This document shows positions 1 through 33,327 of a DNA stretch of 33,327 nt, piece after piece. The notes under the pieces are model-generated. The model was given only the letters and a program-made list of their open reading frames with translations, made no database searches and had not been told where the DNA came from. Both the position numbers and the translations under genes were made by a program. Numbering within the stretch: position 1 is the first letter of the stretch; the number at the start of each line of letters is the position of its first letter. Source of the DNA: an uncultured Prevotellaceae bacterium (GTDB lineage: Bacteria > Bacteroidota > Bacteroidia > Bacteroidales > Bacteroidaceae); contig OMSJ01000008.1 in assembly GCA_900313705.1 (NCBI GenBank), forward strand, positions 1-33,327, given 5' to 3'.

Positions 1-156
1 GAGGAACTTGACGAAACACTCCATTGGTTGGAAATCATTATGGAAACAGACATGATGAAACCAGAGAGACTGGAAGCCTTGCACAATGAATGTCACGAAT
101 TGTTGAAGATAATCGTAAGCACAATCGTTACGATGCGAAACAAGATAAACAGTTAG
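1..156 (+). CDS. Four-helix-bundle protein (S23/IVS-type), C-terminal part
   Basis: The reading frame is open from the first base and stops at TAG 154-156, giving the last 51 residues; the start lies outside the window. The residues form amphipathic helices (EELDETLHWLEII, then a second helix with LEALHNECHELLKII and a basic end), typical of the last two helices of the small four-helix-bundle family first found in 23S rRNA intervening sequences. Members are about 115-125 residues long and common in Bacteroidetes; the cellular role is not established. Family assignment rests on the short helical pattern alone, so confidence is moderate. Confidence 0.6.
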   Translation, partial: EELDETLHWLEIIMETDMMKPERLEALHNECHELLKIIVSTIVTMRNKINS

Positions 157-200
157 ACATTATGGTGAATGGCATGGTATATGACAGGTCAAGAAGTATT

Positions 201-236
201 AAATGGTAAATGGTAAATGATTAAATCGTAAATGAG
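201..236 (+). repeat. Heptad array (AAATGGT type) before the GGGtGRT start codon
   Basis: Consecutive units AAATGGT, AAATGGT, AAATGAT, TAAATCGT, AAATGAG end four bases before ATG 240. The array has the same short period and position as other arrays in this window, but a different unit sequence. I see no Shine-Dalgarno site here. Confidence 0.7.
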
Positions 237-294
237 ATTATGATACGAGAAGTTAAATTCGAGTCACAAGACCGCCGAATCAAGCAGATTCTTG

Positions 295-376
295 CTTGCT
301 TGAACAAACATGGTATTGCTTCTATCGAAGAGGCCCTTGCTTGAACAAACATGGTATTGCTTCTATCGAAGAGGCC
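295..376 (+). repeat. 41-bp perfect tandem duplication inside the GGGtGRT gene
   Basis: Copy 1 is 295-335 and copy 2 is 336-376; they are identical and begin CTTGCTTGAACAAAC. Since 41 is not a multiple of 3, the extra copy shifts the frame and creates an early stop. Only one copy is needed for a continuous family-like N-terminus. Confidence 0.95.
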
Positions 377-968
377 AACCAGATATGTGAGGCTGCAGGC
401 CTCGATCCTTACAAGACTTGTGAGGAGACACAGATGATATGCTTCGAGAACGCTAAGTGGGCTTACGTGGTAGGTACCGCTATCGCTCTGAAGGAGAAAG
501 CAAAGGATGCTGTAGAGGCTGCCAACTATATTGGCGAAGGTCTGCAGAGCTTCTGCATTCCCGGCTCTGTTGCCGACGACCGCAAGGTGGGCATCGGCCA
601 CGGCGAACTGGGTGCTCGTCTGCTCAGCCCCGACACCAAGTGTTTCGCTTTCCTGGCAGGCCACGAGAGCTTCGCTGCTGCCGAAGGTGCCATCAAGATT
701 GCTCAGATGGCCAACAAGTCAAGACCAGCCGACAAGCCCCTGCGTTGCATCCTCAACGGTCTGGGCAAGGACGCTGCCATGATTATCAGCCGCATCAACG
801 GCTTCACATATGTTCAGACACAGTTCGACTACTTCACAGGCGAGCTGAAGGAAGTGAAGCGCATCGCTTACTCAAACGGTCCTCGTGCTGCCGTGAACTG
901 CTACGGTGCCGACGACGTTCGCGAAGGCGTGGCTATCCTCTGGAAGGAAGACGTTGACGTCAGCATCA

Positions 969-978
969 CAGGTCAGGT
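969..978 (+). repeat. 5-bp tandem duplication (CAGGT) causing the second frameshift
   Basis: CAGGT at 969-973 is followed directly by CAGGT at 974-978. With one copy removed the reading goes from SITG straight into NSTNPTRFQHP, the continuation expected of the family. With both copies the frame moves into an unrelated tail. Confidence 0.85.
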
Positions 979-1333
979 AACTCCACGAACCCCACCCGCT
1001 TCCAGCACCCCGTTGCAGGCACCTACAAGAAGGAGCGCATCCGTGCAGGTAAGGCTTACTTTAGCGTAGCCAGCGGTGGTGGTACAGGTCGTACGCTTCA
1101 CCCCGACAACATGGCTGCAGGTCCCGCCAGCTACGGCATGACCGACACGCTGGGCCGCATGCACTCTGACGCACAGTTTGCTGGTTCAAGCTCAGTGCCC
1201 GCTCACGTTGAGATGATGGGCTTCCTGGGCATCGGCAACAACCCGATGGTAGGTTGCACCGTGGCTTGCGCTGTACAGGCTGACCTCTATCTGAACAAGA
1301 AGTAAACCATCCCTTTTCGGATAAACATTAAAA

Positions 1334-1357
1334 GGGGGAGCAAGGCCTTGCTCCCCC
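1334..1357 (+). terminator. Hairpin after the GGGtGRT gene
   Basis: A perfect 24-nt palindrome (GGGGGAGCAAGG followed by its reverse complement) lies 28 bases after the stop codon. No run of T follows, so it may slow or protect RNA ends rather than be a classical intrinsic terminator. Confidence 0.5.
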
Positions 1358-1419
1358 TAACCATTCTCCACATATAATGCCGCGGGCAAGACGCTCGCGT
1401 ACGAGGCAAAACAACGGTA

Positions 1420-1497
1420 CTTTGTCAGTACCACCGTGGTGGTACTGGAGTTTTCCCACGGAAGTACTGGAGTTTTCCCATGGTGGTACTGACAAAA
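1420..1497. repeat. Palindromic dispersed repeat, copy 1 (ACTGGAGTTTTCCC type)
   Basis: The outer arms TTTGTCAGTACCACC (1421-1435) and its exact reverse complement (1482-1496) enclose an inner hairpin (CAGTACCACC, loop GT, GGTGGTACTG) and two direct copies of TACTGGAGTTTTCCC. The same units occur at 22481-22556. The repeat lies in the 299-bp gap before the PI-PLC gene. Confidence 0.85.
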
Positions 1498-1604
1498 CTA
1501 CATGGGTCATCACGACAGAAATGCTGCTACGACATTATCAAACCTGAAAAGAAATCTATATAATAATAATGTATAGGACTAATGACCGTTTGGGGGTAAA
1601 ACAA

Positions 1605-3833
1605 ATGAAAAACATGAAGAGAAACATTTTTGCACTTGTCCTGCTCTCGGCAATCGTGCTGCCCCTACAGGCTGACAACTGGATGAAGCGCCTTCCAGAC
1701 GACGCATACATCTCCACGCTCTCCATTCCCGGTAGCCACGACTCGGGCACAGGCAACGGCTTCCCAGGCATCTCCACCTCTATCTATGGACCTTTCGGCG
1801 ACAAGTATGCCCGCACGCAAGACAAGAGCTTCGAGGAACAATGGAACTCTGGTGTACGTGCCTTCGACCTTCGTCCGTGCATCAAGGACGATTATATCAA
1901 CGTCAATCATGGCATCATGCCCACCAACCTCCGCTTCGACAATGCTCTTTATTTCCTGCGCGACAAACTTAAGGAAAGTCCGTCGGAGTTTGCCGTGATT
2001 CACCTCCTTCATGCTTCCGATGGTGACGACAATGCAAGCAATTACGGCGAGCGACTGCTGGAACTGCTCAATCGCGACGACCTGAAGGACTTCTTCGTTG
2101 AGTTCAAGAGCTCGCTTACAGTCAGGGAGATGCGCGGGAAGATACTGCTGCTCAGCCGCAACCAATATGCCGACACTCCTGTAGGAGGCTTCTTTCAGGG
2201 CTGGACGGGGCAGTTGGACTGGAATGCACAAAGAAACGGGCAAATCATCGGACCAAACGGAGCGACTGCAAAGCTCTATATGCAGGACTTCGCGGAGACG
2301 CACAGGGAAGGCGACCTGGACCGTAAGGTGGCTGCCATACAGCAGTTGCTCGACTTCAGCACCAAGCACAAGACCACCGCAGAATCGAGCATCGTCTGGG
2401 TTTATAACTTTGCCTCTGCCTACTCGAAAACATCCAGGCTCTACATTCCCTTTATCATTGACCAGGAAATCTCGTCGAGCGACGGCTACCGCGACAATGC
2501 CGCACATACCAATGCCGCCATCATCGAGTATCTGGCCAACCCCGCAAATACTGCCGGACCTACCGGAATCATTCTTGCCGACTATGTAGGCGTGAATACA
2601 AGCAACGGCTATAATACACGGGGACAGGAACTCATCGATGCCATCATCGCTAACAACTTCCGTTACCTGAAAGATATGTATCAGGTTGGGGAGAGCGATG
2701 CGACATACCGCAAGCCAGTCGATATGTCTGCCCGCATCGTCAATCCGTGCTTCAACAGCAACATGCTCACAGGCTGGGACGGTGACCAGTTCGGTGCGGC
2801 AAACCCTAAGGAGAATGCCGAGCACTTCAACCATAACTTCGACACCCACCAGAAGCTCACCAACCTGCCTAATGGTGTATATGCCATTAGCGCAAAGGCC
2901 TTCTATCGCCCAGGTGAAGCGGAAGAGGCTAACACCCATTTCCGCAACAGAGACCTGGCTTTGCGCAACGCACGAATCTATGCTGTGGCAGGGAAAGACA
3001 CCCTTACCTTCCCCATCGTCTCGCCATTCTCCAAGAGCGTCGTCAAAGCAAGGGGCGTAGGACGTGAAATCGGTGTAAAGAGTGGCTACACCACCTACTA
3101 TATCCCCGACGACATGATCTCCGCCGAGCATTACATGCATACGGTCAAGGCTTACGACAATAAAGTCTTTGTAGCCATCGACAACCACACGCTCACCGTA
3201 GGTGTCCTCAAGAAGAAATCTGCCGGTATGGACTGGTGCGTCTTCGATGACTTTGCCCTCACCTACTACGGCAATGAGCCCGAAGCCTACCAGTATTGGC
3301 TTACGGAGATGAAGAGAAAGAAACTCAGCTACGCCACCGTGACCGTCAGCAAGCCCTATAGTGATGCCTACGACGAAGCATTCGGAGGCACCGCAACCAA
3401 CAAGGCGGAGGCCATCGCTGCTGCCAAAGCTGCCGACGTCGCAGCAGAGGAGATAGCCATAAATGCCGAACTTTGGGCTGCATACAAACAGGTTGCAGCC
3501 GAGGCCAAGGCAATCATTGACGGCAATGAGTACAGCGACGAGGCCAAAGCCTTCCTGAACTATTACTATCAGTCTGTCTATCAAAGGAATTTAGAGGAAC
3601 TTGAGCTGACCAACGACAAACTTCCGAAGTACATTGACGAGCTTCGCACGTACATCGGTTATGTGAGAAGCGGAGAATGGACAAGCCTTTCCGAACTGCC
3701 GGAATCGAGCAACTCGTCAATTGACACGCCACTCATCTTCAGCATCGACGGCAAGACTGTCTCCCGACTTGGACAGCGAGGTCTATACATTATATATAGT
3801 CCCAAAGGCAAGGTCCAGAAAGTCTTACGATAG
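1605..3833 (+). CDS. Secreted phosphatidylinositol-specific phospholipase C-like protein
   Basis: 742 residues from ATG 1605. This start is chosen over ATG 1569 because it begins a standard signal peptide (MKNMKRN, a hydrophobic core at residues 8-21, cleavage near LQA/D). The PI-PLC X domain follows: SIPGSHDSGT with the first catalytic His45, VRAFDLRP at 84-91, and NHG with the second His102. Such enzymes cleave phosphatidylinositol or GPI-type lipids to a cyclic inositol phosphate and diacylglycerol. From about residue 370 there is a beta-rich region that looks like an adhesion or carbohydrate-binding module. An alanine-rich helical stretch follows at about 610-690. The last 35 residues (FSIDGKTVSRLGQRGLYII...) resemble tails of other secreted proteins here. 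The substrate is unknown. The gene stands alone between the broken GGGtGRT gene and convergent recX. Confidence 0.85.
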   Translation: MKNMKRNIFALVLLSAIVLPLQADNWMKRLPDDAYISTLSIPGSHDSGTGNGFPGISTSIYGPFGDKYARTQDKSFEEQWNSGVRAFDLRPCIKDDYINVNHGIMPTNLRFDNALYFLRDKLKESPSEFAVIHLLHASDGDDNASNYGERLLELLNRDDLKDFFVEFKSSLTVREMRGKILLLSRNQYADTPVGGFFQGWTGQLDWNAQRNGQIIGPNGATAKLYMQDFAETHREGDLDRKVAAIQQLLDFSTKHKTTAESSIVWVYNFASAYSKTSRLYIPFIIDQEISSSDGYRDNAAHTNAAIIEYLANPANTAGPTGIILADYVGVNTSNGYNTRGQELIDAIIANNFRYLKDMYQVGESDATYRKPVDMSARIVNPCFNSNMLTGWDGDQFGAANPKENAEHFNHNFDTHQKLTNLPNGVYAISAKAFYRPGEAEEANTHFRNRDLALRNARIYAVAGKDTLTFPIVSPFSKSVVKARGVGREIGVKSGYTTYYIPDDMISAEHYMHTVKAYDNKVFVAIDNHTLTVGVLKKKSAGMDWCVFDDFALTYYGNEPEAYQYWLTEMKRKKLSYATVTVSKPYSDAYDEAFGGTATNKAEAIAAAKAADVAAEEIAINAELWAAYKQVAAEAKAIIDGNEYSDEAKAFLNYYYQSVYQRNLEELELTNDKLPKYIDELRTYIGYVRSGEWTSLSELPESSNSSIDTPLIFSIDGKTVSRLGQRGLYIIYSPKGKVQKVLR

Positions 3834-3843
3834 CTCCTCAAGT

Positions 3844-4335
3844 CTATAGGTCATTCCTGGAGAGATACTCATCTACAGCATCGATGACCAGCTCCGTCTC
3901 AAATCCCTTGGAAAGGAGGTGGCGGACAAGTTTGGCCTTGCGAAGGTATTTATCCTTGTCCTTCAGAGTACGATCTTTGGCACGAAGCACATCTTTCAAA
4001 GCCTCGATGTAGTCCTTCTCGTCGATTGTCTCCATTCCCTCGGCAATTTCTTCATCGGTGAGCCGAAGGTGGCGAAGCATCTGCCTTATCTTGATGCGCC
4101 CCCAATGGTTGTAGCAGAACTTGTCGTGGCAATAGGCACGGGCAAAGCGACTGTTGTCAATGTACTTCTCCTTCACGAGGTAGTCCATGATGTCGTTGGC
4201 GTCCTGAACTGACACATTCCACAACGAGAGCTTCTCCATAATCTGGGACGAACAATGCTCGCTACCGCCACATAGGGCCGTAGCCTTTCCAAGAGCCACC
4301 TCCTTCGGCATTAGTCCTGTATCTTTCTTGCCCAT
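3844..4335 (-). CDS. recX: RecX-family regulator of RecA
   Basis: 163 residues, almost all alpha-helical, in the three-helix repeats of RecX: SSQIMEKL...DANDIMDYLVKEKYIDNSRFARAYCHDK, then GRIKIRQMLRHLRL, and LVRHLLSKGFETELVIDAVDEY at the end. The stretch 'YIDNSRFARAY' followed by 'W/GxxKIxxxLr' is typical of the family. RecX binds RecA filaments and limits strand exchange. The start overlaps the end of prmC by 25 bp on the same strand, so the two are probably cotranscribed. The gene converges on the PI-PLC gene with only 10 bp between the stops. Confidence 0.88.
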   Translation of the reverse strand: MGKKDTGLMPKEVALGKATALCGGSEHCSSQIMEKLSLWNVSVQDANDIMDYLVKEKYIDNSRFARAYCHDKFCYNHWGRIKIRQMLRHLRLTDEEIAEGMETIDEKDYIEALKDVLRAKDRTLKDKDKYLRKAKLVRHLLSKGFETELVIDAVDEYLSRNDL

Positions 4336-5213
4336 ACGAATCGATTGTTATTGTATTCATCTTTTTCCACTTGTGCCTCTTCGTAACCTTTCTGCAGAAG
4401 AAGTTCTGCGACTTGCTCTGCATAAGACCTGTTCACCTCAAAGAAGATTTGCCCACCATTGGTAAGATGCTCTTGCCCGAAGTCGGCAATTGCCCTGTAG
4501 AAGAGCAGCGGGTCGTCATCGGGCACAAAGAGCGCAAGGTGCGGCTCGTGGTCAAGGACGTTCGCATCCATCGTCGAAGCCTCGCTTTCGCAGATGTATG
4601 GAGGGTTGCTGACGATAGCATCGAGTGAAAAGTGAAAAGTGAAAAGTGGATAATCAGAGTTACTTTCGTTCTCTGTCTCCTTTGGCAGGTTACTATTATT
4701 TTTCACTTTTAACTTTTCACTTTTCTCTTTTAATATATCCCCCTTCACAAACTCCAGCTTCGCACCAAGTCGCTCGGCATTCCTTCGGGCAAACGAGAGA
4801 GCCTCGTCCGAAACATCAAGAGCCGTCACTTCGTAGCCCGCCAAAGCCAACGTAATGGCGATGCAACCACTGCCAGTCCCGACGTCAAGCACCGAGCTTC
4901 CTTGTGCCACATTCTGCTTCACGAGCTCGACCAATTGCTGCGTCTCAGGCCTGGGAATAAGCACGCCTGGGCCAACGAGAAACGTTCTTCCGCAAAACTC
5001 TTCATGCACCAAAACATACTGCACAGGCTCACCATAGGCAACTCTATCAATAATTATTTGCAACTCTGCTTGCTCTTCTGCTGATAAAGTCGTATCTTTG
5101 CCGAGGAGAATGTCAGTACGAGAGAGACCGAAACGCTCGCCGAGGATGAGCTCATAAAGTGCTCTACCCTCGCCCGAACCATATCTCAACTGTAACTTCT
5201 GAAGTGCTTTCAT
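4311..5213 (-). CDS. prmC: Peptide chain release factor glutamine N5-methyltransferase
   Basis: 300 residues. The N-terminal helical domain (about 1-75) binds the release factor. The Rossmann methyltransferase domain has VLDVGTGSGCIAI at 108-120 (AdoMet site) and the catalytic NPPY at 203-206. PrmC methylates the Gln of the GGQ motif in release factors RF1 and RF2. Residues about 162-196 are a Lys/Asn/Ser/Glu-rich insertion, translated from a palindromic repeat (4624-4724); the family normally passes directly from VKGDIL-like sequence to the DAIVSNPPY strand. The insertion keeps the frame and sits in a loop before NPPY, so activity may survive. It is divergent from ribD, with a candidate TATCTTTG promoter only 4 bp before the start codon. 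Confidence 0.93.
   Translation of the reverse strand: MKALQKLQLRYGSGEGRALYELILGERFGLSRTDILLGKDTTLSAEEQAELQIIIDRVAYGEPVQYVLVHEEFCGRTFLVGPGVLIPRPETQQLVELVKQNVAQGSSVLDVGTGSGCIAITLALAGYEVTALDVSDEALSFARRNAERLGAKLEFVKGDILKEKSEKLKVKNNSNLPKETENESNSDYPLFTFHFSLDAIVSNPPYICESEASTMDANVLDHEPHLALFVPDDDPLLFYRAIADFGQEHLTNGGQIFFEVNRSYAEQVAELLLQKGYEEAQVEKDEYNNNRFVWARKIQD
4624..4724. repeat. Palindromic element with GTGAAAA heptad arms inside prmC
   Basis: The left arm 4624-4648 is GTGAAAA repeated at a 7-bp period. The right arm 4704-4724 is its inverted counterpart (CACTTTT units, one mismatch). The 55-bp centre is unique. Read on the prmC strand, it encodes about 35 extra residues without a stop or a frameshift. 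Confidence 0.85.
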
Positions 5214-5217
5214 GCTG

Positions 5218-5225
5218 CAAAGATA
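5218..5225 (-). promoter_or_regulatory. Candidate -7 element for prmC-recX
   Basis: TATCTTTG on the minus strand fits the Bacteroidetes TAnnTTTG element. It is 4 bp from the prmC ATG, implying an almost leaderless transcript. The expected -33 position falls in the AAAAGTG array and shows no clear TTTG. Confidence 0.45.
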
Positions 5226-5230
5226 TAAAT

Positions 5231-5258
5231 AAAAGTGAAAAGTGAAAAGTGAAAAGTG
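5231..5258. repeat. AAAAGTG heptad array between prmC and ribD
   Basis: Four perfect AAAAGTG units fill most of the 53-bp divergent gap and end 8 bases before ATG 5267 of ribD. The unit is that of the palindrome inside prmC about 600 bp away. The array leaves almost no room for a ribD promoter of the normal kind. Confidence 0.85.
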
Positions 5259-5266
5259 AAAAATAT

Positions 5267-6271
5267 ATGAGTGGTGATATAGAGTTCATGCGGCGATGTC
5301 TGCAATTGGCTCGTTGCGGCGAGGCCGGAGCACCGCCCAATCCGATGGTCGGAGCCGTGGTGGTCTGCGACGGACGAATCATAGGCGAAGGCTATCATCG
5401 CCGCTGTGGAGGTCCACATGCCGAGGTGAACGCCATCTCCTCTGTTAAGGAAAAGCATCTCCTAAGCCGCAGCACTATCTACGTCAGCCTGGAGCCATGC
5501 GCCCATTACGGCAAGACGCCGCCTTGTGCCGACCTCATCGTCATGAGCGGCATCCCGCGTGTCGTCATCGGCTGCACCGACCCTTTTGCAAAGGTCAACG
5601 GCTTGGGCATCAAGAAACTGAAGGATGCCGGATGCGAAGTCATCGTAGGCGTGTTGGAAGACGAATGCCGCCAGCTGAACCGCCGCTTCTTCACCTTCCA
5701 CCAGAAGCACCGCCCCTGGATTACCTTGAAATGGGCACAAAGCGAAGACGGGTTTATCGGGAAGGACGAGAGAGTCATCTTATCTAATGCCTTGACACAG
5801 ACACTTGTTCATCGGCTAAGGGCAAGGAGCGGAGCTATACTCGTCGGCACTCGGACAGCCCTCATCGACAATCCCACCCTCACCACAAGATACTGGACGG
5901 GACCCAATCCACTGCGGCTCACCATCGACCGCCACGCCATACTTCCACCCACTCTTCATCTAAAGGACAACAGCACTCCGACGGTCATCTACAGCCACGA
6001 AAGCATCGAGGAGATACTCGCCGACCTCTACAATCGGGGCATACAGAGCCTCATCGTGGAAGGCGGAACAAAGTTGCTGCAAAGCTTCATCGATGCAGGT
6101 CTTTGGGACGAAGCACGCATTGAGACGGCTCCTGTCCGTCTCGGCGAAGGCGTGAAGGCGCCTGTCCTTCCCGAATGCTCACCCGCAAACAGCCACACCT
6201 ATTGCGGTCACCTCATCGCAACCTTTCTGCCGCTCTCCTTGCCGCTGGTCGCCTCTTCGGGGATGGGGTAA
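5267..6271 (+). CDS. ribD: Bifunctional riboflavin deaminase/reductase RibD
   Basis: 334 residues from ATG 5267; an in-frame GTG at 5249 lies within the heptad array and is unlikely. The N-terminal deaminase domain has the zinc ligands GPHAE (His51, Glu53) and PCAHYGKTPPC (Cys78, Cys87). The C-terminal domain (from about 150: RPWITLKWAQSEDGFIG, then IVEGGTKLLQSFIDAGLWDE) is the NADPH-dependent reductase. Together they catalyse the second and third steps of riboflavin synthesis in the cytoplasm. After SHTYCGHLIATF the last residues (LPLSLPLVASSGMG) do not look like a RibD end and overlap an opposing small secreted ORF, so the 3' end may have been rewritten by an old rearrangement. The core enzyme is complete. 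Confidence 0.93.
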   Translation: MSGDIEFMRRCLQLARCGEAGAPPNPMVGAVVVCDGRIIGEGYHRRCGGPHAEVNAISSVKEKHLLSRSTIYVSLEPCAHYGKTPPCADLIVMSGIPRVVIGCTDPFAKVNGLGIKKLKDAGCEVIVGVLEDECRQLNRRFFTFHQKHRPWITLKWAQSEDGFIGKDERVILSNALTQTLVHRLRARSGAILVGTRTALIDNPTLTTRYWTGPNPLRLTIDRHAILPPTLHLKDNSTPTVIYSHESIEEILADLYNRGIQSLIVEGGTKLLQSFIDAGLWDEARIETAPVRLGEGVKAPVLPECSPANSHTYCGHLIATFLPLSLPLVASSGMG

Positions 6272-6423
6272 CAGCGCATCATGAAATGGCCCGGGTCGTT
6301 ATGGCAAAGGCTTTCGCTAGCCACCTGCACATCGGTAAACGGCACTTGCTTAATCTCTCCGCTTGCCATCGCTCCGCAGCAGATGCAGAGCAAGCAAAAG
6401 CTTGTCAAAAACTTATTCTTCAT
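6208..6423 (-). CDS. Small secreted ORF, possible N-terminal remnant of a larger protein
   Basis: 71 residues beginning MKNKFLTSFCLLCICCGAMA, a convincing signal peptide or possible lipoprotein signal, followed by SGEIKQVPFTDVQV. That mature start is similar to the first residues of some secreted Bacteroidetes glycosidases (for example GH127-type proteins), after which the similarity I can recognise ends and the frame closes. It lies 23 bp after the GH51 gene on the same strand and overlaps the ribD 3' end by 64 bp. I read it as a truncated gene, but a real small secreted protein is possible. No function is assigned. Confidence 0.4.
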   Translation of the reverse strand: MKNKFLTSFCLLCICCGAMASGEIKQVPFTDVQVASESLCHNDPGHFMMRCYPIPEEATSGKESGRKVAMR

Positions 6424-6446
6424 AGGTAATTATGCTATTGTCTGAC

Positions 6447-9167
6447 TTATATATTATTCCCACTCATCCATTTCTTGCCGTTCTGAATGTAGAGCCTTCC
6501 CGGTTTTGCGAGTAAATATCCACCAAGGTGATAGACGCGAGCACTTGCCTCTTGTTCCTCGTCCCTCACTTCGTTCAGACCCGTGCCATTATCTTTCGCG
6601 CTAATCACGACGACGTTGTAGCTGTTTGGCTTCAGGACGAGACGTTTGCCGGGCTCAACAGACGCCTCGGCAGGCACGAAGCGCGTCGGCTTTTCGGGCG
6701 TGTTCTCGCCATTCAAAGTACCGCTAAGCGAAAGAGACGTTATGCTGCCCACCTCGCCGAAACCCGTCAAGTTGAGCGTCAAGCCACGTGTCTGAGTGCC
6801 GTAGTTCACGATGTGCAGCACAAGGGTGTCGCCTGCTTCGTTGCGCGTAGCAGTATAGTCGAGGTTGGCATTCGAGGAGCAGGAGCTTTCGACGAGCAGC
6901 GGCTGATGGTTCCTCGCAGCCATCTGCTGAGCATAGAACGGCGGTTGCATCCATACCTGCGAGGGCGAGAAGAAGATTTGTCCCTGGTCCCAGCCGTTGT
7001 CGTTCTGCTTGTAGGGCTGCAAGGCATTCGCCGGACTGTCGAGGGGCACGAAGCCTGCTGAGCGACGAACCACGTTGAGCATGACGGCATGGGCAAGTGC
7101 ACGGGCCATGTCGTGCGTGTTGCCGTTCTCTTCGAGGATGGCGCATCGCATCGAAGTCTGCGGGTTCCATTCGAGGAAGAGCTTCTGCATCTTGGCTATC
7201 TCCGCTTCGATCTCTTTAGCCTGTTGCGGCGTCTCGGTCCACGGATGGTAGTCCCAAAGGTCACATTTGCCGTCGAGCGATTGGAAGACGTACTTCATCG
7301 TCTCCAACTCATCCGGTCTCCACCAAGCTGCACTAATGAACTGCAGCTCAGGATAGACTGCATGAATAGCCTCGTAGAGCACAAGGTAACGCTCCACATA
7401 ATGTTCGTAGTCGCGACGGGCAGTACTGAGAAGATTCTCCTCGTTGCCTATCTCGATGTATTTAATAGAGGGGGCAAGGGGCGAGGAGCAAGGGGCAAGA
7501 GGATTGCTCTGGCAGTTGGTATTCTCCTGCTCCTTGCCCCTTGCTCCTTGCTCCAAGTAACTAATAGAGGGGGCAAGGGGCGAGGAGCAAGGGGCAAGAG
7601 GATTGCTCTGGCTGTTGGTATTCTCTTGCTCCTTGCCCCTTGCTCCTTGCTCCATGTAGCGAAGCAAGGCAAGCACGTCATCGGGATTGTCCTCGATGTT
7701 GATGGCGAAGCAAGGCTCCGTGCCGATAAGCCTGGCGAACTCGACGAATTCGGGTATGGCGAAGCCGTTAGTGGCGTAGCGATACCAATATCCATAATAG
7801 GGTTGACGCTCAAGGCGACTGCCCATCATGTTCCGGGTCATGTATTCCGCCGCATTAACCATCGTGCCGCCATAGCGAAGGAAGGTAAGGTTCTGTTTCC
7901 GGAAAGCCTCTGTGATGTCCGAACGGAACGGGTAAGAGTCGGTGCAGAGCAACACCTGATCGACCCACACACTACCCCCTTCCGCGAGTTGAAGCACGAA
8001 CCGTCCCTTCGGGTCGCTGTCGTCGGGAATCATCTCGACGTCGAAACGTTGCCAATCGTCCGTAATGCCGCTTATCTCCCCGCGAGCGTACTCCTTGCTT
8101 CCGTCTGCCGATTGCAGGGCAACTTCCACCCTACCCGACCCTTTCAGATACAGCGAAGTCTTGAGCTTTACGTCCTTATTGATGCCGATTCCCCAGCGGT
8201 TGAGGCCCATGTTATAAATGCCAACGCCTTGGCCGCCACATATCTTCTGCGCATATCTGCCGGTAAAAGGCTCGGAAGAGTCATGGTCGAAGGTTCCTTC
8301 GCCGAGGGCTGTCCACATGCCCGAAACGTTGGGGCCGTCGCTTTCGAAGGCGATGTCCTGTCCTGAGACCTTGAGGTTGCGGAAGGTTGCCGAGCCGCCA
8401 TAGGAACGCAAGCCTATGAAGCCTGACGTCAACGGGTTGTTCGTGTCCTCGTAGGTCTTGATCTTTGTGCCGTTTAGGTATATGGTAAGCTTCGCCTTGT
8501 CGATGATGACGCGCAGCTTGTTCCAGTTGCCCAGGGGGTTGAAGCTCGTGGGCGTGTCGGAGATGGGCTGCCAGTTCTGCTGATGCTTGCCGAGAACGAA
8601 GGAGCCGAGGCGGGCGTTCAAGGCCACCTCATAGCCGTTGAAGGCGTCGGCACCATTCGCCGCTCCCGAAACGTTCACGATAAGTCCGGCTATGGCATTC
8701 AGGTCGTCCATGCGGAATTCCACTTCGACGGAGCCGCTCGACAACTGCTGCTCCTCGTAGATGAGCTTGCCGTGACGGGACGTTTGCAACTGCGCCATGC
8801 CCGACGTGATGCTCCAACGCTCGTCGTAAGCCTTGAAGCCTTTGATGTCGCAAAAAGCCGGTTCTTCGAAGCCTTCACCGAAAATCTTCTGGTCATACAG
8901 GCCGCCATAGATTTCGTGGTTCACGTCTTCGGCTCCAGCGCCATAGATGAGCGGCTCGATGCAGCAGAGAACCTTGCTGGCATCCACGGTCAACGTCTGT
9001 GCCGAAGCCAATACTTGGAGCAAGGAGCAAGGGGCAAGGAGCAGGAGAATACCAACTGCCAAAGCAATCCTCTTGCCCCTTGCTCCTCGCCCCTTTGCCC
9101 CCTCTGAAAGACCGATGGCAGCAACGACGGAAAGTGACAAAAGTACACGTGTGTAAATGTTCAACAT
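6447..9167 (-). CDS. GH51-type alpha-L-arabinofuranosidase with repeat-derived insertions
   Basis: 906 residues from the ATG at 9165-9167 (MLNIYTRVLLSLS); longer upstream starts have no signal peptide. After the signal, EPLIYGAGAEDVNHEIYGG begins the catalytic domain. A LamG/DUF1080-like beta-sandwich (about 110-275) and a carbohydrate-binding-like module follow. The barrel continues with FLRYGG and IEIGNEEN, whose Glu576 is the likely acid/base, and ILEENGN, whose Glu679 is the likely nucleophile. Such enzymes release arabinose from plant arabinans and arabinoxylans outside the cytoplasm. Residues about 21-52 and 503-568 are translated from copies of one palindromic element; the first forms a second hydrophobic signal segment and the others a 2 x 33 residue insertion just before the acid/base strand. 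The tail (VYHLGG...LYIQNGKK) resembles a secretion or sorting tail. Whether the loop insertion is tolerated is unknown. Confidence 0.82.
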   Translation of the reverse strand: MLNIYTRVLLSLSVVAAIGLSEGAKGRGARGKRIALAVGILLLLAPCSLLQVLASAQTLTVDASKVLCCIEPLIYGAGAEDVNHEIYGGLYDQKIFGEGFEEPAFCDIKGFKAYDERWSITSGMAQLQTSRHGKLIYEEQQLSSGSVEVEFRMDDLNAIAGLIVNVSGAANGADAFNGYEVALNARLGSFVLGKHQQNWQPISDTPTSFNPLGNWNKLRVIIDKAKLTIYLNGTKIKTYEDTNNPLTSGFIGLRSYGGSATFRNLKVSGQDIAFESDGPNVSGMWTALGEGTFDHDSSEPFTGRYAQKICGGQGVGIYNMGLNRWGIGINKDVKLKTSLYLKGSGRVEVALQSADGSKEYARGEISGITDDWQRFDVEMIPDDSDPKGRFVLQLAEGGSVWVDQVLLCTDSYPFRSDITEAFRKQNLTFLRYGGTMVNAAEYMTRNMMGSRLERQPYYGYWYRYATNGFAIPEFVEFARLIGTEPCFAINIEDNPDDVLALLRYMEQGARGKEQENTNSQSNPLAPCSSPLAPSISYLEQGARGKEQENTNCQSNPLAPCSSPLAPSIKYIEIGNEENLLSTARRDYEHYVERYLVLYEAIHAVYPELQFISAAWWRPDELETMKYVFQSLDGKCDLWDYHPWTETPQQAKEIEAEIAKMQKLFLEWNPQTSMRCAILEENGNTHDMARALAHAVMLNVVRRSAGFVPLDSPANALQPYKQNDNGWDQGQIFFSPSQVWMQPPFYAQQMAARNHQPLLVESSCSSNANLDYTATRNEAGDTLVLHIVNYGTQTRGLTLNLTGFGEVGSITSLSLSGTLNGENTPEKPTRFVPAEASVEPGKRLVLKPNSYNVVVISAKDNGTGLNEVRDEEQEASARVYHLGGYLLAKPGRLYIQNGKKWMSGNNI
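7463..7660. repeat. Two tandem 99-bp copies of a palindromic GGAGCAA-arm element in GH51
   Basis: Copy A is 7463-7561 and copy B 7562-7660; they differ at only a few positions. Each has 7-bp-period arms (GGGGCAA/GGAGCAA units) and, at the other end, the inverted arm (TTGCTCC units), around a centre containing GGATTGCTCTGGC. The 99-bp unit is 33 codons, so both copies stay in frame. The encoded repeat begins EQGARGKEQENTN. Confidence 0.95.
9014..9105. repeat. Third, inverted copy of the GGAGCAA-arm element, in the GH51 signal peptide
   Basis: This 92-bp stretch matches the reverse complement of the 91-bp core of copy A (7467-7557) with one substitution and one inserted base. In gene orientation it encodes SEGAKGRGARGKR, then a hydrophobic core IALAVGILLLLAP, and SLLQV, joined directly to LASAQ. 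Confidence 0.95.
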
Positions 9168-9183
9168 AACATCATTAACTGAA

Positions 9184-9365
9184 GTTTCGGAAGTTAAAAT
9201 GGAAGTAAAAATGGAAGTAAACTCGCTACGCTCGTGGAAGTTATAAAAGGACAATACCATATAGGCAGACAGCATCCGAAGCTATCGTCCAGCCAGCTTG
9301 CTGGCTTAACTTCCTGCGCGAAGCGCATAACTCCCTTTTTAACTTCATCTTATAACTTCCGAAAC
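9184..9365. repeat. Palindromic element in the GH51 leader
   Basis: The outer 12-bp arms GTTTCGGAAGTT (9184-9195) and AACTTCCGAAAC (9354-9365) are perfect inverted repeats. Inside are GGAAGT units at roughly 10-bp spacing, an 11-bp inverted pair GGAAGTTATAA (9236-9246) / TTATAACTTCC (9350-9360), and a small hairpin GCCAGCTTGCTGGC. No ORF is evident. The rest of the 460-bp gap between the two start codons (9168-9627) holds only the two candidate promoters. Confidence 0.7.
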
Positions 9366-9477
9366 GTAAATCATTAATTAAAACAATTATAGTTAAACCC
9401 GATAGGACAGTCGTACAGATGTCGTCCCTTCGTTGATGGCGAACCCTGCAATAACATATATCGTTCCACTAATGCCA

Positions 9478-9485
9478 CAAAGATA
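9478..9485 (-). promoter_or_regulatory. Candidate -7 element for the GH51 gene
   Basis: TATCTTTG on the minus strand. If used, the transcript would have a leader of about 300 nt that includes the palindromic element at 9184-9365. No clear -33 TTTG is seen. Confidence 0.35.
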
Positions 9486-9558
9486 TGATTATTTATGGAA
9501 AACAGAAAGGCTTTAGCATGAACATATTGCAGTAAGAATCATTTTTATCCTCTTTTCC

Positions 9559-9588
9559 TTTGCCGACGCATAGTTTTTTGTATCTTTG
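9559..9588 (+). promoter_or_regulatory. Bacteroidetes-type promoter of the IMPase-family gene
   Basis: TTTG (9559-9562), an 18-bp gap, then TATCTTTG (9581-9588). The start site expected about 7 bp downstream rules out a start codon at 9586 and supports ATG 9628. Confidence 0.65.
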
Positions 9589-9627
9589 CAGGACGAACAT
9601 AACAATTCCGCACAACGAACCGCGCAT

Positions 9628-10428
9628 ATGGACAAGACAAACATGCTAAACAGACTAATCGACATCGTCGTCGAGGCATCAGGCCTCATGCTCACAGACG
9701 ACTTCCAAGTGACAGAGAAACAGGGAGTAGCCAACATCGTCACCTCATCCGATGTGGCCGTACAGGAGTTCCTGCGCGTCCGTCTCAAGGAGCTTCTGCC
9801 CGATTGCGGCTTTCTCTGCGAGGAAGAGGACCAGCACGACCTGGCGCACGAACACGTTTGGATAGTTGACCCCATCGACGGTACAGCCAACTATGCCCGT
9901 GGCATCCGCGAGTGCGGCATTTGCGTCGGGCTGCGACACCATTCGCAGATGGAGCTGGCAGTCGTCTATCTGCCGCGAACCGACGAACTTTTCACGGCTG
10001 AGCGCGGCAAAGGTGCTTTCCTGCATCATCCCGAATCGGGGAAGCCAGCCAAGCAACTCAAAGTGTCGGAACGCCCCTTTGCCGAGGGCATCATGTGTAC
10101 CGCCCTTTCGCTTTATCACAAAGAACACGCCAAGGTCTGCCACGACATTATCTTCGAAGCCTACATGCAATGTAACGACGTCCGTCGCTTCGGCTCTGCA
10201 GCTTCGGAGCTGTGTTATCTGGCGATGGGTTTGTACGAGCTCTACTTCGAGTATCAGCTCTCGCCATGGGACTTTGCTGCCGCCTCGCTCATCCTCGAAG
10301 AAGCAGGCGGCGTGCTTTGCGACCTCGATGGGAAGCCGCTCGACCATACAAAGCCGTCGGGAGTCCTTGCCGCCAACACTCAAGAGAGCCTGCAACGGCT
10401 CGCCTGCATCGTCAAGTCGCATCTCTGA
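9628..10428 (+). CDS. Inositol monophosphatase-family sugar phosphatase
   Basis: 266 residues from ATG 9628, placed downstream of a good promoter. Metal-binding motifs of the Mg2+-dependent, Li+-sensitive phosphatase family are in order: VTSSD with Asp42, CEEE at 64-67, VDPIDGT with Asp81 and Asp84, and SPWDFAAA with Asp215. Members hydrolyse myo-inositol-1-phosphate, other sugar phosphates or 3'-phosphoadenosine phosphate (CysQ-like); the motifs do not separate these. The protein is cytoplasmic with no signal peptide. It stands alone. In the 225 bp after it, before the 21-bp repeat block, I see no gene. Confidence 0.87.
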   Translation: MDKTNMLNRLIDIVVEASGLMLTDDFQVTEKQGVANIVTSSDVAVQEFLRVRLKELLPDCGFLCEEEDQHDLAHEHVWIVDPIDGTANYARGIRECGICVGLRHHSQMELAVVYLPRTDELFTAERGKGAFLHHPESGKPAKQLKVSERPFAEGIMCTALSLYHKEHAKVCHDIIFEAYMQCNDVRRFGSAASELCYLAMGLYELYFEYQLSPWDFAAASLILEEAGGVLCDLDGKPLDHTKPSGVLAANTQESLQRLACIVKSHL

Positions 10429-10653
10429 CGTCATCTCCTCACATCTCCTTTCCCGACGAAGAAGCAGAGGCTGCCCTGCCGCTACTTCTTCTGCTCCCCA
10501 TTTCATCGCGTCGCTCAGGTGCAGGCGGAACTTCCCTGCGTCCAGACGCAGACAGAGCAGGCTGTCATGACTCTGAGCCGCACTAAACAAATGGATTGAG
10601 CCCTATTCTGTTTGTTCTCGGAGCAAAAATAGAAATGTGGATTGGCACGCTTA

Positions 10654-10747
10654 AAAATTATTTTCAAGGCTTGAAAATATATTTTCAGGGCTTGATTATA
10701 TATTTTCAAGCTTTGGTTATATATTTTCAAGCCTTGAAAATAATTTT
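10654..10747. repeat. Four 21-bp units forming a large AT-rich palindrome
   Basis: The units start at 10660, 10681, 10702 and 10723, each beginning ATTTTCA(A/G)G. The first and last are arranged so that 10654-10680 and 10721-10747 are perfect 27-bp inverted repeats. A strong stem-loop is possible on either strand, so it might also act as a terminator between the flanking genes. No spacers, so it is not a CRISPR array. Confidence 0.85.
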
Positions 10748-10975
10748 GTTACTAAGCTAATTGACAAAATAGAAGAGCGAGGAAGGATTTGTCTCTTCCG
10801 GAAGGGGGAAAATCCAGCAGGGGGCCTTTGCTCATGCGACACAGGTCATTCCCCGTCGGACCAAACGCCACCGAAAAGGGCACCATTGATGATGGCATTC
10901 CGCGATTCTTTCATTTTTTCAATGCCTCTCCCGTATTTTCATTCCTTCATTCTTTCATTTTTTCATTTTTCTTCG

Positions 10976-10983
10976 TACCTTTG
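10976..10983 (+). promoter_or_regulatory. Candidate -7 element upstream of the serine hydrolase
   Basis: TACCTTTG fits TAnnTTTG. It follows a T-rich stretch of TTCATTC/TTTTTCA units (10905-10975) and would give a leader of about 115 nt containing a 23-codon ORF. A -33 TTTG is not clear. Confidence 0.5.
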
Positions 10984-11005
10984 CAAGGAAAAAAGAACGG
11001 AAATC

Positions 11006-11077
11006 ATGTTGGAAGAACTGAAACAACGTATTCTGGCCGAGGGACGGCCGAGGGACAACGCAATAGAACTGGCATAA
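11006..11077 (+). CDS. 23-codon ORF between promoter and serine hydrolase gene
   Basis: ATG 11006 opens MLEELKQRILAEGRPRDNA and stops at TAA 11075-11077, 26 bp before the next start. The first 13 residues look like the N-terminal helix of a cytoplasmic enzyme (xanthine phosphoribosyltransferase proteins start in a comparable way), but nothing more remains. It could be the stub of a deleted gene whose promoter now serves the downstream gene, or a translated leader. Evidence is limited to position and helix-like composition. Confidence 0.3.
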   Translation: MLEELKQRILAEGRPRDNAIELA

Positions 11078-11103
11078 ACACAGCCTTAAACCATCACATA
11101 CCG

Positions 11104-12363
11104 ATGAAGACCATACAGAGACTCTTGATGCTGCTCATCCTCGCAGCCTTGCCTGCCATCGGCCAGGCACAGCAGTTGAAACACGTACGCCCCGAGACCG
11201 TAGGCATGGACTCGCAGCGTCTGCTCAAAGCCGACTCCATCATCGAAGATGCCATCCGGCAAGGCACCATCCCTGGCGCAGTACTGGCCGTCGTCCGCCA
11301 CGGCAAGATGGCCTACCTGAAAGCCTACGGCAACCGGCAGGTATGGCCCGTAGTGCGCCCCATGACCACCAACACCATCTTCGACATGGCATCGTGCAGC
11401 AAAGCGATGTCCACAGCACTCAGCGCACTCATCCTGTGCGAAGAAGGGAAGTTCCGAATGCTCGATGCCGTCAGCAACTACATTCCGGGCTTCGAAGACT
11501 GGAAAGACGAGTCGGGCGAGACAACGACCATCCGCATCCACCACCTAATGACCCATACATCGGGCCTGCCGGCATACTATTCGCCCCCTGCCGATGCTGC
11601 CCCTGACCCCGAAGCAGCCATCCAGCACATCGCCCACATGCGCAGACAGTTCGAACCTGCCAAAGGGTTCCGCTACAGTTGCCTGAACTTCATCACCCTG
11701 CAGCGCATCGTGGAAAAGACCAGCGGCATGTCCCTCCGCGACTTCTCGCGCCAGCGCATCTTCGCCCCCTTGGGCATGAACCACACCGACTACATCCCCT
11801 GCGCCCCAGACGAGAACGGCGTATGGCACAACACCGCCGAACCCTGCTGGGCTGCACTCATGCCCGAAGGCCAGGACTGGCGCAGCATCGTGGCACCCAC
11901 CACGCGCCAAGGAGCCGACAGCGTGCTCTGCGGCATGGTCCACGACCCGCTGGCACGCATCATGAACGGTGGCATCAGCGGCAACGCCGGGCTCTTCAGC
12001 TCAGCAGAAGACATCGCCATCCTCTGCGCCATGATTCAAAACAATGGCACATGGCACGGCAAACGCATCCTGGGCCAGCAGGCAGTACGCCTGCTCCGCA
12101 CCGTGCCACGCTTTGCCGAACCCTTCGGACGCACCTACGGCTGGGACTGCTACAGCGCTTATGCTTCGTGCAACGGCGACCTTTTCTCGCCGAAGACCAT
12201 CTGCCACACAGGCTTCACGGGCACAGGCATCGTTATCGACCCCGAACTGGACTGCAGCGTCATCCTGCTCACCAACTCCGTCCACCCCGACGAGGGACGC
12301 TCTACCGTACGACTCCGCTCTGTGGTAAGCAACGCGGTGGCTGCGAGCATTACCGACCGCTAA
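11104..12363 (+). CDS. Secreted serine hydrolase with beta-lactamase (class C / EstB) fold
   Basis: 419 residues from ATG 11104, chosen because it begins a signal peptide (MKTIQRLLMLLILAALPAIG, cleavage near QAQ); the longer upstream frame has no signal. The nucleophile motif SCSK is at 97-100 and HTGFTG (the KTG box equivalent) begins at His368. VHDP...GGISGNAGLFSS at about 279-300 is typical of periplasmic esterase-like members. The tyrosine motif at 191-193 reads YSC where Y-S-N or Y-S-D is usual. Members act as esterases, D-aminopeptidases or wall-modifying enzymes more often than as true beta-lactamases, so no resistance function is claimed. Confidence 0.85.
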   Translation: MKTIQRLLMLLILAALPAIGQAQQLKHVRPETVGMDSQRLLKADSIIEDAIRQGTIPGAVLAVVRHGKMAYLKAYGNRQVWPVVRPMTTNTIFDMASCSKAMSTALSALILCEEGKFRMLDAVSNYIPGFEDWKDESGETTTIRIHHLMTHTSGLPAYYSPPADAAPDPEAAIQHIAHMRRQFEPAKGFRYSCLNFITLQRIVEKTSGMSLRDFSRQRIFAPLGMNHTDYIPCAPDENGVWHNTAEPCWAALMPEGQDWRSIVAPTTRQGADSVLCGMVHDPLARIMNGGISGNAGLFSSAEDIAILCAMIQNNGTWHGKRILGQQAVRLLRTVPRFAEPFGRTYGWDCYSAYASCNGDLFSPKTICHTGFTGTGIVIDPELDCSVILLTNSVHPDEGRSTVRLRSVVSNAVAASITDR

Positions 12364-12512
12364 TGCCACGGAACACAGAGGAGGCGTTAACGACTGGTTA
12401 CACAAGCGCCCCCAAACTTGAATTAAACTTAAAATAAGGACAAAATCCTCACTTAATTCTTAATTCTTCGCTCATTTTTCACGTTTCACTTTTCTCTTTG
12501 CACTTTTTGTTG

Positions 12513-12520
12513 TACCTTTG
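12513..12520 (+). promoter_or_regulatory. Candidate -7 element of the envelope block
   Basis: TACCTTTG, 24 bp before ATG 12544. The upstream stretch 12456-12506 is rich in TTAATTC and TTTCACTTTT units, again short-period repeats. A TTTG at the ideal -33 distance is not evident. Confidence 0.55.
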
Positions 12521-12543
12521 CACCCTGAATTAACATACACGCT

Positions 12544-13977
12544 ATGCGCGAAGAAAAAACAACGAGGAATTACTGGCTCCTGCTTCTTCTGGGACTGACC
12601 ATACTGGTGTCGGCATGTTCGGAGGACAGCACCACCGTCTCCTATAACGACTACTGCTACGTAAAGTCCGTGACCCTAGGGACCATAAAGCGCAAGGTGG
12701 AAAGGCGCGACAGGCTGGGAAAGCTCGTCAACACCACCTATACATCCGTCACCGGCAGCAACTTCCTGATGACCATCGACCAGCGCGCCAGGACCATCGA
12801 GAACCGCGACTCGCTGCCCCTGGGCTGCGACCTCTCTGCCGTGACTGCCGCCATCACATTCGACGGCTCCATACTGAAATACCGCACAGCAGGCTCGAAC
12901 GGCGGATGGACAGCGTACAACTCCACCGACAGCCTCAACCTGACCAGTCCCCTGGAGCTTGAACTGACCAGCAACGACGGAAAAAGCACCCGTAACTATA
13001 CACTCAAGGTAAACGTCCACAAGCAGGAAGCTGACTCCATCTACTGGAAACAATGCGAAAGCAACGTGCCACAACTCTCCGGTATGAACGACATGAAAGC
13101 CTTCGTGATGAACGGCAAGCTAACGGTGCTCGCAAGCAACGGTACGAAAGTCATCCTTGCAGAGCGCTCCGGCACAGATGCCGAGGGCACATGGCAGGAA
13201 GAGGATACCGACCTGCCCCTCACAGCAGACCTGCAGACACTCCGCCAGCAGGCAGACAAGCTCTACCTCAGCACCAGCGACGGCAGCATCCTGTCCTCCA
13301 CCGACGCAAAGGCATGGACACAGGAAGGAACAACCTATACGACAGAACTGAAACTCATCGAGAAGACTGAACAGTTCTTCTACGCCATCTCCGTCACCAC
13401 AGACGAGAACGGCACGACGAGCAAGCTGCTCCGCTCCACCGATGCAGCAACATGGGAAGAAGACGAGCTCGACTCGCAGGCAACACTCCTACCCACCTAT
13501 GGCATACGGGCACTCACCATGCAACAGGCAAACGGCAACACACGCATCGTCATGGTCGGGCAGAGAGACAGCAAAGGAGAAGGGGAAGAATACAAGAACG
13601 CCATCGTATGGAACAAGATGTGGAACGAAAGCGAAAAGGAAGAAGAGGCCCAATGGATGTACTTCCCGCTCTCGGATGACAACATCGTCCCGTGCCCCAG
13701 GCTACAATACCTCAACCTCCTACCCTACGACGGCAAATGCATCGCCCTAGGCGGAGCATCGACCGACGGCAAACACAAAGCACTCCATGCAGCATACGTC
13801 AGCCAGGACTACGGCATCACATGGCGCACAGACAGCGAGATACACCTGCCCATTCAGTTGGAAGGCACCGACGGCTGCATCACAAGCACCGTCGATAAGA
13901 ACAACTTCATCTGGATCATCACAAACGCACAAGTATGGCGAGGAAGACTGAACAGACTTGGATTCGCTCAGCAATAG
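12544..13977 (+). CDS. DUF6242-like lipoprotein
   Basis: 477 residues. The signal ends in a lipobox (LVSAC, Cys25), so the protein is probably lipid-anchored in the periplasm or outer membrane. Residues about 30-155 look like an Ig-like beta domain (SVTLGTIKRK..., LELELTSNDGKSTRNYTLKV). The rest consists of repeated blades in which Asp-rich loops follow 'W' strands (SSTDAKAWTQEG, RSTDAATWEEDE, VSQDYGITWRTD), the pattern of a sialidase/photosystem-assembly-like propeller. Bacteroidetes genomes often have such a protein next to the outer-membrane gene that follows here. Its role is unknown. The 3' end overlaps the next gene by 43 bp, suggesting coupled translation. Confidence 0.75.
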   Translation: MREEKTTRNYWLLLLLGLTILVSACSEDSTTVSYNDYCYVKSVTLGTIKRKVERRDRLGKLVNTTYTSVTGSNFLMTIDQRARTIENRDSLPLGCDLSAVTAAITFDGSILKYRTAGSNGGWTAYNSTDSLNLTSPLELELTSNDGKSTRNYTLKVNVHKQEADSIYWKQCESNVPQLSGMNDMKAFVMNGKLTVLASNGTKVILAERSGTDAEGTWQEEDTDLPLTADLQTLRQQADKLYLSTSDGSILSSTDAKAWTQEGTTYTTELKLIEKTEQFFYAISVTTDENGTTSKLLRSTDAATWEEDELDSQATLLPTYGIRALTMQQANGNTRIVMVGQRDSKGEGEEYKNAIVWNKMWNESEKEEEAQWMYFPLSDDNIVPCPRLQYLNLLPYDGKCIALGGASTDGKHKALHAAYVSQDYGITWRTDSEIHLPIQLEGTDGCITSTVDKNNFIWIITNAQVWRGRLNRLGFAQQ

Positions 13978-14669
13978 CCCTCTGCTGTCTGTTCCTCTGC
14001 TTCGCAGCAAAGGCAGAGGAAGAGGTAGAGTACAAGATGGACATGGGAGCCGGACTAGGCGGTTGCTTCTACCTGGGAGATGGCAACGGCGTCCCGTTCT
14101 CCAACCTTAGCGTAATGGGCGCACTCACGGCACGACGCATCTTCAACGCTCGCATGGCGCTCAAGACGAACCTCGCCTTCGGACACATACACGGCACCAC
14201 CGATGGCTTCCTGCCGACCGACGCATACAGCAAGACTCCAGAGGGAGGACTGCCCACGAAAGTGCACTTCTCGCGAAACGTACTGGACCTCGGCGCACAA
14301 TTCGAACTGAACTTCTGGGGCTTCGGCACAGGAGTAGGCTACAAAGGCAACAGCCCCATCACGCCATACATACTGGCAGGCATAGGCATAACCGTCGGCA
14401 TGGGAGGAGGAGCAAGTGCATGTGCAGGCATGAACATCCCCGTCGGACTGGGAGTGAAATACAAACTCAAGCCACGCGTCAACATCGGCTTCGAGTGGAC
14501 CATGCGCTTCAGCACAACCGACAAGCTCGACGCCACACCCGAAGGGACACAGCTCAAAGACCCGTATGGCATCAAAAGCGGATTCCTGAAGAACAAGGAC
14601 ACATACAGCTTCGCCATGTTCTTCATCACATACGACATGTTCCCGAAACGGCGTAAGTGCAACAACTGA
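13935..14669 (+). CDS. Outer-membrane beta-barrel protein (DUF6089-like)
   Basis: 244 residues with a signal peptide (IRSAIALCCLFLCFAAKAEE). The mature part alternates short amphipathic strands and glycine turns (GAGLGGCFYLGDGNG, ITPYILAGIGITVGMGGG, VGLGVKYKLKPRVNIGFEW) and ends YSFAMFFITYDMFPKR, as in small porin-like barrels of Bacteroidetes. It overlaps the preceding lipoprotein gene by 43 bp and is 49 bp before uppS. Position in an envelope-biogenesis block suggests a structural or assembly role, but no substrate can be inferred. Confidence 0.75.
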   Translation: MARKTEQTWIRSAIALCCLFLCFAAKAEEEVEYKMDMGAGLGGCFYLGDGNGVPFSNLSVMGALTARRIFNARMALKTNLAFGHIHGTTDGFLPTDAYSKTPEGGLPTKVHFSRNVLDLGAQFELNFWGFGTGVGYKGNSPITPYILAGIGITVGMGGGASACAGMNIPVGLGVKYKLKPRVNIGFEWTMRFSTTDKLDATPEGTQLKDPYGIKSGFLKNKDTYSFAMFFITYDMFPKRRKCNN

Positions 14670-14718
14670 CAGCAGGGAACAGGGACAAACAATTAAGAAC
14701 TAAAGAATAGGAAACAAT

Positions 14719-15477
14719 ATGAACTTCGAAGCAAAGCCCGACGAGATTCAACTCGACAGAAACAATATCCCCGCATCCATCGCCATCATCATGGACGGCA
14801 ACGGACGATGGGCACAAGAAAGAGGACTGCCCCGCTCAAGCGGACACATTCAGGGAGTGGAAAACGTGACACTCATCACATCGGAATGCGCAAGACTTGG
14901 CGTCAAATTCCTGACCATGTACACATTCTCCACCGAGAACTGGAACCGCCCGGAAGCTGAAGTGGGAGCACTCATGCAACTCGTCGCCGACAAGCTCGAG
15001 GATGAGATATTTATGAAGAACGACGTCCGCTTCCGCTACATCGGCGACATCGAGAAACTCCCCACACCGGCCCGACGTCGCGTACTGGAGTGCATGGAGA
15101 ACACCAAGAACAACAAACGCATGACTGCCGTCACCGCACTCAACTACAGCAGCCGATGGGAACTCACCAAAGCCATGCGAGACGCTGTTCGCGAAGCACA
15201 GGCAGGACACATCACGCCTGAGGACATCAACGAGGACTACGTCACCAAACACCTGGAGACAAACTTCATGACTGACCCCGACCTGCTCATACGCACAGGC
15301 GGCGAACTGCGCATCAGCAACTACCTCCTCTGGCAATGCGCATACAGCGAGTTCTACTTCTGCGACACCTACTGGCCTGACTTCCATGAGGAAGACCTCC
15401 ACAAAGCAATCGCCGCATACCAGCAAAGGCAAAGACGCTTCGGAAAAACAGGAGAACAAGTGACCAACGAACAATAG
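14719..15477 (+). CDS. uppS: Isoprenyl transferase (undecaprenyl diphosphate synthase)
   Basis: 252 residues, normal family length. [11 protein letters not shown] has the catalytic Asp26 and the phosphate-binding loop, FSTENWNRP is the second signature, and [19 protein letters not shown] with AYSEFYF is the conserved C-terminal motif. The enzyme adds isopentenyl units in cis to farnesyl diphosphate, making the C55 lipid carrier for peptidoglycan and surface glycans. It lies 43 bp before bamA, a standard Bacteroidetes arrangement. Confidence 0.97.
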
Positions 15478-15520
15478 AACTATAGCTCGGAATAATCAAC
15501 ACCGAACACTCAACATCGAA

Positions 15521-18148
15521 GTGAAAAGGATATACCTTATTATAATAAGCCTCTTCGGACTGCTCCCCACCATGCTCTCGCAAGTGGTGCAGCGTGAAAT
15601 AGCACCCGAAATCGACTACAGCAGAACACCACGCCAATACTACATCGGTGATATTAGCATCGACGGTGTGAGCAACTACGACGACTACCTGCTGATAGGG
15701 CTGAGCGGACTGAGCAAGGGACAGAAGATAGAGATTCCAAGCGAAGAGATAACCAAAGCCGTCAAACGCTATTGGCGTAACGGACTCTTCAGCAACGTAT
15801 CCATCAGCGTGGACAGCCTCGTTGGAGACTCTGCCTATCTTCACATACAGCTCACACAGCGGCCACGCATCTCTGAGATTAACTACTCCGGCGTTAGGAA
15901 AAACGAGCGCGACGACCTGAAGGAGAAGATGGGACTGGTAAAGGACAACCAGCTTACACCCAACATGATTGACCGTGCCAAGATACTGGCACAACGGTAT
16001 TTCTCGGACAAAGGCTACAAGAACGCAGAGATAAACATCGTACAGCACGACGACGCCAGCGCCCCCGACAAGGTCATCGTGGATGTCAACGTAGAGAAGA
16101 AAGACAAGGTAAGAATCAATCGCATCTACATCACCGGCAACAACAACCTGAGCAATGGAAAGATAAAGGGCAACCTTATCAAGCCAGGCATACTGAAGAA
16201 GATACACGACAAGCACTCCCTCTCCGGATGGTTCAGAAGCAAGAAGTTCGTGGAGGACAAGTACAAGGAAGCAAAAGAGAACCTGCTCACGAAGTATGGC
16301 GAACTGGGCTACCGCGACGCTATCATTGTGGCAGACAGCGTGGTGCCCTACGGCGAGAAGGAAGACGTCAACGTCTATATCAGCGTCGAGGAAGGTCAGA
16401 AGTACTATGTCCGCAACATCGACTGGGTGGGCAACACCCTCTATCCCACGGAGGGCCTGAACCAGGTGCTTCGCATGAAGAAAGGCGACGTCTATAACCA
16501 AAAGCTCCTAAACGACCGGTTGATGGTCGATGACGATGCCGTCTGGAACCTCTACTACAACAACGGCTACGTCTTCTCCCGCGTTGACCCCGTCGAGACG
16601 AACATCGTCGGAGACTCCGTTGACCTGGAGATTCGCATCTTTGAAGGGCAGCAGGCACACATCAGCCATGTACGCATCAGCGGCAACGACCGCGTCTATG
16701 AGAATGTCATACGCCGAGAACTCCGCAACAAGCCAGGCGACCTCTTCTCGAAGGAGGCACTCATGCGCTCATACCGTGAGATTGCTACTCTCGGACACTT
16801 TGACGAGAACATCGACCCCAAAGTGGAACCCGACCGCGTGAACGGCACCGTGGACATCAACTGGGGTCTCACCAGCAAGAGCAACGACCAGATTGAGTTC
16901 TCCCTTGGCTACGGACAGACTGGTGTCATAGGACGCATCGGACTCAAGTTCACCAACTTCTGCATGGCAAACCTCTTCAGCAAGAACGGACTCAGGCGCG
17001 GCGTAATGCCTATGGGAAACAACGAGACGTTCAGCATAAGCGGTCAGACAAACGGACGCTACTATCAGGCATACAGCATCAGCTACGTGAATCCATGGTT
17101 CGGTGGCAAGAGACCCAATTCGTTCAGCTTGAGCGCATTCTTCTCGAAGCAGACCGACGTAAGCGACAACTACTACAACTCAGCTTACTACAACAACTAC
17201 TACAACAGCTACCTCTACGGCTACGGCAACAGTAGCTACAACTACTACGAGAACTACTACGACCCCAGCAAGTACATCATGCTCTTCGGCGCTTCCATCG
17301 GCTGGGGCAGACGTCTGCGCTGGCCCGACGACTGGTTCCATCTCAACGTGGACCTGAGCTACACACGCTACATGCTCAAGAACTGGCAGTACTTCCTCAT
17401 GTCCAACGGCAACTGCAACAACATCAACCTCGGACTGACACTGAGCCGTCAAAGCATCGACTTCCCCATTTATCCACGAAAGGGCTCTGAGTTCGTCATG
17501 AGCGTTACCCTTACTCCTCCCTACAGCCTCTTCATTGACAAGGACTACGCCAACCTTGCCACCAACAGCAATAGCCCGACGTACAACAAGGAGATGCAGG
17601 AGAAGTATCGCTGGATAGAATATCACAAGTGGAAGTTCAAGAGCCGCACCTTCACAGCCCTCACCGGAGGCAACAAATGCTTCGTCCTGATGACCCGCGT
17701 GGAATTCGGCATCCTGGGACACTACAACAAGAACAAACGTTCGCCCTTCGAAACCTTCTATGTTGGCGGCGACGGCACCAGCGGCTACAGCACAAACTAT
17801 GCCACAGAGACCATCGGTATGCGTGGCTACGACAACGGCTCCCTCACGCCAAGAGGAGAATCCGGCTATGCCTACGACCGCTTCAGCGTCGAGCTGCGTT
17901 ACCCATTCGTGCTGAGCAACAGTACCAACATCTTCGGTCTGGTCTTTGCCGAAGGCGGCAATGCCTGGAGCGACATCAGCAAATTCAATCCTCTGGACAT
18001 GAAACGCTCCGTCGGCGCCGGTGTCCGCATCTTCCTGCCTATGGTCGGACTGCTTGGCATCGACTGGGCATACGGCTTCGACAGCGTCTTTGGCTCCAAG
18101 TCGTATTCGGGCAGTCACTTCCACTTCATCCTCGGACAGGAGTTCTAA
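15521..18148 (+). CDS. bamA: Outer membrane protein assembly factor BamA (Omp85)
   Basis: 875 residues starting at GTG 15521, just before a signal peptide (KRIYLIIISLFGLLPTMLSQ); no suitable ATG is nearby. POTRA domains fill about 35-440 (IGDISIDGVSNYDDYLL, ISEINYSGVRKNERDDLKEKM, VRINRIYITGNNNLS, YVRNIDWVGNTLYPTEGL, HISHVRISGNDRVYENVI). The C-terminal beta-barrel includes GLRRGVMP, a YVGGDGTSGY motif, RGYDNGSLTPRG and the end FHFILGQEF with a terminal aromatic. BamA folds and inserts outer-membrane proteins. Residues about 551-580 are an extreme Tyr/Asn-rich loop (14 Tyr in 30 residues). Downstream ompH genes encode the chaperones that feed it. Confidence 0.97.
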   Translation: MKRIYLIIISLFGLLPTMLSQVVQREIAPEIDYSRTPRQYYIGDISIDGVSNYDDYLLIGLSGLSKGQKIEIPSEEITKAVKRYWRNGLFSNVSISVDSLVGDSAYLHIQLTQRPRISEINYSGVRKNERDDLKEKMGLVKDNQLTPNMIDRAKILAQRYFSDKGYKNAEINIVQHDDASAPDKVIVDVNVEKKDKVRINRIYITGNNNLSNGKIKGNLIKPGILKKIHDKHSLSGWFRSKKFVEDKYKEAKENLLTKYGELGYRDAIIVADSVVPYGEKEDVNVYISVEEGQKYYVRNIDWVGNTLYPTEGLNQVLRMKKGDVYNQKLLNDRLMVDDDAVWNLYYNNGYVFSRVDPVETNIVGDSVDLEIRIFEGQQAHISHVRISGNDRVYENVIRRELRNKPGDLFSKEALMRSYREIATLGHFDENIDPKVEPDRVNGTVDINWGLTSKSNDQIEFSLGYGQTGVIGRIGLKFTNFCMANLFSKNGLRRGVMPMGNNETFSISGQTNGRYYQAYSISYVNPWFGGKRPNSFSLSAFFSKQTDVSDNYYNSAYYNNYYNSYLYGYGNSSYNYYENYYDPSKYIMLFGASIGWGRRLRWPDDWFHLNVDLSYTRYMLKNWQYFLMSNGNCNNINLGLTLSRQSIDFPIYPRKGSEFVMSVTLTPPYSLFIDKDYANLATNSNSPTYNKEMQEKYRWIEYHKWKFKSRTFTALTGGNKCFVLMTRVEFGILGHYNKNKRSPFETFYVGGDGTSGYSTNYATETIGMRGYDNGSLTPRGESGYAYDRFSVELRYPFVLSNSTNIFGLVFAEGGNAWSDISKFNPLDMKRSVGAGVRIFLPMVGLLGIDWAYGFDSVFGSKSYSGSHFHFILGQEF

Positions 18149-18220
18149 TTGCAACGCTATATACATTATTATATATTAAGAGAGTTAGACAACAAGAAAC
18201 ACAGATAACAAGAAAAGATT

Positions 18221-18730
18221 ATGAAAAAGATTCTGATTGCAATGCTGATGCTGTTAGGCAGCACAGGAGCTTGGGCTCAAAAGTTTGCCCTGGTCGATAT
18301 GGAATACATACTGAAAAACATACCTGCATACGAGCGTGCCAGCGAGCAGCTCAACCAGGTGAGCAAGAAGTGGCAGGCGGAAGTCGATGTCCTGACCACC
18401 GAGGCACAGACACTCTACAAGAACTACCAGTCGGAGGCTGTCTTCCTGAGCGAGGAGCAGAAGACCAAGCGCGAAGAGGCTATCGTGGCAAAGGAAAAGG
18501 AGGCCGCCGAGCTGAAGAAGAAGTACTTCGGCCCCGAAGGTGAGCTCTTCAAGAAGCGCGAAAGCCTGATGGCTCCCATTCAGGAGGAAATATACAATGC
18601 CGTCAAAGACATCTGCGACCTGAAAGGCTACAGCCTCGTTCTGGACCGTGCCAGCGATGCCGGCATCATCTTCGCAAGCCCGAAGATCGACATCTCTAAC
18701 GAGGTGCTCACCAAGTTGGGATACAACTGA
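18221..18730 (+). CDS. OmpH/Skp-family periplasmic chaperone 1
   Basis: 169 residues. Signal peptide MKKILIAMLMLLGSTGAWAQ, then KFALVDMEYILKNIPAYERA, the family start, a long charged coiled-coil (about 45-115), and the closing beta strand YSLVLDRASDAGIIFASPKIDIS. Skp-type chaperones are trimers that hold unfolded outer-membrane proteins in the periplasm. It lies 72 bp after bamA. It is the first of three tandem paralogues and shares its first residues (MKKILIA) with the second. Confidence 0.94.
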   Translation: MKKILIAMLMLLGSTGAWAQKFALVDMEYILKNIPAYERASEQLNQVSKKWQAEVDVLTTEAQTLYKNYQSEAVFLSEEQKTKREEAIVAKEKEAAELKKKYFGPEGELFKKRESLMAPIQEEIYNAVKDICDLKGYSLVLDRASDAGIIFASPKIDISNEVLTKLGYN

Positions 18731-18732
18731 GG

Positions 18733-18765
18733 AAAAGGTGAAAAGGTAAAAAAGTAAAAAGATTA
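18733..18765 (+). repeat. Short A-rich array between ompH copies 1 and 2
   Basis: GAAAAGGT/GAAAAGGTAAAAAAGT units of 7-9 bp start directly after the stop codon. They are followed by AACGTAATAACGTTATAACG (18777-18796), itself rich in AACGTT-type inverted repeats. No promoter motif is clear in this 109-bp gap. Confidence 0.5.
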
Positions 18766-18839
18766 ATGTCGATATAACGTAATAACGTTATAACGTCATA
18801 ACGAAAAAGAAATAATCAAACAAAAAAGCAATAACCATT

Positions 18840-19340
18840 ATGAAAAAGATTCTGATTGCCATCATGATGATGGCTCCCCTGAGCCTTTGCGCTCAGAAAT
18901 TCGCACACTTCAACACCGCAGACATCATTCCCAACATGAAGGAATACACGACTGCCATGGAAGAGATGCAGACCATGCAGAAGCAGTATGAGGACGACAT
19001 GAAGCTGATGCAGGACGAGTTGCAGAAGAAGAGCGAAGAGTACCAGAAGGAGCAAGCCAACCTGCTTGAGAACGTCCGCCAGCGTCGCGAGCAGGAACTG
19101 AACGATCTCTACACCCGTCTGCAGCAGTCCTATCAAGACAACCAGACTGCCCTCCAGAAAGCACAGTCAGAGAAGATGAGTGCCATCAGTGAGAAGATTC
19201 TGGCCGTCGTTAAGAAGATTGGTGAAGCAGGTGGATATGTATATATCGTTGATACTAGCTCTGGCGTCATCCCCTTCATCAACACGACGCTGAGCACCGA
19301 CGTCACCGACCAGGTCAAGAAAGAACTCGGCATCCAGTAA
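18840..19340 (+). CDS. OmpH/Skp-family periplasmic chaperone 2
   Basis: 166 residues. Signal peptide MKKILIAIMMMAPLSLCAQ, then KFAHFNTADIIPNMKEYTTA, a Gln/Glu/Lys-rich coiled coil (about 45-120), and VYIVDTSSGVIPFINTTLSTDVT at the end. It is more similar in plan to copy 3 than to copy 1: both have an IPFIN/CPFIN strand near the C-terminus. It probably works with BamA as a periplasmic holdase. Confidence 0.94.
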   Translation: MKKILIAIMMMAPLSLCAQKFAHFNTADIIPNMKEYTTAMEEMQTMQKQYEDDMKLMQDELQKKSEEYQKEQANLLENVRQRREQELNDLYTRLQQSYQDNQTALQKAQSEKMSAISEKILAVVKKIGEAGGYVYIVDTSSGVIPFINTTLSTDVTDQVKKELGIQ

Positions 19341-19383
19341 GCCAACAAACCACATACATTAACCATTAACCTAATATCCGCAA

Positions 19384-19932
19384 ATGAGACGCTTGTCATT
19401 CATTCTCCTTCTCCTGCTGACGTGCTTCGCAGCACAGGCACAGACACAGTTTGGGTACGTAAGCTACGACCAGATACTCAAGGAGATGCCGGAGTATGCT
19501 AAGGCAACTCAGGACCTGGCTACCCTGAAGGCCAAATACGAAGCTGAGGCACAGAAGGGCGAAGAAGAGTTCCAGCGCAAGTTCGTTGACTTCCTGCAAG
19601 GACAGAAGGACTTCCCGCAGGCCATCATGCAGAAGCGGCAGGCTGAGTTGCAGTCCCTGATGGACAACGGCGTGAACTTCCGCCTGAAGTCACAGGAACT
19701 GCTTGCCCAAGCCGAAGAGGACTTGATGCAGGAAGCCAAGAAACGCCTGAACAACGCTTTGCTCGAGGTAGGTGTAGAGCAAGGCTACGGCTACATCCTC
19801 AACACCGACACGGGCAGTTGCCCCTTCATCAACCCTGTCGTAGGCGTTGATGTGACAGAGCTGGTCCGTCAGAAGCTTGGACTGGTGACTGCTACACCAC
19901 AGGAAGGAACAGAGAAAACTGACGGAAACTGA
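19384..19932 (+). CDS. OmpH/Skp-family periplasmic chaperone 3
   Basis: 182 residues. Signal peptide MRRLSFILLLLLTCFAAQAQ, then TQFGYVSYDQILKEMPEYAKA, a coiled coil rich in Glu and Gln (about 45-120), and GYILNTDTGSCPFINPVVGVDVT. The tail after residue 165 (TATPQEGTEKTDGN) is polar and probably disordered. The gene is 43 bp after copy 2. Confidence 0.93.
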   Translation: MRRLSFILLLLLTCFAAQAQTQFGYVSYDQILKEMPEYAKATQDLATLKAKYEAEAQKGEEEFQRKFVDFLQGQKDFPQAIMQKRQAELQSLMDNGVNFRLKSQELLAQAEEDLMQEAKKRLNNALLEVGVEQGYGYILNTDTGSCPFINPVVGVDVTELVRQKLGLVTATPQEGTEKTDGN

Positions 19933-20050
19933 TAGCTGGAAGCTGCTCAAGTCATAAATAGTATGACCGGTTGCCAAAAGCATCCATGGCAGGTTGATAG
20001 CCGTTACCTACAACCAAAGCTCCTGCAAGGGAGGTCAAGAGGGTCTGTCT

Positions 20051-20914
20051 ATGATTAATGCTGACTTCGTCGAGCTAAAGCTTCAATGTTCAAGGGAGAG
20101 GGGTCCCATCGGTGTCTTCGACTCTGGCTATGGCGGACTGACTATCCTGCGCCAGATACGCAGGCTGATGCCGCAGTACGATTACCTCTACCTTGGCGAC
20201 AACGCCCGCACTCCCTACGGCACACGCTCCTTCGACCTCGTCTATGAGTTCACGCTCCAGGCTGTGCGGTATCTGTTCGAGCAAGGCTGCCACCTCGTCA
20301 TCCTGGCCTGCAACACCGCATCGGCCAAGGCGCTGCGTAGCATCCAGCAGAGGGACCTGCCCCTTCTCGACCCGCAGCGACGCGTGCTGGGCGTGATACG
20401 TCCCACCGTCGAGGTCGTCGGCAACATATCCCGAACGCGTCATGTGGGCATCATGGCCACGCCAGGCACCATACGCAGCCATACCTACGAGCTGGAGATT
20501 GCCAAGCTCTGCCCCGACATTCAGGTGACAGGAGAAGCCTGCCCCATGTGGGTGCCGCTGGTAGAGAACGACGAATACGACAGTCCAGGAGCGGACTACT
20601 TCGTCAGCAAGCGCATAGAGAGCCTGCTCAGCCGTGACCCGCTCATCGACAGCGTCATCCTCGGCTGCACACACTATCCCCTGCTGCTTGGCAAGATACG
20701 CCAGTACATGCCGGCGGACGTACACATCATCGAACAAGGCAGCTACGTAGCAGAGAGCCTGAAGGACTACCTCTGCCGCCACCCGGAAATGGATGAGCGC
20801 ATCACGATGGGAGGCTCCGCACGCTTCCTGACTACGGAACAGGCAGAGACATTCCAGTCGAAGGCAACCGTCTTCATGGGCCAGTCCCTTGAAGCCCAGC
20901 GCGTCCAATTATGA
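20051..20914 (+). CDS. murI: Glutamate racemase
   Basis: 287 residues from ATG 20051. An upstream ATG at 19994 would add 19 polar residues with no family match, so the shorter start is preferred, though the N-terminus is still a little long. PIGVFDSGYGGL contains Asp24-Ser25, ACNTAS contains catalytic Cys87, and GCTHYP contains catalytic Cys206. The enzyme converts L-Glu to D-Glu for peptidoglycan. It closes the bamA-ompH block. The stop codon overlaps the first unit of a GAATTTT-type array that runs to the start of the next gene. The 118 bp before the start show nothing else. Confidence 0.95.
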   Translation: MINADFVELKLQCSRERGPIGVFDSGYGGLTILRQIRRLMPQYDYLYLGDNARTPYGTRSFDLVYEFTLQAVRYLFEQGCHLVILACNTASAKALRSIQQRDLPLLDPQRRVLGVIRPTVEVVGNISRTRHVGIMATPGTIRSHTYELEIAKLCPDIQVTGEACPMWVPLVENDEYDSPGADYFVSKRIESLLSRDPLIDSVILGCTHYPLLLGKIRQYMPADVHIIEQGSYVAESLKDYLCRHPEMDERITMGGSARFLTTEQAETFQSKATVFMGQSLEAQRVQL

Positions 20915-20941
20915 ATTTTGAATTAATCAATTTTGAATTAT
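20913..20941 (+). repeat. GAATTTT-type heptad array bridging murI stop and GT2 start
   Basis: Units GAATTTT, GAATTAA, TCAATTTT, GAATTAT run from the murI stop codon into ATG 20940. The whole intergenic spacer is made of the array. Confidence 0.75.
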
Positions 20942-21671
20942 GAAAAGCGACACCATCGTCATCATCCCAACATACAACGAGAAGGAGAACATCGAAGCCA
21001 TCATTCGTGCCGTCACCTCTCTGGAGAAGCCCTTCGACATCCTCGTCATCGACGATGGCAGCCCCGACGGAACAGCCGACATCGTGAAGCGACTCATGCA
21101 GGGAGAACTGTCGGGACGTGTCCACATCGTAGAGCGGTCAGGCAAGCTGGGACTCGGCACTGCCTACATCTGCGGCTTCAAGTGGGCCCTGGAAAACGGC
21201 TACGACTATGTCATCGAGATGGATGCCGACTTCAGCCACGCACCTTCTGACCTGCCGCGACTCTATGCCGCCTGCCACGACGAGGGCTACGACGTCTCGG
21301 TAGGCAGCCGATACATCACCGGCGTCAACGTCGTGAACTGGCCTATTGGCCGCGTCCTCATGTCGTACTACGCATCGGCCTACGTCCGCACCGTGCTGGG
21401 CATCTCGCTCCGCGACACGACAGCAGGCTTCGTATGCTGGTCGCGCAAAGTGCTGGAGACCATCAGACTGGACGACATCCGCTTCAAGGGCTATGCCTTC
21501 CAGATAGAGATGAAGTACACAGCCCTGCGCCTCGGCTTCAAGATAAAGGAAGTTCCCGTGGTCTTCGTCAACCGCGAACAGGGCACAAGCAAGATGTCGG
21601 GCGGCATCTTCAGCGAAGCACTCTTCGGCGTGCTCAGACTGAGATTCACAAAGTTTAGAAGAAATCCATAG
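20940..21671 (+). CDS. Polyprenyl-phosphate mannosyl/glucosyltransferase (GT2, DPM1-like)
   Basis: 243 residues. IVIIPTYNEKENIE, ILVIDDGSPDGTADIV and the metal-binding VIEMDADFSHAP are the DPM1-type GT2 motifs; VPVVFVNREQGTSKMSGGIF is the conserved C-terminal motif. There are no C-terminal membrane helices, so this is the soluble bacterial form. It transfers a sugar from a nucleotide donor to a polyprenyl phosphate at the inner face of the membrane. The GtrA-like gene 30 bp downstream could encode the partner that flips the lipid-linked sugar. The exact sugar cannot be read from sequence. Confidence 0.92.
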   Translation: MKSDTIVIIPTYNEKENIEAIIRAVTSLEKPFDILVIDDGSPDGTADIVKRLMQGELSGRVHIVERSGKLGLGTAYICGFKWALENGYDYVIEMDADFSHAPSDLPRLYAACHDEGYDVSVGSRYITGVNVVNWPIGRVLMSYYASAYVRTVLGISLRDTTAGFVCWSRKVLETIRLDDIRFKGYAFQIEMKYTALRLGFKIKEVPVVFVNREQGTSKMSGGIFSEALFGVLRLRFTKFRRNP

Positions 21672-21672
21672 C

Positions 21673-21707
21673 GATTAGGGATTAAGGATAGGAGATTGGG
21701 GATGATA
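21673..21707 (+). repeat. GATTAGG-type heptad array covering the gtrA start
   Basis: Five units of exactly 7 bp: GATTAGG, GATTAAG, GATAGGA, GATTGGG, GATGATA. The last unit contains ATG 21702. The array begins one base after the preceding stop codon. Confidence 0.75.
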
Positions 21708-22112
21708 AAAAAGATAAAGGAACTCCTCGGCCGGAAAGAGATGCAGCAGTTCATCCGTTTCTGCATCGTCGGGGGTATCTGCGCCATGATAGACGCAGCG
21801 ATATTCTACGTGGTGCGTCTCTTCGCCCCATATCAAGTAGCCCTCATCTCCGGCTACCTCATCTCCCTTTGTGTCAACTACCTCCTGACCGTCTATTGGA
21901 CCTTCCGCACCGAATCATCGGTGCTCAACCTCGTAGGCATCGTCGGAGCGCACATGTTCAACCTCTTTGTCGTGCGCATGGGCCTCATGCTTTTGTTTGT
22001 CGAGTTGCTTGGCCTACGCGATTCCATTGCCTACATCCCCATGGCAGCCATCAGCGCCGTGACGAACTATATCGTCATCCGCACTGTTGTGAAGTATTCC
22101 CGGAGGAAATAA
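21702..22112 (+). CDS. GtrA-family membrane protein
   Basis: 136 residues from ATG 21702; an in-frame TTG at 21696 is less likely. Four membrane segments are visible: FCIVGGICAMIDAAIFYVV, VALISGYLISLCVNYLL, a third around LVGIVGAHMFNLFVVRMGLM, and a fourth around IPMAAISAVTNYIVIRTVV. FRFCIVGG...N..L...WTF is the family signature. GtrA proteins are thought to move lipid-linked sugars across the inner membrane, consistent with the adjacent GT2 gene. Confidence 0.88.
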   Translation: MIKKIKELLGRKEMQQFIRFCIVGGICAMIDAAIFYVVRLFAPYQVALISGYLISLCVNYLLTVYWTFRTESSVLNLVGIVGAHMFNLFVVRMGLMLLFVELLGLRDSIAYIPMAAISAVTNYIVIRTVVKYSRRK

Positions 22113-22165
22113 AGCTCCCCCATTTAACTTTCCGAGACAGCCTGACAGCAGCCGCCCCAAAACAC

Positions 22166-22275
22166 CATACGCTGCGTTGGGCAAAGACCTATACCTCGTT
22201 GGGCAAATACCTACACCTATTTGTCCCAATAGCTACACCTATTTACCCCAAGACCTATGCCTCGTTGAGCGTAGG
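22166..22275. repeat. Five degenerate 22-bp tandem units
   Basis: Units start at 22166, 22188, 22210, 22232 and 22254. Conserved positions include CCTA(T/C)ACCT and a TTGGGCAAA/TTGTCCCAA core. There is no spacing between units and no continuous coding frame, since 22 is not a multiple of 3. It lies in the 637-bp gene-free stretch 22113-22749. Confidence 0.8.
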
Positions 22276-22348
22276 CCTTTTTGATGGTTGGCAAAAGTAA
22301 ATGGACCTTGTGTCAGTAGTCCATGCAGGCATTTATACAGGAGTAAGC

Positions 22349-22375
22349 AGCCTTTGCTCGTCTGACGCAAAGGCT
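22349..22375 (+). terminator. Hairpin in the gene-free stretch after gtrA
   Basis: AGCCTTTGC (22349-22357) pairs with GCAAAGGCT (22367-22375) around a 9-base loop and is followed by TGATACTATTTTA. It is a plausible rho-independent terminator for the murI-GT2-gtrA transcript, though 240 bp downstream of the stop. Confidence 0.5.
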
Positions 22376-22480
22376 TGATACTATTTTAACACATGCTCTT
22401 GTAATGCTTTTATGTGTATTGTTATGCTAAAGCAAGCTTAAGACCATAAAAGGCGATGAATATAGACATTATCACCAAGG

Positions 22481-22556
22481 AAAAACTCCAGTACCACCAC
22501 GGGAAAACTCCAGTACTACCACGGTGGTACTGGAGTTTTCCCGTGGAAGTACTGGC
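22481..22556. repeat. Palindromic dispersed repeat, copy 2 (ACTGGAGTTTTCCC type)
   Basis: CCACGGGAAAACTCCAGTAC (22497-22516) and its perfect reverse complement (22527-22546) form a 20-bp stem with a 10-base loop, flanked by further partial units (AAAAACTCCAGTACC before, GGAAGTACTGG after). The units match those at 1420-1497, about 21 kb away. Nothing coding is evident. Confidence 0.9.
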
Positions 22557-22676
22557 AAAACCACACAGAGCTTCGCACTTAAATTCGAGCGGTGTTAACT
22601 ACAGGAGTTAAGTCAAGGTTATCTTGGGGCTACAACACTAAAGTGTTGCCACAGCTTCTGTTTTCTCTGGGAAAGC

Positions 22677-22707
22677 TTTGTACTTTCGGGAAAAGTTCGT
22701 AATTTTG
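22677..22707 (+). promoter_or_regulatory. Bacteroidetes-type promoter of the cohesin-like gene
   Basis: TTTG (22677-22680), a 19-bp gap, then TAATTTTG (22700-22707): a full match to the -33/-7 pattern. The leader to ATG 22750 would be about 35 nt. Confidence 0.75.
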
Positions 22708-22749
22708 CACCCGAATACAAAGCACGGAACACACAGAAACCCTATAAAG

Positions 22750-23388
22750 ATGAGAACCCGAATGATAAAGAGCCGTCTTCTCCTGCTTGCTGCCCTGACT
22801 TGCAGTACAGCTCAGGCTGAAGATGCCAACACTTTCTACTTCACCGATGCTGCTGTGCTGCCCGGTGAGACAACGAACATCGAGCTTTGCATGAGGAATG
22901 CCGAGAAGAGCTTGACTTGCCTGGAGGCTGAGATTCAGTTGCCGGAAGGTCTGTCCGTCGCACTCGACGGAAAGGGCAACCCCATCGTGACGCTCTATCG
23001 CAACCGTACCGAAGGCCACGAAGTCCTGACCAATGTCCTCGAGAGCGGCAACCTCAAGCTTCTTGTCAGCGACATCGAAGGCCGTCTGTTCAGCGGCGAA
23101 GAAGGTCCCGTCCTGAGCTTCCGCGTACAAGCTGCTGAGGCTGCTCCTATCGGGGAAAGCAAGCTCGAGACCGTCGGCGAGTCGCTGCTGGTCAACGCAG
23201 AAGCCAAGGCTTACTACAGCGTCGGAGTGACAGGCAACATCCTCGTGACGGACGACGCTACGGGCATCGACGGAGACCTGAGAGGGATGGACGCATCGGA
23301 TGCCATCTACACGCTTGCCGGCGAGCGCGTAAGCAAGGCAAGGAAGGGCATCTTCATCCAGAACGGGAAGAAGAAGCTGCACAAGTAA
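22750..23388 (+). CDS. Secreted cohesin-like domain protein with C-terminal tail motif
   Basis: 212 residues from ATG 22750, which follows a strong promoter; ATG 22762 is also possible. Signal peptide RMIKSRLLLLAALTCSTAQA. The mature domain (about 30-155) has the strand pattern of cohesin-like, dockerin-binding-type folds: FYFTDAAVLPGETTNIEL, then LTCLEAEIQLPEGLSV, and GPVLSFRVQAAEAAPIG. The end is AIYTLAGERVSKARKGIFI followed by QNGKKKLHK, a tail shared in plan with the GH51 and PI-PLC proteins and probably used for export or anchoring. No catalytic motif. It is 32 bp before the efflux operon, but functional linkage is not obvious. Confidence 0.75.
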   Translation: MRTRMIKSRLLLLAALTCSTAQAEDANTFYFTDAAVLPGETTNIELCMRNAEKSLTCLEAEIQLPEGLSVALDGKGNPIVTLYRNRTEGHEVLTNVLESGNLKLLVSDIEGRLFSGEEGPVLSFRVQAAEAAPIGESKLETVGESLLVNAEAKAYYSVGVTGNILVTDDATGIDGDLRGMDASDAIYTLAGERVSKARKGIFIQNGKKKLHK

Positions 23389-23420
23389 CCGACTCCACGC
23401 CGCACTTTAACAACAAGAAA

Positions 23421-24560
23421 ATGAAGAACAGCATAAGCAGTTGGGCACGTGCTTTGACGGTCCTGACATTGGCAACCACGATAACGGCTTGCAGCAAGAG
23501 TTCGCACAAGAAGAGAGAGAACACCATCAAGTACGAAATCCGGGTAATGAAGCCGGAGTCGCGCGTGTACAACATTTACATTCCTGCCTCGCTTCATGGC
23601 GTAACCGAAGTGGAAGTCTATCCGCAAGTGTCGGGTATCATCCGTGAGGTGAACTTCAAGGACGGCATCAAGGTGACGAAGGGGCAGACGCTCTTTGTCA
23701 TCGACCAGACGGGACACAAGCTGCAAGTGCAGAACGCGCAGGCAAACCTGGCGGCTGCAAAGGCGCAGATGGAGACAACGAAACTGCAGTATGAGTCGAA
23801 CCAAAAGCTGGCGGAAAAGAGAATTATCAGCGACTACGTCCTCTCGACAAGCATGAACGCTTATCATGTGGCTCAGGCAGCGGTCCAACAGGCTGAGGCG
23901 CAACTGGCAATGGCACAGACAAACCTGGGCTACTGTACCGTGAAGTCGCCAATCACCGGCATCATCAAGGAGAACGGCTTCAAGATGGGCGAGCTGGCCG
24001 ACCCTGCGGAACTCCTCTGCAAGGTCAGCGACAACAGCGAGGTAGAGGCATGGTTCTCCTATACCGAAAGCCAATTGCTGGATATGCTTGACCGATACGA
24101 CCTCAAGCCCACGTCGGAAGGTCTGACGGACATAGACGGCAAGACGGCAAGCGCAAAGATGCCCCACCTCCAGCTACAGCTGAAGAACGGCCAGATGTAC
24201 AAACATGAAGGTGTGGTGACGGAGATAGGCGGCATCGTTGACCGTAAGACAGGAACCGTCATCTGCAAGGTGACCTTCCCCAACCCCGACGACGAGTTGC
24301 GCTCAGGACTGTCTGCCACACTGGTCTTCCCCACCAAGATGGACAACGTGTTCCGCATACCCAAGACGGCAGCCGTACACCTTCAGAACCAACTGCTCTT
24401 CTACCGCGTGAAGGAGGACGGAACGGTGGAGGGCGTCATCTGCGAGGCAATCCCATCGAACAGCGGCATGAACTACTACGTAAAGAGCGGCCTGAAGAGC
24501 GGCGACGAAGTGGTCATCAACGGCGTGCAGAACTTGTCTAACGGAGTGAAAGTAAGGTGA
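23421..24560 (+). CDS. RND efflux periplasmic adaptor (membrane fusion lipoprotein)
   Basis: 379 residues. Lipoprotein signal ending TITAC (Cys24). The lipoyl/hairpin plan of AcrA-type adaptors is clear: VEVYPQVSGIIREVNFKDGI at about 70-90, a coiled-coil hairpin (KLQVQNAQANLAAAKAQ to about 170), VKSPITGIIKE for the second lipoyl half, and the beta-barrel/membrane-proximal part (LRSGLSATLVF). It links the inner-membrane pump to the outer-membrane channel encoded downstream. A 175-bp repeat-rich spacer separates it from the pump gene, unusually long for such operons. Confidence 0.94.
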   Translation: MKNSISSWARALTVLTLATTITACSKSSHKKRENTIKYEIRVMKPESRVYNIYIPASLHGVTEVEVYPQVSGIIREVNFKDGIKVTKGQTLFVIDQTGHKLQVQNAQANLAAAKAQMETTKLQYESNQKLAEKRIISDYVLSTSMNAYHVAQAAVQQAEAQLAMAQTNLGYCTVKSPITGIIKENGFKMGELADPAELLCKVSDNSEVEAWFSYTESQLLDMLDRYDLKPTSEGLTDIDGKTASAKMPHLQLQLKNGQMYKHEGVVTEIGGIVDRKTGTVICKVTFPNPDDELRSGLSATLVFPTKMDNVFRIPKTAAVHLQNQLLFYRVKEDGTVEGVICEAIPSNSGMNYYVKSGLKSGDEVVINGVQNLSNGVKVR

Positions 24561-24564
24561 AATG

Positions 24565-24735
24565 AAGATTAAAGATTAAAGATTACGGATTAAGGCTGAC
24601 AGCGATGGCTGCAGCACCTCCAAAAAACTTTTATCCTTTATCCTTAATCTCTAATCTTTAATGGTATCAGCTTTAATCTTTATTCTTTAATGGTATCAGC
24701 TTTAATCTTTAATCTTTAATCCTTAATCTTTATTG
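24565..24735. repeat. GATTAAA heptad palindrome plus 29-bp tandem repeat in the efflux operon
   Basis: The left arm 24565-24594 has GATTAAA units and the right arm 24630-24664 the inverted TTTAATC/CTTAATC units, around a 35-bp unique centre. Then a 29-bp unit (CTTTAATGGTATCAGC...) is repeated at 24656-24684 and 24685-24713. TTTAATC units continue to the start of the pump gene at 24736. Confidence 0.85.
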
Positions 24736-27700
24736 ATGAAGACACATTTCTTTGTAAAGCATTGGGTAGCGGCATTTGCCATTGCCGTCCTGACGATAGT
24801 CATCGGTTGGGTGAGCCTGGAGACATTGCCCGTCGAGCAGTATCCCGACATTGCTCCGCCAATGGTTACCATTCAGGCAACATACAGCGGTGCAGACGCC
24901 CATGCCGTTATGGAATCGGTTGTCATGCCGCTTGAAGAGGTCGTGAACGGTGTGGAGGACATGCTCTACATGGACGCCACGGCCACTTCCAACGGAGAAG
25001 GCGAGATAGACATCTACTTCAAGCAAGGCACAGATGCTGACCAAGCAACGGTCAACGTGCAGAACCGCGTGAGCCAGGCATCAGGCGTACTGCCGGAAGA
25101 CGTCATCAGAAACGGCGTCACCGTACAGAAGAACGTCAATGCCACCCTGATGATTATGAGTCTGGAGAGCACGGACGGACAGTTCGACCAGTCGTTCATA
25201 TCCAATTACCTTGACATCAACGTGATGCCCGCCATAAGCCGCATAGCCGGTGTGGGACGCACGATGGTCATGGGCGAGCAGTACGGTGTGCGCATCTGGC
25301 TGAAGCCCGACTTGATGGGTCTCTACGGCGTGACGCCAGAGGAGATTGTCGATGCCATCAACGAGCAGAACCTCGTTGTGCCCATCGGACGCATAGAGAG
25401 CGCTACGGACAAGATAGACATCGAGTTCAACGGACTGCTCGACGACATGAGAGAATTCGAGAACATCATCATCCGAGCCTCGGAGAAGGGCGAAGTGCTC
25501 TGGCTGCGCGACCTGGCAGACGTGGAGCTGGGAGCCAGAGCCTATGACTTCCGCACGAACATCAGCGGCAAGCCCGGCGTGATGTTCTACGTGAAGCAGG
25601 CTCCCGGTGCCAATGCCACAAAGGTGAACGCCGAAATCAACAAAGTGCTTGCCGAAGTGGAGAAGCGACTGCCTGCAGGCCTGGAGTTCAAACTGCTCGA
25701 GACCAGCGACGACTTCCTCTATGCTTCGATGTACAACGTGGTGGAGACCCTCATCGTCGCCATCGTCCTTGTCGTACTCGTTGTGTTCTTCTTCTTGCAG
25801 GACATCAAAGCCACCCTCATCCCATCCATCACTATCATCGTATCCCTGATAGGCACCTTCGTCTTCGTCAAGCTGGCAGGCTTCTCGCTGAACCTGCTGA
25901 CGCTGTTCGCATTGGTGCTGGCCATCGGCACGGTGGTCGATAATGCCATCGTAGTGGTGGAAGCCGTGATGACGAAACTGGAGCAGGGCGCCACAAGCAT
26001 CCGCCGCGCTGTCAGCGAAGCACTCAGCGAAGTGACGGTTGCCTGCATATCCACCACGCTTGTCTTCATGGCGGTGTTCATTCCCGTCACATTCATGTCA
26101 GGCACGACCGGCACGTTCTTCAAACAGTTCGGCATCACGATGGCTTCCTCTGTCGGACTATCGACGGTCCTGGCCTTGACGCTCTGCCCTGCGCTCTGCG
26201 TACTCCTGATGAAACCCAGTAATGGGTCGGAGCAAAGGAAAGGCATCAGCCGCTACACATGGATAGCCTACACGAAGTCCTTCAATGCATTGCTGGGCAC
26301 GTACATGAAAGCCATCACACAGTTCATCCGACGCTCTGCCCTCGCATGGATTCTGCTCGGAGTCTTCTGTGTCCTGACAGCTCTGCTGATTATGCGGTCG
26401 AAGAGCGAGCTTGTGCCACAGGAAGACCAAGGCTTCCTGCTTGTCAACATCATGCTGGCTCCAGGTACATATCTTGACGAGACGGAAGCCACGACGGTAG
26501 AGCTTGAGGAGTATATCAAGTCGCTCGACGAAGTGGAAACGGTAGGAGCGCTGACAGGCTATTCCATGATGGAGGACGTCACCAGCACGAACTATGCCAC
26601 CCTAATGGTTCGCCTCAAGAATTGGAATGAACGTGCCTTCTTCAGCATTGCCGACATACAGAAGGACATCAACGACTGGGCCACCATAAACTTGCCACAG
26701 GCAGAAGTCACGGCATTCCAGATGCCACAGATTCCTGGCTACGGCAACGGTTCGGACATCAGCTTTAGCCTGCAAGACCTTTCGCGAAGCGCAGACAAGA
26801 AGGAATTCGTGGCCATGGGCGAGCAGTTCGTGAAGAAGCTGGGAGAGCGGCCAGAGACAGAGTTCGCCTCCTCAACCTACTCCACAGACTACCCCAAGTA
26901 CAGGCTCGACGTCGATGAGATAGCCTGCAAGCGCATGGGCATATCGCCAAAGACGGTGCTGCATACCATCGGCACTTTCCTGGCAGGAGACTATATCGGC
27001 TCATACGTACAATATAATAATGTATATCGCGTGATGGTACAGGCAGGCAAGGAGTATCGTATGTCTGAGGCAATGCTCAACAACATCTTCGTGCCAGTTG
27101 GCGACCACATGGTGCCTGTGACGCAGTTTGTCTCGATGAGACTCGACACGGGTTCGGCCATGGACCTTCACTTCAACCTCTTCCCCTCCTATCCCGTCAG
27201 CACCCTTCCCGCACCGGGCTACACCAGCGACGATGTGCGCAAAGCCGTTGACGAAGTGATGCACGAGGTGTTCCCCGAAACCTTCGGCTACGAGTATTCT
27301 GGTATGGCTCGCGAGGAGGCCGACAATGCCAGCTCCAATGAGACGCTGCTCATCTATGCCATCTGTATGCTACTCATCTACCTCATCATGGCCTGCCTCT
27401 ACGACTCGCTGTTCATCCCGCTTGCCATCATGCTTTCCATTCCCTTTGCGCTGGCCGGCGCCTACCTCGCCATCATTCCCATGGAATCAATGGGTGTAGG
27501 TGCCAACGTCTATGTGCAGACGGGTATCATCATGATGATAGGACTGGTGGCCAAGACAGCCATCCTTATCACAGAGTTTGCCGTCCAGAAACGTCGCGAA
27601 GGCATGGACATCCGCGAGGCTGCCATCGGAGCCTGCCAGGACCGCTTGCGCCCCATCTTGATGACGGTGCTGACCATGATTCTGGGAATGCTGCCCCTGG

Positions 27701-27864
27701 CTGTCGGCAGTGGCGCGGGAGCCGTGGGCAACCGCTCGCTGGCACTTGCCGTGATCGGAGGCATGACGATTGGCACCATAGCCCTGCTCTTTGTCACGCC
27801 CGCGTTCTACATGGTATTCCAGAAGCTGCACGATAAATTAACTCCAGAGAAAGATGACGAATAA
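24736..27864 (+). CDS. RND multidrug efflux pump, AcrB/HAE1 type
   Basis: 1042 residues from ATG 24736, with the full AcrB plan: TM1 (VAAFAIAVLTIVIGWVSL), a porter domain, TM2-6 from about 335 (VETLIVAIVLVVLVVFFFLQD), a second porter half, and TM8-12. TM4 reads AIGTVVDNAIVVVE: AcrB Asp407 is kept as Asp402, while the Asp408 position is Asn403. TM10 keeps the proton-relay lysine (GLVAKTAIL, Lys940). It exports drugs, bile-like compounds or lipids using the proton gradient. Its gene overlaps the outer-membrane channel gene by 11 bp. Confidence 0.96.
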   Translation: MKTHFFVKHWVAAFAIAVLTIVIGWVSLETLPVEQYPDIAPPMVTIQATYSGADAHAVMESVVMPLEEVVNGVEDMLYMDATATSNGEGEIDIYFKQGTDADQATVNVQNRVSQASGVLPEDVIRNGVTVQKNVNATLMIMSLESTDGQFDQSFISNYLDINVMPAISRIAGVGRTMVMGEQYGVRIWLKPDLMGLYGVTPEEIVDAINEQNLVVPIGRIESATDKIDIEFNGLLDDMREFENIIIRASEKGEVLWLRDLADVELGARAYDFRTNISGKPGVMFYVKQAPGANATKVNAEINKVLAEVEKRLPAGLEFKLLETSDDFLYASMYNVVETLIVAIVLVVLVVFFFLQDIKATLIPSITIIVSLIGTFVFVKLAGFSLNLLTLFALVLAIGTVVDNAIVVVEAVMTKLEQGATSIRRAVSEALSEVTVACISTTLVFMAVFIPVTFMSGTTGTFFKQFGITMASSVGLSTVLALTLCPALCVLLMKPSNGSEQRKGISRYTWIAYTKSFNALLGTYMKAITQFIRRSALAWILLGVFCVLTALLIMRSKSELVPQEDQGFLLVNIMLAPGTYLDETEATTVELEEYIKSLDEVETVGALTGYSMMEDVTSTNYATLMVRLKNWNERAFFSIADIQKDINDWATINLPQAEVTAFQMPQIPGYGNGSDISFSLQDLSRSADKKEFVAMGEQFVKKLGERPETEFASSTYSTDYPKYRLDVDEIACKRMGISPKTVLHTIGTFLAGDYIGSYVQYNNVYRVMVQAGKEYRMSEAMLNNIFVPVGDHMVPVTQFVSMRLDTGSAMDLHFNLFPSYPVSTLPAPGYTSDDVRKAVDEVMHEVFPETFGYEYSGMAREEADNASSNETLLIYAICMLLIYLIMACLYDSLFIPLAIMLSIPFALAGAYLAIIPMESMGVGANVYVQTGIIMMIGLVAKTAILITEFAVQKRREGMDIREAAIGACQDRLRPILMTVLTMILGMLPLAVGSGAGAVGNRSLALAVIGGMTIGTIALLFVTPAFYMVFQKLHDKLTPEKDDE

Positions 27865-29209
27865 AGAAAAGATATGCTGCATGTTGGTAAGTGCGATGCT
27901 GCTTTCCGGCTGCTCACTCTACCAGAAATACGAAGCAAACAACACGGTGCCCTCTGACATCATGGGCAACGTCGTACAGCCCGATGATACCATTAGCTTG
28001 GGAGCCTTGGGATGGCGACAATTGTTCTCCGACCCTTTGCTGCAGGAACTCATCGAGAAGGCCATGAAGAACAACACCGACGTGCAGCAAGCGCTCCTGA
28101 CTGTTCAACAGGCGCAGAACGACCTTGCCTCGGCGCAGTTGGGTTACCTCCCTGTCCTGTCGTTTGAGCCATCGGGAACGCTGAGACGCTTCAACCACGA
28201 GACTACACGCTCGTACAGTGCTCCGCTGATTGTCACCTGGCAGGCAGGCATCTTCGGACAAGTGACAAGCAAAAAGCGGCTGGCAAAAGCCAACCGCCAG
28301 CAACTGGACGACTATCGGCAGGCTGTGCAGTCATCTCTGGCAGCAAACGTTGCCAATACGTACTATCAGCTTATAATGCTCGACCGCGAACTGCAGATAC
28401 TGCAGGAGACGCAAGTCGTTTGGGAAGAATCGCTGGAGGCCATGCGCGTCCTCTTCGAGGCAGGTCTCTACATGAGTCCAGCCGTATATCAGATGGAAGC
28501 TTCGCTGGCCAGCGTCAAGTCGGGCATCGTGGAGACACTGGAAACCATCAACATCACGGAGAGCGCCCTATGCCTTTTACTCTCCGAAACGCCACATTCC
28601 ATTGCCCGCTCTAAATACGGAGCATTTGTCCTGCCCGACCAGTTGCACGTCGGACTCCCCTTGCGACTGCTTTCTGCGCGTCCCGATGTGCGTCAGGCAG
28701 AGCGCAACATGGAGATAGCCTATTACAAGCGCCAGCAGGCACACCAGGCTTTCTTCCCCAACATTACGCTGAGCGCCACGCTCGGATGGAGCAATGGAGA
28801 AGGCGCGGTAAACCCTGCCAGCTTCCTGGCACAGGCCGTTGCCTCCCTCGCACAGCCTCTCTTCACACAAGGCAAGCTGCGGGCACAATACAAGAATGCA
28901 AAGCTGGACCAGGAAAAAGCCCGACTGCAATTTGTGCAGACGCTGCTTAATGCCGGAAACGAGGTCTATCAGCAACTACGCATCTGCCACAAGACAGAGC
29001 AGAAGGCTGCCTACCTCTCCTCCATTGTCAACTCCCTGCACGAAGCCTATATCGGCACATCGGAGTTGATGAAAAACGGAACGAACACCTACGTAGAGGT
29101 ACTCAAGGCTCAGGAGGATTTACTTACAGCACAAATCACTGAGGTGCAGAACCACTACGAAGGCGTTCAGGCTCTTATCAATCTTTACTCCGCCCTGGGC
29201 GGCTTCTGA
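27854..29209 (+). CDS. RND efflux outer-membrane channel (TolC/NodT-type lipoprotein)
   Basis: 451 residues. Lipobox LLSGC (Cys20). Two similar halves of the outer-membrane efflux family are visible: WRQLFSDPLLQELIEKAMKNNTDVQQALL and then, after position 270, RPDVRQAERNMEIAYYKRQQA with FFPNITLSATLGW. It forms the trimeric exit duct for the pump. It overlaps the pump gene by 11 bp, implying translational coupling, and ends the operon. No regulator gene is adjacent. Confidence 0.94.
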   Translation: MTNKEKICCMLVSAMLLSGCSLYQKYEANNTVPSDIMGNVVQPDDTISLGALGWRQLFSDPLLQELIEKAMKNNTDVQQALLTVQQAQNDLASAQLGYLPVLSFEPSGTLRRFNHETTRSYSAPLIVTWQAGIFGQVTSKKRLAKANRQQLDDYRQAVQSSLAANVANTYYQLIMLDRELQILQETQVVWEESLEAMRVLFEAGLYMSPAVYQMEASLASVKSGIVETLETINITESALCLLLSETPHSIARSKYGAFVLPDQLHVGLPLRLLSARPDVRQAERNMEIAYYKRQQAHQAFFPNITLSATLGWSNGEGAVNPASFLAQAVASLAQPLFTQGKLRAQYKNAKLDQEKARLQFVQTLLNAGNEVYQQLRICHKTEQKAAYLSSIVNSLHEAYIGTSELMKNGTNTYVEVLKAQEDLLTAQITEVQNHYEGVQALINLYSALGGF

Positions 29210-29242
29210 TTTCTTTCTTTTTTATTGGCTTCCCGAGAATCG

Positions 29243-29286
29243 TTTGCCAACGCCACGTGTAGGGTTTGCAAACGCCACTCGTGGTG
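29243..29286. repeat. Two 22-bp tandem units after the efflux operon
   Basis: TTTGCCAACGCCACGTGTAGGG is followed by a second unit (29265-29286) sharing TTTGC, AACGCCAC and GTG positions. The unit length equals that of the block at 22166-22275, though the sequences differ. Confidence 0.6.
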
Positions 29287-29378
29287 TTTTCAGATGTCCA
29301 TCGTGCTTGGCTTTCGACATGTGCATGTGTGCACAATTGTATATGAGAGGACATGGCCAACTAAGGTCTCAAAGAAAC

Positions 29379-29419
29379 GATAGACCACAGACGGAGGACA
29401 CCCCCATCTGTGGTCTATC
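29379..29419. terminator. Bidirectional terminator hairpin between efflux operon and efp
   Basis: GATAGACCACAGA (29379-29391) and its perfect reverse complement (29407-29419) form a 13-bp stem with a 15-base loop. It lies between the convergent TolC-type gene and efp. No clean T-run follows on either strand, so it may act as an RNA-end stabiliser. Confidence 0.6.
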
Positions 29420-29491
29420 ATATCTTCGGTGCTTTTACCGGACAGCAACAATTATATATAATGTATTATTGCTGGCTGGCAATACCATCAT

Positions 29492-30055
29492 TTACTTCAC
29501 GCGGCCCAGATAGCTGCCGTCGCGGCTGTCCACCTCGACAATCTCGCCTTCCTCGATGAAGAGGGGCACGCGAATCTCAGCACCGGTCTCTACGCGGGCA
29601 GGCTTCAGCGTGTTGGTGGCTGTGTCACCCTTCAGGCCGGGCTCTGTCCAGACAATCTGCAGATGTACCTTGACGGGAACGTCGGCATAGAGTACCGTCT
29701 CAGTGCTGGCATCAACGACAACTTCCACGTTCTCGCTCTCCTTGAGGAACTTCACGCCGTTCACCTGGTCGGGAGCAATGGTAATCTGTTCGTAGGTCTC
29801 GTTGTTCATGAAGACGAGGTCGTCGCCGTCCTTGTAGAGATACTGATAGGGGCGACGCTCTACGCGTACGTCCTCGAGGCGCTCGCCGATGTTGAAACGT
29901 TTTTCGAGCACGCCGCCGTTGACAACGTCCTTCAGCGTCACGTTCATAATGGTGTTGCCCTTACCGGGTTTGCGGTGAAGGAAGTCGATGCAGAAATAGA
30001 GCTTACCGTCCATACGGATGCAGGTGCCCTTCTTGATGTCCTGTGAGTTAATCAT
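29492..30055 (-). CDS. efp: Translation elongation factor P
   Basis: 187 residues, standard length. Three beta-barrel domains: KOW-like N-terminus with the ribosome-acting loop RKPGKG (Lys32), central OB domain (ERLEDVRVERRPYQYLYKDGD), C-terminal OB domain with the signature VVDASTETVLYADVPVKV region and the end EIRVPLFIEEGEIVEVDSRDGSYLGRV. EF-P relieves ribosome stalling at consecutive prolines. The loop lysine suggests lysine-type modification, but the modifying enzyme is not in this window. Confidence 0.97.
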   Translation of the reverse strand: MINSQDIKKGTCIRMDGKLYFCIDFLHRKPGKGNTIMNVTLKDVVNGGVLEKRFNIGERLEDVRVERRPYQYLYKDGDDLVFMNNETYEQITIAPDQVNGVKFLKESENVEVVVDASTETVLYADVPVKVHLQIVWTEPGLKGDTATNTLKPARVETGAEIRVPLFIEEGEIVEVDSRDGSYLGRVK

Positions 30056-30096
30056 AAAATTAGCTTCTTTTGTTATACATTACTGTTTTTGTGGTG

Positions 30097-30104
30097 CAAA
30101 GGTA
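30097..30104 (-). promoter_or_regulatory. Candidate -7 element for efp
   Basis: TACCTTTG on the minus strand, 41 bp before the efp start codon. The -33 region falls in a GATTAAA array (30114-30134). Confidence 0.6.
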
Positions 30105-30113
30105 TGAAAAAAA

Positions 30114-30134
30114 GATTAAAGATTAAAGATTAAG
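30114..30134. repeat. GATTAAA heptad array in the efp-rpmH divergent region
   Basis: Three 7-bp units: GATTAAA, GATTAAA, GATTAAG. It lies between the two divergent promoters. Confidence 0.8.
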
Positions 30135-30179
30135 GAATAAAAAAGTTGCTCAATACTTGCGCAAATGAAAAAAAAGGCT

Positions 30180-30187
30180 TAATTTTG
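30180..30187 (+). promoter_or_regulatory. Candidate -7 element for rpmH
   Basis: TAATTTTG, with a weak CTTG 20 bp upstream. The leader to ATG 30234 would be about 40 nt. Confidence 0.65.
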
Positions 30188-30233
30188 CACCCCGAATCCT
30201 AATATGCACATCATAATAAAGCACTAAAAAGAT

Positions 30234-30389
30234 ATGAAAAGAACATTTCAGCCCCACAACCGTCGCCGCAACAACAAGCACGGTTTCCGTCAGAGAATGA
30301 CAACAGCAAATGGCCGTCGCGTTTTGGCTTCACGCCGCGCTAAAGGCCGCAAGAAGCTCACCGTTTCAGACGAAAGACACGGTAAGTAA
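30234..30389 (+). CDS. rpmH: 50S ribosomal protein L34
   Basis: 51 residues: [18 protein letters not shown], then [20 protein letters not shown] and [13 protein letters not shown]. The highly basic composition and the MKRTFQP start and GR.VL..RR.KGR..L motif are those of L34. L34 sits near the exit side of the large ribosomal subunit. Bacteroidetes forms carry a short C-terminal extension like this SDERHGK. It has its own promoter and its own short transcript unit, followed by the promoter of the PASTA gene. Confidence 0.97.
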
Positions 30390-30455
30390 ACACTAAACTT
30401 AAGCAAATAGGAAAAGAAGTAAGGGAAACTTTACTTCTTTTTCTATTTTTATGTG

Positions 30456-30463
30456 TATCTTTG
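30456..30463 (+). promoter_or_regulatory. Candidate -7 element for the PASTA-rluD-ddl group
   Basis: TATCTTTG, 25 bp before ATG 30489. No clear -33 TTTG at the expected spacing. Confidence 0.6.
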
Positions 30464-30488
30464 CAGAGAAAAAGAATAAGAATTGAAA

Positions 30489-31124
30489 ATGGAAGGAATT
30501 CGCAAGAAGCTTTTCGGTCCCGTGGTCTATTGGAACCTGATAGCAATGGTGCTCGTCGGCATTGCCCTGTGCATTGGCCTATGGATATGGATGACCAGTT
30601 ACACCATGCATGGTGAAGGCGTCGAAGTGCCCGACGTGAAGGGTATGACGCTTGGCGATGCCGAATACGCCCTCGAGAAACTCGAGCTGGTGGCATTTGT
30701 CGTAGACTCTGCCTACGTCCGTGGGCAGCCTGCCGGCATCGTGCTGGAGCAGTCGCCCGCCTTTGGCAGTCGCGTCAAGTCGGGGCGCGAGATTTACCTT
30801 ACCGTCAACCAGAAGCAGACGCCGACCAATACGATTCCCGACATCGCCGGCAACTGCTCGCGCCGCGAAGCGGAAGCCCGACTGCGGGCCCTGGGCTTCA
30901 AGATAGGCCCGATGGAGTTCGTCCCGGGCGACCCTGACTGGGTGATTGCGCTCAAGGTGAATGGTCGCGAGGTCTATACCGGAGAGCGAGTGCCCTGCGA
31001 TGCACCCGTAGTGCTGGTGGTCGGCAACAGCGACATGGAATCCGACGAAGGCGAGGAGGAAGAAATCGATGACACCTGGGGCAGTGAAACCGAAGCAGAA
31101 GACGGCTACGAAGAAGAGCTGTAA
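30489..31124 (+). CDS. Membrane-anchored PASTA-domain protein
   Basis: 211 residues from ATG 30489. A short basic cytoplasmic tail (MEGIRKKLFG) and one membrane helix (VVYWNLIAMVLVGIALCIGL) precede at least two periplasmic PASTA repeats: VEVPDVKGMTLGDAEYALEK with GSRVKSGREIYLTVN, and TIPDIAGNCSRREAEARLRA. The last 25 residues are strongly acidic. PASTA domains bind peptidoglycan fragments or beta-lactam-like ligands in other bacteria. There is no kinase or transpeptidase domain here. The order PASTA-rluD-ddl is common in Bacteroidetes and ties it loosely to wall synthesis. Confidence 0.9.
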   Translation: MEGIRKKLFGPVVYWNLIAMVLVGIALCIGLWIWMTSYTMHGEGVEVPDVKGMTLGDAEYALEKLELVAFVVDSAYVRGQPAGIVLEQSPAFGSRVKSGREIYLTVNQKQTPTNTIPDIAGNCSRREAEARLRALGFKIGPMEFVPGDPDWVIALKVNGREVYTGERVPCDAPVVLVVGNSDMESDEGEEEEIDDTWGSETEAEDGYEEEL

Positions 31125-31228
31125 GAAAAGGTGAAAAGGGAAAAGGTGAAAAGGGAAAAAGGGAAAAGGTGAAAAGGGAAAAAGGTAAAAAGGTAAAAAG
31201 GTGAAAAGGTGAAAAGGTAAAAAAGGGA
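31125..31228. repeat. GAAAAGG-type short-period array after the PASTA gene
   Basis: GAAAAGGT, GAAAAGG and GGAAAAAG units of 7-8 bp repeat for about 100 bp, starting at the base after the stop codon. One strand is almost pure purine plus rare T. Confidence 0.85.
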
Positions 31229-31242
31229 AGCATCCTCCCATA

Positions 31243-31362
31243 CAAACGACCAAACAACCAAACGACTAAACAACCAAACGACTAAACGACCAAACGACTA
31301 AACAACCAAACGACTAAACGACCAAACAACTAAACAACCAAACAACCAAACAACCAAACGAC
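31243..31362. repeat. AAACRACY 8-bp array before rluD
   Basis: About fifteen 8-bp units (CAAACGAC, CAAACAAC, TAAACGAC, TAAACAAC variants) fill the stretch up to two bases before GTG 31365. Unit composition is C/A-rich and unlike the purine array just before it. Confidence 0.9.
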
Positions 31363-31364
31363 AA

Positions 31365-32414
31365 GTGAACGTGGAAGACATATTGCTTGATGATGAGCTT
31401 GACGACGAGCTTCTGGATGGTCCGTTCTCGCCCGAGCAAGACGAAGAAGCCTCCCTCCTTGGGGAGAGGACGGAGGAAGGCTTCGAGCATTGGCGCATTG
31501 AGGTCGATAAGGGGCAGAGCTCTGTCCGCGTGGATAAGTTCCTCATGGACCACATGCCCGGCACAAGCCGCAACCGCATACAGAAGGCTGCCGAGGCTGG
31601 AAGCATCCATGCCAACGACAAACCCATCAAGAGCAGCTACAAGGTCAAGGCAGGCGACATCATCACGCTTGTCCTCGACCACCCAAAGCGCGACTGGGAA
31701 ATCATCCCGGAGGACTTGCCGCTCGACGTCATCTACGAAGACGATGCCTTGCTCGTCATCAACAAGCCAGCGGGCCTCGTGGTGCATCCCGGCTGCGGCA
31801 ACTACAGCGGCACACTCGTCAACGCACTTGCCTGGCATCTTCGCGACGACAAGGGCTTCGACCCCAACGACCCGACCGTCGGCCTCGTGCATCGTATCGA
31901 CAAGGACACCAGCGGCTTGCTCGTCATAGCCAAGACTGCCGACGCTAAGACAAGCCTCTGCAAGCAGTTCTTCTACCACACGACTCGACGCGAGTACAAT
32001 GCCCTGGTGTGGGGACCCTTTGCCGACGACGAAGGCACCATCACGGGCAACATCGGACGGCACGCAAAGGACCGTCTCCAGATGGACGTCTATCCGATGG
32101 ACGGCGAGATAGGGAAGCCTGCCATCACGCATTACCGAGTGCTCGAGCGTTTCGGACCAGTGACGCTCGTGGAGTGTCACCTCGAGACAGGCCGTACGCA
32201 TCAGATTCGTGCTCACATGCGGCACATCGGGCATCCGCTCTTTGCCGACGAGCGCTACGGCGGCTGCCAAATCCTCAGGGGAGAGCAGACGGCTTCCTAC
32301 AAGGCGTTCATCCACAACTGCGTTCTTCTCCAGCGAACTGCCCGAAGACTTCGAAGCCCTGCTGAACAAGTGGCGGACATACAGCAAGAACAGAGATTAA
32401 GGATTAGAGATTAA
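31365..32414 (+). CDS. rluD: RluD-family 23S rRNA pseudouridine synthase with damaged C-terminus
   Basis: 349 residues as read from GTG 31365; no better start exists. An acidic N-terminal extension precedes the S4 RNA-binding domain (SVRVDKFLMDHMPGTSRN). The catalytic motif HRIDKDTSGLL with its Asp is intact, as are the RTHQIRAHM and FADERYGG motifs. After AFIHNC the family normally continues with an RQALHA.TLGF block and then reaches a PEDF-type end. Here that block of roughly 25 residues is missing and the frame changes; the expected ending SSELPEDFEALLNKWRTYSK is present at about 32331-32400 in the +2 frame. So a deletion of non-multiple-of-3 length, or an assembly fault, has occurred. The core fold may persist, but the C-terminus is wrong. 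Confidence 0.88.
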   Translation: MNVEDILLDDELDDELLDGPFSPEQDEEASLLGERTEEGFEHWRIEVDKGQSSVRVDKFLMDHMPGTSRNRIQKAAEAGSIHANDKPIKSSYKVKAGDIITLVLDHPKRDWEIIPEDLPLDVIYEDDALLVINKPAGLVVHPGCGNYSGTLVNALAWHLRDDKGFDPNDPTVGLVHRIDKDTSGLLVIAKTADAKTSLCKQFFYHTTRREYNALVWGPFADDEGTITGNIGRHAKDRLQMDVYPMDGEIGKPAITHYRVLERFGPVTLVECHLETGRTHQIRAHMRHIGHPLFADERYGGCQILRGEQTASYKAFIHNCVLLQRTARRLRSPAEQVADIQQEQRLRIRD

Positions 32415-32415
32415 A
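32395..32415 (+). repeat. GATTAAG-type heptad array at the rluD stop
   Basis: Units GATTAAG, GATTAGA, GATTAAA (7 bp each). They supply the stop codon for both the shifted frame (TAA 32398-32400) and the annotated frame (TAA 32412-32414). Confidence 0.75.
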
Positions 32416-32445
32416 GATATACACAAAGAACATTATTTATAACAA

Positions 32446-32509
32446 CGAATTGCACGAATTACACGAATTGGCTACGCCCTTGATGGCAAGGTATAATTCG
32501 TGCAATTCG
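32446..32509. repeat. Inverted repeat between rluD and ddl
   Basis: CGAATTGCACGAATT (32446-32460) and its perfect reverse complement (32495-32509) flank a 34-base loop. Extra ACGAATT units adjoin each arm, giving the short-period-arm plan seen elsewhere. It could form a terminator-like hairpin upstream of ddl, but no T-run follows. Confidence 0.8.
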
Positions 32510-32556
32510 AGCAATTAGTGGTTGAAAAAGAAAAGACTAATAGATTGTTTAACGAT

Positions 32557-33327
32557 ATGAAGAAAACAATAGCAATAGTTTGTGGAGGCGACAGCGCTGA
32601 GCACGACGTGAGCATGAGAAGTGCGGAGGGCATCGCCTCGTTTATCGACCCTATACATTATATAATATATAAGGTAGAGATTCATGCCGGCAAGTGGGAG
32701 GCTTTGCTTCCCGACGGAAGCAGGTCGAAGGTCAACAAGGACGACTTCAGCTTCGAGGCAGAAGCGGGGACGGTCCGTCCCGACTTCGCCTACATCACCA
32801 TCCACGGTGCGCCGGGCGAGAACGGCGTGCTGCAAGGCTACTTCGACCTCATCGGGATGCCCTACTCGACCTGCGGCGTGCTCGTCGAGGCAATGACCTA
32901 CGACAAGTTTGTCCTCAACAACTACATGCGGGCATTCGGTGTGTCGGTGGCAGACAGCCTGCTCGTCAAGATAGGCCACGACAAGGAGGTGAGCGATGAG
33001 GACATCATCTCGCGCATCGGTCTGCCTTGCTTCGTGAAGCCGTCGCGCGGCGGTTCTTCTTTCGGCACGACCAAGGTGAAGACCATCGAGCAGCTTCGTC
33101 CGGCCATCAATCTCGCCCTGAAGGAAGGCGAGGACGTCATGGTGGAAGCCTTCATGGGCGGCACCGAACTGACTTGCGGTTGCTACAAGACAAGGAAGAA
33201 GAGCGTCGTCTTCCCCATCACGGAAGTGGTCTCGAAGAACGAATTCTTCGACTATGCAGCCAAGTACAACAACGAAAGCGACGAGATAACGCCCGCCCGC
33301 ATCAGCGACAGGCTTGCCGAGCGCGTC
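32557..33327 (+). CDS. ddl: D-alanine--D-alanine ligase, N-terminal part (runs off the window)
   Basis: 257 codons are open from ATG 32557 to the window edge; the full protein would be about 330 residues. MKKTIAIVCGGDSAEHDVSM is the N-terminal ligase motif, IHGAPGENGVLQGYFDLIG matches the HG..GEDG substrate loop region, and PCFVKPSRGGSSFGTTKV is the ATP-grasp Gly-rich loop. It joins two D-Ala for the peptidoglycan pentapeptide. Residues near 29-36 (PIHYIIYKV) are encoded by an AT-rich stretch with an ATACATTAT motif. Confidence 0.95.
   Translation, partial: MKKTIAIVCGGDSAEHDVSMRSAEGIASFIDPIHYIIYKVEIHAGKWEALLPDGSRSKVNKDDFSFEAEAGTVRPDFAYITIHGAPGENGVLQGYFDLIGMPYSTCGVLVEAMTYDKFVLNNYMRAFGVSVADSLLVKIGHDKEVSDEDIISRIGLPCFVKPSRGGSSFGTTKVKTIEQLRPAINLALKEGEDVMVEAFMGGTELTCGCYKTRKKSVVFPITEVVSKNEFFDYAAKYNNESDEITPARISDRLAERV

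Follow-up and report, generated by a model that had tools for sequence, protein, structure and literature searches.

The window analysed here (the whole stretch of DNA, 33,327 nucleotides) belongs to a metagenome-derived draft genome of an uncultured rumen-type bacterium (G000; 2.83 Mb, 185 contigs, 80.5% complete). On its minus strand lies a gene for a secreted-type enzyme that contains three copies of one repeat element, the parts of which are as follows.

6447-9167, minus strand: GH51-like alpha-L-arabinofuranosidase gene (906 amino acids) with three element copies
9108-9146, minus strand: old hydrophobic core VLLSLSVVAAIGL, residues 8-20, homologous to VLLSLSAVAAISL in the ortholog of G005
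9012-9107 (about), minus strand: net insertion of 96 bp with the hydrophobic reading KGRGARGKR followed by IALAVGILLLLAPCSLLQV, delimited by empty sites, a repeat match at 9012-9101 and a match to covariance model R1 at 9016-9100
8997-9011, minus strand: predicted cleavage region LASAQ, residues 53-57, the sequence ASAQTLTVD being common to G005 and G036
7471-7555, plus strand (model orientation): element copy giving a polar peptide from the complement, i.e., the gene strand; 97% identical to 9012-9101 and the probable donor
7570-7654, plus strand: tandem partner copy, polar in the gene, within a 99-bp tandem unit and matched by covariance model R1

The gene starts with an ATG at 9165-9167, and its N-terminal reading is MLNIYTRVLLSLSVVAAIGLSEGAKGRGARGKRIALAVGILLLLAPCSLLQVLASAQTLTVD. 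The protein contains the Pfam domains Alpha-L-AF_C and 3keto-disac_hyd, and its relatives in the PDB are MgGH51 and arabinofuranosidases. By this enzyme, the nearest named relatives are Bacteroidales and Prevotellaceae assemblies, RUG606 and RUG11599 among them (85-86% over the best segment); a search of a plasmid collection returned no match. The reading frame has no internal stop, dN/dS against G005 is 0.131, and nonsynonymous to synonymous codon changes by branch are 40:96 for this gene, 41:114 for G036 and 10:59 for G005. As judged from these substitution patterns, the gene is under constraint.

DNA-level alignment placed the insertion, in frame, between the old core and the ASAQ region, and the site is empty in five orthologs of the genus; without the insert, the N-terminus of the G005 ortholog reads MLRIYTRVLLSLSAVAAISLPASAQTLTVD. 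The original prediction had proposed an inserted repeat copy of 92 bp at 9014-9105. The insertion itself stood, but the five empty sites extend it to a net 96 bp at about 9012-9107. The proposed order of RGARGKR, then IALAVGILLLLAPCSLL, in frame with LASAQ was borne out by translation of the minus strand, as was the persistence of the original core upstream of the element. Both the N-terminal and the middle elements are absent from all eight genus orthologs that were read. The motif EDVNHE is present at 78 of 80 loci from named genomes, and 77 of these have a readable N-terminus (EDVNHE preceded by at least 35 open residues); none of the 77 contains the N-terminal element. Likewise, the middle element precedes the motif YxExGNE, which we take to hold a catalytic residue, in none of the 62 named-genome loci having that motif. 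A relative that lacks the insertion and has the same residues by descent was searched for among the orthologs and not found.

The N-terminal insertion is known from one metagenome-derived genome only, and this genome is a draft assembly, as would be expected if the repeat had been misplaced in the contig. We give such an assembly artefact very little credence: the copy differs from both of its siblings (93-97% identity) and keeps the reading frame, and both flanks follow the ortholog order.

The three copies belong to a near-palindrome of about 84 bp, (GGRGCAA)x4 - GAGGAT - core of ~17 nt - ATTCTC - (TTGCYCC)x4, as derived from 18 aligned copies. A covariance model gave 56 strand-wise matches in the genome itself, corresponding to 29 distinct places, a number that excludes chance for the repeat. 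Many matches were also found in G013, G020, G027 and G072, and by blastn 25 of 101 genus genomes (the own genome included) match the element, often in one arm alone. At E <= 1e-8, none of 246 other genomes of the order matched; among the genomes listed, only two represent a different genus within the bacterium's own family. Similar to a MITE, the element has terminal inverted repeats (the inverted heptamer arms) and no gene of its own; no target-site duplication was evident at the two empty sites compared. Selection for an RNA structure was rejected as an explanation of the palindrome: not one of the 26 pairs in the consensus hairpin shows a compensatory change, so that the element looks like a DNA palindrome.

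Copies lie in frame within unrelated conserved genes. In the own genome, these hosts include genes with matches to AroE (below the curated cut-off), LeuS, HisS, MiaB, beta-ketoacyl-ACP synthase, ArgS, a tRNA nucleotidyltransferase-like protein, a small GTPase (by its motifs presumably EngB/YihA), PrmA, TypA/BipA, phosphomethylpyrimidine kinase and NAD synthase; partial arms occur in UvrA, PurD and a DPP-IV-like protein. Some sites are common to several species, e.g., in HisS (G000, G020, G027) and LeuS (G000, G027, G072). One LeuS loop contains this element in G000 and G027 and other palindromes in G020, G024, G047, G051 and G053. The same loop is longer in G006 and measures 24-30 residues in 21 of 29 readable loci (L476-L505). 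Elsewhere in the window, a GTGAAAA-type inverted repeat pair at 4624-4730 lies, apparently in frame, within a PrmC-like gene with the reading KLKVK...FTFHFS, and two identical 41-bp tandem copies lie at 295-376, close to an open-frame start.

Frame usage was scored at 130 sites from nine genomes; the codon model had been trained on the window genes and was applied to the flanks only. Out of 122 full-length copies, 77 passed the two-flank coding test as in frame (18 of 28 in the own genome), while 45 without a clear two-flank coding frame and a further 8 partial copies were dropped. The signal-peptide copy, whose upstream flank is too short for this test, was retained manually. When the six frames of each copy were ranked by hydrophobicity (1 most, 6 least), the used frame had rank 6 in 39 copies, rank 5 in 30, rank 4 in 6, rank 3 in 1 and rank 1 in 1. 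This sole rank-1 copy is the signal-peptide copy, all six frames of which are open; the other 76 use the four least hydrophobic ranks. Its 15-residue mean hydrophobicity is 2.57, against 0.03 (SD 0.46) for all copies. Stops do not explain the choice, since between four and six frames are open in 69 of the 77 copies. When copies are merged into 52 sites, 45 of the 51 sites other than that of the signal-peptide copy still use the two least hydrophobic frames (binomial 6e-16 versus one third). The 45 dropped copies show a similar rank skew, and many are coding on one flank; they were rejected as a neutral frame control on both grounds. The typical hydrophilic reading is QGARxKEQENT...NPLAPC. As read from these coding frames, the usual product of the element is a polar loop, and the family is one of genus level. 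The proposal that one element has two coding outcomes depending on orientation, a signal-like hydrophobic one and a polar one, agrees with this split, which is statistically strong over the 77 in-frame copies.

Both outcomes meet in the arabinofuranosidase gene. The N-terminal copy had been described as inverted relative to copies at 7463-7660, and indeed 7470-7559 is 97% complementary to 9012-9101 over 90 nt and 7569-7658 is 93% complementary. The same-gene repeat was therefore real, and its description could be refined to a tandem pair of a 99-bp unit at 7447-7644 (family D5). Read in the gene, the copies at 7470-7658 give EQGARGKEQENTN...NPLAPC, the polar peptide anticipated for the other orientation. 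The signal-peptide copy is 97% identical to the copy at 7471 and 93% to its tandem partner, and reaches at most 91% with copies outside the gene (over at least 70 nt). The two closest copies lie 1.45 kb apart, are mutually inverted and have the bases AAGTA beyond the arm in common. At 7471, AAGTA marks where the tandem pair joins and differs by one change from the native ATGTA of the gene; it is foreign to the signal-peptide site. The polar copy at 7471 of the same gene is the probable source of the signal-peptide copy, which would have been inverted in the process; part of this argument consists of these five bases. The likely order of events, deduced from identities and a few bases, is insertion before YIEIGNEEN, then tandem duplication, then inverted copying into the signal peptide.

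Sec signals have a charged n-region, a hydrophobic core and small residues at -3 and -1. With the insert, the predicted signal grows from 24 to 56 residues and has the layout charge, core, charge, core, cleavage site. The Sec features are present in the charged stretch KGRGARGKR, a hydrophobic core and small residues at -3/-1 (ASA^Q). The best 12-residue Kyte-Doolittle mean is 3.10 for the element core IALAVGILLLLA versus 2.51 for the old core VLLSLSVVAAIG, and the net charge ahead of the element core is +5. From the end of the best 12-mer to the predicted cleavage site there are 11 residues with the insert versus 5 in the orthologs. An AlphaFold model from a 24-row alignment has helices at residues 2-23 and 30-53 with low pLDDT (51-67), and the polar insert at 510-565 is disordered (pLDDT <50). 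A lipoprotein signal was discarded: the usual lipobox does not fit a proline directly before the cysteine, as in LLAPC.

Considering that the old core persists intact, with conservation in G005, and that tolerated inserts are common in the own genome, VLLSLSVVAAIGL may still perform the targeting, with the element as a neutral or mildly harmful spacer and the protein maybe left uncleaved and anchored by its second hydrophobic stretch. We consider this rather unlikely. About 36 residues now separate the end of the old core from the predicted cleavage site at ASAQ, compared to 5 in the orthologs, and the core is directly followed by a basic stretch; moreover, this copy alone among the 77 has the hydrophobic reading. 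Given that distance, the element core is probably the h-region, and the old core and the basic stretch would form an extended N-terminal part. Translation might also begin downstream, e.g., at a TTG at residue 36, which is in frame in the signal-peptide copy where the sibling copies have CTG; the element would then serve as a short signal peptide of its own, and what lies upstream would be untranslated. This is highly improbable, as both the ATG and MLxIYTRVLLSLS have been conserved in G005 and a start at residue 36 leaves no charged n-region.

We consider it probable that the element multiplies inside reading frames and that the inverted copy in the signal peptide was retained for its hydrophobic reading. 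The near-palindromic repeat of ~84 bp would spread within genes mostly in hydrophilic frames, until the inverted duplicate of a polar copy landed between the old core and the ASA^Q site. There it may have been kept since its reading places a charged stretch (KGRGARGKR) and a strongly hydrophobic core (IALAVGILLLLAPCSLLQV) next to the cleavage site. Candidate routes of copying are hairpin-mediated template switching and a transposase acting in trans. The presumed retention of the inverted copy suggests that signal peptides can retain the hydrophobic strand of such repeats.

A second repeat family, with octamers of the type GGTGAAAA/TTTTCACC, gave 62 pattern matches at 34 places in the own genome. 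At four places (L338, L340, L011 and L403) the repeat codes for the last part of the hydrophobic stretch in a predicted signal peptide, three (L331, L413 and L414) are clearly internal with the polar reading KRLKGEKV, and 27 are intergenic or unassigned by reading, including hydrophobic readings at L409, L416 and further places. The division between the four and the three parallels that of the first family and favours our preferred explanation. A hydrophobic reading at the cytoplasm-like L416, located at the protein start or ahead of it, speaks against that explanation. In the window, octamer arrays of the GGTGAAAA and CAAACGAC types are adjacent at 31124-31362, directly before a gene start at 31365.

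The genes for a TPR protein (L340, contig C64, about 1955-2100) and an M23 peptidase (L401, contig C94, 13760-13905) have 141 ungapped nucleotides in common (score 137), a unit that comprises a signal peptide flanked by inverted octamer arms. Against the TPR signal unit, M23 orthologs of five genomes (five read of seven tried) score 15-19, although a few align weakly into the signal part in a protein search. Judging by these scores, a signal unit was apparently copied, together with its repeat arms, from one gene to another, unrelated one.

TPR orthologs in G027, G038, G053, G072, G089, G013, G017 and G014 also have inverted arms around the start codon and signal core, so that the arm pair occurs in nine species including G000, with several repeat families (L369, L374, L384, L390, L391, L421-L423). 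Shuffled sequences reached the within-genome arm score in 0 of 500 trials in eight genomes and in 4 of 500 in G072; 13 further TPR orthologs with self scores of 12-20 were left out of this test. Tandem structure alone at the TPR gene is not significant in G013 (28/300) and weak in G014 (8/300). The arms pair clearly better within their genome than with other families in G000, G038, G053, G089 and G013 (five of nine). For G027, G072, G014 and G017 a comparison across species scores at least as high as the arms do with each other, which lends no support to paired arm switching there. The genus may build and swap signal peptides via palindromic units. In such a unit, the start codon and the signal core would lie between inverted arms of heptamers or octamers, with the last part of the hydrophobic core encoded by the right arm, and the whole could be copied from gene to gene as a mobile cassette; the arabinofuranosidase would be one instance. 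This idea is tentative and we lean against it. It is slightly weakened by the fact that paired arm switching holds in five of the nine species and not in the bulk of them.

In-frame palindromic elements are known from Rickettsia (RPE) and Wolbachia (PMC2229807, PMC10969869). As far as these accounts describe them, they too are short palindromic repeats found in frame in many unrelated conserved genes with a recurrent peptide. However, they differ in sequence, size (105-150 bp) and phylum, and tandem heptamer arms belong to the present element; the likeness claimed here is one of organisation. Yersinia RU-2/YPAL and ERIC RU-1f form an enterobacterial precedent (Delihas 2007, PMC2759123), yet with another element and host and, in the available part of that account, mostly in small open reading frames; that part describes neither a donor copy nor a frame count over in-frame copies. 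REP/RAYT (Y1) systems likewise involve short non-autonomous palindromes, with a Y1 transposase gene in some copy-rich genomes, but REPs, as portrayed in the part of the source at hand, are mainly extragenic (PMC3733652), unlike the present element. Strong Y1 transposase matches occur in three of five copy-rich genomes (G000, G013, G027) and are lacking in G020 and G072; nine copy-poor genomes gave no strong matches, with weak ones in G003 and G017. A short Y1 (IS200-like) transposase gene lies at L361, L362 and L363 (G027, G000 and G013, respectively). A role of the Y1 transposase as mobiliser of the element is suggestive only.

Long autotransporter signal sequences, of more than 50 residues, are described with an N1-H1-N2-H2-C layout (PMC2805444). 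In that description they resemble the present signal in length and in their order of charge, core, charge, core and cleavage site, but they occur in a different class of proteins, and in the present signal the second half is repeat-derived; the likeness would be convergent at most. The open-licence literature yielded no precedent from Bacteroidota or for signal peptides beyond the rickettsial and enterobacterial ones. As far as this literature shows, four things are new: the Bacteroidota family, the counted frame rule, a polar donor within the gene itself and a signal unit that was apparently copied as a whole.

Taken together, strand and frame decide whether one repeat unit gives a soluble loop or a membrane-active core, and in this survey of clear in-frame copies its most hydrophobic reading is found solely in a signal peptide. 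The family thereby joins the few described protein-coding palindromes, as one from Bacteroidota, and its natural insertions become a gauge of tolerance at each protein position. The arabinofuranosidase points to a concrete way in which export signals may arise or be replaced; if the cassette idea is true, this would be a general route to new export signals.
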